Source: Nitrosarchaeum sp.
Lineage (GTDB): Archaea; Thermoproteota; Nitrososphaeria; Nitrososphaerales; Nitrosopumilaceae
Length of the DNA: 64,000 bases
Assembly (NCBI GenBank): GCA_002737445.1
Contig: NSIR01000006.1
Span: 1-64,000 of the forward strand
Reading direction: 5' to 3'
Shown: in pieces, positions 1 through 64,000 of the stretch
Position numbering within the stretch: position 1 is the stretch's first letter
How the letters are laid out: each line of letters opens with the position of its first letter
Made by a program: the position numbers and the translations under genes
Notes under the pieces: model-generated
Seen by the model: the letters and a program-made list of their open reading frames with translations, nothing else
Database searches by the model: none
What the model was told of the DNA's origin: nothing

Positions 1-76
1 TTATAAAAAATAATTCAAAATATACTAAAGTAATTTATTTATAAAAAATAATTCAAAATATACTAAAATAATTTAT
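1..76. repeat. Two tandem copies of a 38-bp AT-rich repeat
   Basis: Positions 1-38 and 39-76 are direct tandem copies differing by one base (g30 versus a68). The array starts at the window edge, so more copies may lie to the left. It sits about 215 bp before the terminase pair and could be a regulatory array or the border of an integrated element; the function is not visible. Confidence 0.7.
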
Positions 77-82
77 TAATAT

Positions 83-102
83 AAACTGGTTTAAACTGGT
101 TT
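83..102. repeat. Two tandem copies of a 10-bp repeat (aaactggttt)
   Basis: The decamer aaactggttt occurs at 83-92 and again at 93-102, directly after the 38-bp repeats. Two helical-turn-spaced copies upstream of a virus-like operon look like an operator or protein-binding array. This role is inference only. Confidence 0.5.
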
Positions 103-291
103 ACTAAAAAAATTGATCTTTTTTAATTAAAACAATAAAACACATGTAAAAATATACTTGTACTTAAGCATATTTTCTTTGAATTCATTATCAAAATGAA
201 AAAAGTTTAAATGCTAATATGTAAGAAAAATGCATTTTAAAGTTAATGAAAATTATTTTTAGTCATTTACAAACATTTGGAGAGATTTAAA

Positions 292-756
292 ATGGAACCT
301 GGACGCCCATCAGTCAAACAGCAAATTGAAATCAAAAATAAAATAAGAGAATATTTTTTTAAAGGATTTTCTGCACGAATAACATCCAAACTATTGGGTG
401 TAAATGAAAAAACTACTCAAAAATATTTTAATGATTTTCTTGATTATTACAAAATTTCTTCTCAATTCAATGTCGATTTTGAAAAGCGTGTTCAAGAGGA
501 TAGAATAAAAGTCGCAATGTTTTTAGAAAACAAATCTGACGCTTTATTATTATTATTAGATGAATCTAATATACAACTAAAAAATATCTCATTAACAAAT
601 AAGAATTTCAAAATTTACAAATTTCTCACTGATACAATCCTTCGAATTAATAAATTTTTGATGGATATTCAAGCTATGAAGACTAACAGTGCTCTAACTC
701 TATCTGATGCAGAAATACTTTCAAAACAACTAGGAGATGTACTTTCAAAACAATGA
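292..756 (+). CDS. Putative terminase small subunit (helix-turn-helix protein)
   Basis: The 154-residue product opens with a basic stretch and a predicted helix-turn-helix near residues 10-50 (GFSARITSKLLGVNEKTT), as in DNA-recognising small terminase subunits. The remainder is helical with no recognisable enzyme motif. The ATG at 292 is preferred over a TTG at 277 because GGAGAG at 279-284 lies seven bases before it, a real Shine-Dalgarno. Its stop overlaps the start of the next gene as ATGA at 753-756, which suggests translational coupling with the large subunit. The assignment rests mainly on that neighbour; on its own it would be an HTH protein of unknown function. Confidence 0.6.
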   Translation: MEPGRPSVKQQIEIKNKIREYFFKGFSARITSKLLGVNEKTTQKYFNDFLDYYKISSQFNVDFEKRVQEDRIKVAMFLENKSDALLLLLDESNIQLKNISLTNKNFKIYKFLTDTILRINKFLMDIQAMKTNSALTLSDAEILSKQLGDVLSKQ

Positions 757-2501
757 CTCGCTTTACTTGGGGTGCCTCACACAGGAAAATGGCTGCAATC
801 AAGATCAATCAAATGAAAAGCAATCGAAATCTACTTTTGCCTTCTGTGCCTACTGACTTTTTCAGTTGGTTTGAGGCTGTAAATCCAACATGTGCTGGTA
901 AACCTCGAAATTTCCTGGTAGCTCCGTTCTGGATTGCTATCTACGAATGTAATGCGCCTCAAAAATTCATAATTGGAGGAAGACAAATTTTCAAATCAAC
1001 ATACATTTCTGATATGATTTTATTTATAGCAACAAGAAAAGAAAATTCACAGATTTCATATATCACATTTTCTGACAACAACAAGGACACGTTTTCAAAA
1101 CAAAAAATGAAAAATGAAGCAATCATTGGAAACAAATTTTTATCTAAATTTATAAAAAAGGGATCAGGCAATAGCGATTCTCTTTCGTTTCAAAATGGCA
1201 GTGTTGTTTATTATACTACTAGTATCAATGAATTTAGAAACATTGAAGGCAAATCATTAGATGATATATTTCTTGATGAGTCCCAATATTCGGATTTTAA
1301 TTCATTTGATAAAATTCGTTATACCTTAACACAAACACATGGAACAATTACTGTACTTGGACTTGGTGGAGATACTGGGTCTGCATATCAAAAAGAATGG
1401 GAAAAAACTGATCAACGAGAATGGATTTTTGATAATCCTGATTGGAGAAATGATTTACAATTTGATTCACATGGATTAATAATTGATACATATCTAATTT
1501 ATGTAACAAAAGGAAAATGGGTTGCACAAAAACCTGAAAATTCTGATTATCCTGGGTTTCATATTCCGCAGACATTATTTGCAAACATCCCACTGACAAT
1601 CGATGATGCAATAAACAAATACAAAATATCCCCTAAATTTTCAATTGAATCACAGAAGAATCTTTTATCTGAAAAAGATTTTGTTACTCACACTATGGGT
1701 GAATTTTATAAATCTGTAAACAATCCTATTACTCCAAAAATGGTTTTAGATTGCATGACACCTTTTAGATATTTTAAATTACTTAGTCCTGCAGAAATTG
1801 CAGATATTAAAAATACATTTGAAGATTCTATAAAAATTACAATGGGTGTTGATTTTGGTTCTGGTAAAAATTCACACACTGTAATTTCGATAATCATTCA
1901 CTGGAAAAAATCTGGACGTCTTCAACTTGCATATTATGAAAAATGTGCTCCAGAAAATCAATTAAAACAGGCTGAAAAAATAAATAAATTATTTCGAGCC
2001 TCATTATGCGATATTGGGATTGGAGATTTAGGTTATGCACCAAATCAGATAAAGATAATTCAAACAGGTGGAAAAAGTCACTTTGATGACTCTGTATTTC
2101 CCGGACTTGGAGATACTGTCTTTTTTGGTTGTAGAACTGGAAATGACGATGCTCAACCGCTCAAATTAGACTATTCTGTATCTGATGAGCATGGCGAAAA
2201 ATCAAGCCTTGTTACTATCTCCAAATCTTCTAGCATTTTAAATTTTATTGATAAATTGGAAAAAAGAATATCACATCCAATTAGTTTAGAAAAAAAGCCT
2301 ATCTTCATTTTTCCATATGCCAATTCATACCAATATGATACAGAGAAATTTATTTCTGAACTATGTTCTATATCTAGAAAACCATATGCTGATAACCAAA
2401 CTAGTATAGAATTCAATCATCCTCCTGATACTTTGATGAGTTTGATTTATGCTGTTACTGCGTTAGAGATTCATCCTGAATGGAATTGGGTCAGTGCTTG
2501 A
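753..2501 (+). CDS. Phage/archaeal virus terminase large subunit (packaging ATPase-nuclease)
   Basis: This 582-residue protein has the two-domain layout of TerL, the motor that packages DNA into tailed-virus capsids. A Walker A-like motif GGRQIFKST lies at 75-83 and Walker B IFLDES at 172-177. A C-terminal RNase H-like nuclease domain follows, with candidate metal-binding acids D367 (MGVDFGSG), D425 (GDLGYAP) and D559 (HPPDTLMS). The usual P-loop Gly before Lys is Phe80, a departure that terminases sometimes show. The frame is open over the full family length, so the gene looks intact. No capsid, portal or integrase gene follows on the right; if a provirus exists it extends left of the window. 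Confidence 0.75.
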   Translation: MTRFTWGASHRKMAAIKINQMKSNRNLLLPSVPTDFFSWFEAVNPTCAGKPRNFLVAPFWIAIYECNAPQKFIIGGRQIFKSTYISDMILFIATRKENSQISYITFSDNNKDTFSKQKMKNEAIIGNKFLSKFIKKGSGNSDSLSFQNGSVVYYTTSINEFRNIEGKSLDDIFLDESQYSDFNSFDKIRYTLTQTHGTITVLGLGGDTGSAYQKEWEKTDQREWIFDNPDWRNDLQFDSHGLIIDTYLIYVTKGKWVAQKPENSDYPGFHIPQTLFANIPLTIDDAINKYKISPKFSIESQKNLLSEKDFVTHTMGEFYKSVNNPITPKMVLDCMTPFRYFKLLSPAEIADIKNTFEDSIKITMGVDFGSGKNSHTVISIIIHWKKSGRLQLAYYEKCAPENQLKQAEKINKLFRASLCDIGIGDLGYAPNQIKIIQTGGKSHFDDSVFPGLGDTVFFGCRTGNDDAQPLKLDYSVSDEHGEKSSLVTISKSSSILNFIDKLEKRISHPISLEKKPIFIFPYANSYQYDTEKFISELCSISRKPYADNQTSIEFNHPPDTLMSLIYAVTALEIHPEWNWVSA

Positions 2502-2534
2502 TTTGAATAACTTATCTAGATTATTTTGTATTGA

Positions 2535-2546
2535 CTTAAGGATTTA
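2535..2546 (-). promoter_or_regulatory. Orphan copy of a recurrent promoter-like element
   Basis: The plus strand reads cttaaggattta, identical to the element at 2702-2713 that precedes a miniprotein. No start codon lies about 24 bases downstream on the minus strand, so this copy may drive a non-coding transcript, be a decayed promoter, or be chance in AT-rich DNA. Confidence 0.25.
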
Positions 2547-2570
2547 GAATGAATAGAGTTTAGAATCAAC

Positions 2571-2678
2571 TTACCTACCTGTAACATAAGTCATATACAA
2601 TATTGATGAAGCAATAACTGAAATTCCGATAATTATTACTAGTTCTTTTTTTGAAAAAACACTTGCTCTAAAACTCAC
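2571..2678 (-). CDS. 35-residue single-pass membrane microprotein
   Basis: On the minus strand a GTG start opens a 35-residue frame. It has a short basic N-terminus (VSFRASVFSKKE), then a hydrophobic helix at about 12-31 (LVIIIGISVIASSILY) and a short polar tail. A promoter-like element at 2702-2713 lies 24 bases before the start, the spacing also seen at four other minus-strand genes here, which argues for a leaderless transcript. No family is recognised. Confidence 0.4.
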   Translation of the reverse strand: MSFRASVFSKKELVIIIGISVIASSILYMTYVTGR

Positions 2679-2701
2679 GAATTTTCTGTAAGAATTATGA
2701 A

Positions 2702-2713
2702 CTTAAGGATTTA
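2702..2713 (-). promoter_or_regulatory. TATA/BRE-like promoter element for the 2571-2678 microprotein
   Basis: On the coding strand the element reads taaatccttaag and begins 24 bases before the GTG start. The same element at the same distance is found before the genes starting at 7408, 7852, 14043 and 14213. The position fits an archaeal BRE/TATA box for a leaderless mRNA. Confidence 0.5.
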
Positions 2714-2742
2714 GGAATATCTTAGAATTTCTTTCTAATGCT

Positions 2743-2916
2743 ATGAATTACAATTCCACTAAAGCAGACAAACTATGGCTATTGGCTCATGATAACAGAT
2801 CAAAGGACCTATCAGGACCATACCTTGAAAAAATAAAAAAAGAATGCAAAAAACTCGGAGTAGAAGTGGAGATATCATACTCTAATAGATTGATTCTATT
2901 TTCATATAGCCATTAA
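2743..2916 (+). CDS. Small hypothetical protein (57 aa)
   Basis: ATG at 2743 opens 57 codons ending in TAA. The product is soluble and mixed in composition, with a Lys/Glu-rich amphipathic middle (YLEKIKKECKKLGVEVEI) followed by a short hydrophobic strand, as in a small alpha/beta fold. It has no cysteine pairs, signal peptide or membrane helix, and I recognise no family. It lies in a stretch of isolated miniproteins right of the terminase genes. Confidence 0.4.
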   Translation: MNYNSTKADKLWLLAHDNRSKDLSGPYLEKIKKECKKLGVEVEISYSNRLILFSYSH

Positions 2917-3003
2917 TGGTAATTTGGATTGATTTTGTATCAACTAGTGGTGGATTTAATTTGAATAAAATCATTAAAATAAATTCCTTGATCATAGTAA
3001 ATT

Positions 3004-3099
3004 ATGCGAAATAGAATAATTTGTAAAGAATGCCACTTGGAACTAGAAACTAGATCTGAGCGAAGCATGAAAAAATGTGAAGGTTGCCAGCTAATCTAA
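3004..3099 (+). CDS. 31-residue zinc-ribbon microprotein
   Basis: ATG at 3004 opens a 31-codon frame with two Cys-x2-Cys knuckles (CKEC at residues 7-10 and CEGC at 25-28) separated by 14 residues. This is the spacing of a minimal zinc ribbon able to fold around one metal ion. An AT-rich segment (cattaaaat) lies 24-35 bases upstream. Its partner is unknown; such proteins often bind nucleic acid or another protein. Confidence 0.45.
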   Translation: MRNRIICKECHLELETRSERSMKKCEGCQLI

Positions 3100-3141
3100 C
3101 CTTTGAGCATATTTTTAAACAAATTCCACATTTGAAAATTT

Positions 3142-3702
3142 ATGAATAAAATCTACATTATCATAGTTTTTGTTTTTATGATTGGATTGGCAGTAAATGT
3201 TTCAGGTGAGGAATCATTAATTCCATCCTGGATTAAAAATACGGCACAGTACTGGACTGAAGGTAAATCAAGTGATTCGGAATTTATTGATGCACTGGAA
3301 TATTTAATAAAAAATGGAATAATCAAAGTAAATTCAACTAGAGAGCCGGGAATAATTTATGAAAATGGAATTGTTACAAAAATTGTGGATGGGGACACCA
3401 TATACACTGATTTGTACAAAATTCGTCTATCTTTGATAAATACACCTGAAAGAGGTCAGACAGGATTTTCAGAGGCAACAGCATTTACTGCAAATTTGTG
3501 TCCTTTGGGCTCTGTGATTTTAATTAATCAAGATAATTTACAGCCATATGACAAATATGGTCGAATGGTTGCCAAAGTTTCCTGTGCAGACAAGGTACTA
3601 AATTCTGAATTACTGGACAACAAGCACGCAAATATTTTAAAGAATTATTGTAGTAAAAGTGAATTTTCTGCAGAATCATGGGCTCGAAATTTTGGTTGCT
3701 AG
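3142..3702 (+). CDS. Secreted staphylococcal nuclease-like protein with a thaumarchaeal helical domain
   Basis: An N-terminal signal peptide (about 1-21) is followed at 28-62 by a helical module starting IPSWIKNTAQYW, a domain common in exported thaumarchaeal proteins. A thermonuclease (SNase) domain covers about 76-186. The SNase catalytic set is visible: D83/D85 in VDGDT, R95 in KIRLSL, E103 in NTPE and R141 in YGRMV. The calcium ligand equivalent to Asp40 of the staphylococcal enzyme is Asn100, so metal use may differ. It probably degrades extracellular nucleic acid at the cell surface. A TATA-like tttttaaac near 3116 fits a leaderless start. Confidence 0.8.
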   Translation: MNKIYIIIVFVFMIGLAVNVSGEESLIPSWIKNTAQYWTEGKSSDSEFIDALEYLIKNGIIKVNSTREPGIIYENGIVTKIVDGDTIYTDLYKIRLSLINTPERGQTGFSEATAFTANLCPLGSVILINQDNLQPYDKYGRMVAKVSCADKVLNSELLDNKHANILKNYCSKSEFSAESWARNFGC

Positions 3703-3795
3703 TGCTTTAAATTTTCATGTAAGCTAGTCTTGTATAAAATAATTTTTACAAACATTTAATTCGTTTTTTGCAAGATACATTTTAGAGAAGATACA

Positions 3796-4110
3796 ATGAA
3801 AAAATATCACAAAGCAATAAGGGATAAAATTCCGGAAATTATTGAAAAATCGGGACAAACATGTAATGTAAAGACACTATCTAATGATCAATTTTTGATT
3901 GAACTTGAAAAAAAACTAGCTGAGGAAGTATCTGAATATCAAAATGATAAAAATCCAGAGGAACTGGCAGATCTTTTAGAAGTAATTTACAAAATTGCCA
4001 GACTCAAAGGAATTTCTAAAGATAAATTGGAAAATATGCGAATAATTAAAGCCAAAGAGCGCGGTGCATTTGAAAGTAATTTGTTTTTAATTGGTATTGA
4101 TAAAAAATAA
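3796..4110 (+). CDS. MazG-like/phosphoribosyl-ATP pyrophosphohydrolase-like house-cleaning enzyme
   Basis: The 104-residue protein matches small all-alpha NTP pyrophosphohydrolases. It opens with YHKAIRDKIPEII, typical of this predicted house-cleaning subgroup, and carries EEVSE at 43-47 and EELAD at 55-59, the acidic clusters that bind magnesium. Family members hydrolyse non-canonical nucleoside triphosphates to monophosphates; the actual substrate cannot be told from the sequence. It is monocistronic with an A/G-rich segment (agagaag) before the ATG. It is not HisE of a his operon, since no his genes are nearby. Confidence 0.75.
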   Translation: MKKYHKAIRDKIPEIIEKSGQTCNVKTLSNDQFLIELEKKLAEEVSEYQNDKNPEELADLLEVIYKIARLKGISKDKLENMRIIKAKERGAFESNLFLIGIDKK

Positions 4111-4629
4111 ATTCTTGACTAGTTACAAATCATTATTTTAATTCCATTCTAAAAAAGTCCTCCAAAACGGAGGGTAATGTAACACGTTAACTAGTTTATG
4201 TGAGCTTTGCTTTCCAGCTAACACCGTGATTTGCCCTGACTCGTTTCTCTATAATTAATATCAAATATAAAAAAAGAAAGTAGAAAAATAATCACACAAC
4301 ACTATCAAAATGTTGATTTAAAAAACGAAATTCGGCAAGTTAGGTATAATGCAAACATGATAACTGAAATTGCGATCAAAAATGATAAATTCACTTGTCC
4401 AATTTGGCAGGATTTCTTTAAACAGATTTGTAATTAAGGTATAGTACGACAATCATTTCCATTATACTTTGGAAATTCTTTGATTTATCCTGGTATATAC
4501 AATAGATTTCCTATATTTTTAATTCCTCTAATGCAAATCCCTTGTATCATAACAAATGTTGAATCAATAGAATTGCCTTAGCAAAGCAAACCAGAAATTA
4601 TACCTCTATACAAGGGGGAATTTACGAGG
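4111..4629. other. Intergenic stretch without a convincing gene
   Basis: About 520 bases hold only very short frames. A 5-bp GC hairpin (cctcc/ggagg, 4159-4173) follows the MazG-like gene and could be a weak processing or stop signal. I see no tRNA, box C/D signature or repeat. Confidence 0.5.
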
Positions 4630-4749
4630 CTATTCTTTAGGTACAAGGGTGTTCTTTTGTCTTTTAAGATATAGTGCAAAACATACAACTGCCAGGGCTA
4701 TTGCTACTAGCAATGTTATACCAAATGCGGTCATTCCAGCTTCTGCCAT
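4630..4749 (-). CDS. 39-residue single-pass membrane protein
   Basis: A minus-strand ATG opens 39 codons: a short N-terminus (MAEAGMTAFG), a hydrophobic helix at about 9-28 (GITLLVAIALAVVCFALYL) and a basic tail (KRQKNTLVPKE), which predicts an outside-N, inside-C topology. A TATA-like aaaattttaaaaag lies 24-36 bases upstream, correct for a leaderless archaeal gene. It could be a small subunit of a membrane complex or a membrane regulator; no family is recognised. Confidence 0.55.
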   Translation of the reverse strand: MAEAGMTAFGITLLVAIALAVVCFALYLKRQKNTLVPKE

Positions 4750-4804
4750 TTTATAAAAAAATAAACTAGGACTTTTTAAAATTTTGTACTTGTAACAATT
4801 ACAA

Positions 4805-5170
4805 CTAGTCTTTGAGATCAGATTTTATAGTATCAAATTCCTCTTTAGTGATCTCGCCTTTTGCATATCTTTCTTGCAATAAAACAAGGGGAGACTTTAC
4901 AGAAGGTAGATTTGAAATTTTTGCATTCCAATCCCTAGACCAAATTATAATAAAATAAATCGCAACACCAGTACTAAGTAAAATTGCCAAAACAAATCCA
5001 TATGGAATTGGACTCCATATCTGTATGGCAATACCTGCACTAATACTTGCAATTCCAAGAATTATTCCCATTGTTAATTTTTCAATTCTATAAAAAGCAA
5101 ATATCCAAAAATAAGGAACTATACAAAAAACAATTTGCCACTCTACACTGACTGGCTTTTGGTCTACCAT
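4805..5170 (-). CDS. Membrane protein with C-terminal SHOCT domain
   Basis: The 121-residue protein has three hydrophobic helices in its first 75 residues and ends in a SHOCT motif at about 96-120 (LLQERYAKGEITKEEFDTIK). SHOCT is a short helical hairpin found at the ends of many membrane proteins, probably for oligomerisation. There is no catalytic motif. A TATA-like segment lies near 5194-5205. The biochemical role is unknown. Confidence 0.7.
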   Translation of the reverse strand: MVDQKPVSVEWQIVFCIVPYFWIFAFYRIEKLTMGIILGIASISAGIAIQIWSPIPYGFVLAILLSTGVAIYFIIIWSRDWNAKISNLPSVKSPLVLLQERYAKGEITKEEFDTIKSDLKD

Positions 5171-5213
5171 AGATTTTATTAAAATATGCTATAATTTAAT
5201 GGAATTGAATTAT

Positions 5214-5684
5214 CTAAGGTAGAATTGCACCACTAGTATCTGCATACTCTAAATTCACACCAACAAGGGTGGCATTACGAAGATTTGAATTTACAAAAAG
5301 AGTCTTGTACAAATGTGCTCCGTTAAATTTAGAGCCAACAAGAATTGAATTTGAAAAATCTGTATTTGTCAAATCAGCACCAGTTAAATTCACACCAAAC
5401 ATGCTTGTAAAACTAAGATCTACATCACTAAGATTAGCGCCAGTTAAATCTGCACCATCCAAGTTTGCACCTGTAATATTGGAGCCACTCAAGTTTGTAT
5501 ATCGTAGGTCTTTACCTTTTAAATTACAATTCATTAAAAGGGAATATTTGTGAAAGGTTTCACAATCAACTTTATTCAAAGATTGATCATGCGTAGATAC
5601 CACAATAGTTGGATTTTGTGTAGCCACAAGAATACCAAGAATGACTAGTATGGAAATAATTGCAACAATCAGAACAGATTTCAA
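5214..5684 (-). CDS. Membrane-anchored pentapeptide-repeat protein
   Basis: The start is TTG, supported by a TATA-like element (gtgatatttatg) 24-35 bases upstream. Residues 3-23 form a membrane anchor, and residues 55-153 are tandem A(N/D)LxG-type pentapeptides (LSGSNITGANLDGADLTGAN), which fold into a right-handed quadrilateral beta-helix. The domain should lie outside the cytoplasmic membrane. Pentapeptide proteins act as scaffolds or DNA mimics; an exported one is more likely a cell-surface scaffold. It is the first of four such proteins interleaved with cupredoxin genes. Confidence 0.8.
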   Translation of the reverse strand: MKSVLIVAIISILVILGILVATQNPTIVVSTHDQSLNKVDCETFHKYSLLMNCNLKGKDLRYTNLSGSNITGANLDGADLTGANLSDVDLSFTSMFGVNLTGADLTNTDFSNSILVGSKFNGAHLYKTLFVNSNLRNATLVGVNLEYADTSGAILP

Positions 5685-5809
5685 TTAATTTCTAAACATT
5701 GTGTCCACATAAATATCACAAAGTAAATACAAAAATTTCATTTAATCTATTTATACAATGATCTAAAAAAGATTTTAAAATATTTAATAAAAAGAAAAGA
5801 AAGAAATTC

Positions 5810-6646
5810 CTAAAATCTTGGAATTACTTGGGTTTTTGCAGTTACTGCAACAATACTAATGATTGAAACAGCTAGTATCATCATTGCAATTGTACCAAAT
5901 TCTGGAACAACATGCTTTGTTAATACTTGACCCACAGGTCCGGTCATTTCACTTCCTGGAATACCATATCCTTGGAATGTTACCTCAACAATTACTGGTT
6001 CAGTTTCTGTTGCTGCTGCTGGCAATGACGATGTCATGTGATTCATAACATTAGTCATAGCATGTACATCCATTTCATTTAGAACAACTTCACCATTTTG
6101 AGTTGCTTTAATGTCATAGTTGAGATGCTCAACACTAGCTCCAGACATTGTTGTGAAAGTTAGATCAATTGATAATTTTTCACCTTGACCTGCACTACCT
6201 GTTACAATATCTACCATTAATTCCTCATCACTAGATGATGTGGCAGTATCGTTCTGTTCTGCTGCTTGTACTACAATTAATCCTGCCATCCAAGGGTGCA
6301 CCATGCAAAAGTATGAAACTTCACCTGCAGTTGTTGGTGTCCATTCGTATGAACCCCCCGGTGGAACTAGACCTGAGTCAAATATTCCTGAAGGACCATC
6401 AATTGGATTACCTGCGCTGAATGTATGTGCAGCATTATCTGTGTTGGAAAATATCACTTTTCCACCAACATCTACTACTGCTTCTTTTGGAATGAAACAT
6501 CCTTCTGCAGTTGTTTCACATCCAGGTGTACTTGATCCTGGGGCATTACTAATTGTAACTTCGCTATGATCTGCAAATGCAACAGGTGTTGAAACTAGTC
6601 CTGCTACAATGGCAAATAATGCAAAAAGTTTGATTATAGTTGTCAT
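5810..6646 (-). CDS. Plastocyanin-like blue copper protein with PEFG-CTERM sorting signal
   Basis: The start is taken at an internal ATG that begins a clear signal peptide (MTTIIKLFALFAIVAG..AFA); a longer frame would bury it. The cupredoxin domain (about 30-127) has type-1 copper ligands H74, C114, H117 and M120 in CMVHPWM. A second beta-rich domain spans about 140-245. The C-terminus is PEFG (248-251), a hydrophobic helix and a basic end, the thaumarchaeal sorting signal recognised by an archaeosortase-like enzyme. The protein is probably a surface-anchored electron carrier for the copper-based respiration of ammonia oxidisers. Confidence 0.85.
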   Translation of the reverse strand: MTTIIKLFALFAIVAGLVSTPVAFADHSEVTISNAPGSSTPGCETTAEGCFIPKEAVVDVGGKVIFSNTDNAAHTFSAGNPIDGPSGIFDSGLVPPGGSYEWTPTTAGEVSYFCMVHPWMAGLIVVQAAEQNDTATSSSDEELMVDIVTGSAGQGEKLSIDLTFTTMSGASVEHLNYDIKATQNGEVVLNEMDVHAMTNVMNHMTSSLPAAATETEPVIVEVTFQGYGIPGSEMTGPVGQVLTKHVVPEFGTIAMMILAVSIISIVAVTAKTQVIPRF

Positions 6647-6784
6647 TAATGGAATTTTATTCAAGATGCATAAAAACGATGTGCAGGATAAAGAGATAGT
6701 GTCCATTTTTTGATTCATAATTAACCAAATATCACGGTTTTCCAAAAAATCATTATATAATTAAAAAGATTATACATTACATCA

Positions 6785-7018
6785 ATGACAACTGGTTACG
6801 TTTTAGTTAATTGTGAATTAGGTTCTGAAGAATCAGTTATCGAGGAACTCAAGGCAATAACAGGTGTTGTAGAGGTAAATGGAATATATGGCGCATTTGA
6901 TATATTTGTCAAAGTACAAGCGGCACAAACAGAAGCGCTACGTGAAATTATAACATGGAAGATAAGAAAAATTCCTAAAATAAGATCAACTGTAACATTA
7001 ATGGTCATAGACAGTTAG
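6785..7018 (+). CDS. Stand-alone Lrp/AsnC ligand-binding (RAM) domain protein
   Basis: The 77 residues match only the C-terminal sensory half of Lrp/AsnC regulators (GYVLVNCELGSEESVIEEL, then GIYGAFDIFVKVQA), with no DNA-binding helix-turn-helix. Such single RAM domains form dimers or octamers that bind amino acids, and may tune full-length Lrp proteins by mixed assembly; this role is inference. It is divergent from the PEFG cupredoxin gene, and the two share a 138-bp promoter region. Confidence 0.8.
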   Translation: MTTGYVLVNCELGSEESVIEELKAITGVVEVNGIYGAFDIFVKVQAAQTEALREIITWKIRKIPKIRSTVTLMVIDS

Positions 7019-7102
7019 AAATGCTCAACTAAAAAAATAGCATGTACTAAATTTTGTATTTAGTAAATGATTTACAAATAATTTAGAATCTAAAGATTTG
7101 AA

Positions 7103-7408
7103 CTATCGTCCTTTTCTTTTGTATCCACGTGGAACTTTAAAGTTAGAGGCAGCAGATGTTTCAAATCGTTTACCTATTTTTTCTCTTTTTAATGTTATAG
7201 TTGTATCCTCTTCAATTTTGAAAATCTTGTCTACATGAGGCTTTACTTTTACATCATCAGTGTAAATGATATTTGTTGGGGAAGTTTTTTTCTCAGTTTT
7301 TTTCTTTTTTGTTTTTTCAGGATCTGTATTTTTTTGTGTCCATTTTACACTGTTTGCACCTAGCAAAGAGGATTGTTCACGTAGATAATCGCCCAAAGAG
7401 TTTCCCAT
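7103..7408 (-). CDS. Basic hypothetical protein (101 aa)
   Basis: The product has a low-complexity Lys/Thr-rich middle (residues 30-44), then a segment VKPHVDKIFKIEEDTTITL, and ends in a basic RGYKRKGR tail. This composition suggests nucleic-acid or ribosome association, but no domain is recognised. The promoter-like element at 7431-7442 lies 23 bases before the ATG, supporting this start and a leaderless mRNA. Confidence 0.55.
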   Translation of the reverse strand: MGNSLGDYLREQSSLLGANSVKWTQKNTDPEKTKKKKTEKKTSPTNIIYTDDVKVKPHVDKIFKIEEDTTITLKREKIGKRFETSAASNFKVPRGYKRKGR

Positions 7409-7430
7409 ACTTTTCCATTACAAGTGGTGA

Positions 7431-7442
7431 CTTAAAGATTTA
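7431..7442 (-). promoter_or_regulatory. TATA/BRE-like promoter element for the 7103-7408 gene
   Basis: The coding-strand sequence taaatctttaag lies 23 bases before the ATG at 7408. It matches the element at 2702, 7876, 14067 and 14236 in sequence and spacing. Confidence 0.5.
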
Positions 7443-7477
7443 CAAAAGAGTTTGAAAATTAATTATCACGATTTATT

Positions 7478-7852
7478 TCAATCTGACCCTTTTATATCAG
7501 GAAGGTATGCGCCAGTCAGATTTGCACCAGTAAGATTTGTATCAGTAATGTATGCATCAGTAAGATCTGCCCCAGTAAGATTTGCATTAGTGAGGTCCGC
7601 ACCAGTTAGATTTGCATTTGTAAGATTTGCATTTGTAAGATTTGCACCAACTAATTTTGCATGGTGAAGTGATGCACCGTGAAGATTTGCACCAGTAAGA
7701 TTTGCCTCACTGAGAATTGCACGATTGAGGTGTGCACCAGTAAAATTTACACCTACAAGTTTTGCACGATTAAGGTTTGCATCAGTAAGATCTTTACCAC
7801 TCATATTTTTACCATTTAGATTTTTACCACTTAGGTCTGTACCACTAGTCAT
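7478..7852 (-). CDS. Soluble pentapeptide-repeat protein
   Basis: The chosen ATG gives 124 residues, nearly all A(N/D)LxG pentapeptides (about 20 coils of five), without a signal peptide or membrane helix. The frame stays open to a TTG at 7876, but that TTG sits inside the promoter-like element 7876-7887, whose fixed spacing predicts a start at 7852. The protein should form a short cytoplasmic beta-helix. Some soluble pentapeptide proteins mimic DNA and bind gyrase; nothing here shows a target. Confidence 0.75.
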   Translation of the reverse strand: MTSGTDLSGKNLNGKNMSGKDLTDANLNRAKLVGVNFTGAHLNRAILSEANLTGANLHGASLHHAKLVGANLTNANLTNANLTGADLTNANLTGADLTDAYITDTNLTGANLTGAYLPDIKGSD

Positions 7853-7875
7853 AGTATGTCTAAATTTTGTATTCA

Positions 7876-7887
7876 ATTAAAGATTTA
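7876..7887 (-). promoter_or_regulatory. TATA/BRE-like promoter element that decides the 7852 start
   Basis: The coding strand reads taaatctttaat, 24 bases before ATG 7852. It overlaps the alternative TTG start at 7876, which would then lie upstream of the transcript. Confidence 0.5.
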
Positions 7888-7951
7888 CAAATAAAATTTA
7901 AAAATTATAATATTAAATCAACAAAATTTGAAATAATCACAAAGATTGGTT

Positions 7952-8431
7952 CTATGGCAGTACAATCAAGGTGCCAATCATGCTTGGCAAATCATATGTA
8001 CAATAATATGTAAATGTACCAACAGTATCAGCTGTAAAAGTAAACACTGTACTTTCACCACCTGCTAATTCATGATGCATTTCATATGGTGCTTGCATTA
8101 CAAAGTTGTGTTTATCCTCGGGGGCTTCTGCAGGATTGATAAAGTGAATTGTAACTAGATCACCTTTGTGAACTATAATATTTGTTAGTGAAAAGACTGC
8201 AACTGGGACACCTAATTTTTCCTCATCTGCTTGTAATTCTTGTGTAAAAATGTAAAATTCATTATTTGCAACACCTGGAGCTCCAACGCGATAATTTTCT
8301 TGAAGTTCATCAGATGCAACTGTACTTGCAGTAGAATCTATCATTGAAAATGACACTAGTGCTGCACCTGACATGATTATAGCTATCGCGATTCCTAAAA
8401 ACATTGCAATGTTTGTGCCACTAGAACCCAT
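7952..8431 (-). CDS. Membrane-anchored cupredoxin with an altered copper site
   Basis: An N-terminal helix (about 8-29) anchors a cupredoxin domain (60-159) outside the membrane. Copper ligands H108 (DKHNFVM), C144 and M151 are present, but the ligand loop reads CTYDLPSM. Asp147 thus replaces the His found three residues after Cys in the other cupredoxins of this window (CMVHPWM). Either the copper site is unusual, with Asp or a nearby His (119/120) as ligand, or the protein does not bind type-1 copper. A TATA-like gttaaatatg lies upstream. It resembles plastocyanin and subunit II-type cupredoxin folds; the exact class is unknown. Confidence 0.75.
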   Translation of the reverse strand: MGSSGTNIAMFLGIAIAIIMSGAALVSFSMIDSTASTVASDELQENYRVGAPGVANNEFYIFTQELQADEEKLGVPVAVFSLTNIIVHKGDLVTIHFINPAEAPEDKHNFVMQAPYEMHHELAGGESTVFTFTADTVGTFTYYCTYDLPSMIGTLIVLP

Positions 8432-8482
8432 GATTTATCAGATACATGATCATATTTAACAGTAATCAATATTTTTTATCAT

Positions 8483-8746
8483 TTATACAATTACAGGTAT
8501 TTGGGGTGAGGACATGCCATCATTTCCTGGAACAATTCGTTGTTTGGGATTTAATGATGTACTATGGTGACATATCTTGTTGCATACAGGGCAGAATTTT
8601 CTATCAAGAACAATGCATTGACAAATATGATTTTTCACATATGCTTGTGCTGCCTGATTCCATTCCCCTGTACCGTTGCAGTATACGCAACTATTTGTAG
8701 AAATGATTCCAGAGCCTTTGCAAAAATCACAATAGTCCTCAGTCAT
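8483..8746 (-). CDS. DnaJ-type zinc-finger protein
   Basis: The 87-residue protein carries CxxCxGxG motifs (CDFCKGSG at 6-13, CVYCNGTG at 20-27) and later Cys pairs (CQC and CPVC), as in the cysteine-rich domain of DnaJ but without a J domain. It probably binds two zinc ions and may act as a small chaperone or disulfide-handling factor. The frame can be extended to 8809; the ATG at 8746 is preferred because a TATA-like caaatatattga lies 20-31 bases before it. Confidence 0.65.
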   Translation of the reverse strand: MTEDYCDFCKGSGIISTNSCVYCNGTGEWNQAAQAYVKNHICQCIVLDRKFCPVCNKICHHSTSLNPKQRIVPGNDGMSSPQIPVIV

Positions 8747-8992
8747 AACTCTAGCAAATAATGATTCAATATATTTGAAGATCCTAAAAAATAGCCTCAG
8801 AAGATGCAAGTGTTAACTGGCAATCAGCATTTTAATTCAAACAAAAACCGTTCTATAATTATTTGAATCAAAACGTCAAGTATTCAATATATTTCTCAAC
8901 TAGCCAATTAACAATCTAATACAAGCAATCATGAAAATATATCTTGGGGTTTAACCACAGCCGTGAAAAATTTACAAGGTATGAAAACTTAA

Positions 8993-9508
8993 TTGAACAC
9001 AGATTCTAGAAAAATATTGAAGCCAATAATTACAATAGTAATTACTATAGTAATTACTATATCCATTCTAGTTTCAGTCTTTATTTTGATTCAATTGCCA
9101 AATAATAGGTGCTCAAATATAACAAGTGGTGCGGATTTGAATGGGTGCGATTTGCATGCAATGGATTTACAAGGTAAAAATCTCAAACATGTAGATTTTT
9201 CAGGTGCAAATTTATCAGATACAAATCTAAATAATTCAGATTTAAATTTCTCGACATTTGAAAAAGCAAATCTAATTAATGCAAATCTAAGTTATGCAAA
9301 TATTTCCAGAGTAAATCTTAGTAATGCAAATTTAACTGGAGCAAATTTAATTCGCGCCATGATAATTGATACAAATATGCAATATGCAGATCTTACAAAT
9401 GCAGATTTGACTGGAAGTAATTTAAGTGGTTCCAATCTAAGTAATGCAAATACAAATGGAACATTTCTCAAATATGCAAATTTAGATGGAGTAATAGGAT
9501 ATCCATAA
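8993..9508 (+). CDS. Membrane-anchored pentapeptide-repeat protein
   Basis: The frame starts at TTG directly after an in-frame TAA; the next ATG lies beyond the membrane helix (residues 10-35), so TTG is the likely start. A Cys-containing segment (CSNITSGADLNGCDL) precedes about 20 pentapeptides up to residue 168. It has the same architecture as the 5214-5684 protein but lies on the opposite strand. It probably forms an external beta-helix near the membrane; no partner is evident apart from the flanking cupredoxins. Confidence 0.8.
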   Translation: MNTDSRKILKPIITIVITIVITISILVSVFILIQLPNNRCSNITSGADLNGCDLHAMDLQGKNLKHVDFSGANLSDTNLNNSDLNFSTFEKANLINANLSYANISRVNLSNANLTGANLIRAMIIDTNMQYADLTNADLTGSNLSGSNLSNANTNGTFLKYANLDGVIGYP

Positions 9509-9619
9509 TGATATACACTAAAAATTAAACTCTAAAAATAATTATCAAATTCATAAAGTTCATACAGAAAATTATAAATTTGCATGTAGAAAAAAATATA
9601 AAGAAAAAATAAAAAATTA

Positions 9620-10204
9620 TTAACTGGCTGTTACTTTGCCTACCATCCATGGATGTACCATGCAATAGTAATCAAATGTTCCAGCTTTGGCAAATTTGTA
9701 ACTAAATGAACCGTCTTTCATTAACATGCCGCTATCAAATATTCCATCATGTGTTGCATCCTTTCCACTACTTACACTATGTGGCATTGCATCAACATTT
9801 TTCCAAGTTACAGTTGAGCCAACTTTGACTTGAACTGTATTTGGTATGTAGCATTTATCTGCACATTTAACGTCAGCACCAGATCCTTTAGCAATTTCAA
9901 CAGTTACCGCGCCAGTAGTAGGTGCAGCTTTTGTAGATGCTGGAGTTACAACTTTTGCTGGGGTTGTTACCATTTTTTTATCAGCCATTTTTTTAGCATC
10001 AGCTATTTTCTTTGCATCAGCTATTTTCTTTGCATCAGCTATTTTCTTTGCATCAGCCATTTTTTTAGCATCAGCTATTTTCTTTGCATCAGCCATTTTT
10101 TTATCACTTGCCATATCTGCGTATACATTATGCATCATTGATGTACTAACTACACCGAATAACAATGCAAAAACTGCAAGACATGCAATTAATTTGGTTG
10201 TCAT
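9620..10204 (-). CDS. Exported plastocyanin-like copper protein with hexapeptide-repeat linker
   Basis: A signal peptide (1-29) is followed by a charged low-complexity stalk of (K)K[IM]ADA repeats at 35-77, a Thr/Pro-rich linker, and a cupredoxin domain at 98-194. Ligands are H142, C181, H184 and M187 (CMVHPWM), a complete type-1 site. C114 and C118 could form a disulfide. The stalk probably holds the copper domain away from the membrane or S-layer. It is likely a soluble or loosely attached electron carrier. Confidence 0.85.
   Translation of the reverse strand: MTTKLIACLAVFALLFGVVSTSMMHNVYADMASDKKMADAKKIADAKKMADAKKIADAKKIADAKKIADAKKMADKKMVTTPAKVVTPASTKAAPTTGAVTVEIAKGSGADVKCADKCYIPNTVQVKVGSTVTWKNVDAMPHSVSSGKDATHDGIFDSGMLMKDGSFSYKFAKAGTFDYYCMVHPWMVGKVTAS
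9974..10102 (-). repeat. 18-bp tandem repeats coding for KK[IM]ADA
   Basis: Seven near-identical 18-base units lie inside the cupredoxin gene and alternate Ile and Met codons. Such arrays change length by slippage, so the stalk is likely to vary among strains. Confidence 0.8.
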
Positions 10205-10384
10205 ATTCCTCGGTTTATAGCCAGATTATATTAATATTGGCAGATTATACAGTACCTAAAATTGGAATTATTAAATGAGATAGAGATCAAGAATTTGAAA
10301 ATATTTTAAATAAATCATACAAATAGGATTTAAACCATTCTAGTTCAAAGATCATCTTTTAATGCAGATAATATTTGAAAAAGC

Positions 10385-10507
10385 ATGAATGGAATTTCAT
10401 GCGATGAATGTAGTGCAGGGTATAGACCTGGAATGTTAGCTGATTGTACAAAGTGTAATGGAGAATATTGCGATAGTTGTCATAGAAATCACAAATGCAG
10501 TAAGTGA
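10385..10507 (+). CDS. 40-residue Cys/His zinc-binding microprotein
   Basis: ATG at 10385 opens a 40-codon frame with seven Cys and two His: C6, C9, C21, C24, C29, C32, H33, H36 and C38 (CDEC, CTKC, CDSC-H-x2-H-x-C). The pattern resembles small cross-brace or AN1/B-box-like fingers binding two zinc ions. A TATA-like cttttaat lies about 20-30 bases upstream. It is too short for enzyme function and probably a protein- or RNA-binding module. Confidence 0.55.
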   Translation: MNGISCDECSAGYRPGMLADCTKCNGEYCDSCHRNHKCSK

Positions 10508-10545
10508 TATCATAGACTTTTATTTTGTATTTCAAAGAACATTAC

Positions 10546-10620
10546 GTGGATAACGGTAAAGTTGCTCTAGTTGCTGGATTTTGTATCATAGTTGCTCTTT
10601 CCATAATAGTTCTAATTTAG
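10546..10620 (+). CDS. Possible 24-residue membrane peptide
   Basis: GTG at 10546 opens 24 codons coding for a single hydrophobic helix (VALVAGFCIIVALSIIVLI). An AT-rich cttttatttt lies 20-30 bases upstream. The length is at the limit of what can be called, so the frame could be chance. Confidence 0.25.
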   Translation: MDNGKVALVAGFCIIVALSIIVLI

Positions 10621-10661
10621 GAAATTATAATAAATTATTCAAAATGTATTACTAGCTACAA

Positions 10662-11324
10662 TTATTCAGATAATAATTTTTTAATCATAGACTCTACATT
10701 ACTTGATTGTCCAAAAGATACGTCTCGTAGTATGCCTTTTCTATCAACTAGAATCATTGAAGGAGTTCCTTGTAGTGAGAATTTTTCAAATGTTTCAGCT
10801 GAGTACTCTTTTGATTTCATATAGTCTTTGACTCGCTTCATGATTTGAGTTCTATAGTCATCTGGCTGTGAATCAAATTCAGGGATTTGCCCGTAAATAA
10901 ATTCTAAAACTTTGCCCTCATCGATTTTTCCATCAGTCTTTGTTAATTTGTCCATGGCGATAGGGAAAGGTATTTTGTAATTTAATTTATTATCTTTATC
11001 CAATTGACCATACATTGATAGTGCTTTTTGCGTTTCGCCGATTACCTCACCTGTTTGAACAAGCATTTTCAAATTATCTAGGGTATTTTTATCATAATCC
11101 TCAAAAGCTGTTGCAATTCCCAATACGCGTACACCATCATCTTTGTACTTGTTGTAAATTGTAATGGCTTCAGGAATTGCATGCATAAAGCAACCAGGAC
11201 AATTGACTTGAAATACCTCAACTAGAACAATGTGATCTTTTTCTTGCTCAAAGTTTGTTGGTGCACCTTGAACCCATTCAGATACTGCAAAATTGGGAGC
11301 TTTTTGTCCAATTATTACACTCAT
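10662..11324 (-). CDS. Thioredoxin-fold redoxin (TlpA/AhpC-like)
   Basis: The 220-residue protein has a redoxin domain with a Cys-Pro-Gly-Cys active site at C42 and C45 and a cis-Pro loop (GTPSMILVD) near 196. An insertion of about 100 residues separates the two halves, longer than in simple thioredoxins. No signal peptide is visible, so it probably acts in the cytoplasm as a thiol-disulfide reductase or peroxide-linked redoxin. The internal ATG at 11324 is preferred, since MSVIIGQKAPNF is the normal start of redoxins; the frame extends to 11357. Confidence 0.75.
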   Translation of the reverse strand: MSVIIGQKAPNFAVSEWVQGAPTNFEQEKDHIVLVEVFQVNCPGCFMHAIPEAITIYNKYKDDGVRVLGIATAFEDYDKNTLDNLKMLVQTGEVIGETQKALSMYGQLDKDNKLNYKIPFPIAMDKLTKTDGKIDEGKVLEFIYGQIPEFDSQPDDYRTQIMKRVKDYMKSKEYSAETFEKFSLQGTPSMILVDRKGILRDVSFGQSSNVESMIKKLLSE

Positions 11325-11424
11325 TAATTTCAATAATTTTTTTTGTATTAAATACATAACGCATTAAAAAATTTCTAGAATATTGTAAATAGCCTAATAT
11401 ATGATATAAAAAATCTCAAAACAA

Positions 11425-11913
11425 ATGCAAGCAGTAACCCAAGAAAGAATGAATCTTTTTGCAGAAATGGAAGCAAAGTACGAAATACAAGATACTGCTT
11501 TTTTTATCAAACTTTTAACACATCCTGATTATGTAATTAGAACTCGCGCTACATGTATTCTAGTTGATTTTGGCGGGGAAGATAAAGTAGGACATGTTGC
11601 ACAAGTTTTAAAAAATGATACAAATGAGCTTGTAAGACACGAAGCTGCTTTTTCATTAGGTCAAATGTGTTATTCTAGTGGTATTCCACATCTTGCAGAT
11701 GCAACACTAAATGATTCAAGTATGTTTGTAAGACATGAGGCTGCAATAGCGCTTGGTGTAATTGGTTCTAAAGAAGCAAAAGAAATTTTGCAACAAGCAT
11801 TAAATGATAAAGATAAGCCAGTTGTAGATTCAGCCGTTGTTGCATTATCCAATATTGAATTTATGGAAAAGCTAAGCAAGAATGCAAAGTTTGCAAAACT
11901 AACAGGTGGATAA
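11425..11913 (+). CDS. HEAT-repeat protein
   Basis: The 162 residues contain three to four HEAT/PBS-lyase-type helical repeats (e.g. VIRTRATCILVDFGG, LVRHEAAFSLGQM, FVRHEAAIALGVIG). These build a curved scaffold for protein contacts. It has no signal peptide. Its stop codon touches the ATG of the following exported cupredoxin, so the two are probably co-transcribed. A role in maturing or positioning that protein is inference. Confidence 0.75.
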   Translation: MQAVTQERMNLFAEMEAKYEIQDTAFFIKLLTHPDYVIRTRATCILVDFGGEDKVGHVAQVLKNDTNELVRHEAAFSLGQMCYSSGIPHLADATLNDSSMFVRHEAAIALGVIGSKEAKEILQQALNDKDKPVVDSAVVALSNIEFMEKLSKNAKFAKLTGG

Positions 11914-12504
11914 ATGAACTTTACACTAGGAATTATTATTGCAGTCGGATCTTTGGTTGCATTTAGTCTTGTTATGATTTCAATGGATCCAGGATATCTT
12001 GCAACACCACCAGCATCATCAAGTAAAATCGCTGAAAGTATTCCAGTACCTGAAGTGATACCTGAAGTGGTACCTGAAGTTACATCTGAAGTGGTACCTG
12101 AAGTTACATCTGAAATGATACCTGAAGTTACACCTGAAATGATACCTGAGGTTACATCTGAAGTTACACCTGAAGTGGCATCTGAAGTTACACCTGAAAT
12201 TATTGCAAGTGTTGTAAAAGTTTCAATTCCACAAAATTCATCATCACCAGGTTGCGAAACCACAAATGAGTGCTATCTCCCATATCAAATTCAAATTAAT
12301 GCAGGAGATACTCTAGTCTGGATAAATAATGATGTAGCTGCACATACTGTAACTAGTGGAAATCCAAGTGAAGCAAATGACATATTTAATTCAGAAATGC
12401 TAATGCCAAATAAAACATTTGAATATACATTTACAAATTCTGGAGAATATGATTACTATTGCATGGTACATCCGTGGATGATAGGCAAAGTTAGTGTAAA
12501 TTAA
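11914..12504 (+). CDS. Membrane-anchored plastocyanin-like copper protein with PEV-repeat stalk
   Basis: The N-terminal helix (4-23) has no obvious cleavage site, so it is likely an anchor. Residues 46-96 are (V/T)(P/S)E(V/M) repeats forming an acidic extended stalk. The cupredoxin domain (100-196) has H144, C183, H186 and M189 in CMVHPWM, and C114/C120 may pair. It is similar in plan to the 9620-10204 protein, but the stalk is acidic instead of basic. It probably transfers electrons at the outer face of the membrane. Confidence 0.85.
   Translation: MNFTLGIIIAVGSLVAFSLVMISMDPGYLATPPASSSKIAESIPVPEVIPEVVPEVTSEVVPEVTSEMIPEVTPEMIPEVTSEVTPEVASEVTPEIIASVVKVSIPQNSSSPGCETTNECYLPYQIQINAGDTLVWINNDVAAHTVTSGNPSEANDIFNSEMLMPNKTFEYTFTNSGEYDYYCMVHPWMIGKVSVN
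12049..12201 (+). repeat. Tandem 9/12-bp repeats coding for PEV/SEV units
   Basis: Repeated cctgaagtg/tctgaagtt-type units inside the cupredoxin gene encode the acidic stalk and could expand or contract by slippage. Confidence 0.7.
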
Positions 12505-12554
12505 AATATAAAATTAATTAAAACATTCATATTATATTTATAAAAAATAATTTT

Positions 12555-12683
12555 ATGGGATTTCTAATTAGAAATAAAATAATTCTTGAAACAAAATGCA
12601 GAATATGCAACATGGAGTTTTCAGAACCTGAAAGAATGCTTCGCCACATGATTAAAGCACATTCAAAGAAAAAATCCAGTTAA
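12555..12683 (+). CDS. 42-residue C2H2 zinc-finger protein
   Basis: ATG at 12555 opens 42 codons with one classical finger: C15-x2-C18, a hydrophobic core, then H31-x4-H36 (CRICNMEF...LRHMIKAH), ending in a basic KKKSS tail. Single C2H2 fingers of this size are known in archaea and archaeal viruses and bind DNA. The source is unclear, since it lies between chromosomal genes. An AT-rich TATA-like run lies just upstream. Confidence 0.6.
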   Translation: MGFLIRNKIILETKCRICNMEFSEPERMLRHMIKAHSKKKSS

Positions 12684-12847
12684 TACAAGAATATCAAGGC
12701 TAATTCCAATACAATAACTAGTCATTAATCACAAGTGATTAAATTTTATTTGTGAATCATTGGAGAATAACTGAATAATTATTCTATTTAAATAAATTTT
12801 AAATCAGGGTGTAGATTTATTTTCTAGTTTTCAAGTAAAATAATTCA

Positions 12848-13738
12848 TTGTACGATTTACTTGTAGAATCTATCAAGGCATTACAAAAAAGTAAATACGG
12901 CAAAGGCAACAAAAAAAGACTAACTGCAATTCAAAGTGCACTAAAACTTGCAAAATCATTATTTGAATTAAAAGATAATTCCAAAATAGAGCCATTACCT
13001 CCTTTGATTAGTTTTAGAAGTATAGAGCAAACTGAACAAATTCCAAAAATATTGGATGAATTTATGAATGATTTTGAAATTCAATGTCTGCAAAAAAATG
13101 GAGCTACTGCAAAAAACTATTCACTATTTTCAGTGACACTTTTAAAAATAATAAAGACATTGGAAGCTGATAAAAAAAGAGGATTGCTATCAGCGCATGC
13201 AATCAATGTGATAAACAAAATGTTTGTCAAACATCCAGTAGAGTACAATAAAAGAGCAATTCGTGACCCATTGGCGCTGGTATTTGTAATTACAGAACTT
13301 GCAATGGACGCTGAAAGAAATTTGTCACAGCCATACGAGTTTGATATTACAATCCCACTCCAACTGGCACCATTTATGCAAAAATACCACATGGATTATG
13401 ATAATGCACTTTTAGAAATCATTGAAGAATTTAATAAAATGCCAAAATTCAGATTGACGGTATTAATTAATGAAAGACATAAAGAAATTGTAACAAAATT
13501 TTTACAATTTGGAATTGGTAAACTATCACTTGAAGATAAATTAAGTAGGGCCAAAAATCTTTTAGAAAAAATTACGCATGAAAAAAATGATTCTATATCA
13601 CTTGAGCACTATAATGTGCTAAAATTATGTTTTACAGACAAGGAATTAGCTCCACATTTAGCAAAAATTGCAAAAGAGATCAGTAGAACAGATAGACGAT
13701 TTGCAAATACAATATTGGATGAAGTTTCAAAATTATAA
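12848..13738 (+). CDS. Hypothetical helical protein (296 aa)
   Basis: A TTG start is inferred: the frame is closed by TAA at 12836 and the next ATG cuts off about 70 residues. The protein is predominantly alpha-helical, soluble and Lys-rich, with no signal peptide, Cys pair or nucleotide-binding motif. I do not recognise a family. The gene is monocistronic between the C2H2 miniprotein and a convergent coiled-coil gene. Confidence 0.6.
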   Translation: MYDLLVESIKALQKSKYGKGNKKRLTAIQSALKLAKSLFELKDNSKIEPLPPLISFRSIEQTEQIPKILDEFMNDFEIQCLQKNGATAKNYSLFSVTLLKIIKTLEADKKRGLLSAHAINVINKMFVKHPVEYNKRAIRDPLALVFVITELAMDAERNLSQPYEFDITIPLQLAPFMQKYHMDYDNALLEIIEEFNKMPKFRLTVLINERHKEIVTKFLQFGIGKLSLEDKLSRAKNLLEKITHEKNDSISLEHYNVLKLCFTDKELAPHLAKIAKEISRTDRRFANTILDEVSKL

Positions 13739-13848
13739 AATATTTGTAAAAATGGCAAATGCAATAATTGACATGTGGAAATAAAATTGGACTTTTCTAC
13801 AATAATTTTCCAAATGCTAAAATCAATTAAAAATTTAAAAGAGTGAAA

Positions 13849-14043
13849 TCAAGTTCCACTTTTATTATCTAAATCAAAGAGTTCTCGTCGTAATCTACTG
13901 CGTTGTTTAACTAGTTCTTGAATTTCTAATTTCATTGAATTTGAATCCCAATTTACACTTAGGAGATTTTCTACACAATCCAACATATCCTGCTCAATTG
14001 CCATTAATTCATCAAAGATTTCAGGTTCTTGTTTTCCAGACAA
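13849..14043 (-). CDS. Small coiled-coil protein (64 aa)
   Basis: The frame encodes acidic helices and a basic C-terminal helix (KQRSRLRRELFDLDNK), likely a helical hairpin or dimeric coiled coil. The frame is open up to a TTG at 14067, but that codon is inside the promoter-like element 14067-14078. The TTG at 14043 lies 24 bases after the element's start, as at the other four sites, so it is preferred. The function is unknown. It follows another small coiled-coil gene on the same strand. Confidence 0.5.
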   Translation of the reverse strand: MSGKQEPEIFDELMAIEQDMLDCVENLLSVNWDSNSMKLEIQELVKQRSRLRRELFDLDNKSGT

Positions 14044-14066
14044 TACTAGACCAATTTTTCTATTCA

Positions 14067-14078
14067 ATTAAGGGTTTA
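14067..14078 (-). promoter_or_regulatory. TATA/BRE-like promoter element for the 13849-14043 gene
   Basis: The coding strand reads taaacccttaat, 24 bases before TTG 14043, a variant of the recurrent taaatcYttaa element. Confidence 0.4.
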
Positions 14079-14087
14079 GAAACGTAT

Positions 14088-14213
14088 CTAATCTTTTGTC
14101 TCTTGCTCTAATTCTTTTATTTTTAATTCAAGTTTTTTTATAATATTTCTTAATTCAATATTTTCATCTCGTAAAGCATCTTTTTCTTTACCTAGTATTT
14201 CATTTAAATCCAC
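14088..14213 (-). CDS. 41-residue coiled-coil microprotein
   Basis: GTG at 14213 opens 41 codons with an uninterrupted heptad pattern (Leu/Ile at a/d positions, e.g. LRDENIELRNIIKKLELKIK), a leucine-zipper-like coiled coil with charged flanks. A promoter-like element sits 23 bases before the start. It ends ten bases before the next promoter element. It could pair with the neighbouring 64-residue coiled-coil protein. Confidence 0.5.
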   Translation of the reverse strand: MDLNEILGKEKDALRDENIELRNIIKKLELKIKELEQETKD

Positions 14214-14235
14214 AAAGATCTAAAAATTGTACCAA

Positions 14236-14247
14236 CTTAAGGATTTA
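14236..14247 (-). promoter_or_regulatory. TATA/BRE-like promoter element for the 14088-14213 gene
   Basis: The coding strand reads taaatccttaag, identical to the element at 2702-2713 and 23 bases before the GTG start. It overlaps the stop codon of the upstream gene. Confidence 0.5.
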
Positions 14248-15075
14248 CGATTTCTTAATTTTCTTTCGAATCGTATGAATGACAACTGTAGGTCCTACAA
14301 AATACATTCCCACATTAAGTGAAATCAAAGAGATTCCATATCCAAGTACAGATATTTCAGAATCCATATTCACGTAATTCAAAATAGATAGAGATGCAAT
14401 AAGTGGAGTCAGTGTTATTTTTACTGCTTCCCTGAATACAGGATTTTCTCTTTCCCAATCAGCTATTGTTGGACTAAATGAATAATAGAATTGATTAAAA
14501 CTATTCATGAAAGATGTTCCAGATTTAGTTTGTAATAGTGAATTATCACGTAACTCTCGTAATTGCTGTACTTGTGTAGATAATTCACTACCATATGTTG
14601 CAGTAGCAATTAGACAACCACTTTTTGGTGTTGGTAATAATACTTTAGATACAGTGGATTCTTCAGGTATAGTAGATTCTGCAAAGACACGGGTTCCAAT
14701 TATTTCTATTGTATTTTTTCCAGCACCTGTAAAATTAAATGTGATAAATGAGATACTATCATTTGTATTTACTTTGGGAAAAATCTCCGTACCATTAATA
14801 AAAAAAGTAAAATCACCACTCAAAAGATTTTGTGGTAGATACATTTCCCCCAAATTATTTTCAAGACCACTATTTACAAATAAAGTTAATTTCTTTTCTT
14901 GTTCACTAAATTTAAAATCAGCAATGTCATAGTTTGCCACAGTTTCAACTTCAATTGTGTCCTCGCCAACTTTAATATCCAATCTACTTACAAGACCTGT
15001 CCTATCTGATAAAATACCAAATGCAGGTGTAATTACTAGAATTAAAAGAAATGAAATAAATAATTTTGTTTTCAA
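14245..15075 (-). CDS. Exported CFI-box-CTERM-like membrane protein
   Basis: A signal peptide (1-20) is followed by a beta-rich extracellular domain (about 25-140). A CFI-box-like segment follows, where C154 begins CLIATATYGSEL and leads into QVQQLRELRDNSL. Two hydrophobic helices and a basic tail end the protein. The Cys-led box is a known C-terminal module of surface proteins, possibly a lipid or processing site. The start is TTG immediately downstream of L15e, so the gene may be read through from that promoter. The exact role is unknown. Confidence 0.65.
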   Translation of the reverse strand: MKTKLFISFLLILVITPAFGILSDRTGLVSRLDIKVGEDTIEVETVANYDIADFKFSEQEKKLTLFVNSGLENNLGEMYLPQNLLSGDFTFFINGTEIFPKVNTNDSISFITFNFTGAGKNTIEIIGTRVFAESTIPEESTVSKVLLPTPKSGCLIATATYGSELSTQVQQLRELRDNSLLQTKSGTSFMNSFNQFYYSFSPTIADWERENPVFREAVKITLTPLIASLSILNYVNMDSEISVLGYGISLISLNVGMYFVGPTVVIHTIRKKIKKS

Positions 15076-15076
15076 T

Positions 15077-15535
15077 TTATGCCATTATGTGAGGCAATCT
15101 TTGACGTAATTCTTTGTCTTGCACAATTCTTGGGTGCATTGGATCTGCCAAGATAATTTCAAACCAGTAATGCATTCCATCTTTGTAAACAAAGTAAGAA
15201 CCCAATAGAGTCATGTTTGGATATCTTTCCAATACTCTTCTTTCTGAAACTGTTCGCATATCATCATCTGCTTTAATTCTTGTAACACCAAGATGTTTTG
15301 GTCGTCTACCAGCTACTGGTCTCTTTTTTCGCATACCACCAGTTCCAACTCTCATTCGAACTACAATGATTCCCTGTTTTGCTTTGTAACCCAATCTGTG
15401 AGCTCTTTGCAAACGACTTGGTCTATCAATCCTGATTATGGCATTTTCTTTACGCCATTGAACTACTCGTTCTCTGATTTCTGGACCATTTTCTTTTAAC
15501 AGTCTAATCCAAGTCTTGTCCTCGATTGTAGGCAT
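15077..15535 (-). CDS. Large-subunit ribosomal protein L15e
   Basis: The protein matches L15e, an archaeal/eukaryotic 23S rRNA-binding protein, through the segments RERVVQWRKENAIIRI, RAHRLGYKAKQGIIVVRMRV and GRRPKHLGVTRIK and the C-terminal YWFEIILADPMHPRI. The frame extends to 15640, but the ATG at 15535 gives 152 residues, close to the family length, and has a TATA-like ttattaaagggg about 20-31 bases upstream. It is followed at once by the CFI-box gene. Confidence 0.92.
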   Translation of the reverse strand: MPTIEDKTWIRLLKENGPEIRERVVQWRKENAIIRIDRPSRLQRAHRLGYKAKQGIIVVRMRVGTGGMRKKRPVAGRRPKHLGVTRIKADDDMRTVSERRVLERYPNMTLLGSYFVYKDGMHYWFEIILADPMHPRIVQDKELRQRLPHIMA

Positions 15536-15760
15536 GTAATTTTTTAATAAAATCCCCTTTAATAACTGTAAATCATAAATCGACATCGCTTTATTAGATA
15601 GATTTTGTAATAGACAAATCCTGCCAACATTTCCAATCAAATCTGCACATACAAAAAAGTAAGATCATATAGAAATTATTGTGTTTGTTACAGACTAGAA
15701 AAATATCTAAATTTGAAATTAAAACAAATCAATACGTTTCAGAAAATATAAAAAACTAGT

Positions 15761-17089
15761 TTAAAGGACTTTACAAATTGGCATATTGCCTACGGGAGTT
15801 CCACGGGCTTCACCTATGCAACCATCAAAAACGGCACCAGATAAATTGGTGCCAGTGATATGCATACCTCTAATATCTGCACCCTTTAGATTTGCACCGC
15901 TAAGATTTGCGTTAGTCAAATCGGCGCTAATTAGTATTGCACCAGTTAGATTTGCATTTGTAAGATCTGTACCAACTAGGATTACACCAGTTAGATTTAC
16001 TCCAGTTAGATTTGCACCTGATAAATTGGCGCCACTCAAATCTTGATCACGGAAATTCACACCAGTTAGATTCACTCCAGATAGATTTGCATTTGTAAGA
16101 ATTGTGTTCTCTAGATTTTGATTATCAAGATTCATACCACTTAGATTTGAATTATGCAAGTTTGTGCCAATAATATTTGCATTTGTAAGATCTGCATTAG
16201 AAAGATCTGCATTAACAAGTGTTGCACCAGTAAGTGTTGCACCAGTTAGATTTGCACCTGATAAATTGGCACCAGTTAGATTTAGATTATTAAGATCAAG
16301 TCCAGTTAGATTTGCACCTGATAAATTAGCGCCAGTTAAAATTGCACCTGTAAAGTCCACACGTGAAAGGTCTGCACCTACAAGTATTGCATTTGTGAGA
16401 TTTGTATTTTCAAATCGAATATTATCAAAGTTCACACTTGAAAGATTTGCACCTGTAAGATCTGCATTATAGAAATTTGCACCAGAGATATTGGCACCTA
16501 CAAGATCTGCATTATGCATGCTTGCACCAGTTAGGTCCGCATCAGTCAAATCAGCACCTGTAAATGTTGCATCTGTAAGGTCAGCACCAGAAAGAATTGC
16601 ACCACTAAGATTGACGTTATTGAAACTTGTACCAGTTAGATTTGTACCACTAAGATTTAATTCTACAAAAATTGCACCATCAAGATTTGTATTTGTAAAA
16701 ACTGTATCTTTTAAATTTGCATAACTTAGATTTGCACCACTAAGATTGGCATCAGTAAAGTCCACAGCAGTAAGAACGGCTTCAATCAAATTTGCACCAC
16801 TAAGATTTGCACCAGTAAGATCAGAATTACTGAAATTTTTTCCACGCAAGTCCATTCCACTTAAATCACAACCAGATAATATTGCAGATTCAGTAATTGT
16901 AGAGCATCTAATTTTTTCTTCAGCTGCTTTTTGTTCTGCAAGAGCAGCAGCATCAGAAAGTAATTTTTCCTCTAATGCTTTAGCATCAGCAATTCTCTTT
17001 GCCTCCATTGATAAAGGAATGGCAAGTACGGAAATAACCAAAACAACTGCAACTATTGCAATAATTGAAACAAGAATAATTTTCTTCAA
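15761..17089 (-). CDS. Large membrane-anchored pentapeptide-repeat protein (442 aa)
   Basis: The TTG start is supported by a TATA-like tatattaaac 27-36 bases upstream. Residues 3-26 form a membrane helix, 30-57 a charged Ala/Glu/Lys-rich helix, and 58-430 about 75 pentapeptides of the A(N/D)LxG/T type. A C-terminal Cys-containing segment (CIGEARGTPVGNMPICKVL) may cap the beta-helix. The solenoid would be long for this fold. It is the largest of four pentapeptide proteins here, with an external location predicted. The binding partner is unknown. Confidence 0.85.
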   Translation of the reverse strand: MKKIILVSIIAIVAVVLVISVLAIPLSMEAKRIADAKALEEKLLSDAAALAEQKAAEEKIRCSTITESAILSGCDLSGMDLRGKNFSNSDLTGANLSGANLIEAVLTAVDFTDANLSGANLSYANLKDTVFTNTNLDGAIFVELNLSGTNLTGTSFNNVNLSGAILSGADLTDATFTGADLTDADLTGASMHNADLVGANISGANFYNADLTGANLSSVNFDNIRFENTNLTNAILVGADLSRVDFTGAILTGANLSGANLTGLDLNNLNLTGANLSGANLTGATLTGATLVNADLSNADLTNANIIGTNLHNSNLSGMNLDNQNLENTILTNANLSGVNLTGVNFRDQDLSGANLSGANLTGVNLTGVILVGTDLTNANLTGAILISADLTNANLSGANLKGADIRGMHITGTNLSGAVFDGCIGEARGTPVGNMPICKVL

Positions 17090-17143
17090 TGTAATCTAAT
17101 TTTTTTTGAATTCAAGTTTAATATACTTTTAGAATCGACCTCC

Positions 17144-17169
17144 CTTGAATGTGTTTTACCACATTCAAG
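17144..17169. repeat. Perfect 10-bp inverted repeat with 6-nt loop
   Basis: cttgaatgtg (17144-17153) and cacattcaag (17160-17169) are exact reverse complements around ttttac. The site lies between two divergent genes, so it is not a terminator for either. It could be an operator for a dimeric regulator or a structured small RNA. Confidence 0.6.
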
Positions 17170-17275
17170 AAAGAGTCTCCACAGAAAACTCGATAATTGA
17201 TCTCTCATGAAACTATTAAAAAGGATTTCTGAGCACAGATAATAGATTTTATTATAGAATACAAAAAATGCAATT

Positions 17276-17902
17276 ATGAAAAGATCCCTAATTATCTTAT
17301 CATTATTTTTAGGATTTCTATTATTGCCAAATATCTATGCTCTTCAAAGTGTAGAAATTGCTACTGAAAAACCAATCTTTACTTATTGTGAAAAATTATC
17401 CTATACAATCAAGGTTTCAGAAATTACAGGTCAACCAGCAACTATACACATTATAGACCAAACAGGCAAATCAAGTAATGCAATTTCCATTCCAATAATG
17501 AATCAAGAAAAATCATTTAAATCACCATATCCTTTTGAATCAGAAATTTTTCCACTGGGAAAATATTCAATAAATATTGAATATAATGGAACCAAAAACA
17601 CAACACAGTTTGAACTAGTTGATTTGGGAAACATTTGCATTCCACTAGTTATGAAAAAAATCGCATATAGCTGGATTGATAACCAGTTATCTGACGGATT
17701 TTTCCTAGATTCAATAAATAAATTTGTAGATAAAAAAGCCATTCTCATAGAAAAACAAATCAATAAAGAAAACATAATGAACGTACAAATTCCAAGTTGG
17801 GTGAAAAATACAACTATTTGGTTGCTGGAAGATAAAATCTCAGATACAGAGTATGCTCACGCGATACAATATTTACTAGATAAAGAAATTATTTTAATTT
17901 AA
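17276..17902 (+). CDS. Secreted protein with thaumarchaeal W-K-N-T helical domains
   Basis: A signal peptide (1-22) precedes a beta-sandwich-like region (25-115) resembling exported carbohydrate-binding or Ig-like modules. At the C-terminus, residues 172-208 (IPSWVKNTTIWLLEDKISD) match the helical module found in the nuclease at 3142-3702. A more degenerate copy (IAYSWIDNQLSDGFFLD) lies about 35 residues earlier. The module recurs across exported thaumarchaeal proteins; its function is not established. The protein is probably cell-surface associated. Confidence 0.65.
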   Translation: MKRSLIILSLFLGFLLLPNIYALQSVEIATEKPIFTYCEKLSYTIKVSEITGQPATIHIIDQTGKSSNAISIPIMNQEKSFKSPYPFESEIFPLGKYSINIEYNGTKNTTQFELVDLGNICIPLVMKKIAYSWIDNQLSDGFFLDSINKFVDKKAILIEKQINKENIMNVQIPSWVKNTTIWLLEDKISDTEYAHAIQYLLDKEIILI

Positions 17903-17904
17903 AA

Positions 17905-18717
17905 TTACTTTTTACTTGCTTTAGAAATCACAGCAAATACAACTGCAACTATACCTGCAATTACAAATCCAATAATTAATGAAGTGACTAGTTGTATACC
18001 CAATCCTTTGACTGGTGCTTCAGTTGCAACTGTAGGATCTGCAACACACTGTCCATCAACTAGTGTAGTTCCCTCTCCACACATCCCACTTAATACACAG
18101 ACATCGTCCTTGAGAATTGTACCATCACCACATACAGTACTTGTTTTTTGCATCATTTCCATTGATGGTAATTCTGTATCTTCCATTGCAATTGGTGGTA
18201 ATTCTGTATCTTCCATGGCAATTGGTGGTAATTCTGTATCCTCCATTGCAATTGTTGCTTCAGTCATTGGAGTTTCAATAGTTACCAGTCCAAATTGACT
18301 GCCAGTAATTTCAACCAAAGTGGAACCAGCAGGTAATGTAATATCTAAAATTCTATTTTCAGCAGATACTGCTTCTGTAAATGTTCCAATCTCACCATCA
18401 ATTGTAACAATAAATGGAATATCTGTATTTGTAGATGGGTCAAGTGAATCAAAGAATGCTCGCTCTAGTGTGACTTGTAAAGTTCCAGGTACTTCAGGTA
18501 CTAGCACATTAAAATTTAAAGAAAAAATATCAGAATCAGCACTTAGAGAAGATACTGTGACACCTGTACCGATATAATTTACATCAAATGAAACTCCACC
18601 TACATTAACTGGTGATGTTTCTGCATAAACTACACCTGTAGATAATACAATTAATCCAATTGAAAATACAACCATTAAAGAGATATTCTGAATTTTCAGC
18701 ACAAGTAATCTAAACAC
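17905..18717 (-). CDS. Surface protein with decapeptide repeats and C-terminal membrane anchor
   Basis: After an N-terminal signal (about 10-32) comes a beta-rich domain (35-150) and three exact decapeptide repeats (IAMEDTELPP, 156-185). Two small Cys-rich motifs follow (CGDGTILKDDVC and CGEGTTLVDGQC), then a C-terminal membrane helix (241-265) and a basic tail (KASKK). The end resembles an archaeal surface anchor but has no PEFG tetrapeptide. It is convergent with the preceding secreted-protein gene, two bases apart. Confidence 0.65.
   Translation of the reverse strand: MFRLLVLKIQNISLMVVFSIGLIVLSTGVVYAETSPVNVGGVSFDVNYIGTGVTVSSLSADSDIFSLNFNVLVPEVPGTLQVTLERAFFDSLDPSTNTDIPFIVTIDGEIGTFTEAVSAENRILDITLPAGSTLVEITGSQFGLVTIETPMTEATIAMEDTELPPIAMEDTELPPIAMEDTELPSMEMMQKTSTVCGDGTILKDDVCVLSGMCGEGTTLVDGQCVADPTVATEAPVKGLGIQLVTSLIIGFVIAGIVAVVFAVISKASKK
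18163..18252 (-). repeat. Three 30-bp direct repeats coding for IAMEDTELPP
   Basis: Three consecutive 30-base units inside the surface-protein gene encode nearly identical decapeptides, and the nucleotide sequence is conserved too. This suggests recent duplication. Confidence 0.8.
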
Positions 18718-18794
18718 AACCCGTCTTAAAAAGAATGAACCAAGATTTAATCACGTTAAAGTCAAAGCTTTTTTAGTTATTTTCAAAAAATATT

Positions 18795-19727
18795 CTAAAT
18801 TACGCCACGTAATATCTGAATTATTTTTTCGCCAATAATGTTTGCAGCCAAAGATTGTGCCTCTTTTGTCTGAGCACCAATATGTGGTGTGAGAATTACA
18901 TTATCTAATTCTGCCAATTTATTTCCTATTGCAGGTTCTTTTTCAAAAACGTCCAATGCTGCACCACCCAAATTACCACTTGAGATTGCCTCATAAAGTG
19001 CCTCCTCATCAATTACTCCACCCCTTGAGGTATTGATTATTTTTGCAGTCTTTTTCATTGTAGATATTTTTTGAGCATTAATCAAATGATACGTAGAATC
19101 AAGCAAGGGAACATGAATTGAGACATAATCTGAGCTTTGTAACAAAGTATCTAAATCAGCTTTCATCAATCCAACTTCTTTTGCAAACTCTTCATCAATT
19201 GGAACTACATCATAACCAATGATATTCATATTTAGCCCTCTTGCAAGTCGTGCCAATCTTTTTCCAATGTTACCCAATCCAATTATTCCCAAATATTTTC
19301 CACGCAATTCAGTTCCCTTTAATTCATTTTTGAGCCACTGTCCATTTCGAATTGCTCTATCACCTCTAGTTGTTTGTCTTGCCAAAGATAACATAAATCC
19401 CAAAACTAGTTCAGCTACTGCATTCATTGCCCCTTCTGCTGCATTAATTACACGGATGTTTTTTGATTTAGCTGCACTTTGATCAACGTTATCAAGTCCA
19501 ACTCCAACACGTGCAATAATTTTACAGTTATCAGCTTTTTCAATCATTTCTTTTGTTATTGTTGTTCTACTTCGAACAATCACAATATGAAATGTAGAAA
19601 TTTTTTCTAAAATTTGTTCAGGTGTTATTTTTGGCTCATACGTAACTTTGAGACCATTATCTTGTAAAATTTTATTTAAAACTGCATCCACTTCATCACA
19701 AATTAAAACTGAATCATCAAATCCCAT
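18795..19727 (-). CDS. serA: D-2-hydroxyacid dehydrogenase, probable phosphoglycerate dehydrogenase
   Basis: The 310-residue NAD-dependent enzyme has the family Rossmann motif LGIIGLGNIG near 141-150, the catalytic Arg in NTSRGGVIDE and the catalytic His in LTPHIGAQT. It lacks the C-terminal ACT regulatory domain, as in short archaeal SerA. The likely reaction is oxidation of 3-phosphoglycerate to 3-phosphohydroxypyruvate, the first step of serine synthesis; another 2-hydroxyacid substrate cannot be excluded. The ATG at 19727 is preferred over an upstream one at 19745 because it gives the normal N-terminus. Confidence 0.8.
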   Translation of the reverse strand: MGFDDSVLICDEVDAVLNKILQDNGLKVTYEPKITPEQILEKISTFHIVIVRSRTTITKEMIEKADNCKIIARVGVGLDNVDQSAAKSKNIRVINAAEGAMNAVAELVLGFMLSLARQTTRGDRAIRNGQWLKNELKGTELRGKYLGIIGLGNIGKRLARLARGLNMNIIGYDVVPIDEEFAKEVGLMKADLDTLLQSSDYVSIHVPLLDSTYHLINAQKISTMKKTAKIINTSRGGVIDEEALYEAISSGNLGGAALDVFEKEPAIGNKLAELDNVILTPHIGAQTKEAQSLAANIIGEKIIQILRGVI

Positions 19728-19795
19728 GTAACAAAGAAAAAACATACAGCATATAATTCATTAAAAATAAAAAATAGAAAAAGATGGAATATTAC

Positions 19796-21208
19796 CTATG
19801 GTATTGGAGGTAATGTTGGTACAATATCCCATAAGGGTAATGCACCATTTGCTATTTTATCGGCTACAGCTTCATCACTATAGAGACCATGTACATTAAT
19901 TGCAGGATGTGCGATACTGTTCTTTCCTACTGGAGGAACAGCGTCACTTGGGTTTCCAAAGACGTAAGCATATGATGCTACTGGTGCTGGAATAATTCCG
20001 GCATTAACTAATCTTGGATTCAATCCAAATGGATCACCTGCTACATATACTGATGCAGCGCCTGAAAATAGTGCGGCATAGTCGTGATTAACTTGTGCAT
20101 AAACACCTGGTTCTTCAAATACCAAATCGACAATCATACCTTGTGAGCCACCTAAAGACCATGTTTCAGTTGCACCAGATTGTACTCTGTTGCCTTGTGT
20201 AACTCTATCCAAAATTTCTCCAACAATGTGCAAAAATACTGGTTCGTTACCTTGGTTCTCAATAAAGAGTCTCACATGTTGATTATTCTCAACGAACAAT
20301 GCTTGTGATTGATATTGTTTTAGATCTAGTCCATTCCATGGTTGTGCAACAAAAATGTTCTTGTTTGCATCGCCTTTGATGATTGCGTTGTGAACACCGT
20401 TTGGTACATAACCGAATTGCATTCCGTTAACAACTGTGGCAGTGTTTTGATGTGAAAACATTGCTTCTGCATCATAATTGCCTTCAGGTGTAAGGTACAA
20501 TTGATTGTACTGGAAAGTGAATTCTAATGCGTCTGCATCGTAGAACTGTCTTTCTAAAGATACTTTGCCATTACTGACACTAGTTCCTTCAACTGCCAAT
20601 TTCTTGTATCCATTTATTGGGTCAACGATAGTCATTCCATACATTCCTGATAGAACGTGCTGATCCATACCCGCTAAGTGAACACCAGAACAATGGTATT
20701 TGAAAGTACCAGGAGCTTCTGCAATGTAACAATAGGTTTTTGTCTCACCTGGATTGATTGAATCGAAATTTCCAGCAGACATTTGTGATGAATGCATATC
20801 ATTACCGTGACCGGTAACTTCACCTTCTGGAATAGTTAGTGTCATTTTGACAACATCGCCTTGTGTAACTCTTAATGTTGGTCCTGGGACTTGTCCATTA
20901 AAGGTCATTGCGCTGTATGTTTTTCCTCCCATTATTGGAAGTGTGATACTTTGTCCAAGTAGGTTAAACTCGACGATATTTCGTCCAGTTTGCTCTAATG
21001 CACCACAATCAGTTTCTGCAAATGCACTTGGCATTACAAAACTCAAACCACCCATTTGATGAATTTTTTCAATTGCATCGACGTTCATTTTTGAAACGTC
21101 AAATGATTGACTATTCATTTGGGTTTGTGTGTATGTGCTTCCGAATAGCGCGCCTGCGATCACAGCTACGGCTGTAACTGTGAAAAGCATACTAATTCGC
21201 TTATTCAT
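19796..21208 (-). CDS. nirK: Copper-containing nitrite reductase-type multicopper oxidase
   Basis: The 470-residue exported protein has two cupredoxin domains. The NirK ligand pattern is visible: type-1 copper H134, C173, H184 and M189, and type-2 copper H139 and H172 from domain one. Domain two adds conserved His in FLHIVGE and VNHDYAALF. The type-1 site lies in HCSGVHLAGM..H, with an inserted His. NirK reduces nitrite to NO and is abundant in marine ammonia oxidisers, where it may supply NO for ammonia oxidation. Residues 1-65 hold the signal. The ATG after a TTG is chosen; a TATA-like aattatatag lies about 21-32 bases upstream. Confidence 0.88.
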   Translation of the reverse strand: MNKRISMLFTVTAVAVIAGALFGSTYTQTQMNSQSFDVSKMNVDAIEKIHQMGGLSFVMPSAFAETDCGALEQTGRNIVEFNLLGQSITLPIMGGKTYSAMTFNGQVPGPTLRVTQGDVVKMTLTIPEGEVTGHGNDMHSSQMSAGNFDSINPGETKTYCYIAEAPGTFKYHCSGVHLAGMDQHVLSGMYGMTIVDPINGYKKLAVEGTSVSNGKVSLERQFYDADALEFTFQYNQLYLTPEGNYDAEAMFSHQNTATVVNGMQFGYVPNGVHNAIIKGDANKNIFVAQPWNGLDLKQYQSQALFVENNQHVRLFIENQGNEPVFLHIVGEILDRVTQGNRVQSGATETWSLGGSQGMIVDLVFEEPGVYAQVNHDYAALFSGAASVYVAGDPFGLNPRLVNAGIIPAPVASYAYVFGNPSDAVPPVGKNSIAHPAINVHGLYSDEAVADKIANGALPLWDIVPTLPPIP

Positions 21209-21301
21209 GTCCAAGCCTGAATTTTGAGACTATATAATTATTAGGATTTAGACAATAATTTTTAAAAAATGAATAAAAAAACACACAGATACTAATAATT
21301 C

Positions 21302-21403
21302 AACAATAGGGGGTCAAAACAGTATTAAATTTGAAATTTATAAAAAAAAACTAGAAAAACAATGAATAATAGTGGATCAAAACAGTATTAGATTTGAAAT
21401 TTA
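21302..21403 (+). repeat. 39-bp direct repeat, 63 bp apart, at the fumarase start
   Basis: Copies at 21302-21340 and 21365-21403 differ at four positions. The second covers the real TTG start; the first carries the same TTG in the same reading frame but meets TAG after seven codons. This is a duplicated promoter/start region or a leader-type element. Confidence 0.7.
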
Positions 21404-22755
21404 GAACAGACAAAGATTCTCTAGGTTTAGTAAAAATACCAGATAATGCATACTATGGCGCATTTACTGGAAGAGCCATAAAACAATACCACGTAACTGG
21501 AAATAAAGCCCATATTAATTTGATAAAATCATTTGTCATGATTAAAAGATCTGCGGCAGTTGCAAACATGAAAACAAAAGCAATAGATGCAAAACGTGGA
21601 AACGCCATAATTGTAGCATGTGATAAAATTTTGTCTGGAAATTATGTAGACCAATTTGTAATAGATATGATAAACTCTGGTGCAGGAACTGCATTTAACA
21701 TGAATGTCAATGAAGTAATTTCAAATGTTGCACTAGAAATATTACATAAAAAGAAAGGTCAGTATGAGCACTTACATCCAAATGATCATGTAAATATGTC
21801 ACAGTCAAGTAATGACACATATCCAACTGCAATGCATGTTGCGATTTTATTAAATCTTAAAGATACAATTACTGCAATAGAGACATTAGAAAAATCATTA
21901 ACTAAAAAAGCTAAAGAATTCTTTACATTTAAAAAAATTGGACGAACTCATTTAATGGACGCATTACCAGTTACACTTGGAAGCGAGTTTACAGCATATG
22001 CTACCGCAATTACTAGAGCCAAAACTGCAATAATTTGGGCACAAAAAGAATTACAAAATGTAGCTTTGGGCGGTACTGCTGTAGGAACTGGCGCAAACAC
22101 TCCAAAAGGATTTAGAAAAATTGCAATCGAGGAACTAGCAAAGATTTCAAAATTAGCATTATTACCTGAAAAAGATATGCAGTATGCATTGCAAAGTAAA
22201 TTTGCAGTTGCAAATATTTCAAGTGCATTACGTAACTTGGCAGTAGAGATTAGCAAAATTGCAAACGACATAAGATTAATGGCATCAGGTCCAATTGCAG
22301 GATTATCTGAATTAGGAATACCAGCAGTTCATGCCGGCTCTTCAATCATGCCAGGTAAAGTAAATCCATCTTTAGCTGAATGTATGAACATGATTTGTTT
22401 TAACATAATTGGAAACGACACCACCGTATCTTTTGCAGCACAGAGTGGACAGTTTGAATTAAATGTCATGTTACCAGTTATGCTAAAATCAATTTTAGAA
22501 TCTACAGATATGCTGAAAAATTTTGTACCAATATTTTCTGCAAATTTAATTGATGGACTAACTGCAAACAAGACAAAGTTACAAGAGAACATAGAAAATA
22601 GCCCAGTAATTGTAACGCTGCTAACACCAAAAATAGGATATCAGAAATCTGCAGAGTTGTTCAAAGAGTCCCTAAAAACAGGAAAAACAATTAGAGAACT
22701 GGTTACATCAAAAAAATTATTGACCAACAAAGAAATTGATGCATTGTTTGGATAA
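21394..22755 (+). CDS. Class II fumarase/aspartase family lyase
   Basis: The 453-residue protein has the family signature GSSIMPGKVNP near residue 315, plus SGAGTAFNMNVNEV, SSNDTYPTAMH and GRTHLMDALPVTLG. Fumarate hydratase (malate/fumarate) and aspartate ammonia-lyase share this fold; GRTH favours fumarase and the GAGT segment is more aspartase-like, so I leave the choice open. Either would connect the tricarboxylic or HP/HB cycle with aspartate and oxaloacetate. The TTG start lies in a duplicated element. A methylthiotransferase gene follows after three bases, so the pair is probably one operon. Confidence 0.85.
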   Translation: MKFRTDKDSLGLVKIPDNAYYGAFTGRAIKQYHVTGNKAHINLIKSFVMIKRSAAVANMKTKAIDAKRGNAIIVACDKILSGNYVDQFVIDMINSGAGTAFNMNVNEVISNVALEILHKKKGQYEHLHPNDHVNMSQSSNDTYPTAMHVAILLNLKDTITAIETLEKSLTKKAKEFFTFKKIGRTHLMDALPVTLGSEFTAYATAITRAKTAIIWAQKELQNVALGGTAVGTGANTPKGFRKIAIEELAKISKLALLPEKDMQYALQSKFAVANISSALRNLAVEISKIANDIRLMASGPIAGLSELGIPAVHAGSSIMPGKVNPSLAECMNMICFNIIGNDTTVSFAAQSGQFELNVMLPVMLKSILESTDMLKNFVPIFSANLIDGLTANKTKLQENIENSPVIVTLLTPKIGYQKSAELFKESLKTGKTIRELVTSKKLLTNKEIDALFG

Positions 22756-22758
22756 GTT

Positions 22759-24027
22759 ATGGCAAAAATTTTTGTAGAAGCATACGGGTGTTCTGCAAGT
22801 TTTGCAGATTCAGAAATGATTTCAGGATTAATTGTCAATGGAGGACATACACTTGCAGAGGATTCCTCACAAGCTGATTTGAATATACTTGTGACATGTT
22901 CTGTAAAAGATTCAACTGCAAATAAAATGATTCATAGAATCAAATCACTAAAAGCAAAACCACTAATTGTTGCAGGCTGTCTTCCAAAAGCTGAAAAAAG
23001 CACAGTTGAAAAAATATCACAGCATGCAAGTATGTTGGGTCCAAACTCTTTAGGCAAGACATTGCAAGTAATTGATTCCACCCTAAGAGGAATCAAACAT
23101 GTAGAGTTGGAGGATTCAGATATTTCCAAAGTAGGATTACCCAAAGTCAGATTAAATTCAGTTGTGGGGATTGTAGAGATTGCTAGTGGGTGTATGAGTG
23201 AATGTACTTTTTGCCAGACAAAATTAGCAAAAGGGGATCTTTCAAGTTATAGAATTGGAGATATTGTAAGGCAAGTTGAAACTGAAATCAGTGAGGGGTG
23301 TAAAGAAATTTGGTTAACTTCAACAGATAACGGCTGTTACGGCTTGGACATTGATACAGATTTACCAAGTTTGGTAAAAGCAGTATCAGAGATTCCAGAG
23401 GATTTCATGATACGTGTGGGCATGATGAATCCAATGTACATGCCAAAAATTAAAGACAAATTAATTGAATCATACCAAAGTGACAAAGTATACAAATTTC
23501 TCCATATTCCATTGCAAAGCGGTAGTGATCAGGTCTTACATGATATGAAAAGAGGTCACACAGTAAACACAGTCAGAGAGATAATAAAAAAAGCAAAACT
23601 GAGATTTACAAACTTTACTATATCAACTGATATCATAGTTGGATTTCCAACTGAAACTAGAAGTGATTTTGAAAAAACAGTTGAACTGATTAATGAAATA
23701 CGTCCAGATATGGTTAATCTTTCAAAGTTTAGTGCAAGACCTGGTACAGAGGCTGCCAAATTAAAGCAATTAGATTCAGCAGAGGTAAAAAACAGAAGCA
23801 AAATTATCTTTGAATTAATAAATAAAATATCTCTAGAAAACAATCAAAAATGGATCGGTTGGAAGGGAAAAGTTTTGTTTGATGAGCAGACAGAAGACGG
23901 AATCAAAGGTAGAAATTTTGCGTACAAGCCTGTATTTCTTAAAGAAGAAATAAAGATCGGTCAAACATGTGTAGTTGAGATCGTCGATGCAACTACACGT
24001 AGCATTCAAGGAAAGATCGCAAGCTAA
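22759..24027 (+). CDS. tRNA t6A methylthiotransferase (MtaB/CDKAL1 type)
   Basis: The 422-residue radical-SAM enzyme has an N-terminal MTTase domain with three Cys (EAYGCSAS, VTCSVK, AGCLPK). The radical-SAM cluster motif CMSECTFC follows near 141-148, and a C-terminal TRAM domain covers about 355-420. Family members convert N6-threonylcarbamoyladenosine at tRNA position 37 to its 2-methylthio form, which stabilises decoding of ANN codons. The assignment to the archaeal/eukaryotic CDKAL1-like branch is from overall resemblance. It follows the fumarase-family gene with three bases between. Confidence 0.88.
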   Translation: MAKIFVEAYGCSASFADSEMISGLIVNGGHTLAEDSSQADLNILVTCSVKDSTANKMIHRIKSLKAKPLIVAGCLPKAEKSTVEKISQHASMLGPNSLGKTLQVIDSTLRGIKHVELEDSDISKVGLPKVRLNSVVGIVEIASGCMSECTFCQTKLAKGDLSSYRIGDIVRQVETEISEGCKEIWLTSTDNGCYGLDIDTDLPSLVKAVSEIPEDFMIRVGMMNPMYMPKIKDKLIESYQSDKVYKFLHIPLQSGSDQVLHDMKRGHTVNTVREIIKKAKLRFTNFTISTDIIVGFPTETRSDFEKTVELINEIRPDMVNLSKFSARPGTEAAKLKQLDSAEVKNRSKIIFELINKISLENNQKWIGWKGKVLFDEQTEDGIKGRNFAYKPVFLKEEIKIGQTCVVEIVDATTRSIQGKIAS

Positions 24028-24100
24028 ATTTTTTCGATCGGGGATTTGATTAAAAAAACGTAAGAAGGTTTTTTATCCAAATCAAAGAATAGAATTTACA

Positions 24101-25048
24101 ATGAGTTTTCAAATCAAAGAACCGATCTTAGTTATTGGCTTAGGTGGGGCAGGCTCAAAATTAGCAATTCAAGCCAAAGACGCTCTAAATTCTGATTGTC
24201 TACTAATTAGCAATGATTCCAAAGATCTTAATTCAGGAATTGAATCAATCAAAGTATCTACAGATTCAGTCATAAATCCATCTATTCAATTAATTCGTGG
24301 CTCTACATACAAAGTCGCAGATCAAATCAAATCAAAAATTTCAAATTATTCTACAATTATACTAATGACAAATTTAGCAGGTAAAACAGGCTCTGCCATA
24401 TCACCTATAGTATCAGAAATTTGCAAACAGACAGACAAGGGACTAGTATCATTTGCAATCATGCCATTCAAATATGAAAAAGATAGAATTTTCAATTCAG
24501 GTATATCCCTAAAAAGAGTAAAAGAGAATTCAGATTGTACAATTGTTTTAGATAATGATTCATTATTGGAAAGCAATCCAAATTTGAACTCAAAAACATG
24601 TTATGAGATTGCAAATAATGCCATTATGCACATAGTTTCCTCTTTAACTTCATTAGAAATTTCAAATCAAACAAATATTCTAACTACAAGCACAGACGGA
24701 CAAAGTATGGAGGAATCATTACGAGATTCACTCAAAATGCTTTATGGAAATACATCACCAAATGCAGTAAAACGTTCAATTTTGTATGTAGTTGGAGCAA
24801 ACAATATTCCAGTTGGAGTTATCAATTCAATTACAAATTTGACTGGTGGAATATTGGGCGAATCAAGTTCACAAGTAGATATGACATCATCTAGTAAATC
24901 AAAAATTGTAATACTATCTGCAATTCAAGGAATGACTAAATTTGATAAATACGACCCACTAGGAGTGATTCCACAAGAAAACACATTAGATTGGTCACAA
25001 TCAGAATGCAGTGTTGATCATAAATTAGATTTATACCAATTAGAATAA
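24101..25048 (+). CDS. Divergent FtsZ/tubulin-superfamily protein
   Basis: The N-terminus ILVIGLGGAGSK matches the first nucleotide-binding loop of FtsZ, and PFKYEKDRIFNSGISLKRV matches the FtsZ PF-x(5)-R segment. The tubulin signature GGGTGTG is replaced by NLAGKTGSA, and the T7 catalytic motif NxDxxD is not seen, so GTP hydrolysis by the normal mechanism is doubtful. Thaumarchaea divide with Cdv/ESCRT proteins, and their FtsZ-like proteins are known to be divergent with unclear roles. It is 315 residues, lacks the FtsZ C-terminal peptide, and is monocistronic. Confidence 0.75.
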   Translation: MSFQIKEPILVIGLGGAGSKLAIQAKDALNSDCLLISNDSKDLNSGIESIKVSTDSVINPSIQLIRGSTYKVADQIKSKISNYSTIILMTNLAGKTGSAISPIVSEICKQTDKGLVSFAIMPFKYEKDRIFNSGISLKRVKENSDCTIVLDNDSLLESNPNLNSKTCYEIANNAIMHIVSSLTSLEISNQTNILTTSTDGQSMEESLRDSLKMLYGNTSPNAVKRSILYVVGANNIPVGVINSITNLTGGILGESSSQVDMTSSSKSKIVILSAIQGMTKFDKYDPLGVIPQENTLDWSQSECSVDHKLDLYQLE

Positions 25049-25082
25049 AATTAGTTTTTATTTAAAATAAAATTTTCTAGTT

Positions 25083-25637
25083 CTATTTCTTTGCTGCAGG
25101 TTTACTAGGGGATTTCTTTACTGGTGTATCTTTTTTTGGTGTATCTTTTTTTGGTGTATCTTTTTTTGGTGCAACTTCTTTTAATATTGTTTTTTCAGGT
25201 GCTATAGATTCAACTGGAGTATCAACTTTAACTTCAGGTGCAGGAATATCGGCTGCAGAATCTTTAACTGGATCTTTCTTTGCATCTTTCTTTGAATTTT
25301 TAGAATCTTTCTTTGAATCCTTCTTTGAATTTTTAGAATCTTTCTTTGAATTTTTATCATTTGTGGTATCTACTTTTTCATCAGTATAAGGGGAAACTAG
25401 AACATAACCTTGATCAGTTTTACTCATTCTAACTCTAATCTTTCTTGGTGGACTACGAACTCCTCTTGCCCAAATTTGATGTGCAAGATCCTCATCAATC
25501 TTTATTTCTTCTGTCTTCATGTGATGACGAGCAAATTCTCTTATCATGTTGATAGCACGTGGTGCACGATGAGTATTTGCAGAAAGTAAAACTTTGCCTA
25601 AATTGATTGTATACACTCGCTCTAATTCTTGAGACAA
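25083..25637 (-). CDS. Ribosomal protein L31e with long charged C-terminal tail
   Basis: Residues 1-90 match L31e (RVYTINLGKVL, APRAINMIREFARHHMK, WARGVRSPPRKIRVRM), which sits near the exit tunnel of archaeal and eukaryotic large subunits. A further 94 residues are low-complexity KKDSK and KKDTP repeats, about doubling the protein. The start is TTG directly after the TAG of L39e (TAGTTG), so translation is probably coupled. The tail is likely disordered and exposed; its role is unknown. Confidence 0.9.
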   Translation of the reverse strand: MSQELERVYTINLGKVLLSANTHRAPRAINMIREFARHHMKTEEIKIDEDLAHQIWARGVRSPPRKIRVRMSKTDQGYVLVSPYTDEKVDTTNDKNSKKDSKNSKKDSKKDSKNSKKDAKKDPVKDSAADIPAPEVKVDTPVESIAPEKTILKEVAPKKDTPKKDTPKKDTPVKKSPSKPAAKK

Positions 25638-25796
25638 CTATCCGACCTCCACATCTGTTGATCTCCAAGCTCTACGTTTTGGATTGGATCTAACTGTTCT
25701 TTTTGTTCTTAAAACAATCCAAGCTGGGACAGGTGTTGATTGCAATGTCTTTTTTAATAGACGAATCTTTCTTGGAGAAGATTTGCGAGCTGCCAT
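25638..25796 (-). CDS. Ribosomal protein L39e
   Basis: A 52-residue very basic protein beginning MAARKSSPRKIRLLKKTLQS and containing VPAWTILRT and NPKRRAWRSTDV, the hallmark of L39e, which lines the polypeptide exit tunnel. It starts with ATG at 25796 and its stop abuts the L31e start, matching the conserved archaeal L39e-L31e order. The remaining flank to 25832 is too short for another gene. Confidence 0.95.
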   Translation of the reverse strand: MAARKSSPRKIRLLKKTLQSTPVPAWIVLRTKRTVRSNPKRRAWRSTDVEVG

Positions 25797-25832
25797 ATTT
25801 TTCAGGCACGAAGACCTCTTTTTAAATGAATC

Positions 25833-26381
25833 TCACAATTTGAGGCAAGATACTATTTGCTTGAGAATTCTAGCTGACGCGCCCCAGATAATTTTATTTT
25901 GATATTCAAAAGTGTACATTTCTTTAATTCTATTATGCGTTGGATCCAAATCATCAGAAATTGTTTTTAAAAATGATTCAAGTGGAATGTGAAGAATGTT
26001 TTCAACTTCAAAATTTGCTTCCAATGGTCCAATTGTATCCAGTATGCAAATAAAAGGTAAAATGATAAAACCTGAATTCAAAGTTACAACTGGCTCTAAC
26101 TGTCCAATTACCTGATTTTTTGAAATACTCAATCCTATTTCCTCCCTAGTTTCACGCAATGCAGTTTCCAAAAGATCTAAATCATTTGAATCAAATTTCC
26201 CACCTGGAAATGAAATTTCACCTGCATGAAATTTTAGGTGCTGTGGTTTTTTAGTCATTACAATGATTGGTTCCTTGCCATAAATTATTACAAGTATTGA
26301 GGAGAGTGTGTTTGTTCCAGATTGTTCTAAAACAGGATTTATTTTACTTGAAAGCAATGATTTTACTAAATTCAAGTCCAC
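25833..26381 (-). CDS. Nudix hydrolase, CoA-pyrophosphatase-like
   Basis: The Nudix box G-x5-E-x7-REEIG is intact (GGKFDSNDLDLLETALRETREEIGL region). The upstream ISFPGGK is typical of the subgroup that splits CoA or related dinucleotides. It probably clears damaged CoA or nucleotide sugars. The frame extends to 26465, which would overlap the divergent MetF-like gene; the GTG at 26381 avoids that and keeps the full domain, but the start is uncertain. The C-terminus ends in a helix typical of the CoA subgroup. Confidence 0.75.
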   Translation of the reverse strand: MDLNLVKSLLSSKINPVLEQSGTNTLSSILVIIYGKEPIIVMTKKPQHLKFHAGEISFPGGKFDSNDLDLLETALRETREEIGLSISKNQVIGQLEPVVTLNSGFIILPFICILDTIGPLEANFEVENILHIPLESFLKTISDDLDPTHNRIKEMYTFEYQNKIIWGASARILKQIVSCLKL

Positions 26382-26454
26382 AGCATTATAGAAATTATCT
26401 ATTTTATTGAGTTTGTGTTTAAAGGTTTTAACCAAGTTAAATTTGAGATCATTT

Positions 26455-27204
26455 ATGGCTATCATCTATGAAATAAATCCGCCAAAAATTCCGGAAGAAA
26501 ACACATCAAGTGATGAATTAAATGCACTAGTATCAAAACAATTACTACGCGTTTCAGAAATTAGTAATTTTTGCGACGGCGTTCATGTAACTGATTCAGT
26601 TTTGGGAACCAAACGAGTTTCAGCATTGAGTATGGGAAAATTATTAAAAAAAGAGCACCCGGATTTACAAATTACAATTAGTTTGCGTGTAAGGGACAAG
26701 GACATGAATTTAATTAAAAACATAGTTCAAGAATCAATTGAGGCAAAGTTAGATGGAATTCTTGTCCTTCAAGGGGATCCATCTAAAGAAAATCCAATAG
26801 ATGTAGGCTTGATTCCAAGTAAAGTCGTCAAGGAACTAAATCAGTTAGGTTTTGCTGAAAAAACAAATTTTTTCCTATCATTGCCTAGTGATCCAAACTT
26901 TGAAAAAATTCACATGAAAATTACTGCAGCACCAATAGGATTCATGACCCAAGTAATTCATTCAGTACAGCAAGTACAACGAATTTCAAATAAATTAAAA
27001 CCAGAAGGATTTAGAATTATTCCATGTGTTTTACTACCATCTGTAAAAAATGAAAGCTCTGCAAAGTTTTTGGAATTAGACTGGTCAGGATACAAGGAAA
27101 ATCCTGCAAAATTTATCAAAGAAATTCACAATATTACAGGGGATGTACTAGTTACCTCACCAAATGATTTTGCATTTGCAAAAGAAACTCTGAAAAATAT
27201 CTAA
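26455..27204 (+). CDS. Methylenetetrahydrofolate reductase family protein
   Basis: The 249-residue protein opens with YEINPPK and contains GILVLQGDP, both typical of the MetF TIM barrel that binds flavin and methylene-THF. It is shorter than bacterial MetF (about 300), with reduced later strands. Its 3' end overlaps by four bases the convergent MetH gene, whose methyl donor it would supply; methyl-tetrahydropterin is the likely product. The start at 26455 has TATA-like gttttaacc about 26 bases upstream; an upstream TTG extension is rejected. Confidence 0.75.
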   Translation: MAIIYEINPPKIPEENTSSDELNALVSKQLLRVSEISNFCDGVHVTDSVLGTKRVSALSMGKLLKKEHPDLQITISLRVRDKDMNLIKNIVQESIEAKLDGILVLQGDPSKENPIDVGLIPSKVVKELNQLGFAEKTNFFLSLPSDPNFEKIHMKITAAPIGFMTQVIHSVQQVQRISNKLKPEGFRIIPCVLLPSVKNESSAKFLELDWSGYKENPAKFIKEIHNITGDVLVTSPNDFAFAKETLKNI

Positions 27205-29702
27205 AGTACGAAATATTCAGATTTTGGATGATGTACCACAATTGCTGCAGTTGATTGTTCTGGAATGATTTGACCTGACTCTGTTAATGTCATTCCAGAT
27301 TTTTCAGGTTCAAGCAAAGTCCAAACTAAATTGTGTTGCAAAACATCAGGACAACTTGGAAAACCCCAGCTGTATCGCAATCCACCTTTGCCTTCTAATT
27401 TAAATTCGGATTTAATTTTTCGATTAATCCATTCAGCCAAAGCCTCAGCTACTTCTACTGCCAATCCATGCAAATAGTATGCATCAGCATACTTGTCCTC
27501 AGCATTCCATTGATCAATTACTTCGGAAACCTTGTTTCCAACTGTAACTGCTTGAAATGCAACAATATCGTCTTGACCAAAATAATCAGTCAAGCAAAGG
27601 TGACTTGATTTAGACGAACGAGGAAAATCAAATTCAATTGGCTCCCCATTTGGATTATCAACCAAAAGTTTCCCATCTTTATTGTGACATTTGAAAAAAC
27701 CATATACAATTTCAGGCGCAATTAATTTTTCTCTAATTATTCGAATTTTCCATTCAGATAGTAATGTCTCGTGTTCATCTTCTGATTCAGCACTTACATT
27801 TCCACGTAAACCCCAAGATAACTTGAATAGAGATTTTTTATCAATTAATTCCCAAACTTGACTCATATTGATTTCATTTAATTTCAATCTAATTGGCTGT
27901 CCAATTATTTGAGGCGCATGAGGAACTACAGGTATGGTGTCACTTTTTGGAAGTTTGCTAGTATCAATTATAGCTGTAGATTTATCTTTCCAATTTTCAA
28001 TTTTTTCTTTCCATTGAGATAAAAATTCAGGTTTTTTATCTGAAACTAGTGTCTCCATTGTTTTCAAACCTTCAAACATTGTATTGCAGTAAAATACTCC
28101 AGACTCGTAAATTCCTCCCTCTTTTGCAATTCGATTTATGTAATTGGTATTGATTGCAGCACCACCACATAAAATTGGAATATTCATATTATTTTTTCGT
28201 GCATAATCTACAAAGTACTGCATTTGTTTTGAGGTAGATACCAAGAGTGCAGATAATCCAAGTGCATCAGGTTTTACTTCCTCAATTTTTTCCAAGAATT
28301 TCTGTAAAGGTACTTGTTTTCCTAAATCATATACAGTGTAGCCATTATTTTGAAAAATAGTTTTTACAAGATTTTTTCCAATATCATGAACATCGCCATA
28401 TACAGTTCCAAGTACAAGTTTGCCTTTAGAGGTACCTTCCTCTTTAATCAGATATTTTTCTAATTCAAGAACTGCAGCTTTCATACATTCAGCTGATTTG
28501 AGAACAAAAGGTAGAATTAATTCTCCTGAACCAAATTTATCCCCAACTTCCTTCATTGCTGGAAGTAAATCCTCATTTAGGGTTTGAATTGCGCCTGCAT
28601 GTGTGATTGTTTGTGGTGCATTTAGAGAAAGAACTCCATTAGTGTCTTGAATAATTTCGTTTTTACCAATCTTGTCAGCTATGGCACAAACAACATCGTT
28701 TTGAATTCCATCTTTTAATCTATTTAAAATTCTAAAGTATGCACGTTTTCCTGGTGCCCATGTTGGATCTATATCCACTTTTTTTACACTCTCACTTCCC
28801 TTTTGACCTAGTTTTTCAAAATAAATAATTAATTCAGATAAGGCATTTGCATGTGTATTAAAAATAAGATCTTCTGCTAATTTTTTCTCAGTTACATCTA
28901 TTTCGCCATAAGGAATTATTTCTTTAGAATTTACAATTGCCGTATCAAGACCACATTTAACTGCATGATACAAAAATACAGAATTAATTATTTTTCGTGC
29001 ATATGGAACTAGTCCAAAGCTAATATTACTTAATCCCAATGTTGTAAATGAATCTGGAAATTTTGCTTTAACTAGTTTGATACCCTCTAGTGTATTTTTT
29101 CCTGCATCTAAAAATTCATCTTCTCCAGTAGCAAGTGTAAATGTAAGAACATCGAAAATAAATTGCTCAATTTTTAATCCATATTTTTTTCCAGTTTCAT
29201 AAAGCAATTCTGCAGTTTCCACTTTTTCTAAAGGTGTTTTTGCCATACCTTTTGGACCAATACATAGTGCGATTGCAGGTAAACCATATTTTGCCATTAT
29301 CGGTGCAAGTTTTTCAAATCTACTTCCATCCCCTTCCAAATTAATTGAATTAATTATTGGTCTTCCAGGAATTTGCTCAACTGCAGCTTGTATAACTTCG
29401 GGATCTGTTGAATCAATTACAAGTGGAGCATCAATTTCCAAACTTAATTTTTTTACAAGATTTAACATGAATGCAAGTTCGTCTGCTCTTTCTGTTGTTG
29501 CAACACAAATATCAATACAATGTGCACCGTCCTCAACTTGAGTTCTTGCTAAATTTATCAATCCCTCAAAATCATCATTTAGTACAAACTGTTTTGCTTT
29601 TCTTGAGCCCTGTGTGTTTATTCGTTCTCCAATAATTAATGGTGCAGGTATTTGCTTCAAATCAACTGCTTTGAGTGCAGAACTTACTCTAGGTATAGTC
29701 AA
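27201..29702 (-). CDS. metH: Cobalamin-dependent methionine synthase, pterin/B12/activation part
   Basis: The 833 residues carry the last three MetH modules. The methyltetrahydrofolate-binding barrel lies at about 15-290 (IIGERINTQGSRKAK, DSTDPEVI). The cap and B12-binding domain cover about 320-560, with DVHDIGKN as the cobalt-ligating DxHxxG motif. The AdoMet-binding reactivation domain ends the protein, with RYSWGFPSCPD. The homocysteine-binding module is missing and is encoded by the preceding gene, 33 bases upstream, so the two form one split enzyme. It makes methionine from homocysteine and depends on vitamin B12, which thaumarchaea synthesise. Confidence 0.92.
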   Translation of the reverse strand: MTIPRVSSALKAVDLKQIPAPLIIGERINTQGSRKAKQFVLNDDFEGLINLARTQVEDGAHCIDICVATTERADELAFMLNLVKKLSLEIDAPLVIDSTDPEVIQAAVEQIPGRPIINSINLEGDGSRFEKLAPIMAKYGLPAIALCIGPKGMAKTPLEKVETAELLYETGKKYGLKIEQFIFDVLTFTLATGEDEFLDAGKNTLEGIKLVKAKFPDSFTTLGLSNISFGLVPYARKIINSVFLYHAVKCGLDTAIVNSKEIIPYGEIDVTEKKLAEDLIFNTHANALSELIIYFEKLGQKGSESVKKVDIDPTWAPGKRAYFRILNRLKDGIQNDVVCAIADKIGKNEIIQDTNGVLSLNAPQTITHAGAIQTLNEDLLPAMKEVGDKFGSGELILPFVLKSAECMKAAVLELEKYLIKEEGTSKGKLVLGTVYGDVHDIGKNLVKTIFQNNGYTVYDLGKQVPLQKFLEKIEEVKPDALGLSALLVSTSKQMQYFVDYARKNNMNIPILCGGAAINTNYINRIAKEGGIYESGVFYCNTMFEGLKTMETLVSDKKPEFLSQWKEKIENWKDKSTAIIDTSKLPKSDTIPVVPHAPQIIGQPIRLKLNEINMSQVWELIDKKSLFKLSWGLRGNVSAESEDEHETLLSEWKIRIIREKLIAPEIVYGFFKCHNKDGKLLVDNPNGEPIEFDFPRSSKSSHLCLTDYFGQDDIVAFQAVTVGNKVSEVIDQWNAEDKYADAYYLHGLAVEVAEALAEWINRKIKSEFKLEGKGGLRYSWGFPSCPDVLQHNLVWTLLEPEKSGMTLTESGQIIPEQSTAAIVVHHPKSEYFVL

Positions 29703-29735
29703 TGTGATATTCGTCTCCTTTGTTTTTCTAAATAC

Positions 29736-30719
29736 CTACCCCTTGATAGAATAAGCTTTTTCGTCAATTAGTTTTCTTAGTACAGCAATATGCTCAGGAT
29801 TTGTTCCACAGCAACCGCCAATTATTCGAACTTTTTTGTATTGATCAATAAAATCACCTAATACTTGACCCATTTTTTCAGGAGTCATTTTGTATACTGC
29901 TTGACCACCTTGATTTTCAGGCATACCGGCATTTGGAACTACTAGTAAATTATGCTCATTTTGTTCATCAAGCCATCTAATACTAGGAGTCATTTCAACT
30001 GGACCTGTAGAACAATTCAAACCAAAAACATCAATGCCCATATCAGAAACTGTAGTGTATGCAGCTTGAATATTTGTTCCAAGTAACATTTTGCCATACT
30101 GATCCAAAGTTGTATTTGCAATAATTGGAATTTTTTTTCCAGTTTTTTTCATTGCGTTGTGACATGCCTCAATTACAAGTTTTACTTCTAAAATATCTTG
30201 ACTTGTTTCAATTAAAAGAGCATCAACTCCACCAAGAATCAAACCTTCAGCTTGTAATTCAAATGCATTTCGTATTTGATCAAGAGGTAATTGTCCCAAA
30301 TCAGGATCATTTGAGCTTGGAAGATAACCTGAAGGTCCCATTGAACCAATCACATACCGAGGCGTATCTGTATACTCTGAGCAAACTTGTACTGCTAGTT
30401 CAGATATTTTTTTATTAAAATTTACTGTATCATCACCAAAACCATATTCATCTAATTTAATTTTGTTTGAACCAAAAGAATTTGTTTCAATGCAATCAGA
30501 ACCTGCATTCAAATAATTTCGATGTATTTCTTTAATCCAGTCAGGGTGAGTCAAAATTAAACCATCATTAAATCCGTCTTGATTATTTGGAAAATCTTCT
30601 GGAGATGGATTATGTTTCTGTATCTCAGTTCCCATCGCACCATCAAAAAGCAAAATTCTATTTTGTAATGCAGTTAGAAAAGGTTCTTTTTCTATCAATT
30701 TGTATCTAGTATGTCTCAA
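29736..30719 (-). CDS. Homocysteine S-methyltransferase module of split MetH
   Basis: The 327 residues match the N-terminal zinc barrel of MetH: DGAMGTEIQ near the start, LNCSTGP in the middle (first Cys ligand) and GGCCGTNPEHI at the end (two further Cys ligands). It binds and activates homocysteine for methylation by the adjacent B12 protein. Together the two genes code for about 1160 residues, close to one-chain MetH. The divergent MFS gene starts about 94 bases away. Confidence 0.9.
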   Translation of the reverse strand: MRHTRYKLIEKEPFLTALQNRILLFDGAMGTEIQKHNPSPEDFPNNQDGFNDGLILTHPDWIKEIHRNYLNAGSDCIETNSFGSNKIKLDEYGFGDDTVNFNKKISELAVQVCSEYTDTPRYVIGSMGPSGYLPSSNDPDLGQLPLDQIRNAFELQAEGLILGGVDALLIETSQDILEVKLVIEACHNAMKKTGKKIPIIANTTLDQYGKMLLGTNIQAAYTTVSDMGIDVFGLNCSTGPVEMTPSIRWLDEQNEHNLLVVPNAGMPENQGGQAVYKMTPEKMGQVLGDFIDQYKKVRIIGGCCGTNPEHIAVLRKLIDEKAYSIKG

Positions 30720-30812
30720 TACAGTTTAACTCTTTTGAGAAAAATCAACCATGCAAACAGGGTAAATGGTATCTATGTTGAAATTAGGACAAGGCAAAAT
30801 TTACGTATATTT

Positions 30813-31946
30813 ATGCAAAAAATACAAATAAACAATCTAGTTCGGGGTGCTACTTTTTTTCAACATGGTGGAATTTCCATCGCGTATGTATTTTTACCAA
30901 TAATGGCACTAGCCTTAACAAATTCTGTTTTTGAAATGGGATTAATTGTTGCATCATTTAGTTTTTCTGAGATCATTTCTCAAATTTACTTTGGCAGGCA
31001 CGCAGATAAAAAAGGAATTAGACTCAAATTCATAAGAATTGGCTTTATTGGCTGTGCTGTAGCTTTTACATTACATTATTTTGCAACTAATTTTGAACTA
31101 TTACTTTTAGCTAGAGTTTGTGCAGGTGCGGCAAGTGGAATCATGGTTCCATCCATGATTGCTTATGCCTATGAAGCAAATAAAGAAAAAAAACGTGCAA
31201 TAACTGTAATTTCATTTCATGCGTTAGGATGGTTTGCTGGAACTGCTGCTGCAGGTATTGTCAATGATGTAAAATTAACTTTTCTTATTAGCGGTGTTTT
31301 TTTTATTATCGGATTTTTGTTTACACTAAAAATGCCAAATAACATACAAGAAAAAGAGCTTGAACCTGGAACTACAAAAAATATAATTAAAAAAAATAAA
31401 TTTCTATTTGCATCTATTCTCTTGCGGCATATTGGAGCTGCCTCTGTATGGACAATTTTACCAATAATGCTTATGGAAAAACTAGGTGCAGAATTATATC
31501 AAATCTCAATAGTATATGTTGCAAACACGTTGGCTGCATTTATTGTGATGAATTTAATGGCAAGTAGAATAAAAATTTCAAATATAACAAAATTCAAAAT
31601 AGGAATTGGCGGCACAACATTTGTTTTTGTTGGATTGGCTTTGATTACTGATTGGTGGATGGCAATGCCATTTATGGCACTTGTTGGTTCCACTTGGGCT
31701 CTACTATACATTGGAGGCAGTTTTCACTTGATGGAAAACAATCCACGTACAACTTCAACTGGAATTTTTGGTTCTACAATTTCTATTGGCGGTGTTGTTG
31801 GACCCATAGTTGGCGGAGCAATTGCATTTGCATTTAATTATGTGTCAGTTATTTATTTTGCAATAATTATGATCACTGTCGCATTTCTAATTTCACTAAA
31901 AATAAAATCAGGGAAAAAAATTAACGCAGACCCCATCGAGCCATAA
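30813..31946 (+). CDS. Major facilitator superfamily transporter
   Basis: The 377-residue protein has about twelve hydrophobic helices and an MFS loop motif between helices 2 and 3 (YFGRHADKKGIRLK). The substrate is unknown; it resembles the drug/sugar-type clade. The ATG at 30813 is chosen over a longer frame from 30711 because the added 34 residues are polar and overlap the MetH promoter region. Its end overlaps the convergent ABC permease gene by 26 bases. Confidence 0.8.
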   Translation: MQKIQINNLVRGATFFQHGGISIAYVFLPIMALALTNSVFEMGLIVASFSFSEIISQIYFGRHADKKGIRLKFIRIGFIGCAVAFTLHYFATNFELLLLARVCAGAASGIMVPSMIAYAYEANKEKKRAITVISFHALGWFAGTAAAGIVNDVKLTFLISGVFFIIGFLFTLKMPNNIQEKELEPGTTKNIIKKNKFLFASILLRHIGAASVWTILPIMLMEKLGAELYQISIVYVANTLAAFIVMNLMASRIKISNITKFKIGIGGTTFVFVGLALITDWWMAMPFMALVGSTWALLYIGGSFHLMENNPRTTSTGIFGSTISIGGVVGPIVGGAIAFAFNYVSVIYFAIIMITVAFLISLKIKSGKKINADPIEP

Positions 31947-32688
31947 CTTTATTTTCAATTTTTTTGAAAATAATTCCATCAATTGCAATTCCAATGATCA
32001 TAATTACCAACATAATTGCAAAGACCTGAGAAATATCATTTAGTTGCCGTCCAACATTGAGCAAAAATCCCAATCCTAGAAATGAAAATAAGAGTTCAGC
32101 CCCTATGACCCCTCTCCATGCAAAAGCCCATCCTTGCTTGAAACCTGAAATCAAATATGGAAATGCAGCAGGAATCAATACAAAGATAGCCAATTGGCTT
32201 CCTTTTGCACCCATGTTTCGAGCAGCCTCAATGTAATGTGGATTTATGTTTTTGACTCCAGTGTATGTGGCAATTGTAACTGCAAACATGGAACCAATAG
32301 CAGTTACAAAAATAATTCCACCGTCTGTCAATCCAAACCAAAGTATTGCAAGTGGCACCCATGCAACAGAGGGAATTGATTGTAATCCTAAAACCAATGA
32401 GCCTATAGTTTGATTTACAGTTTCAATTCGTGCCATAAAAATTCCAAGCAGCATACCGGCAGATATTGCAATAGATAATCCAATGATTAAACGCAACAGA
32501 CTTGTTCCAATTCCAAAAAATAAAGTTCCATCAGAGGCAGTATACACTAAATCTTCAGCTACATCATATGGGGATGGAAATAAATTATTTGGCCAAATAT
32601 TTGTCATAGAAACAATCTGCCAAATAGATACGATTGCCACATAAAAGATAATTTGTTTTATCAGAGTATTTTTTTTCATATAATTCAC
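31921..32688 (-). CDS. ABC transporter permease, SsuC/TauC type
   Basis: Six predicted membrane helices and the cytoplasmic EAA-type loop (EAARNMGAKGSQLAIFVLIPAAFP) identify the BPD-type permease of the nitrate/sulfonate/taurine import family. It begins at GTG overlapping the stop of the ATPase gene (an ATG nine bases later is also possible), so the three genes form one operon: binding protein, ATPase, permease. The substrate is probably an organic sulfonate, nitrate-like anion or thiamine precursor; the sequence does not decide. Confidence 0.88.
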   Translation of the reverse strand: MNYMKKNTLIKQIIFYVAIVSIWQIVSMTNIWPNNLFPSPYDVAEDLVYTASDGTLFFGIGTSLLRLIIGLSIAISAGMLLGIFMARIETVNQTIGSLVLGLQSIPSVAWVPLAILWFGLTDGGIIFVTAIGSMFAVTIATYTGVKNINPHYIEAARNMGAKGSQLAIFVLIPAAFPYLISGFKQGWAFAWRGVIGAELLFSFLGLGFLLNVGRQLNDISQVFAIMLVIMIIGIAIDGIIFKKIENKVMARWGLR

Positions 32689-33446
32689 TAACTTTTCTTT
32701 ACCTCAGGTCGTAGTTGAGACAAAATTTCTTGTTGTATTGGAAATAAATCTTGATCTTCAACAAGTCGTGGTCGTTTGTAATCTATATCAACTATTTTTT
32801 TGATTGTGGAAGGTCTATTACTAAAGATAGCAACTTTGGTACCAAGTACTGTAGCTTCTGTAACATTGTGAGTTACAAAAATAATTGTCTTTTTTGTTTT
32901 TTTCCAAATTAATTGCATTTCAACTAGCAAAAGATCTCGTGTCTGCGGATCTAATGCGGCAAAAGGTTCATCCATTAGTAATACATCCGGATCCATTACA
33001 AGTGCTCTAGCTATTGCAACTCGCTGCTTCATTCCAGTTGAAAGTTGATACGTGTATGAATCAGCAAATTTAGTTAATTGCATCATGTCCAAATATCTTT
33101 TAGATATTTCGGCACGTTTCACTTTGGAAACTCCCGCCATCTTTAATCCAAATTCTACATTATCTTGAACTTTTAACCACGGAAATAATGCACCCTCTTG
33201 AAAAACTAGAATTCGTTCAGGTCCAGTACTTGTAACAGGTTTTCCATCAAAAAGAATTTCCCCCTCATCTGGTGTTTCCAACCCGGCAATAATTCGTAAA
33301 AAAGTTGATTTACCACAACCCGAGGGACCAACTAGACAGATAAATTCGCCATCTTCAATCTTTAAATTTACATCATCCAATGCTTTCAGTCGGTGAGAAT
33401 CATGATTGAAATACTTTACAATATTTTTAGCCTCAAGTTTAGTCAT
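32688..33446 (-). CDS. ABC transporter ATP-binding protein, SsuB/TauB type
   Basis: The 252-residue ATPase shows Walker A GPSGCGKST (about 39-47), signature LSTGMKQRVAIARA, Walker B VLLMDEPFAALD and the switch His in FVTHNVTEA. The family signature usually begins LSGGM; here Thr replaces the second position. It powers the importer encoded by its two neighbours. Its start overlaps the end of the binding-protein gene by eight bases. Confidence 0.92.
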   Translation of the reverse strand: MTKLEAKNIVKYFNHDSHRLKALDDVNLKIEDGEFICLVGPSGCGKSTFLRIIAGLETPDEGEILFDGKPVTSTGPERILVFQEGALFPWLKVQDNVEFGLKMAGVSKVKRAEISKRYLDMMQLTKFADSYTYQLSTGMKQRVAIARALVMDPDVLLMDEPFAALDPQTRDLLLVEMQLIWKKTKKTIIFVTHNVTEATVLGTKVAIFSNRPSTIKKIVDIDYKRPRLVEDQDLFPIQQEILSQLRPEVKKS

Positions 33447-34473
33447 GATTTACTATCTCCTCTAATTGGGAATTTGAATTTATGTCAAAATAAATGCCAT
33501 CAAGATTATACCCATGTCGTCCAAGATATCCAAGAGAATAAGCTCTTTTTGCAAATATATCAATTGAATTTGGAATTGGATCTGAGGTAATTTCTAAATT
33601 AGAAAATGCTTCATCAACTAAATTATCAGGCAATGTTTTTCCGGTTTCTTTTTTGATAAAGTCAATAAAAATCATTTGGGTTTGTTTAGGATTTGAATTT
33701 ATAAAATTCACTGTTTGCTCATGTGCTTCAAGCCAGTTTTTAATTAATTCAGAATTTTGATTTACGTATTCTGCTCTAGCAATCAAGAGTACTGATGCAA
33801 ATTTTCCATCAGACCATAATTTTTCTTCATTAAATAATCGCTTGCCACCTAATTGCTGAACCAACAATGTAGCTGTTGGCTCTGGAACCCAAGCTCCATC
33901 AATTTCACCTTTAGCAAATAATATGTAAATATCTGAATTAGATATATTCAAGACAGTTACAGAACCGCCTTTTTCTGTAGGCTTTAATCCATTTTCCAGT
34001 AGATAACTTCTCAATGAAATATCTTGTGTGTTTCCAATTTGAGGAGCTGCAATTCTCTTTCCTTGAAAATCAACAACAGAGTTAATTTCAGAATTAGATT
34101 GAACAATGAAACTTGCACCGCCACTTGCAGCACCAGATAAAATTCGTATATCATGATTATCTGATTTCAAAAATCCATTAATTGCAGGTCCAGGTCCAAT
34201 ATATGCAATATCTATTGAATTTGCAAATAATGCCTCAATCACTTGCGGTCCAGCATCAAACAAAATAGGTTGAATTACTGTATTATTTCCAATTTGGTTT
34301 TGAAATATTCCTTGCTCTATACCAACAATTGGAACTGCATGACTTATGTTATGAAAATATCCAACACGAATCTTATTTTCATGCCTATTTTCATTGGAAC
34401 TTTGTGTGACTAAACCAATAGAGATCAAAGCAATAACAAGAATTCCAGTAATAATCAATGCTCGTGTTTTCAT
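33439..34473 (-). CDS. ABC substrate-binding protein, SsuA/TauA-like
   Basis: The 344-residue protein begins with a hydrophobic signal or anchor (6-24), then a periplasmic-binding fold of the NMT1/sulfonate type: GYFHNISHAVPIVGIEQGIF, FDAGPQVIEALFANSIDIAYIGPGPA and KGEIDGAWVPEP. Without a lipobox Cys it is probably held by its N-terminal helix, as in other archaea. It captures the substrate for the importer. The first gene of the three-gene operon; a TATA-like segment lies 20-30 bases upstream. Confidence 0.88.
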   Translation of the reverse strand: MKTRALIITGILVIALISIGLVTQSSNENRHENKIRVGYFHNISHAVPIVGIEQGIFQNQIGNNTVIQPILFDAGPQVIEALFANSIDIAYIGPGPAINGFLKSDNHDIRILSGAASGGASFIVQSNSEINSVVDFQGKRIAAPQIGNTQDISLRSYLLENGLKPTEKGGSVTVLNISNSDIYILFAKGEIDGAWVPEPTATLLVQQLGGKRLFNEEKLWSDGKFASVLLIARAEYVNQNSELIKNWLEAHEQTVNFINSNPKQTQMIFIDFIKKETGKTLPDNLVDEAFSNLEITSDPIPNSIDIFAKRAYSLGYLGRHGYNLDGIYFDINSNSQLEEIVNHD

Positions 34474-34608
34474 AAAACAGCGTTATATTCGAGCATTAAA
34501 TAATAATCTAATTTTAGCTCAAGCTAGTTTGATAAAAGCTATAATTTGTTTTTAATTTTCAGCGTAACACAAAAGATAAATCCCAAAATACATTCGAAAA
34601 GATGTTTT

Positions 34609-35808
34609 ATGACTCAAAGAGGAATTCTTGCATTTTCTGGCGGATTGGACACTTCAGTTGTAGTAAAATATCTTCAAGAAGAATACGACATGGAAGTAAT
34701 TACTGTAACTGTAGATGTAGGTCAAGGCGATGATCAAAAAGAAATTGAAGCGAAAGCAAAAAAATTAGGAGTAATAAAACATTACAACATTGATGCAAGA
34801 AAAGAATTTGTAGAAGACTTTATTTTTCCTTCAATTAAAGCAAATGCATTATATCAAAAAAAATATTGTCTTGCAACAGCATTAGCTAGACCATTAATTG
34901 CCCAAAAAGTTTTAGAAATTGCAAAAAAAGAAAATGTAACTGCACTAGCTCATGGTTGTTCAGGTAAAGGAAATGATCAAGTACGATTTGATATTACATT
35001 GCGTTCCGGTTCTGATTTACCAATTATTGCACCAATTCGAGACAAAAATTTAGACCGAGATACAGAATTAATATTTGCAAAAAAACATGGAATTGAAATT
35101 GATTCAGTAGCTAAGAGATTTAGTATTGATCAAAACTTGTGGGGTCGTGCAATTGAAGGTGGAGTTTTAGAGGATCCATACAATGAACCACCAGAGGACG
35201 CATTTATTTGGGTAAAAACAAAAAATTTACCAGACACTCCAACATACATGGAAATTAAATTTGATAAAGGAATACCTGTTGCCGTTGACGGACAAGTTAT
35301 GGAACCAATAAAATTAATTGAATATGTAAATAAAATAGCTGGAGAAGCAGGAGTTGGAATTGTAGATCACATTGAAGACAGAGTTGTTGGAATAAAATCA
35401 CGTGAAGTTTATGAAACACCTGGCGCTACATGTCTAATTGAAGCTCATGCAGATTTAGAAAAAATGGTTCACACAAAACATGAAAATAAATTCAAATCAA
35501 TTATTGATGATGAATGGGCATACCTTGCATATTCAGGATTGTGGCAAGATCCACTAAAACAAGATCTAGATGCATTTATTGAAAAATCACAAAATCCAGT
35601 CTCAGGAATTGTAAAGCTAAAACTATACAAATCAAGTCTCCGTGTTGTAGGAAGAAAATCTGAATACTCACTATATAATCACAAGATCGCTACATACAGT
35701 TCTGAATCGACATTTGATCAAAGAATGGCAAAAGGATTTGTAGAATTGTGGGGAATTCAATCAACAGAAGCTATTAAATTACAAAAGAAATTGTCAAAAA
35801 AAATATGA
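34609..35808 (+). CDS. argG: Argininosuccinate synthase
   Basis: The 399-residue enzyme has the PP-loop AFSGGLDTSV (8-17) and the family segments HGCSGKGNDQVRF and YEYNEPPEDAF-like YNEPPEDAF. It joins citrulline and aspartate with ATP to give argininosuccinate. The ATG at 34609 gives the normal N-terminus; the frame to 34546 is an extension. Its stop overlaps the LysW1 start as ATGA, placing late arginine synthesis in one operon with the carrier-protein route. Confidence 0.95.
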   Translation: MTQRGILAFSGGLDTSVVVKYLQEEYDMEVITVTVDVGQGDDQKEIEAKAKKLGVIKHYNIDARKEFVEDFIFPSIKANALYQKKYCLATALARPLIAQKVLEIAKKENVTALAHGCSGKGNDQVRFDITLRSGSDLPIIAPIRDKNLDRDTELIFAKKHGIEIDSVAKRFSIDQNLWGRAIEGGVLEDPYNEPPEDAFIWVKTKNLPDTPTYMEIKFDKGIPVAVDGQVMEPIKLIEYVNKIAGEAGVGIVDHIEDRVVGIKSREVYETPGATCLIEAHADLEKMVHTKHENKFKSIIDDEWAYLAYSGLWQDPLKQDLDAFIEKSQNPVSGIVKLKLYKSSLRVVGRKSEYSLYNHKIATYSSESTFDQRMAKGFVELWGIQSTEAIKLQKKLSKKI

Positions 35809-35972
35809 ATTGTCAAGATTGTGATGCAACTCTTAACATCCCAGACGATGCCGCTGTTGGAGAAATTATCTCCTGCCCTGATTGTGGTGCCGACTTTGAG
35901 ATCGCAAAAAAAGTAGGATCTACTGTTGAGCTTAAACAAGCAGAAAGTGTCGGCGAAGACTGGGGAGAGTAA
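35805..35972 (+). CDS. lysW: Amino-group carrier protein LysW (copy 1, canonical Glu end)
   Basis: The 55-residue acidic protein has a zinc knuckle pair (C3/C6 and C24/C27) and ends EDWGE. In the LysW system the gamma-carboxyl of the terminal Glu is joined to the amino group of glutamate or aminoadipate, so the carrier protects and presents the substrate. It overlaps argG upstream and the ligase gene downstream (TAATG). The position suggests it serves ArgX and arginine synthesis. Confidence 0.95.
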   Translation: MNCQDCDATLNIPDDAAVGEIISCPDCGADFEIAKKVGSTVELKQAESVGEDWGE

Positions 35973-36829
35973 TGCCAAAAATTTGTATTGTTTTTGACCG
36001 CCTAAGAACGGAAGAAAAAATGCTTGAAAAAGAAGCATCCGATCTAGGTTATCAAGTAGTAATGCTTGATGCAAAAACTACCAAGATCAATACAGATAGT
36101 AAAAGAAATGATTTTGATTTTGGAGACGTTGTTTTAGAAAGATGTGTTAGTTATTTTAGAGGTCTGCATTTTACTGCAGGTCTAGAATTTATGGACGTAC
36201 CAGTGCTCAATAAATTTCAAGTTGCAAATCAATGTGGAAATAAAATGTTCATGACTATGCTTTTAAAAAAAAATAATGTACCTACACCAAAAACATATTT
36301 TTCATTTTCAAGTGAAAGTGCATTAGAGAATATAGAAAATATAGGATATCCCATGGTGATTAAACCAGTAATTGGAAGTTGGGGTAGAGGTGTAATGCAA
36401 TTAAAAGACAAAGATACAGCTGATGCAGTTTTTGAGATTAGAGATATTACAGATAGTCCACATGATAGAATTTTCTATTTGCAAGAATTGATTCAAAGAC
36501 CACCAAGGGATATCAGAGTAATTACTATAGGAGATGAACCAATAGCTGCCATGTATAGAAAATCCACAGGCGGTTTTAAAACAAACATAGCATTAGGTGC
36601 AGACCCAGAATTATGTGAAATTACAAATGAAATTGAAGAAATATCTATCAAAGCATCAAAAGCCATGGGTGGTGGAATTTTAGGCATTGATATTATGGAA
36701 GACGAAAAGCGCGGATTGGTAGTTCATGAGGTAAATAATACCGTAGAGTTTAAGGGATTATCAAGAGTCTCACAACGAAATATTCCAAAAGAAATAGTAG
36801 AATTTGCTTTAAGATATGTTAGGAAATAA
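35972..36829 (+). CDS. argX: LysW-glutamate ligase ArgX (ATP-grasp)
   Basis: The 285-residue RimK-family ATP-grasp enzyme has VIKPVIGSWGRG near 129-140 and a substrate loop STGGFKTN at 198-205. It couples an amino acid to the C-terminal Glu of LysW. The GGF loop, in contrast to NGNW of the second copy, and its place after argG suggest glutamate as substrate (arginine branch). This specificity call is inference from context and loop; the enzyme could be bifunctional. Confidence 0.85.
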   Translation: MPKICIVFDRLRTEEKMLEKEASDLGYQVVMLDAKTTKINTDSKRNDFDFGDVVLERCVSYFRGLHFTAGLEFMDVPVLNKFQVANQCGNKMFMTMLLKKNNVPTPKTYFSFSSESALENIENIGYPMVIKPVIGSWGRGVMQLKDKDTADAVFEIRDITDSPHDRIFYLQELIQRPPRDIRVITIGDEPIAAMYRKSTGGFKTNIALGADPELCEITNEIEEISIKASKAMGGGILGIDIMEDEKRGLVVHEVNNTVEFKGLSRVSQRNIPKEIVEFALRYVRK

Positions 36830-36856
36830 ATTATACTTCATCGGAAGTGAATTATC

Positions 36857-37903
36857 ATGAGAGTAGGTGTTGTTGGTGCATCAGGTTATGTTGGAGGAGA
36901 AACACTTCGCCTGTTAGTAAATCATCCAAAAGTGGAGATCGCAATGGTGACCTCAAGACAACATGCTGGTGAATATCTTCATAGAATTCAACCAAGCTTG
37001 AAAGGATTTACAGATTTAACTTTTTCAGAATTAGATTATGATAAAATTTCAGACAAGTGTGATATTGTGTTTACAGCAGTACCACATGGAACTGCAACTG
37101 AAATTGTAAAGGCACTGTATGACAGAGGTCTCAAAGTTATTGATTTGAGTGCAGACTATAGATTACACAATGCAGCAGATTACGATAAATGGTATGGTTG
37201 GGAACATCCACATCCAGATTATTTACCAAAATCAGTATTTGGTGTTCCAGAATTACATAGAGAGGAAATTAAAAATGCAAAACTTGTTTCATGCCCTGGA
37301 TGTATGGCAGTAACTTCAATGTTAGCACTTGCACCACTTATTCGACATGATCTAATTGATTTAGATCACATTATTGTAGATTCTAAAATTGGTTCATCTG
37401 GTGCAGGTTCAGGTTCTGGAACTGCTCATGCAATGAGAGCAGGAGTTATCAGACCATACAAGCCAGCAAAGCATAGACACACTGGAGAAATAGAACAAGA
37501 GCTAAGTGAAATTGCAGGAAAGAAAATTCGTGTTTCAATGAGTCCACATGCAGTAGATATTGTTAGAGGAATTTTATGTACAAATCATACATTCATGAAA
37601 AAAGACATTGATGAAAAAGAGATTTGGAAGATATATCGTGAAACATACGGTCAAGAAAAATTTATCAGATTAATTAGAGATAAAAAAGGACTGTACAAAT
37701 TCCCAGATCCAAAATTTGTTGTCGGTTCAAACTTTTGTGATATTGGTTTTGATATTGATGAGGAAAATCATAGATTGATTGCTTTATCTGCTTCAGATAA
37801 TTTAATGAAAGGTGCAGCAGGTTCTGCCATACAAAACATGAATGTGATGTGCGGTTTTGATGAAATGGACGGCTTGAGATATACTCCGCTCACTCCAGTA
37901 TAG
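36857..37903 (+). CDS. lysY: LysW-glutamyl/aminoadipyl-phosphate reductase
   Basis: An ArgC-family NADPH-dependent reductase of 348 residues: Rossmann motif GVVGASGYVGGE (4-15), the catalytic Cys in CPGCMAVTS (C149) and the His region RHRHTGEIEQE-like KHRHTGEIEQE. It reduces the carrier-bound acyl phosphate to the semialdehyde. Only one copy is present, so it probably serves both arginine and lysine branches. The basic patches expected for docking acidic LysW are plausible but not analysed. Confidence 0.92.
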   Translation: MRVGVVGASGYVGGETLRLLVNHPKVEIAMVTSRQHAGEYLHRIQPSLKGFTDLTFSELDYDKISDKCDIVFTAVPHGTATEIVKALYDRGLKVIDLSADYRLHNAADYDKWYGWEHPHPDYLPKSVFGVPELHREEIKNAKLVSCPGCMAVTSMLALAPLIRHDLIDLDHIIVDSKIGSSGAGSGSGTAHAMRAGVIRPYKPAKHRHTGEIEQELSEIAGKKIRVSMSPHAVDIVRGILCTNHTFMKKDIDEKEIWKIYRETYGQEKFIRLIRDKKGLYKFPDPKFVVGSNFCDIGFDIDEENHRLIALSASDNLMKGAAGSAIQNMNVMCGFDEMDGLRYTPLTPV

Positions 37904-37905
37904 AA

Positions 37906-38709
37906 ATGATCACAATTAAAATCGGTGGAAGCGTCGTAGATAATTTACATCCATCAACTATTGCAGATATAAAAAAAATTGCACAAACAGAGGGCGTAAT
38001 CATTGTTCATGGTGGTGGAAAAGAAGTTACAAAAGTTTGCGAGCAACTAGGTAAGGAACCAAAATTTGTAACATCACCAAGTGGAATTAAAAGTAGATAC
38101 ACTGACAAAGAAACAGTAGAAATTTTTACAATGGTAATGTCTGGACGAATAAATAAAACAATTGTGCAAATGCTCCAAAAAAATGGAATTAATGCAATAG
38201 GTCTTTCAGGAGTTGATGGAAAAATAATTCAAGCTGAGAGAAAGAAAACTCTACTAATCATTAATGATAAAGGTCGAAAACAGGCAATTGATGGAGGATA
38301 TACAGGTAAAATTACCAATGTCAATGCAGATTTTATCAAATCACTTTTGGATCAAGGTATGACGCCAGTAATTTCACCAATTGCAATTAGTGAGGAATGT
38401 GATTTTCTCAATATAGATGGTGATAGGGCTGCAGCGTATGTAGCCGGAAGTGTAGGTGCAGACAAAGTTTTATTCATAACAAATGTTGATGGACTTTTGA
38501 TGGATGACAAACTGGTAACAAATCTCACACTCTCACAAGCCAAAGAAATTAGACCAAAGATTGGTCCAGGTATGGAAAAGAAAATTCTTGCATCAACTGA
38601 AGCACTAGATATGGGTGTAAAAGAGGCAATTATCGCAAATGGACAAAAAGAGAATCCTATATCATCAGCGATATCCCACAATAATTGTACGGTGATTAAA
38701 CATGACTGA
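37906..38709 (+). CDS. lysZ: LysW-glutamate/aminoadipate kinase
   Basis: An ArgB-family amino-acid kinase of 267 residues with IKIGGSVVDN (4-13), IVHGGGKEV, NADFIKSLL and FITNVDGLL. It phosphorylates the side-chain carboxylate of the amino acid held by LysW, the step before the reductase. It begins two bases after the reductase stop and overlaps the aminotransferase start by eight bases. As a single copy it probably acts in both branches. Confidence 0.92.
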   Translation: MITIKIGGSVVDNLHPSTIADIKKIAQTEGVIIVHGGGKEVTKVCEQLGKEPKFVTSPSGIKSRYTDKETVEIFTMVMSGRINKTIVQMLQKNGINAIGLSGVDGKIIQAERKKTLLIINDKGRKQAIDGGYTGKITNVNADFIKSLLDQGMTPVISPIAISEECDFLNIDGDRAAAYVAGSVGADKVLFITNVDGLLMDDKLVTNLTLSQAKEIRPKIGPGMEKKILASTEALDMGVKEAIIANGQKENPISSAISHNNCTVIKHD

Positions 38710-39880
38710 AGATGACTTTATGGGATCTCTCTATCAGAGATTTCCAGTAACAATTGAAAAGGGAATTGGATCCCATGTTTGGGATATCAATGGAAAGGAG
38801 TACATTGATTGTATGGCAGGATATGGCGTAGCAATTGTTGGACATCAAAATAAAAGAGTTGTAAATGCAATCAAAGAACAAGTAGACAAAATAATCACTG
38901 TGCATAGTTCACTGTACAATAAAACAAGAGAAGAATTTCTCAAAACATTGATTGGTCTTGCACCAAAAGGATTGACACAAGTACATCTGAATAATAGTGG
39001 CGCTGAAGCAATAGAGGCTGCAATAAAATTTTCAAGAAAGTTTACAGGTAAAAAAGGAATGGTTGCCATGAAAGGATCTTATCATGGAAAATCACTTGGA
39101 GCATTATCAATTACATTTAATCCAAAATACAAAAAAGCATTTGAACCATTAATTGAAAAAGTTTCGTTTGCATCATTTGGAGATATCGAATCACTTCGCT
39201 CAACAATTGATCAAGACACAGCTTTTGTTATTTTAGAACCAATTCAAGGTGAAAGTGGAATTAATGTTGCACCAGATGGATTTTTACAACAAGTAAGAGA
39301 GATTTGCAATGAAAAAGGAATTCTTTTAATTTTTGATGAAATACAAGCAGGTTTAGGCAGAACTGGTCGATTATGGGCTTGTGATCATTGGAATACAGCA
39401 CCAGATATCTTGTGTCTTGCAAAAGGAATTGCCGGTGGAGTTCCAATGGGTGCAACAATTGTAAGACAGGACATTCTTGCTTCAATGAGTAAGGGAGAAC
39501 ACTCATCAACATTTGGAGGAAATCCACTTTCATGTGCTGCAGGTATTGCAACATTACATGCACTCACTCAAGACGGTTTGATTGAAAATTCAGAAAAAAT
39601 GGGAAACTATTTCAGAGAAGGTTTGGAAAAATTAAAAGCAAAACACACCATAATTAGAGAAATTAGAGGAAAGGGTTTGATGATCGGTGTGGAATTAAAA
39701 TTCGAGGTAAAAGATATTTTAATGAATCTTATGAAAGAAGGAGTGTTAATGCTATATTCAGGTAGAAATATTTTAAGAATCTTGCCACCTCTAGTAATTA
39801 CTAGAGAAGACATAACAAAAGTTTTAGAAACCCTAGATTCAGTATTAACTCAAGAGGAAGCAAAAAATAATGTACAGTGA
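38702..39880 (+). CDS. lysJ: LysW-gamma-L-lysine/ornithine aminotransferase
   Basis: A 392-residue class III PLP aminotransferase of the ArgD family: FDEIQAGLGRTG (211-222) and the PLP lysine K241 in LCLAKGIAGG. It transfers an amino group from glutamate to the carrier-bound semialdehyde, giving LysW-ornithine or LysW-lysine. Overlaps with both neighbours (8 and 11 bases) show tight operon packing. Confidence 0.92.
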   Translation: MTEDDFMGSLYQRFPVTIEKGIGSHVWDINGKEYIDCMAGYGVAIVGHQNKRVVNAIKEQVDKIITVHSSLYNKTREEFLKTLIGLAPKGLTQVHLNNSGAEAIEAAIKFSRKFTGKKGMVAMKGSYHGKSLGALSITFNPKYKKAFEPLIEKVSFASFGDIESLRSTIDQDTAFVILEPIQGESGINVAPDGFLQQVREICNEKGILLIFDEIQAGLGRTGRLWACDHWNTAPDILCLAKGIAGGVPMGATIVRQDILASMSKGEHSSTFGGNPLSCAAGIATLHALTQDGLIENSEKMGNYFREGLEKLKAKHTIIREIRGKGLMIGVELKFEVKDILMNLMKEGVLMLYSGRNILRILPPLVITREDITKVLETLDSVLTQEEAKNNVQ

Positions 39881-40289
39881 TAAAGTAGACCAAAAAATAA
39901 TGGATTTTCTTAGAGATGATTCACGAGAATCATTTGTAGATATAGGAAAGAAACTAAAATTATCTGAATCAGCTATTAGACGACGAGTGAAAAATTTAGT
40001 AGATAATAAAATTATTAAAAAATTCACTATAGAGATTGGAGAGGAAAATGCTACCAGTGCAATCGTTTTGATATCAGTTGATTCTGCAACAGATACATCC
40101 AAAGTTTCAGAAAAATTAGCAAAATTGGAAGGAGTCAAAACAGTTTACGAAATTACAGGTCAATATGATATTACCACCATAATTAGTGCACCAAATATTT
40201 CTGAAATAAACAAAAGCATAGATGCATTAAGAAAAATTCAGGGGGTTATTGACACCAATACAGTAATTATTTTAAGAAAAGTATCCTAA
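39870..40289 (+). CDS. Lrp/AsnC family regulator of the lysine/arginine cluster
   Basis: A full-length 139-residue Lrp: N-terminal helix-turn-helix (about 5-50, DQKIMDFLRDDSRESFVDIGK) and C-terminal RAM domain (65-138, GQYDITTIISAP). Its frame overlaps the aminotransferase gene. By analogy with LysM of Sulfolobus, which senses lysine and controls the lys cluster, it probably adjusts this operon to amino-acid levels; the ligand is not visible. Confidence 0.85.
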   Translation: MYSDKVDQKIMDFLRDDSRESFVDIGKKLKLSESAIRRRVKNLVDNKIIKKFTIEIGEENATSAIVLISVDSATDTSKVSEKLAKLEGVKTVYEITGQYDITTIISAPNISEINKSIDALRKIQGVIDTNTVIILRKVS

Positions 40290-40405
40290 GACGACTTTCG
40301 GTTCATAATTTCTATAATTATCTAAATTAGGATCATGTTAAACAATTTCCAGCGAAGATAGTACGAATAACCTTATATTATTAATTAATGTTAACGTTTT
40401 CTGTA

Positions 40406-41572
40406 ATGAAAGATCCGAATTACTATGCAGACTTGTATAACGCATATGATAAAAATCCAAAAAAAATCAAAGTACTAGATAGTACTCTTAGAGAAGGAGA
40501 ACAACATCCGGGAGTTTCATTTACAATTAAACAACGCATACAGATTGCATGGATGTTAGATTATTTTGGTGTAGACCAAATTGAAATTTCGCCAGTTATT
40601 TCAAATGATCATAAAGAAGCAACTAAAACAATTATCAAACAAGGATTAAAAGCAGATATTGTATCTCACGGACGAGCTCTCAAAGAAGATATAGATATTT
40701 CATTAAGCTGTGATGCAAAATGGTGTGCAGCATATCTTGGAATTTCAGATATACATCTAAAAGAAAAATTACGGATTTCAAGAGACGAGGCAATTACTCG
40801 TGCAGTAGAGACAGTTGAATATGCAAAAGCACATGGACTCAAAATTAGATTTACTGTTGAAGACGGAAGTAGGGCAGAACCAGAATTTCTCTTAAAGGTA
40901 TGCAAGGCAATTGAGGAAGCAGGTGTTGATAGAATTAGTTTACCTGATACAGTTGGAATTATGCGTCCAATTGGAATGTATAATTTTGTCAAACTAGTCA
41001 GTGATCAAGTAAATGTTCCACTTGATGCACATGTGCACAATGATATTGGATTTGCAGTAGCTAATGCGTTTGCAGCATGTGATGCCGGAGTAGATCAGAT
41101 ACATACTACAATTGACGGAATCGGAGAAAGAACCGGTATTCCACCACTTGCAGAAGTTGCAGTAGCATTGACTTATCTGTACAAATCACCAAATGATTTC
41201 AGATTAGATATGCTACTTGATTTATCACGATTAATTGAAAATTATACTTCGATTAAACCATATGATTCAAAACCAATCGTGGGATCTTCTGCATACAAAC
41301 ACAAAGCTGGAACACACCTTGCAGCCATACTACGTAATCCTGCAGCTTATGAGCCAATTCCACCAAGAGCCGTTGGAAATACAAGAAGAATCGTATTTGG
41401 AGAATTGGCAGGTAAAACAGGTGCCGCATATCTAATGTCGATTCTAGGTTTAGAAAAAAATGATGAAGGGGCAAAAGCAGTGGCTGCTGGGCTCAAAGAA
41501 CTTCGAATGGGAGATTTAATTGAAATTCCACTTGAAGATAGACTTGAAAAAAAGATAATTAATGATAAATAG
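40406..41572 (+). CDS. lysS: Homocitrate synthase
   Basis: A 388-residue DRE-TIM metallolyase with LDSTLREGEQHPGV near the N-terminus, DAHVHNDIGFAVAN as the metal-binding HxH region and DGIGERTGIPPL. It condenses acetyl-CoA with 2-oxoglutarate, the entry to alpha-aminoadipate and lysine. The gene position between the shared LysW enzymes and LysX favours homocitrate over 2-isopropylmalate synthase, which shares the fold. The ATG at 40406 has a TATA-like ttatattatt about 30 bases before; an ATG at 40388 is the alternative. Confidence 0.88.
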   Translation: MKDPNYYADLYNAYDKNPKKIKVLDSTLREGEQHPGVSFTIKQRIQIAWMLDYFGVDQIEISPVISNDHKEATKTIIKQGLKADIVSHGRALKEDIDISLSCDAKWCAAYLGISDIHLKEKLRISRDEAITRAVETVEYAKAHGLKIRFTVEDGSRAEPEFLLKVCKAIEEAGVDRISLPDTVGIMRPIGMYNFVKLVSDQVNVPLDAHVHNDIGFAVANAFAACDAGVDQIHTTIDGIGERTGIPPLAEVAVALTYLYKSPNDFRLDMLLDLSRLIENYTSIKPYDSKPIVGSSAYKHKAGTHLAAILRNPAAYEPIPPRAVGNTRRIVFGELAGKTGAAYLMSILGLEKNDEGAKAVAAGLKELRMGDLIEIPLEDRLEKKIINDK

Positions 41573-41594
41573 AGAGGGCAACCAAAGAAAAATC

Positions 41595-41762
41595 ATGTCT
41601 AAATGTCAAGAATGTGATGCAGATATGTCCATTCCACAAGATGCCGTAGAAGGAGAAATTGTTACATGTCCTGAATGTGGTTCAAGTTTTGAATTATCTA
41701 AAGGCACAAATGGTTTCCAATTAAAGCCAGCCCAAACGGTTGGCGAGGATTGGGGACAGTGA
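41595..41762 (+). CDS. LysW-like carrier protein copy 2, ending in Gln
   Basis: The 55-residue protein is clearly a LysW paralogue: zinc knuckles C4/C7 and C25/C28, then GEDWG near the end. The terminal residue, however, is Gln (cag before tga) instead of Glu. Canonical LysW uses the side-chain carboxyl of the last Glu, so this copy cannot be loaded in the usual way unless the Gln is deamidated. Its stop overlaps the GTG start of the LysX gene (GTGA), so it is translated with that ligase. Longer frames from 41562 are rejected. Confidence 0.88.
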   Translation: MSKCQECDADMSIPQDAVEGEIVTCPECGSSFELSKGTNGFQLKPAQTVGEDWGQ

Positions 41763-42607
41763 GTCCTGACGTTACAATTCTTTATGATACCATCAGATGG
41801 GAAGAAAAAGCTCTTTTAGAAGCTGGTAGAAAAAAAGACATCAACCTACAGATGCTTGATTGTAAGAATTTAGCTATTGATTTAGATAAAAAACCAGAAA
41901 GATATGGACCAGTCATTCAAAGATGTGTAAGTTATTATCGAAATCTACATTCAACTGCAGCACTTGAGGGAATGGGTGTCAATGTAATTAATTGTCTTAA
42001 CACGGGAATTTTGGCAGGAAATAAATTATTTACACACATGCTGTTAAAAAAAGCAGGAGTTCCAACACCATATGCAACAGTTGCGTTTTCAAAAGACGCT
42101 GCAATAGGATATTTGGAAACAAATGGGTATCCAAAAGTTATCAAACCAACGGTTGGTAGTTGGGGTAGATTAATTTCAAAATTAAATGATAAAGATTCAG
42201 CTGAGGGAATTATTGAAAGCAGAGAAACCATGTATCCAATATATCAAGTTCATTATTTAGAGGAATTTGTCAACAGACCACCAAGAGACATACGAGCAAT
42301 AATGATTGGCGATAAAATTGTTGCAGCTATATATAGAAATTCTGGAAATGGAAATTGGAAAACAAATATGGCATTAGGTGGAACTGCCGAAGTATGTAAA
42401 GTGACTCCTGAAATGGAAGAGATGTGCATAAAGGCAAAAAATGCAGTACAAGGGGACATTGTAGGAGTGGATTTAATGGAAAGTAATGAACGCGGATTAG
42501 TAGTTCATGAAGTTAATAATACAACTGAATATAAAAATACAGTAAGAGTGTGTGGCGTAGACATACCTTCCTTAATGATTGACTATGCAATGAAAAGTAA
42601 CAAGTGA
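41759..42607 (+). CDS. lysX: LysW-aminoadipate ligase LysX (ATP-grasp)
   Basis: The second RimK-family ATP-grasp enzyme (282 residues) shares KPTVGSWGR and NRPPRDIRA with ArgX but has SGNGNWKTN at 195-203 in the substrate loop. With homocitrate synthase and LysW2 just upstream, aminoadipate is the likely substrate. The start is GTG overlapping the LysW2 stop. A TTG nine bases upstream is possible but less likely. Confidence 0.85.
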   Translation: MSPDVTILYDTIRWEEKALLEAGRKKDINLQMLDCKNLAIDLDKKPERYGPVIQRCVSYYRNLHSTAALEGMGVNVINCLNTGILAGNKLFTHMLLKKAGVPTPYATVAFSKDAAIGYLETNGYPKVIKPTVGSWGRLISKLNDKDSAEGIIESRETMYPIYQVHYLEEFVNRPPRDIRAIMIGDKIVAAIYRNSGNGNWKTNMALGGTAEVCKVTPEMEEMCIKAKNAVQGDIVGVDLMESNERGLVVHEVNNTTEYKNTVRVCGVDIPSLMIDYAMKSNK

Positions 42608-42610
42608 GAA

Positions 42611-43738
42611 TTGGAAACAACATTTACAGTCACCCCAAGATTTGCCGTGAAGATGCTAGAGAAAGCATTGAGATTGTACACACCCTCACTCAGTGAAAAA
42701 ACAATGGCAGAATTTCTTGCAGACAAGTGTGATGATTTAGGATTTGAAGATATTCACATAGACGAGGTAGGCAATATTATTGCAAAAAAAGGTACAGGTT
42801 CACCAAAAATATTACTTTGTGGACATATGGATGTGGTACCAGGAAAAGTCAAAGTTAGAAAAGAAGGAGATTCACTTTACGGTCGTGGAGCTTCAGATGC
42901 TAAAGCACCACTAATGGCAATGTTGTTTGCTGCAGCTTCAATTCAAAATAATAATGGAACCATAATTTTTGTTGGAACTGTTGATGAAGAAGGAAATGCA
43001 ACAGGTGTAAAAAATCTAGTAAAGAATCACATAGATGCAGATTATGCAGTGTTTGGAGAACCAAGTGGAATAAAGCAAGTGACAATTGCATACAAAGGAA
43101 GATTGGCAATTAATCTCAAAGTGAGTGTTGATGATAGTGCTCATGCAAGTGCACCATGGCTTTCAAAAAATGCAATTGAGGAGACAATGATCTTTTCACA
43201 AGAACTCAAAGAAGGTTTGGAATCAGGTCAAGAAAATAAAAGTAAAGGAATGCTGTTAACAGTAACACTAACTGAAATCAGTGGTGGAACAAGTCATAAC
43301 ATTACACCAAAAGAATGCGTATCAACTTTTGACATAAGAATTCCTGTAGATACAAATTGTAAAATAACAGAACAAAGAATTTCAGTTCTAGTTAATGAGA
43401 TTGCACATAGAAGAAAAGTGGTAGCATATTATTCAATTATAGATGAAACGGAACCTTTTGAGGCACCACATGATTCAGCTATAGTTCGTGCATTCAATTT
43501 AGCAGTCATGGATGTAGAACATACAAGACCAACTTTGATTAGAAAAACAGGTACAGGAGATATGAATGTCATAGGAAATGAATGGAAAATTCCCGTAGTC
43601 ACATATGGTCCAGGTGATCCACATCAAGCTCACACAGTAGATGAAAAAGTATCCATTGATGAGTACCTAAGAGGAATTGAAATTTTAAAGAGAATGATAC
43701 ACCATTTAAAAAGACTACATGATAAAAGTATAAAGTAA
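42611..43738 (+). CDS. lysK: LysW-lysine/ornithine carboxypeptidase
   Basis: A 375-residue M20-family metallopeptidase: CGHMDVVPGK for the first zinc His/Asp, DEEGNATGVKN for the catalytic Glu pair, and a late HTVDEKVS His. It releases lysine or ornithine from the carrier, the last step of the LysW route. It starts at TTG three bases after the ligase stop, and its own stop overlaps the DphB start (TAATG). One copy appears to serve both branches. Confidence 0.9.
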   Translation: METTFTVTPRFAVKMLEKALRLYTPSLSEKTMAEFLADKCDDLGFEDIHIDEVGNIIAKKGTGSPKILLCGHMDVVPGKVKVRKEGDSLYGRGASDAKAPLMAMLFAAASIQNNNGTIIFVGTVDEEGNATGVKNLVKNHIDADYAVFGEPSGIKQVTIAYKGRLAINLKVSVDDSAHASAPWLSKNAIEETMIFSQELKEGLESGQENKSKGMLLTVTLTEISGGTSHNITPKECVSTFDIRIPVDTNCKITEQRISVLVNEIAHRRKVVAYYSIIDETEPFEAPHDSAIVRAFNLAVMDVEHTRPTLIRKTGTGDMNVIGNEWKIPVVTYGPGDPHQAHTVDEKVSIDEYLRGIEILKRMIHHLKRLHDKSIK

Positions 43739-44775
43739 TGCTTTGGTTTGTTGGTCTAGGAATTTCAGGTTCAAAATCAATTCCAGTTGAAGCTATAGAA
43801 GTTTTATCAAAAGCAGACATTGTATATCTTGAGCAATTCACAAGCCCAATTGAAAAATCAGACATGTTAAAAATTAAAAAAATTACAAATGCTGAATTCA
43901 AAGAAGGTAAAAGGTGGTTAGTAGAGGATGGAAAAGAGATTTTAAAATATGCAAAAACAAAAAAAGTTGTCTTACTATCATATGGCGATCCATATATTGC
44001 AACTACACATATAGAATTAAGAACCCGAGCTATTAAAGAAAAAATAAAAACTTTCTCAATACATGCATCCTCTTCTCTAACTTCAATGATTGGAGAATGC
44101 GGTTTACATTTTTACAAACTTGGTAGAACTGCTACCATAATGAGTGAAATGAAATCTCTAACAACACCATACTATGTAATTTACAAAAACATCATAGAGG
44201 GAAATCATACAGTATTACTTTTAGAATATAATCAAGACAAGAACTATTTCATGGATCCAAAAGAGGCACTAGAAGGATTACTAGAAACAGAAAAAGGGGA
44301 AAAAAGAAATGTAATTAATTTAGGCACACATGTAATAGTTGCATCAAGAATTGGATTCAAAGATCAATCCATAATATCAGGAAAAATTTCTAGTTTGAAA
44401 AAAATAGATTTTGGTAAACCACCACATACAGTAATTATCACAGGTAGATTGCATTTTACGGAATCTGATGCATTAAAAATACTCGGAAAATGTCATGATG
44501 AACCCCACGATAATTCAGAAAAAACAGAAAAAATAGCATTACAAATGATGAAAAAATATGTTCCAATGGTAAGAGAGGCATTAGAAGAAATAATTCCACT
44601 ATACAAGGATCAAAAAGAATTCAAAGTCATTTTAGATAATGCAGAATTGTACATTCAAGACGCAGAAAAATTTCTTGAAGACGGTCAAGATGAAGTTGCA
44701 GTTTTGAGTATTGGGTATGCAGACGGCTTGGTTGATGCACTTAGATTGGCAAAAGGCCTTGAGCCAAAAATGTAG
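43738..44775 (+). CDS. dphB: Diphthine synthase fused to DUF357
   Basis: Residues 1-258 match DphB, the SAM methyltransferase that makes diphthine on elongation factor 2: LWFVGLGISG at the start, YGDPYIATTH and a C-terminal GRLHFTE..AL. Residues 265-345 are a helical DUF357 domain (KKYVPMVREALEEIIPL, then EVAVLSIGYADGLVDALRLAKG). DUF357 is often a separate archaeal gene; the fusion is plausible because the frame is continuous. It overlaps LysK upstream and the FAD synthase gene downstream. Confidence 0.88.
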   Translation: MLWFVGLGISGSKSIPVEAIEVLSKADIVYLEQFTSPIEKSDMLKIKKITNAEFKEGKRWLVEDGKEILKYAKTKKVVLLSYGDPYIATTHIELRTRAIKEKIKTFSIHASSSLTSMIGECGLHFYKLGRTATIMSEMKSLTTPYYVIYKNIIEGNHTVLLLEYNQDKNYFMDPKEALEGLLETEKGEKRNVINLGTHVIVASRIGFKDQSIISGKISSLKKIDFGKPPHTVIITGRLHFTESDALKILGKCHDEPHDNSEKTEKIALQMMKKYVPMVREALEEIIPLYKDQKEFKVILDNAELYIQDAEKFLEDGQDEVAVLSIGYADGLVDALRLAKGLEPKM

Positions 44776-45439
44776 TCATTGTATCGATGAATTAAAGAGA
44801 GAGTCATTTCAGAAAATAATATTGGAATTAATAGAAAAAACAATTTTAACTGAAATATATCTAACTAGAATAAATGGAGAATCACTTATCAATAATCTTA
44901 AAACAAAACGTGGGTTTACCGAAAATATAATCAATTCAAAAATTGACGAACTTGTAAAAAACAAATTAGTAAATGAAGATAAAACATCATTAACAGAATT
45001 AGGTAGATCTTCATTACGAGTGGTTTTAGCAGGAGGGGTTTTTGATATAATTCATCCAGGACATATCTATACACTCAATGCAGCAAAAGCACTAGGAGAC
45101 ATTTTAGTTATTGTTGTAGCTACGGATAATACAGCTGTAAAAATGAAAAAAAGACAGCCATTACACACTAAAGAACAAAGACAAGAATTAGTTAATTCTC
45201 TAGTAATGGTAGATCTTTGTCTTATTGGAAAAGAAGACGATATTTTCAAGACAGTGAATCTTGTAAAACCACAAATAATTGCATTAGGATACGATCAAGT
45301 ACATCAAGAGAAATTTATCACCGATGGGTGTAAAAAAATTGAACTTGATGCAAAGGTTGCAAGATTACAATCACCAATTCCAGAAAACTCTAGCTCTAAA
45401 ATACAAAAGGAATACGGTGAATCAATTCACGGTATTTAG
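44759..45439 (+). CDS. ribL: Archaeal FAD synthase with N-terminal helical domain
   Basis: Residues about 80-226 form a cytidylyltransferase-like nucleotidyl transferase: VVLAGGVFDIIHPGHIYTL with the HxGH motif, and ALGYDQ. Archaeal RibL adenylylates FMN to FAD. The N-terminal extension carries CSHC and a winged-helix-like region (NNLKTKRGFTENIINSKI), not present in the minimal enzyme. The start is uncertain: TTG 44759 overlaps dphB by 17 bases, and ATGs at 44717 and 44735 are alternatives. It is convergent with riboflavin kinase. Confidence 0.8.
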   Translation: MSQKCSHCIDELKRESFQKIILELIEKTILTEIYLTRINGESLINNLKTKRGFTENIINSKIDELVKNKLVNEDKTSLTELGRSSLRVVLAGGVFDIIHPGHIYTLNAAKALGDILVIVVATDNTAVKMKKRQPLHTKEQRQELVNSLVMVDLCLIGKEDDIFKTVNLVKPQIIALGYDQVHQEKFITDGCKKIELDAKVARLQSPIPENSSSKIQKEYGESIHGI

Positions 45440-45458
45440 AATGATAATTATACAAAAA

Positions 45459-46142
45459 TCAAGATTCAATTGGAATTTTTATTGAAATTATGGAACCATC
45501 TTTTAATTTTCCCAATTTTCTAATACATACTTGAGAAATTAATTCAATTATAGAATTATCATGATGTGTTCGTTCAAGAAGAACTAATTCACAGTTAATT
45601 GAATTATTTAATTTGGCATGAAAGCATTTTACCCAACCGTATGTTCTTTTCCCATCTGAAAAACTTTCAATTTTAATGCCTTCTAAATTTTCAAATTGCT
45701 TTATTGCTTCTTGGTGAATTTTTTTATCTAGCCTTACATTTAGAGTTCCAGGAAATGGAATGTAACCAATTTTAGTTTTGAATTGTTTTGTGTATCCCTT
45801 TAAAGACATGTAGTAACTGCCTTCACCAAGACCTGAAACCAAAGTTCCTTTTAGTTCAACATGTGATGGAGAAGATTCAAGACTTTTTTGTAGTGTGTTT
45901 GATAGTTTTACCATTTCAGAAAATCCCTTTAGAGTAATTTTTACAGAAATATTTCGTCCACTAATTACTCGCTCTATGAATTGATTATTTTCTAAATCAA
46001 CGAGGTGTTTTGATGCTGCTTGTTGAGATTTGTGTATACTTTTCCCTAAAGATTCAGTAGTGACAGTAACAAAATTATGTTTTGCACCTTTAGAAAGAAG
46101 ATAAGTGAGAGTCAGAATATGCTGAATTTTTAGTTCAGTCAT
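45459..46142 (-). CDS. ribK: CTP-dependent riboflavin kinase with HTH domain
   Basis: The C-terminal domain (about 97-227) matches archaeal RibK: GLGEGSYYMSL, GYIPFPGTLNVRL and a late CELVLLERTHH. It phosphorylates riboflavin to FMN with CTP. The N-terminal winged helix (about 10-90) is common in this family and suggests it also represses its own or related genes. It lies tail to tail with FAD synthase, so the FMN-to-FAD pair shares a 19-base intergenic region. Confidence 0.88.
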   Translation of the reverse strand: MTELKIQHILTLTYLLSKGAKHNFVTVTTESLGKSIHKSQQAASKHLVDLENNQFIERVISGRNISVKITLKGFSEMVKLSNTLQKSLESSPSHVELKGTLVSGLGEGSYYMSLKGYTKQFKTKIGYIPFPGTLNVRLDKKIHQEAIKQFENLEGIKIESFSDGKRTYGWVKCFHAKLNNSINCELVLLERTHHDNSIIELISQVCIRKLGKLKDGSIISIKIPIES

Positions 46143-46151
46143 CTAGAAACC

Positions 46152-47297
46152 CTATGAGATGCCTAAGTCACCGAATGTTTTTAGATTTAGTTCGTCAAGA
46201 TTTTTTAATTTTGCAACTCGGTGTCCAACTACACATTGAACTCCAGCATTTTTGGCACTTTCCAGCAGTCTTTGAGTAATGATACCATCCAATAAAAGAT
46301 ATTTTATTCCAGATTGTGAAGAGAGTTTACTAACTACTTCACTGATTGGTACTTTGAAAATTTCTTTTTCATTTTCGTCTAATGCTATAGCTTCAAGTGT
46401 TTCATTTAGAGTTGGATAAATTCGTGTTGCCAATTCTGCAAGTGGTTTATCATCAGTACTTTTTAAAACTGGTGCAGGTTTACCATTTTTAATTTCATCT
46501 GCAATAGGTCTAAGAATTTCATCAATTCTTTGTGGAGTTAATTCTTCTACTTCCACACCAGTATCTGCTCTTAATTCATAATCAAGATTTACAAAAGATT
46601 TGAGTTCTTTAAGAATAAATCCGCCAGATCTGTCACCGTCAATAAATGCAACCACATGAGCTTTTGTAGCACATAATTCTTTAATTGATTCATCTATTTT
46701 TGCACCTTCGATTGCAATTGCATTATCATAACCAGCTCTGAGAAGATTTATCACATCTGCTCTACCTTCAACTAAAATAATCCAATTTGAAGTAAATACG
46801 CCTGGACTGCATGTGAGTTTAGAAGGGCCATATGTTGAAAGTTTTTTAGAATCGCCTTCATGAACATCTTTTAACATACTTTCGCCTTCACTGACTGTTT
46901 TTGTTGCCCAACGTTGTTTGATTTCTTTAGCACGTCTAACAATATCGTCTTTCTTTGCAGCTCGTACATCGTCTATTGTTTCTAATTTGAAAACACAATC
47001 AAATGGACCAACTTTATCAATGCTCTCGATACCAGCTGCAATTAATGCACATGTATCAATATCAGTACTCATTGGAATTAATGCATCACCGTTTGTCGTG
47101 TTTGAAGTAGATTTTGTATTTACTTCGATACGACCAACTTTAGAAACTCGTTGTAATTCGTTTAGATTCATCTCTGGACCTAACAATCCTTCGGTTTGAC
47201 CGAAGATAGCCCCGATTATATCTGCTCGTTCAACAAGTCCGTCAACTTCAAAGGAAAGCTTAACATGATATTTGACAATTCCTGATTTATTAGACAT
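46152..47297 (-). CDS. dnaG: Archaeal DnaG-type primase
   Basis: The 381-residue protein has a central Toprim domain (about 165-290) with ILVEGRADVIN (the Glu) and VAFIDGDRSGG (the DxD), flanked by the archaeal-specific N- and C-terminal domains (GQTEGLLGPEMNL region; KYLLLDGIITQRLLE). The archaeal protein has primase activity in some species and is best known as part of the RNA exosome. Nine bases downstream lies riboflavin kinase, probably co-transcribed. Confidence 0.9.
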   Translation of the reverse strand: MSNKSGIVKYHVKLSFEVDGLVERADIIGAIFGQTEGLLGPEMNLNELQRVSKVGRIEVNTKSTSNTTNGDALIPMSTDIDTCALIAAGIESIDKVGPFDCVFKLETIDDVRAAKKDDIVRRAKEIKQRWATKTVSEGESMLKDVHEGDSKKLSTYGPSKLTCSPGVFTSNWIILVEGRADVINLLRAGYDNAIAIEGAKIDESIKELCATKAHVVAFIDGDRSGGFILKELKSFVNLDYELRADTGVEVEELTPQRIDEILRPIADEIKNGKPAPVLKSTDDKPLAELATRIYPTLNETLEAIALDENEKEIFKVPISEVVSKLSSQSGIKYLLLDGIITQRLLESAKNAGVQCVVGHRVAKLKNLDELNLKTFGDLGIS

Positions 47298-47444
47298 ACT
47301 TTCTTCATCTCCTTAATTATCATAATCTTGATTTCGATTCTGGATATATGAGGGTATCGCATATATTTTCAGCAAGACAGATAAATTTTAAAATCATGCA
47401 CCAAGTGTACACTAGAAAATATAAAAATGAAAAATTGTGGTATT

Positions 47445-47795
47445 TTATTCGGTACTAAATGAATGACCACATGAACATGATTTTGTTACATTTGGATTAT
47501 TGATTTTAAATCCAGAACCCATCAAACTTTCAATATAGTCTACGTTTGCACCTTTTAGATGATCTACACTGTAGCTATCTACAAGTAGCTTGATACCAGT
47601 TTCTTCCATGACTAGGTCATCTTCTTCTGGTGCTTTTTCAAAGCCCATTCCATAAGATAGACCAGAACATCCGCCACCTTGAACATAAACTCTAAGGTAT
47701 TGAGGACTATCTACTTCTTCTTTCATGAATTCTTTGATTTTTTCAGCTGCTTTTGTTGAAACAGTGATCATTTTCTGTGTTTGTTCAGTTGCCAT
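47445..47795 (-). CDS. A-type iron-sulfur cluster carrier (IscA/ErpA)
   Basis: A HesB-like 116-residue protein with the three conserved cysteines C43 (GGGCSGLSYG), C107 and C109 (SCSCGHSF). It receives and delivers Fe-S clusters to target enzymes, such as the radical-SAM methylthiotransferase encoded in this window. Monocistronic, with an upstream AT-rich stretch. Confidence 0.93.
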   Translation of the reverse strand: MATEQTQKMITVSTKAAEKIKEFMKEEVDSPQYLRVYVQGGGCSGLSYGMGFEKAPEEDDLVMEETGIKLLVDSYSVDHLKGANVDYIESLMGSGFKINNPNVTKSCSCGHSFSTE

Positions 47796-47876
47796 ATTGT
47801 TTTGATTTGTGATTTAAAATATAATAAGCTTTTCATACCGAGCCTATTAGGAATTAAGAAAAAAATTAGAAATAGA

Positions 47877-48638
47877 CTATTTCTTTGATTTATTTACAAA
47901 AGCAGTCATTCGCTCTTCTCGATCAGAGTGAGTAAAACAATTTCTCCAAGCAAGTAATTCAATTGAAAGTCCTGTATCCAAATCAGCATTTCGTCCTTTA
48001 TTTATTGCGACTTTGGACATTTGAACTCCCATTGTAGAATTTGCAGCAATTTGTTGTGCCATTTTCAAAGCTTCTTCTTGTAGTGAAGCAAGTGGGACAA
48101 CCTGATTAACTAGACCAATTTGTAATGCTTCATCAGCTTTAATCATTTTACCAGTATAGACAAGTTCTTTTGCTTTTGCAATTCCAACTATTCTCATCAA
48201 TCTTTGTGTACCGCCCCATCCAGGAGGAATTCCAATGGTAACTTCAGGTTGACCAAGTCGTGCAGTATCAGCTGCGATTCTAATATCACAAGACATTGCA
48301 AGTTCACAACCTCCGCCAAGTGCAAAACCGTTTATGGCTGCAATTGTTGGTTGTCTTACAAGTTCAACTGTAGAAGTCAATAATTGTCCTACCTTTGCAT
48401 ATGCAACAGATTCATCTGGAGAAATTTTTGACATGTATTCAATATCAGCCCCTGCAGAAAATGCCTTTTCACCTTCTCCGGTTAGAATAATTACTTTGAC
48501 ATTGTTGTCTTTATCAATAGATTCAAAAGTTTTAATGAGTTCTTGTGCAACATCGCCATTCATGGCATTAAGTTTGTCAGGTCTGTTTATTTTTACAGTA
48601 CAGATACCATCCAAAATGGAAGTAATTACAAGAGACAT
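47877..48638 (-). CDS. 3-hydroxypropionyl-CoA dehydratase/crotonyl-CoA hydratase
   Basis: The 253-residue crotonase has the oxyanion segments [11 protein letters not shown] and [11 protein letters not shown], and catalytic Glu112 and Glu132, as in bifunctional thaumarchaeal enoyl-CoA hydratases. In Nitrosopumilus such an enzyme serves both the 3-hydroxypropionyl-CoA dehydration and the crotonyl-CoA hydration of the HP/HB cycle. The neighbouring ADP-forming ligase supplies its 3-hydroxypropionyl-CoA substrate. The two genes are 36 bases apart on the same strand. A plain enoyl-CoA hydratase would look the same; context supports the cycle role. Confidence 0.85.
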
Positions 48639-48674
48639 GTGATTTTTCCAATTTGTTAAGAACTTAAATGTTAT

Positions 48675-50792
48675 CTATTTTTGTAAGAATTTTCCCCATT
48701 GAGAAAGCGCAGAAGCTGCTGCAACCCAAGTTCGAAGATCATTGTAGACTGGAATATTATTTGCCTCAATCAATTTTGTCATTTTTTCAGTATAGGGTCC
48801 ACCGTTACCTCCAGCAAGAATTGGTTTCTGTTTTTTATTTGATAATTCAGCTAGGTATTCAACTATTGTTTCTTCAAGTGGATCATCTTGGAAAACAAAC
48901 CAGGGCATAGCAATATCGATATTCTTTTCGTCAAGAAATTGCTGTATGACAAATTTATAATCATCGGCATTTGCACCACCTCCTACATCTGCAGGATTAC
49001 CATTATGAATTGGAATAGTTGGAGGGAAACGTTCTTTCATTTTTTTCAAAAGTTCTGGAGATAACTTTCCAATGGTAAGACCTGATCTTTCTAATTGATC
49101 AATTCCACCAATCATTGGACCTGCACCATTACTTGTCATTGCAACACGATTTCCCTTTGCAGCAGGCTGCCATGCTAGTGCCTTTAAAACTCCAACTAGT
49201 TCTTGATAACTATCAACTGAAATAATTCCTGCTTGTTTGAATGCTCCCATTATGATTGCATTTGAGCCACCAAGAGAACCGGTATGTGATGCAGCTTGTT
49301 TTGCACCTGCTTCAGTTCTTCCACTCTTCCAAATTATGATTGGTTTATTTTTCTCTTTCATTACACGTTTCGCAGTATTGATGAATTTTCTACCATCACC
49401 AAATCCCTCAACGTATAATCCAATTACTTTGGTTTGAGGATCATTTGCAGCATACCAGATCATATCTGCTTCATCTACATCAGAACGATTACCAAAACTA
49501 ATCATCTTAGATAAGCCAAACACATCTGCACTTTCTAACATACTAATTCCCATGGTTCCACTTTGTGAGAAAAATGCAACATGTCCTAATTTTGAACGTA
49601 CCATTCTTTCTTGTCCCTGGAATGCACAGTCAAGACGATTTGCAGCATTAAACATTCCAATACAGTTTGGACCAATTACACGAATTTTGTATTTTAGAGA
49701 TAATTCTTTTACTCTAGATTCCATTGTAGCTCTGTCACCACCAAGTTCTTTTCCTCCACCTGAAACGATTACAACATTATGAATTCCTTTATTTGCACAA
49801 GTCTCCATAATTGGTCCACATTCTGCAAGATCAATGCAAACAACAACCAAGTCAATCTTTTCGTTAATTGCATCTAATGTTGGATAACATTTGATTCCAA
49901 GAATTGACTCTTGTTTAGGATTAATTGGATATACTTTACCTTTGTAATCTTGTTTTCCAAGTGCAATCAGTACAGAATTACCAATCTTTCCAGGTGTTGC
50001 AGACGCTCCTACTAGTGCAACAGATTCTGGAGTAAAGAAGGACTCCATTGATTCAATGTTTGGTTTAGCTTTTGAGATAGAATTCTTTTTAATTTCTTTA
50101 TCCAGAATAATTTTTGCATCTACTACAAAGTGGGATTTTGGATAAACAATTACGGGATTAAAGTCAACACTGTTAATGTAATCTGCATTGTCTACACCTA
50201 GTTTTCCAATTTGTACAAGCATCTTTGCAACCATGTTTGTATCAATTGGTTCACTTCCTCTGAATCCTTTGAAAAGTGCTGAACCTTTCAGTTCATTAAG
50301 CATAGATTTTGCATCTGAGGTTGTAATAGGTAGCAGCCTGAATGCAACATCTTTCATAACTTCAGTCATAATTCCACCCAGTCCAACCATAATTACTGGA
50401 CCAAACTGTGGATCATTTTGAATACCAACAATTAGTTCAATACCTTTTGGAACCATCTTTTCAAGAAGAATTCCTTTTACTTCAACTCCTTTCTTTTTAG
50501 AAAGTCTGCCATACATGTCTTTGAATGTCTTTTTGACATCATTGAGATTATCCAATCCAACTTTAACACCGCCAACATCAGTTTTGTGTAAAATTTGAGG
50601 CGATACGACTTTCATCACGAGTGGAAATCCAATCTTTTTTGCTTGTCTGACTGCTTCTTCAGCAGAAGTAACAAGTGCAAAAGGTGGAACTTTGATACCA
50701 TATGCTTTGAGAATCGATTTGGATAATTCTTCGGTGATAACTTTATGATCTGTTAAAATGGTTTCCTGAAAAACTTTTTTTACATTGTTCAT
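48675..50792 (-). CDS. 3-hydroxypropionate-CoA ligase (ADP-forming)
   Basis: The 705-residue NDP-forming acyl-CoA synthetase combines an ATP-grasp domain (1-230, [19 protein letters not shown]), a CoA-binding Rossmann domain (about 250-375, [17 protein letters not shown]) and a ligase domain with the phosphorylated His in [10 protein letters not shown]. The ADP-forming reaction costs one high-energy bond instead of two and is a trait of the thaumarchaeal HP/HB cycle. The substrate 3-hydroxypropionate is inferred from the adjacent dehydratase, and a paralogue for 4-hydroxybutyrate would be expected elsewhere. Confidence 0.85.
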
Positions 50793-50834
50793 AGTTCGAT
50801 CGATGAAACAAAAACTCTGTATATTAAACTTTGG

Positions 50835-51518
50835 TCAAAGATAAAATTCAGATTTGAAATTATTGTAAAATTTATTCATATTACTTTTAACAATTGAAAT
50901 ATTTTTATCAATATCAAAACGAATTTTTTGTGGATCGATATAAGATAAATGCTCTAGTTTTTCCTCAGTTTTATCAAGCCACAAATTAATCATTTCTGGA
51001 TTTACTTCCAGATGAAATTGTAATCCAATTGCACTACCAATTTGAAAAGCTTGATTTTGATAATTTTCTGAATGTGCCAATCTAATTGCCCTATCAGGTA
51101 AATCAAAAGTATCACCATGCCAATGGAATACAGTAAACGGATTTGAAAATCCTGAAAATAATGTTGGATTATTATCTAATTTTAAATCATGATAAAAGCC
51201 AATTTCTTTTTTTAAGCCAGGATATACATTACCACCAAAAGTTTTTGCGATTAATTGTGAGCCTAAACAAATTCCAAGTACCGGAATATTGGCATCTACT
51301 GTTTTTTTTATTAGAGTTTGTTCTGCATGCAAATAAGGTAAATCATCATTTGCACTTTGGGAGGCACCTAAAATTACTAAAAGAGAGTATTTGTCTTCAG
51401 GTAGTTTTTCATGCTTTGCATTAATTAAATCAATTTCAAATCCATCATTTTTTAATAATTCACCAAAATATCCAGAATCTTCCATCATGGTATTTTGTAT
51501 AATTAGAACTTTGGACAC
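50835..51518 (-). CDS. Class I glutamine amidotransferase-like protein
   Basis: The 227-residue protein has the GATase triad: C84 in LGICLGSQLIA, and His/Glu in LQFHLEVNP. It is a free-standing domain of the type found in GMP synthase and in gamma-glutamyl or polyamine-degrading hydrolases. The ammonia acceptor or true substrate is not shown. It is divergent from the small Toprim gene (about 50 bases) and 42 bases downstream of the HP-CoA ligase start. Confidence 0.8.
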   Translation of the reverse strand: MSKVLIIQNTMMEDSGYFGELLKNDGFEIDLINAKHEKLPEDKYSLLVILGASQSANDDLPYLHAEQTLIKKTVDANIPVLGICLGSQLIAKTFGGNVYPGLKKEIGFYHDLKLDNNPTLFSGFSNPFTVFHWHGDTFDLPDRAIRLAHSENYQNQAFQIGSAIGLQFHLEVNPEMINLWLDKTEEKLEHLSYIDPQKIRFDIDKNISIVKSNMNKFYNNFKSEFYL

Positions 51519-51567
51519 AAGTAATTTTTAGCAAAAGCGATTAATATGTTAAAGCAGCTAAAAATGC

Positions 51568-51945
51568 ATGATTGTAACTGAACAAGAAATTCAGGAAATA
51601 AAAAATTTTGTAATTGATCTAAATTTAATGCAAGATAGTGTTGTAGCAGTTGAAGGAAAAAAAGATTCACTTGCATTAAGAAAATTAGGATTTTTAGGTC
51701 AAATAATTGAATTTCATAAATTTGGTGGAATCGTAAATTTTACAGATTCGGTTGCAGGATATGAAAAATTAATTATTCTTTTTGATAGAGATAAAAAAGG
51801 CAGGTATCTTACAGAAAAAACAATTCAACTTTTAGAGCGTAGAACAAAAATTGATCTTTCATTTAAAAGAAAACTTGGAGTGATAACCAAAGGAAAAATT
51901 AGATTTATTGAACAACTAGTTTGTTATGAATCGTATCTAGTTTAA
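51568..51945 (+). CDS. Small Toprim-domain protein
   Basis: The 125 residues form little more than one Toprim domain: VVAVEGKKDSLALRKLG (catalytic Glu30) and LIILFDRDKKGRYL (the DxD). It resembles RNase M5-like and small archaeal Toprim proteins, which may cut or bind RNA or DNA. No other domain is fused. Its 3' end overlaps by four bases the convergent glutamate dehydrogenase gene. Confidence 0.8.
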   Translation: MIVTEQEIQEIKNFVIDLNLMQDSVVAVEGKKDSLALRKLGFLGQIIEFHKFGGIVNFTDSVAGYEKLIILFDRDKKGRYLTEKTIQLLERRTKIDLSFKRKLGVITKGKIRFIEQLVCYESYLV

Positions 51946-53216
51946 GGCCAAATACCTTTTTGATTAAAAGCCTCTACAACTCTACCTACTGCCAAAGCCA
52001 TAGCAGCTCGTCTCATGTCAATTTTGTGTTTATTTGCTAACGCATATGCGTCTTTGAAACCTTTAGTAATATTGGCTTCCATCTTTTTTGCAACTTCATC
52101 AAATGTCCAATAGTAACCCATGTTATTTTGGACCCATTCCAAATAGGAAATACAAACACCACCAGAATTTGCCAAAATATCCGGAATTACTAGAATTTTC
52201 TTTTGATAAATTATAGGATCTGCTTCAGGTAATGTTGGACCGTTTGCAGCCTCGGCAATTATTTTACATTGAAGATTTTTTGCAATCTTTGCATTGATTT
52301 GATTTTCCAATGCTCCAGGAACCAAGATATCACATTTTGTAGTTAATAGATCCTCTGTAGAAATTTTCTTACTTCCAGGAAATCCAACAACGCTGCCTTT
52401 TTTTTCTTTAAATTCAATTAATGCACTGACTTTGGCACCGTTTGGAATTAAAATTGAACCTTTTGAATCACTCACTGCAATAACTTTGGCACCCATTTTT
52501 TCCAAATATTCACCAGCAAATGTAGAAGCATTTCCAAATCCCTGTAAAACAACTTTGGCACCTTTTAAATTAAGTTTCAAAACTTTAGCAGCTTCTCGTA
52601 CACAATATGCTACACCTAATCCAGTGGCAACATTTCTTGCCAAAGAGCCACCCATTGAAATTGGTTTTCCAGTAATTACTGCAGGAGAGTAAACATTTCC
52701 ATTTAATTTGCTAAAGGTATCCATGATTTGAGTCATTTCTCTACCAGTGGTGTAAACATCTGGTGCTGGAATATCTTTTCCAGGTCCAATTATTTCAAAT
52801 ATTTTATAAGTAAATCCTCTGGTGAGTCTTTCTAATTCAGCTTCGCTTAATTGTTCTGTTTTTGGATTAACATAGATTCCACCTTTTCCTCCTCCCAATG
52901 GAATATCAACAATTGCACACTTCCATGTCATCCAAGAAGATAGTGCCATGACTTCTCTTTCCATGTATTCAACTCCACCTTCAGGATTAAAGTATCTGAT
53001 TCCTCCTTTGTATGGGCCTCTATCATTATTGTGCTGACTACGAAAACCGGTAAACATTCTGATTTGTCCATTATCCATTTTTACTGGAATTTTTACTCTC
53101 AAAACTTTGTTTGGGGTAATTAAATAATCACGTAATCCTTTGTCCTTTATTCCAAGAACATCGCATGCATCATTGACTTGTTTTGATGCATTTGCAAAAG
53201 GATCTATACCAACCAA
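51942..53216 (-). CDS. gdhA: Glutamate dehydrogenase
   Basis: The 424-residue enzyme matches the hexameric Glu dehydrogenase family: GPYKGGIRYFNPEGG, WKCAIVDIPLGGGKGGI with the catalytic lysines (K99, K111), and the nucleotide loop VVLQGFGNAS. It interconverts 2-oxoglutarate plus ammonia and glutamate, a main route of ammonium assimilation and of amino-group supply to the nearby LysJ. NAD or NADP preference cannot be read safely. Monocistronic, with a 271-base upstream region shared with the proteasome gene. Confidence 0.93.
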   Translation of the reverse strand: MVGIDPFANASKQVNDACDVLGIKDKGLRDYLITPNKVLRVKIPVKMDNGQIRMFTGFRSQHNNDRGPYKGGIRYFNPEGGVEYMEREVMALSSWMTWKCAIVDIPLGGGKGGIYVNPKTEQLSEAELERLTRGFTYKIFEIIGPGKDIPAPDVYTTGREMTQIMDTFSKLNGNVYSPAVITGKPISMGGSLARNVATGLGVAYCVREAAKVLKLNLKGAKVVLQGFGNASTFAGEYLEKMGAKVIAVSDSKGSILIPNGAKVSALIEFKEKKGSVVGFPGSKKISTEDLLTTKCDILVPGALENQINAKIAKNLQCKIIAEAANGPTLPEADPIIYQKKILVIPDILANSGGVCISYLEWVQNNMGYYWTFDEVAKKMEANITKGFKDAYALANKHKIDMRRAAMALAVGRVVEAFNQKGIWP

Positions 53217-53487
53217 GGTAATGCAATTTTAAATATTATATTATATTAACTTTAATTTAAAATATCTGATCGCAACCACTAATCACAAAACAGACTGAAT
53301 ATGTTGTAGTCATTATCCAAGTATTTTGTTCAAATACATATTCTTAAAAAAAATCCCAAGTTTTATTTCCTCATTTAATTAATCCATACAATAAGAAAAA
53401 TTTGCTTCAATCACACGAGGCTGCTCATAAATCAGATCAAATGAAGATAATTACCCTTAAATTGACTGAACATGAACTTGTCATATT

Positions 53488-54207
53488 ATGATGACATCAC
53501 GCGGTTACGATATGACCCCTACAATGTATTCCCCTGATGGTAGAATTTACCAAGTCGAATACGCTATTGAGACAGTAAAAAGAGGCACTTTGGCAATAGG
53601 AGTAAAAAGTAAAGAAGGCGTCATTATGGCAGTTGAAGAAAGACCACGTCCACTTCAAACTTCAAATATAACACAAAAAATTTTCCAAGTAGATTACCAT
53701 ATTGGTGTAGCAGCTGCAGGATACATTCCAGATGCTCGTGTTCAAGTAGATAATGCAAGATTTTTCTCACAGGGAACTAAAATGACTTATGATGAATCAG
53801 TTGAAGTTGTAACTGTTGCAAAACATTTAGCAGATCAATCTCACCAATTTACACAGTATTCAGGTGTACGACCTAACGGCGTTTCTCTAATTATTGCAGG
53901 AGTTGATCAAAAAGGAGAATCAATCTATGTTATAGACCCCAGCGGAACTTATGTACAATATGCAGCAATTGCAATTGGTGCAGGTGCTGATGAAGTTAAT
54001 ACATTTTTAGAAAAACATTACAAATCAGATATGAGTTTGAGTGATGCAGCATCACTTGCCATTGCAGCAATTAATCTTAAGGCAGAACAAAAAGAAGGAT
54101 TGAGTCACATAAAAATGGCCAAAGTGACAACACTGAAAAAAATATTTGAAAAAGTGTCAGAGCCAGATTTAGAAAATTATTCTAAAAACGCATCTAAATT
54201 TACATGA
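53488..54207 (+). CDS. psmA: Proteasome alpha subunit
   Basis: The 239-residue protein has the alpha-subunit signature GYDMTPTMYSPDGRIYQVEYA at the N-terminus, the gate and ring helix, and MAVEERPRPL and GVRPNGVSLIIAGV. Seven copies form each outer ring of the 20S core, which gates access for unfolded substrates. Two ATG codons in tandem at 53488 and 53491 are possible starts. The gene begins 271 bases from gdhA, which is divergent. Confidence 0.95.
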   Translation: MMTSRGYDMTPTMYSPDGRIYQVEYAIETVKRGTLAIGVKSKEGVIMAVEERPRPLQTSNITQKIFQVDYHIGVAAAGYIPDARVQVDNARFFSQGTKMTYDESVEVVTVAKHLADQSHQFTQYSGVRPNGVSLIIAGVDQKGESIYVIDPSGTYVQYAAIAIGAGADEVNTFLEKHYKSDMSLSDAASLAIAAINLKAEQKEGLSHIKMAKVTTLKKIFEKVSEPDLENYSKNASKFT

Positions 54208-54265
54208 TCTCAAGTTCAAATTTAGATTTGAAAACTATTCAAACCGGTTTGTAAGGACAATTAAT

Positions 54266-54955
54266 ATGGGATTAGGAAGTTATTGGGGAGAAGTTATTGA
54301 AGTTCTACGTGAAATTATACCAGTTTATGATAAAGTGAATTCATACATTTCACTTGGCAAAGATGTAGAACATAGAATTAGAGGAATATCAGGTAGAGTT
54401 GTTTCAGGAAATAAGATTCTTGATGCAGGATCAGGATTTGGAAATATGTCAAAAACTGCCTTAAAGTTGTGTGATGGAAAAATTTCAATCACACTATATG
54501 ATCCTCTAATACCAATGTTAAAAAATACGGGTTCACATTTTGAAAAAACACCAGATTTGATTAATGGAGTTTTTGAACACATTCCATTTAAGAATGAAGA
54601 ATTTGATGCGGTGTTGTGTGGGTATTCACTCAGAGATGCAATAAATTTGAGAATTGCAATTTCAGAAATTCACAGAGTACTAAAAAATAATGGTCGATTT
54701 GTTATTGTAGATTTAGGTAAACCAGATGAGCTAATAATCAGATTGGGAGTATCATTTTATCTAAAATTCATTCTCCCCATATTGGCATTAATTGCTGGAG
54801 GAAGACTAGGTTTGAAATTTGGTGCTCTATATGGCACATACAAAAGGTGGCCTCAAAATAAAAAATTGGAACAGTTGTTATTAGAAAAATTTTCCAAAGT
54901 AGAGTTTGAGAAAGATCTTATGGGCGGAGCAATAATAGTAGCCGCATACAAATGA
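54266..54955 (+). CDS. UbiE/MenG-like SAM-dependent methyltransferase
   Basis: The 229-residue class I methyltransferase has the SAM motif ILDAGSGFGNMSKTA near 51-65, a middle motif (FDAVLCGYSLRDAIN) and a hydrophobic C-terminal segment that may touch the membrane. This arrangement is typical of quinone methyltransferases; menaquinone or caldariellaquinone-like quinones of thaumarchaea are possible substrates. It overlaps the next MFS gene by four bases (ATGA), so the two are co-translated. Confidence 0.72.
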   Translation: MGLGSYWGEVIEVLREIIPVYDKVNSYISLGKDVEHRIRGISGRVVSGNKILDAGSGFGNMSKTALKLCDGKISITLYDPLIPMLKNTGSHFEKTPDLINGVFEHIPFKNEEFDAVLCGYSLRDAINLRIAISEIHRVLKNNGRFVIVDLGKPDELIIRLGVSFYLKFILPILALIAGGRLGLKFGALYGTYKRWPQNKKLEQLLLEKFSKVEFEKDLMGGAIIVAAYK

Positions 54956-56109
54956 ACAAAGTACTAGCACTTGTAAATATCACCGGTTTAATCATAGGTA
55001 TTTCTTATGGACTACATGGTCCAATTCTACCAATATTTGCAAAAAATATTATTGGAGCATCATATTCTGAATTAGGTTTTATCGGATTAGCAAATTTTAT
55101 TCCATACATGTTTATTCCAATATTTGTCGGAATTCTTTTAGACAAATTCAATAACGGATATCTTTTAGCTATAGGCACTGCAATTAATTCTGCATCACTC
55201 TATCTTCTTTCAATCGCACAGTCAGTTCCAGAAATAATGGGATGTAGAATAATGACAGGAATAGCTCATGCATTTTTCTGGCCACCATGTCAAGCCATTA
55301 TTTCTAATGAAAGTAATGAGAAAACCAGAGTACGAAACATTTCATGGTTTACAATGTTTTTTGTGATGGGATTTATGATTGGTCCATTATTAGGAACTGT
55401 ATTTCTTGAAAATGCAGATATATCATATAGAATTCTATTTCAAATCGCTTCATTGATTTTAGCTAGTTCAATAATTTGTGCACTTTTAATTTCAAGAAAA
55501 AGTATCACAAATACTCATGAAAGATTTTCATTTGCCTCAGTAAAAGAAATGAAAAAATTTCCAGAGGTGATAGTACTATTAATTTTTTGTACTTCAGCTT
55601 TTGGAATAATTATCACAATTTATCCTGCATTCTTAAATGATCAAGGAATGTCAGATACGGATATTCTACTATTGTTTTTTGTATTTGGAATTTCAAGAGT
55701 AGTGTCACTTGCACTAGCAGGAAAACTTGCAAAGAAGACAAGTCAAACGTTAATTGCTGCAATATTAACAATTTCAATCGGACTGGCAATTTCGGCATTT
55801 TCTAATTCAATCATAATGTTTGCAGTATCACTAGCACTCATGGGATTTGGATTTAGCATATTTTTCCCCCTTACACTTGAAATAATTTTAAGTAAAACAA
55901 GCAGAGTAATGTCTGGAAAAATAATAGGAGCGTATGAAACCATTTTTGGTGTGGGTTGGACGATAGGACCCATAATTGGTGGACCTCTTGCACAATCATT
56001 TGGTAATCAGACGCCTTATCTTGTGTTTTTTATCATAGGAATTACAGTTGCCGTTTTAGCCATAAAATACAGAAGTAAATTAGAACCAAAAAAAGTTGAA
56101 AATTTTTGA
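54952..56109 (+). CDS. Major facilitator superfamily transporter
   Basis: The 385-residue protein has twelve predicted helices and MFS sequence features (GILLDKFNNGYLLAIG after helix 2, GRxxG-like CRIMTGIAHAFFWPP). It is co-translated with the upstream methyltransferase, which suggests a related compound, but the substrate is unknown. Other family members move drugs, sugars or metabolites. Confidence 0.8.
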   Translation: MNKVLALVNITGLIIGISYGLHGPILPIFAKNIIGASYSELGFIGLANFIPYMFIPIFVGILLDKFNNGYLLAIGTAINSASLYLLSIAQSVPEIMGCRIMTGIAHAFFWPPCQAIISNESNEKTRVRNISWFTMFFVMGFMIGPLLGTVFLENADISYRILFQIASLILASSIICALLISRKSITNTHERFSFASVKEMKKFPEVIVLLIFCTSAFGIIITIYPAFLNDQGMSDTDILLLFFVFGISRVVSLALAGKLAKKTSQTLIAAILTISIGLAISAFSNSIIMFAVSLALMGFGFSIFFPLTLEIILSKTSRVMSGKIIGAYETIFGVGWTIGPIIGGPLAQSFGNQTPYLVFFIIGITVAVLAIKYRSKLEPKKVENF

Positions 56110-56224
56110 AATCGTCAATTTAAAAATCATAAAATAGATTTTCCAAATAGATGTGTGAGCAAAATAAGCATATAAAAAATTCTAAAAACATTACGTTTAA
56201 TTTCAAATAAACGAATTTCATATT

Positions 56225-56572
56225 ATGCTTGATTATTCATTAAACATTTTAGGAACAGAATGGATTATCATAATTTTTATTGGATTAATCATGATTTTAG
56301 GAACAAAGCAACTTCCTAATGCTGCAAAAAAAATAGGAAAAATCATGTATGAAATTAACAAAGCAAAAAGTGAAGTTCAAAGTCAAATGCAAGACATATC
56401 AAATACAAATCTAAGCATATCAGGTCCTGTAGAAACAGAAAGACAAAAACTAGATACAATTGCAAAATCATTTGGAGTAAATGTTACAGAAAAATCAGAT
56501 GACGAATTACGAAAAATAATTTCTGGAAAGATGGGACAGAAAAATAAAGACGAATCAAAAAAAGATATTTAA
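56225..56572 (+). CDS. tatA: TatA-type twin-arginine translocase subunit
   Basis: The 115-residue protein has the TatA plan: short N-terminus, membrane helix (about 10-25, TEWIIIIFIGLIMILG), a hinge (GTKQLPNAAKKIGK), then an amphipathic helix and a polar tail. TatA lines the pore for folded proteins with twin-Arg signals, such as cofactor proteins. The tail (KSEVQSQMQDISNT) is longer than in minimal TatA. It lies tail to tail with the DNA methyltransferase gene, three bases apart. Confidence 0.85.
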   Translation: MLDYSLNILGTEWIIIIFIGLIMILGTKQLPNAAKKIGKIMYEINKAKSEVQSQMQDISNTNLSISGPVETERQKLDTIAKSFGVNVTEKSDDELRKIISGKMGQKNKDESKKDI

Positions 56573-56574
56573 AA

Positions 56575-57351
56575 TTATTCCGATTTTTTTATTCTGTAGA
56601 GATTTTTATCGAGTCTTTTTTTTGCAAATTTGTAATAGTCAGGTACAATTTCAAATCCCAAATACTTTCTATTCATAGATTTACTTACTACCGCTACTTG
56701 TCCAGAACCAAGAAAAGGATCTAAAACAATATCTTGTTTTTCACTTGAATAAAGTAATAATTTTTGTATTAATTCGGCAGGAAGTTTTGTAGGGGTTTTT
56801 TCATCACCGGTCCAATATTCACGCTTAATTTCCCAGACGTCCTCTTTATCCCTATAATGTAGGCTACGTCCATTATCAGATTTAGAATTTTTTTCAAATC
56901 TTGAAAATGGAAAAAATTTTCTAGATTTATCATTTTTACACACATAAAGACAATGATAATGAGAAGTAACAAATTTCCTTTTTGTGACAACCCCAAATTG
57001 ATATTTCCAAATTATATGATTAATTGTAATAAATCCGACATTATCTAATGCAGTTAAAATATCTTTGAGATTATTCCAACCTGAAAATACATACATGCTA
57101 CCAGAATCTTTCAGAGTTCGAAATGCCTCTTTCATCCATTCAAATGTAAAATCATAGTAATCTACCGATTTAATTTCATTATACCCTTGAATCACACGTG
57201 ATGGAATTCTATTATAATTTGCCTTTGTTGCTTTAAAATTTATAGCAAATGGAGGATCAGTAATAATTAAATCAATTTTATTTTTAGGTAATAATTTCAT
57301 ACCATCTATACAATTTAGATTGTAAATTTTGTCAATTTCGATTTTTTTCAT
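56575..57351 (-). CDS. Orphan DNA N4-cytosine/N6-adenine methyltransferase
   Basis: The 258-residue enzyme has the catalytic DPPF (32-35) before the SAM-binding motif DPFLGSG (about 214-220), the order of beta-class methyltransferases. The target-recognition part lies between. No restriction endonuclease gene is adjacent, so it may be a solitary methylase for regulation or protection, or its partner is elsewhere. Target base and sequence cannot be read. It is convergent with tatA and divergent from the helicase gene. Confidence 0.88.
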   Translation of the reverse strand: MKKIEIDKIYNLNCIDGMKLLPKNKIDLIITDPPFAINFKATKANYNRIPSRVIQGYNEIKSVDYYDFTFEWMKEAFRTLKDSGSMYVFSGWNNLKDILTALDNVGFITINHIIWKYQFGVVTKRKFVTSHYHCLYVCKNDKSRKFFPFSRFEKNSKSDNGRSLHYRDKEDVWEIKREYWTGDEKTPTKLPAELIQKLLLYSSEKQDIVLDPFLGSGQVAVVSKSMNRKYLGFEIVPDYYKFAKKRLDKNLYRIKKSE

Positions 57352-57462
57352 TTTGAAATTTATGTCGGTTTCCTCGTTTAATAATGTCGTGGAATCAATA
57401 TTTTGGAATTATTTAACGGTCAAGCAATAAATCATGATCCTGTTTTAGCAAATAGAAGATAA

Positions 57463-59976
57463 TTGAAATTCCCATGTCCAAAATGTAAATCTAAATTAGA
57501 AATACAAAAAACATTCAATAAAAAAATGCACATATCATGCAGTAATTGTGAAATCGAGGATTTGTTGGAATTTTCAAAAAATATTGACGAAGTATTTTTA
57601 GAATTTCTTTCACGATTTGATGTAGGTCTTGTTACAAAAAAAGGAATTTTAGAAGGCCTAAAAAATGAAGGGATCATCAGAGATGAAAAAGAAATCAAAG
57701 ACATGATTGCAAAAAATAATCCAGATAAAATTACAGAAGAAATACTTTTTTCAAAAAAGGACTATATTTCACAATACAAAGTTCTAAAAAATCCTGAGCC
57801 TAAAATGGGTTCTAATGTTGAGGATGTTGGGATTGATGAGTCAATAATCGATCATTTAAAAAATATCGGAGTTGAGCAATTTTATAAATTTCAAGAAGAG
57901 GCAATCGAGGAAATTTCATTTGGAGAGAATGTAATAATTGAAGCACCTACTGCATCAGGCAAAACAGAGGCATTTTTAATTCCCATAATTCAAAAAATAA
58001 AAAAAGAAGGTAGAGATACAAAAGGAGTTTTTGCACTATTTGTTTATCCCACCAAGGCACTTTCCAGAGATCAACTTCCCAAAATTCTAAAATTTGCAGA
58101 AAAAATTGGAATTTCAGTACAAGTTTTTGATGGAGATACAGATCAAATAGAAAGAAGAGTTATTTTAGAAAATCCACCGCACATACTAATTACAAATTTT
58201 GATGTTTTACATTATCATCTTTGGCATCAAACAAAATTTTCATCATTACTGTTAACAATTAAAGCTGTAATTGTAGATGAGACACATGTCTATTCTGGAA
58301 TTTTTGGAACTAATGTTCATTATATAATTAAAAGATTAAAACGAATTTGTAATAATAAAATTCAATTTGTCGCAGCGTCTGCAACTTTAGATGATGCCAA
58401 AAATTTTTGTGAGCAGTTGTTTGGCGTAAAAATGAAAATAATTCGAGGTTTTGGAAAAAAAGGACAAACAGATTTTGTAATGTTGTTTCCATCACTTAGA
58501 ACTCAACGTGCACTAATGGTGGATTTAACAAAAAAGATGACTGAAATAAATCACAAAACTATGGTTTTTAATAATTCACATCTAAATTCAGAACTTTTAG
58601 CAATACAAGCAAAAAAACAAAAAGTCAACATCAAAGTTCACAGAGCAGGTCTTATGGTAAATTATAGAAAGTCTGTAGAGCAAGAATTCAAAAATGATAA
58701 ACTGCAAGCAATTTCATGTACGCCTACACTTGAGCTTGGAATAGATGTCGGAAATGTAGATTGTGTGATTTCATCTACAATTCCAGTAAATAGATTAATT
58801 CAGAGAATTGGACGAGCGGCTAGAAAGGGACAACGTGGATATGCATTTTTGGCACTTGGGAATGATCCAATTTCACAATACTACAAGAATCACCCTGAGG
58901 ATTATTTTGAAGATGTTGAAAAAATATACATTGATCCTAAAAATCCATTTGTGGAAGAATTTCAGATATTGGCAATGGCATGTGATAAGCCAATTTCCAA
59001 ACACGAATTAATTGAACATGACATAGTAATTCAAGAACATCTCAAGCAAGGAAATCTAATACTAAGTAATAATAGAATCATTCCAAATTTAGATAAAATT
59101 ACAAAATTATTAAATGAATACAGCATAAGAGGTATTGGAAAATCAGTAGATATTTTCCTAAATGAAAAAAAGGTTGGAGATAGAATTTTACCAATCGCTT
59201 TAGAGGAACTTCACAAGGATGCAATTTACTTTCTTGCCGGAACTAGATACAGAGTAAAAGAATTTGGATATCCTAAAAGAAATTTTGCAAAATTAGAAAG
59301 AATATCTAGAGATTATCCATATTACACAAAAGCATTAACGGAAGAGTGGCCAACAATTGAAACAATTTATGAACGAAGAAAAGTTTACGGTATGGAAGTT
59401 GCATTTTGCAAATTACACATACAAAAAAAAATTTATGGTTATGTCAACATTGAGTTAGGACAAGAAGTTACACAAGGACAAAAAGTATTACTAGATATTC
59501 CTCTAGAATATGATTTTATCACAAAAGGAATCGTATTTCATGCACCAAAACCAATTAAAGAAATTGAAAAATCAGAAGAACCGGAATATACAGAAGCAAG
59601 TGGATACCATGCGACAGAACACGTTGTAATTGAAGGTAGCAATATGATTACAGGAGGAGTATCTCAAGATTTGGGTGGAATATCTCTAGGAACCTCAGGC
59701 TTAATTTTCATTTATGACGGTGCAATTGGAGGTAGTGGTGCAAGTAAAGCATTGTTTGATAGATTTGAAAGTGCACTAGAGCGAAGTATGTTCATAGTAA
59801 AAGAATGTCCATGTAAAAATAAAGCGGGTTGTCCGCGATGTACATTTTCATACAGATGTGGTAATAACAATGAATTCCTAGACAAATATTCTTCATTAGA
59901 AATTCTTCAAAGAATCAATGATGGTGAAGACACCATATTAGTAGAACCAAGTGAGGGAGATAGACCATTTGTATAA
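57463..59976 (+). CDS. DEAD/DEAH-box helicase with DUF1998 (Hrq1/YprA-like)
   Basis: The 837-residue protein begins with a zinc ribbon (C5, C8, C26, C29), followed by helicase domains. The P-loop APTASGKT is at 161-168 and DETH serves as motif II; the second RecA domain has QRIGRAARKGQRG as motif VI. A C-terminal DUF1998 domain has four Cys (CPC..CPRC region). Such helicases act in DNA repair (Hrq1/MrfA type). The start is TTG at 57463. It is divergent from the DNA methyltransferase, so they share a 111-base region; a functional link such as a defence pair is only a suggestion. Confidence 0.88.
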   Translation: MKFPCPKCKSKLEIQKTFNKKMHISCSNCEIEDLLEFSKNIDEVFLEFLSRFDVGLVTKKGILEGLKNEGIIRDEKEIKDMIAKNNPDKITEEILFSKKDYISQYKVLKNPEPKMGSNVEDVGIDESIIDHLKNIGVEQFYKFQEEAIEEISFGENVIIEAPTASGKTEAFLIPIIQKIKKEGRDTKGVFALFVYPTKALSRDQLPKILKFAEKIGISVQVFDGDTDQIERRVILENPPHILITNFDVLHYHLWHQTKFSSLLLTIKAVIVDETHVYSGIFGTNVHYIIKRLKRICNNKIQFVAASATLDDAKNFCEQLFGVKMKIIRGFGKKGQTDFVMLFPSLRTQRALMVDLTKKMTEINHKTMVFNNSHLNSELLAIQAKKQKVNIKVHRAGLMVNYRKSVEQEFKNDKLQAISCTPTLELGIDVGNVDCVISSTIPVNRLIQRIGRAARKGQRGYAFLALGNDPISQYYKNHPEDYFEDVEKIYIDPKNPFVEEFQILAMACDKPISKHELIEHDIVIQEHLKQGNLILSNNRIIPNLDKITKLLNEYSIRGIGKSVDIFLNEKKVGDRILPIALEELHKDAIYFLAGTRYRVKEFGYPKRNFAKLERISRDYPYYTKALTEEWPTIETIYERRKVYGMEVAFCKLHIQKKIYGYVNIELGQEVTQGQKVLLDIPLEYDFITKGIVFHAPKPIKEIEKSEEPEYTEASGYHATEHVVIEGSNMITGGVSQDLGGISLGTSGLIFIYDGAIGGSGASKALFDRFESALERSMFIVKECPCKNKAGCPRCTFSYRCGNNNEFLDKYSSLEILQRINDGEDTILVEPSEGDRPFV

Positions 59977-60015
59977 TTCATAATTGAATAAATATGAGAA
60001 ATTTCTAGCAACCGT

Positions 60016-60840
60016 ATGGAAAAAATTGCTGTTGTAACTGGAAGTTCATCAGGAATTGGATATGAAACATCATTGGCACTTGCAAGGGATGGATTTTATA
60101 CATTTGCCACATTTAGAAATATAAAAAAAGCAGATCAGATATTAGAAATTGCAAAAAAAGAAAATTTAAAAATAGAAATTATTGAATTAGATATAGATAA
60201 TGAAAAATCAATAAGTACTGCAATTGAAAATATTTTTTCAAAAAAACAGCGCATTGATGTTTTAGTAAATAATGCAGGGTGGGGATTGTTTGGTAGTGTA
60301 GAAGATGTATCAATGAAAGATTTTAGAGCACAATTTGAAACTAATTTATTTGGAATTGTTAGTACCATACAAAAAGTTGCGCCAATTATGAGAAAACAAT
60401 CTTCAGGTGTAATTGTAAATATTAGTTCCGTTGCAGGAAGAATTGGTTTTCCTGGATCACCAGCATACATTAGCTCAAAATTTGCATTGGAGGGGTTATC
60501 GGAATCACTAAGATATGAGTTGGGACAATTTGGAGTAAAAATTATCATCATTGAGCCAGGAGTTATCAAAACTAACTTTTTTTCATCCATGAAAATAGCA
60601 GAACCAAATCCAGATTCACCATACAAAGAAATCACTGACAAGGTAATCATGGGGATAAAGATGATGGCAGAGTGGGGTACACCTCCGTCAGAAGTAGCCA
60701 CTACGATTTTGAATGCAATTAAAGAAGAATCACCAAAACCAAGATACGTCGTAGGAAATGATGCATTGATGTTTTTAGAAGCAAAAAAAGCAAAAACAGA
60801 TACAGAGTTTGAAAATTATCTTAAAAAAGAACTATTTTGA
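60016..60840 (+). CDS. Short-chain dehydrogenase/reductase
   Basis: The 274-residue SDR has the NAD(P) motif TGSSSGIGYE (8-17), NNAGWG, the catalytic Ser in NISSVAGRIG and the YxxxK motif in AYISSKFALEG. These classical SDR enzymes act on steroids, sugars or fatty-acyl compounds; the substrate is unknown. An extension at the C-terminus fits a lid. Monocistronic, 40 bases after the helicase. Confidence 0.88.
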   Translation: MEKIAVVTGSSSGIGYETSLALARDGFYTFATFRNIKKADQILEIAKKENLKIEIIELDIDNEKSISTAIENIFSKKQRIDVLVNNAGWGLFGSVEDVSMKDFRAQFETNLFGIVSTIQKVAPIMRKQSSGVIVNISSVAGRIGFPGSPAYISSKFALEGLSESLRYELGQFGVKIIIIEPGVIKTNFFSSMKIAEPNPDSPYKEITDKVIMGIKMMAEWGTPPSEVATTILNAIKEESPKPRYVVGNDALMFLEAKKAKTDTEFENYLKKELF

Positions 60841-60912
60841 ACTCCCTAATTTGAGAAATTAAGGTTACAGATTAAATATAGTTTTTCTCCAAGTCCGCAA
60901 TAATAGAGAAAA

Positions 60913-62571
60913 ATGAAATGGAAAACACTACAACATAATGGAATCTTGTTTCCACCTGCTTATGAAACGCATGGAATTAAGATAAAGATCAAAGGAGAAA
61001 GTGTAGATATTGATCTAAAACAAGAAGAGATGGCATATCAATGGGGTAAAAAGAAAGATACAGTATATGCACAAGACAAAGTTTTTCAGAAAAATTTCAT
61101 AGATGATTTTATCAAAACACTGACACCAAAATTTAAAAATACAATTTATCAAGACATTGATTTTTCACATGCTTACAAAATTGTAGATAAAGAAAAAGAT
61201 CTTAGAGAAATGATGACAAAGGAAGAAAAAAAGGTACTGTCTGTAAAACGAAATGAATTACGCCAAAAATTGCTACAAAAATATGGTAAAGCCATCATGG
61301 ATGGAAAAGAAGTGGACGTTGGCAATTACATGGCAGAGCCTCCAGGAATTTTTATTGGTAGAGGAGAGCATCCACTTAGAGGTAAATGGAAACCTCGAGT
61401 AACTGCAAAAGATGTTACATTAAACCTTGGTAAAGATGCTAAAGTTCCAGAAGGGAATTGGGGTAAAATTGTTCACAGTATGGATTCCATGTGGTTAGCA
61501 GGATGGACAGATTTCCTTACAGATAAAACAAAATATGTTTGGCTTGCAGATACTGCAGGTCTGAAACAAGACAGAGACAAAGCAAAATATGAAAAAGCAG
61601 TAAAGCTATCAAATGAAATTGAAAAAATTAAAGACGGAATAGTTAGAGATATGAAAAATAAGGATCCAAAAATAAGCAGAATTGCAACAGTGTGTTATTT
61701 AATTTATAGAACTGCAATGAGAGTAGGCGATGAAAAAGATCCTGATGAGGCAGATACCGTTGGTGCAACTACATTAAGAAAAGAACACATCAATATCACT
61801 GAAAATACAATAGAGTTTGATTTCTTAGGAAAAGATAGTGTGAGATGGCAGGAAACAATCAAAGCAGAAGGTAACGATAAACAATTTCATGAAAATCTTA
61901 AAAAATTAATACAAAATAAAAAACCAAAAGATGAAATTTTTGAAAACATTACATCCAGACATGTGAATCTATATTACTCTAGTATAGTTAATGGGCTAAC
62001 AGCCAAAGTTTTCAGAACATATCTTGCAACTACAGTAGTAAAAAATTATTTAAAAGAACATGATAACATAAAAGGAAAAACACCCAATGAAAAATTATAT
62101 CATGCCAAAGTAGCAAATTTAGAAGCTGCAATAATGTGTAATCATAAAAGAACCATACCAAAAAGCTTTGAGGAGTCACTTGAAAATAAAAGAAAAACAT
62201 TGAAAGATATCAAAAAAGAGCAGCCGTGGTTAAAAACAGAAGATTCATTAAAAAAAGTCGAATCATCAGATGGAAAAGATACAGATAAAAAAAATAAAAC
62301 AAAAAAGATTCAAGCGTTGAAGGATCAAATTAAAAAACAAAAAGAAAAACATAATGAGCGAATTGAAAAATTGCAATTACAAATTGATTTATCTGAAAAA
62401 ACCAAAGATTACAACCTTGGAACATCATTAAGAAATTACATAGATCCACGTATTTTCAAAGCATGGACTAATGAAGTTGGGGTAGAATGGGAGAAATTAT
62501 ACACTTCTGCATTACAAAAAAAATTCCTTTGGGTACAAAGCGAAAAAGTTAGTTGGTCTGAGCTAAAATAA
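60913..62571 (+). CDS. DNA topoisomerase IB, eukaryote-like
   Basis: The 552-residue enzyme resembles eukaryotic Top1: N-terminal core (GIFIGRGEHPLRGKWK), the catalytic Arg in YRTAMRVGDEKD, a charged coiled-coil linker (about 440-490), and the active-site Tyr509 in LGTSLRNYIDPRI. It relaxes positive and negative supercoils by a 3'-phosphotyrosine link. Presence of TopIB is a recognised thaumarchaeal trait shared with eukaryotes. The gene precedes the tRNA-Met. Confidence 0.95.
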   Translation: MKWKTLQHNGILFPPAYETHGIKIKIKGESVDIDLKQEEMAYQWGKKKDTVYAQDKVFQKNFIDDFIKTLTPKFKNTIYQDIDFSHAYKIVDKEKDLREMMTKEEKKVLSVKRNELRQKLLQKYGKAIMDGKEVDVGNYMAEPPGIFIGRGEHPLRGKWKPRVTAKDVTLNLGKDAKVPEGNWGKIVHSMDSMWLAGWTDFLTDKTKYVWLADTAGLKQDRDKAKYEKAVKLSNEIEKIKDGIVRDMKNKDPKISRIATVCYLIYRTAMRVGDEKDPDEADTVGATTLRKEHINITENTIEFDFLGKDSVRWQETIKAEGNDKQFHENLKKLIQNKKPKDEIFENITSRHVNLYYSSIVNGLTAKVFRTYLATTVVKNYLKEHDNIKGKTPNEKLYHAKVANLEAAIMCNHKRTIPKSFEESLENKRKTLKDIKKEQPWLKTEDSLKKVESSDGKDTDKKNKTKKIQALKDQIKKQKEKHNERIEKLQLQIDLSEKTKDYNLGTSLRNYIDPRIFKAWTNEVGVEWEKLYTSALQKKFLWVQSEKVSWSELK

Positions 62572-62648
62572 TAAAATAGATTTAAAATCAAAAAAAATCA
62601 CATCATAATACGTAGATTTAATTTCTCAAATAATCTGAATTATAATAT

Positions 62649-62763
62649 GCCGGGGTAGCTCAGCCTGGTTAGAGTGCCAGTTAATTGGTAAACTCTACCG
62701 GTTCTTCCAAAAAAGGCAATACTCATAATCTGGAGGTCGTGGGTTCGAAACCCATCCCCGGCA
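62649..62763 (+). tRNA. Elongator tRNA-Met (CAU) with a 40-nt intron
   Basis: The acceptor stem is GCCGGGG/CCCCGGC. The D arm is GCTC/GAGT, the T arm GTGGG/CCCAT with TTCGAAA loop, and the variable loop AGGTC. After removal of 62681-62720 the anticodon arm is CCAGA-CTCATAA-TCTGG, with CAU anticodon. An initiator tRNA would start with A1 and have three G-C pairs in the anticodon stem, so this is the elongator; tRNA-Ile2 is less likely. The CCA end is not encoded. A TATA-like gatttaattt lies about 27-36 bases upstream. Confidence 0.93.
62681..62720 (+). other. tRNA-Met intron at the non-canonical position 30/31
   Basis: The 40-nt intron lies between tRNA positions 30 and 31. It forms a bulge-helix-bulge: outer helix GAG/CTC, 3-nt bulge AT^A, central helix TGCC/GGCA (62675-62678 with 62715-62718), 3-nt bulge AG^T, then TTGG/CCAA inside the intron. 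Cuts fall after the second base of each bulge, as the splicing endonuclease requires. Confidence 0.88.
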
Positions 62764-62888
62764 CACATAATTCTGAATAATAGTTACCTAGAAGTAATTA
62801 TTACATAAAAATACTCAAAAGAAAAGAAACCCAGAATTATAACTCTATGATAAAGTAAAAAATAGATTTAGCAGTATATTTGTTAAAC

Positions 62889-63761
62889 TTATTTTTTTGC
62901 AATTATCAAATCTACTTTATAGTTTAAAGTTGAGCGAGGATTTAATTTCAAATTCCAAGTAAGGTAAGATGGTTTTTTTGTTTTTAGATCAATAGTAAAT
63001 CCCAGTTTTTTCAAACTTGTCCTCAATGTTAATTCGTCAAGTGGTTTTTTTACTGAATTTTTTCCCCTATCAAAATCATAAGGATCAGATATCACAAAAT
63101 GACCTTTGGAAATTTGTTGAGAAATATGTTGTAGTAAATCATTTGGTTCTACTAATTCTAATACATTTAAGGCTAAAATCAAATCAAATGTTGTTTTACC
63201 AAAAATATCAGATACTAAATCCGCTACAAAATAATCCAAATTGTTTTTTTTGTGTTTTTTTGCAATACTTATTGCACTAAATGATCTATCAATTCCAAAT
63301 ACATTTTGATTAGAATTTGCAAGAAAACTGGTCATTATCCCAATAGAACATCCATATTCTAAAACAAGTTTTGAATTTGACATAGCATCTAATTTATTTT
63401 TAATTATAGAATAAAATTTTGATTTTTTGCTACTTTGATAGATTTTACTCCATCTTTCTTCAACATTAGTTCGGTCATTAGGGGTACGTTTAGAAATAGA
63501 TAATGAATGTTTGAGAAATTTTTTCATTTTATTATGAGAGACAGATTGGAATAAAGTTCCACCAAGCACAATACGTTCAGAAAGATATTTTGAAAAATCA
63601 TCCCACAGTATAGGAATTTTTTTAATTATTGGAAAACATAATGCACATCCAACACATTCCAAAATTCCTTCTTCAATCTCAATGTCTTTTTTAAATACAT
63701 CAAGTTCTAATTTAGAGCCGCATCTAACACATCTTATAAAATTCAGACTAAATTCATGCAT
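62889..63761 (-). CDS. SAM-dependent methyltransferase with N-terminal zinc-ribbon
   Basis: The 290-residue protein starts with a Trm112-like zinc ribbon (C11, C14, C36, C39, plus C42) and continues with a class I methyltransferase domain (about 125-290, LVLEYGCSIGIMTSFLA; NVLELVEPNDLL). The ribbon can act as an internal form of the Trm112 activator. The target may be RNA, protein or small molecule; it is not shown. Monocistronic, 125 bases downstream of the tRNA on the opposite strand. Confidence 0.75.
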   Translation of the reverse strand: MHEFSLNFIRCVRCGSKLELDVFKKDIEIEEGILECVGCALCFPIIKKIPILWDDFSKYLSERIVLGGTLFQSVSHNKMKKFLKHSLSISKRTPNDRTNVEERWSKIYQSSKKSKFYSIIKNKLDAMSNSKLVLEYGCSIGIMTSFLANSNQNVFGIDRSFSAISIAKKHKKNNLDYFVADLVSDIFGKTTFDLILALNVLELVEPNDLLQHISQQISKGHFVISDPYDFDRGKNSVKKPLDELTLRTSLKKLGFTIDLKTKKPSYLTWNLKLNPRSTLNYKVDLIIAKK

Positions 63762-63828
63762 TTTTGTATATCAGATGGATGAATTTAGAACTAATAATTT
63801 GTTTTAATTCTTGAAGGAATAATGTTAA

Positions 63829-64000
63829 ATGGAGTATTTTGAACATTTTATCAAATTGGGAGAATTTGAAGAATTTGCAGAGGCATTATTTGGGCAATTA
63901 TTTGTAGAAATAAATGAAGAAAATGATATTATCAGATTAGCAGAAAGAGCAAAAGAAGATCTAGCATTAAAAGTAAAATTTGAAGAGTTAGAAACCATAA
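63829..64000 (+). CDS. Partial hypothetical protein, runs off the window
   Basis: ATG at 63829 opens a frame without a stop to the edge (57 codons visible). The sequence is acidic and helical (MEYFEHFIKLGEFEEFAEAL, then KEDLALKVKFEELE), without a recognised domain. An ATG at 63822 in another frame ends after six codons and is rejected. Nothing more can be said without the continuation. Confidence 0.5.
   Translation, partial: MEYFEHFIKLGEFEEFAEALFGQLFVEINEENDIIRLAERAKEDLALKVKFEELETI

Follow-up and report, generated by a model that had tools for sequence, protein, structure and literature searches.

The lysW2 gene and its cluster

The window (the whole stretch of DNA that was analyzed, 64,000 nucleotides long) comes from a genome of 1.19 Mb (G000) and contains a cluster of genes for arginine and lysine synthesis, all on the forward strand. 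They are arranged in the order argG, lysW1, argX, lysY, lysZ, lysJ, a LysM-type regulator, a homocitrate-synthase-family gene, lysW2, lysX and lysK. The arginine part begins with argG (argininosuccinate synthase, 34573–35808, from a profile match), followed by lysW1 (35805–35972), which encodes the argX-linked carrier and ends in GEDWGE, and by argX itself (35972–36829), a ligase with a GF-type signature; the last two were assigned by reading of the ORF together with a profile match. Profile matches also identify the lysY/argC-type reductase that is common to both branches (36857–37903), the [LysW]-aminoadipate/glutamate kinase lysZ (37906–38709) and the lysJ/argD-type aminotransferase (38702–39880). 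The LysM-type regulator, of the Lrp/AsnC group (39870–40289), scores above the cut-off of NF040947, and the homocitrate/isopropylmalate synthase family gene (40388–41572, profile match), immediately 5′ of lysW2, probably provides the first step to aminoadipate. At one locus in another genome (L117, G020) the argG-lysW1-argX segment is inverted relative to lysY-lysZ-lysJ, which is not so at the other loci read.

lysW2 lies at 41595–41762 (MSKCQECDADMSIPQDAVEGEIVTCPECGSSFELSKGTNGFQLKPAQTVGEDWGQ) and encodes a zinc-ribbon amino-group carrier of 55 amino acids with the tail GEDWGQ. The original prediction described it as a LysW paralogue ending in Gln, and this reading was correct: a CAG codon occupies positions 41757–41759 and is followed by a TGA stop at 41760–41762. 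The zinc knuckles and the GEDWG part of the tail are retained, again as had been described, with the zinc-binding CxxC…CxxC present as CQEC and CPEC. The gene is directly upstream of lysX, which is followed by lysK. lysX (41759–42607) encodes an ATP-grasp ligase with an NWKTN-type signature, which scores above the cut-off of TIGR02144 and matches PDB entries 3vpd, 1uc8, 5k2m and 3vpb; it probably starts at a GTG whose first G is the last base of the lysW2 CAG, with TTG at 41750 as the alternative. lysK (42611–43738) encodes an M20 enzyme resembling [LysW]-lysine hydrolase, which we propose below as a candidate LysW-Gln deamidase. A search of the window genome for a third LysW found none. In LysW2 sequence, the closest relatives that have a name are members of the Nitrosopumilaceae, Nitrosarchaeum among them.

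LysW2 scores 86.4 bits against the NCBIfam model NF041070 (“LysW/ArgW”, cut-off 75) and above the cut-off of Pfam PF21344, and is encoded beside a LysX/ArgX ligase and LysZ/Y/J/K, as are LysW/ArgW carriers. It differs in its encoded C-terminus, which is EDWGQ and not the EDWGE expected of the family. By profile, zinc ligands and context LysW2 is a LysW/ArgW carrier, and it is a variant in its encoded terminal residue. We count it as the same protein despite the Gln because of the profile, the context, and the genomes described below in which such a protein is the only carrier. Both LysW1 and LysW2 are far below the cut-off of the TIGR01206 (lysW) model, at 28 against 53 bits; annotation with TIGR01206 alone would miss both carriers of the window, and NF041070 catches both.

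Occurrence of the Gln terminus

The terminal Glu is considered the only residue that LysW cannot do without (PMC10433800), yet many archaea encode Gln at this position. In Natrinema, the load is carried on the γ-carboxyl of the terminal Glu, the ligase recognizes the EDWGE tail through its GSWGR motif, and replacement of the terminal Glu by Ala (E54A) abolishes arginine synthesis (PMC10433800).

In a comparison of LysW2 with its relatives, which had been proposed as a check, the 30 nearest loci of the family divide into 28 that keep the terminal Gln codon and two that end in Glu. When 400 genomes of the class were scanned for tail patterns, EDWGQ followed by a stop codon occurred in 248, far more often than by chance, and a non-Gln tail in 253; the two figures overlap since a genome of the window's family usually carries one of each. 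Gln is the normal end of LysW2 in the groups that we take to be Nitrosopumilaceae (which as a rule combine LysW1-Glu and LysW2-Gln), Nitrosocaldaceae and much of Nitrososphaeraceae, with Gln forms in Nitrosopumilus, Nitrosotalea, Nitrosopelagicus, Nitrosotenuis and Cenarchaeum, as well as in Nitrososphaera, Nitrosocosmicus and Nitrosocaldus. Gln-ended LysW also occurs in three further Thermoproteota families; in Jordarchaeia (L125, L167), where the gene adjoins lysX, lysY, lysZ, lysJ and lysK; and in Undinarchaeales (L201, L203), where it adjoins a ligase and lysY. A tie to ammonia oxidation was rejected on the strength of these Jordarchaeia, Undinarchaeales and other Thermoproteota forms. Bacterial matches of the EDWGQ pattern scan turned out not to be LysW. 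Two of the Thermoproteota families, f32 and f37, contain Gln-ended LysW at loci L275–L284, L287, L288, L290–L292 and L299; many of these have the zinc site Cys-x-x-Cys / His-x-x-Cys, and several of the operons have two ligases and one carrier.

Gln and Glu codons differ by a single base, and a sequencing error had been named as something that would overturn the original prediction. We consider the chance of a sequencing or assembly error, or of a pseudogene, to be negligible: the Gln is found in hundreds of independent assemblies, closed genomes included, it is encoded by either CAG or CAA, and it is followed by TGA, TAA or TAG. Since all three stop codons occur after the Gln, it is a true terminus, and a recoded or read-through TGA was rejected for the same reason. 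We also rejected the idea that the Gln is there because its codon overlaps the lysX GTG start, both because GAG would do equally well, and because Gln is also found as CAA, and before TAA or TAG, where there is no such overlap.

Among 257 distinct LysW proteins, the last residue is Gln in 144, Glu in 113 and anything else in none; this set was enriched for Gln by pattern scans, such that the proportion of Gln to Glu means little. Most single-base changes of GAG or GAA lead to Lys, Gly, Ala, Val or Asp, none of which was observed in the 257 proteins, and profile-search sets collected with no condition on the last residue likewise contained no third residue. Three LysW relatives (L338, L339 and L340) have an EDYGE tail in place of EDWGE, and retain the terminal Glu.

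The two states alternate repeatedly: at least 16 changes between Glu and Gln are needed on the tree of the neighboring ligases. Some of the switches are recent, since a single genus contains both Gln (G542) and Glu (G488 and G522), and two genomes (G147 and G148) have Glu on both carriers within a Gln genus. Along the tree of LysX there are 8 changes of state, where the four-fold sites of lysX average 27.4 purine/pyrimidine changes, although only one of the two kinds of transversion is possible at the Gln/Glu base and the fair gap is therefore smaller. Gln does not drift as a free synonym of Glu, and something may favor keeping it on the LysW2 of Nitrosopumilaceae. One could speculate that the advantage is a newly made carrier that stays latent until LysK is present.

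Carrier function and partner enzymes

The original prediction allowed that LysW2 might be an inactive partner that regulates LysX, or that LysW1 alone might be loaded, with LysW2 dispensable. The window genome does have a Glu-ended LysW1, which on this reading would carry both pathways; the gene content of other genomes contradicts it. Relaxed searching of three closed genomes (G288, G293 and G296) gives one convincing LysW in each, which is Gln-ended, and argX, lysX, lysY, lysZ, lysJ and lysK are retained; judged by gene content, the one Gln-LysW before lysX must serve both ligases. At the corresponding loci (L070, L071 and L072) argX directly follows argG, its lysW1 having been lost. The sole LysW is also Gln-ended in the closed genome G447 and in G440, G482, G542 and G547, and it is the only LysW found in two Undinarchaeales records, which may be incomplete. 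The sole-carrier Gln genomes, four of them closed, have intact ligase genes.

Genomes with two carriers present every combination. Both end in Gln in the closed genomes G297, G303 and G304 and also in G289, G244 and G245; both end in Glu in G305 and G161, as in G147 and G148; LysW1-Glu with LysW2-Gln is seen for example in G292 and G287; and the reverse, LysW1-Gln with LysW2-Glu, in G300 and G393. At two loci (L080 and L082) the arginine carrier has Gln and the lysine carrier Glu, and the residue is therefore not a label of the lysine branch. Because there are genomes with Gln on the sole carrier, on both carriers, or on LysW1 in the reversed arrangement, the Gln form must, on this comparative evidence, be a working carrier. 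An inactive or regulatory LysW2 is contradicted for the group and is not a general explanation, and we give it very little credence: Gln-LysW is the sole carrier in G288, G293, G296 and G447, both carriers have Gln in G297 and G303, and in some genomes it is the arginine carrier that has Gln and the lysine carrier that has Glu. Sufficiency of LysW1 alone is effectively excluded by the Gln-only and both-Gln genomes. The carrier that has Gln at its end is one that lysine synthesis requires, and in some genomes arginine synthesis as well, in a set of archaea that includes most ammonia oxidizers.

A change in the partner proteins that follows the terminal residue was sought column by column in LysX/ArgX and in LysK. 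No column tracked the Glu/Gln state, in a scan that for the ligases had six independent supported pairs and hence low power, such that a subtle change in a partner could be missed. The GSWGR motif is retained in 155 of the 159 ligases encoded beside a Gln-LysW. As no partner change follows the state, the partners appear to be blind to it, which is what would be expected if Gln becomes Glu first.

LysK was found in every genome of ammonia-oxidizing archaea (AOA) checked. The window LysK scores 267 bits against TIGR01902 (cut-off 163) and 276.8 against the narrower equivalog NF003367, which is under the cut-off of 363; it matches the [LysW]-lysine hydrolase 5xoy along its length (1.3e-51), and the M20 motifs are kept. 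TIGR01902 matches nothing but LysK in the window genome, and the same is true of seven further AOA genomes that carry a Gln form; in G287 there is also a weak second match. In Undinarchaeales the only match to the LysK model is below the cut-off and distant from the operon, and this M20 enzyme is not a clear LysK. Two known deamidases were tried as candidates and rejected as absent or patchy in the genomes tested: Dop/PafA (PF03136) was found in none of 16 genomes, and CheD, a protein-Gln deamidase, is absent from the window genome and from most Gln genomes.

A proposed maturation of LysW-Gln

We propose that LysW-Gln is a pro-form, which is deamidated once to Glu before it is loaded, most likely by LysK; we put the probability of this reading at roughly 60%. 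LysW2 would be translated as the Gln-ended pro-form of a working amino-group carrier, and the amide of its terminal side chain would be hydrolyzed to give Glu before its first use. LysX would then load 2-aminoadipate onto the new γ-carboxylate, LysZ, LysY and LysJ would work on the bound residue, and LysK would release lysine, leaving LysW-Glu for later rounds, such that one conversion per LysW molecule would be enough. LysK is the most likely deamidase because the Gln amide is the same kind of bond as the one that it cleaves, with ammonia leaving instead of lysine or ornithine. The scattered Gln states have close Glu relatives, and the converting activity should therefore be general to the pathway, and not specific to a lineage. 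Deamidation was among the options of the original prediction, and it is favored by the strict alternation of Glu and Gln and by the lack of a partner change that follows the state; we infer the conversion itself, LysK as its enzyme, and the sufficiency of one conversion. Several points count against the proposal. LysK normally frees an amino acid and would here have to free ammonia; the one Undinarchaeales match to the LysK model is the sub-cut-off enzyme outside the operon; the low power of the column scan leaves room for a subtle change in a partner; and simple deamidation does not explain why Gln may be favored, as the 8 changes against 27.4 suggest.

The most serious competitor, although still unlikely, differs only in the enzyme: deamidation might be the work of some amidase that is not LysK, whether dedicated or housekeeping, or might be spontaneous. 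The unclear LysK of Undinarchaeales would fit another enzyme, and several of the Gln genomes come from Thermoproteota families with small genomes, perhaps hyperthermophiles, in which spontaneous deamidation would be faster. Against this, Dop and CheD have the distribution described above, and AOA are mostly mesophiles, in which loss of the Gln amide is slow. Rather improbable is a direct exchange of the Gln amide for aminoadipate or glutamate with release of ammonia, by LysK running in reverse or by another enzyme, with no free Glu in the first round. It would give the same product under the same restriction to Glu and Gln, and after the first release the carrier would end in Glu, which LysX could load; however, it calls for a further, hypothetical activity besides a LysX that is itself intact and has its motifs complete, and is no simpler than hydrolysis.

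We rate about as low the possibility that LysX and ArgX load the main-chain α-carboxyl of the last residue, as RimK does on S6, in which case the side chain would carry nothing. The ligases do belong to the RimK family (TIGR00768), with S6-glutamate ligase structures among the matches, and Glu and Gln are so nearly identical in shape that one pocket could accept both. On this reading, residues other than Glu and Gln should turn up now and then at the terminus, and the ligase, kinase, reductase, aminotransferase and hydrolase would all need to change at each of the 16 switches, whereas no change was seen in the ligase or in LysK; moreover, the LysW of studied species is loaded on the γ-carboxyl (PMC10433800). 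Finally, the working carrier might be a minor fraction of LysW2 in which Glu has been misincorporated from Glu-tRNA(Gln), the intermediate through which archaea make Gln-tRNA. The carrier is reused and so a little active protein could suffice, but error rates are low and there would be no reason for the long conservation of CAG/CAA, and we consider this as implausible as an inactive LysW2.

The Gln terminus implies either an unrecognized maturation step in amino acid synthesis or a loading chemistry unlike that of the textbook. The archaea concerned, which build lysine and arginine on the small carrier LysW, are many and include the very abundant AOA. Searches of the open-licence literature brought up nothing on a LysW with a terminal Gln; Nmar_1287, the LysW on the arginine side in Nitrosopumilus maritimus SCM1, is named in a paper on a metabolic model, which does not discuss its terminus (PMC6038301).

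The closest relatives of LysW2 are the LysW/ArgW carriers of Thermus, Sulfolobus, Thermococcus and Natrinema, which share with it the zinc-binding Cys residues, the EDWG tail and the place in a lysX/lysK cluster. The characterized carriers all end in Glu, whose γ-carboxyl is the attachment site, whereas LysW2-type carriers end in Gln. The known LysK (PDB 5xoy) cleaves a C-terminal γ-glutamyl amide of LysW, its known leaving groups being lysine and ornithine; here the leaving group would be ammonia. The RimK α-L-glutamate ligases are of the same superfamily as LysX/ArgX and also act on a protein C-terminus, that of S6. They use the α-carboxyl of S6, whereas LysX uses the γ-carboxyl of LysW.

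The original prediction knew of no described mechanism for a Gln-ended carrier, which holds for LysW in the literature searched; there is, however, a close precedent in Pup-Gln and Dop (PMC8223512, PMC7947786). Pup, like LysW, is a small modifier that ends in Glu in some species and in Gln in others. The γ-carboxyl of its Glu forms an isopeptide bond, and the pathway hydrolase Dop both deamidates Pup-Gln and cleaves the isopeptide bond, reactions described as chemically equivalent (PMC8223512, PMC7947786). The two proteins and their folds are unrelated; LysW is loaded with a small amino acid by an ATP-grasp ligase, and Pup with a protein by a glutamine-synthetase-like ligase. With no Dop/PafA homologue in the 16 genomes, the LysW of these archaea is not a Pup system, and we propose its conversion by analogy. 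If deamidation is correct, it would be a convergent parallel to Pup. In its widest form, which we advance tentatively and think somewhat more likely wrong than right, the idea is that many archaeal lineages, most AOA included, make an inactive Gln pro-carrier that is activated by C-terminal deamidation by LysK, possibly making activation depend on whether the last enzyme is present. The logic of Pup-Gln and Dop would then have evolved a second time, independently.
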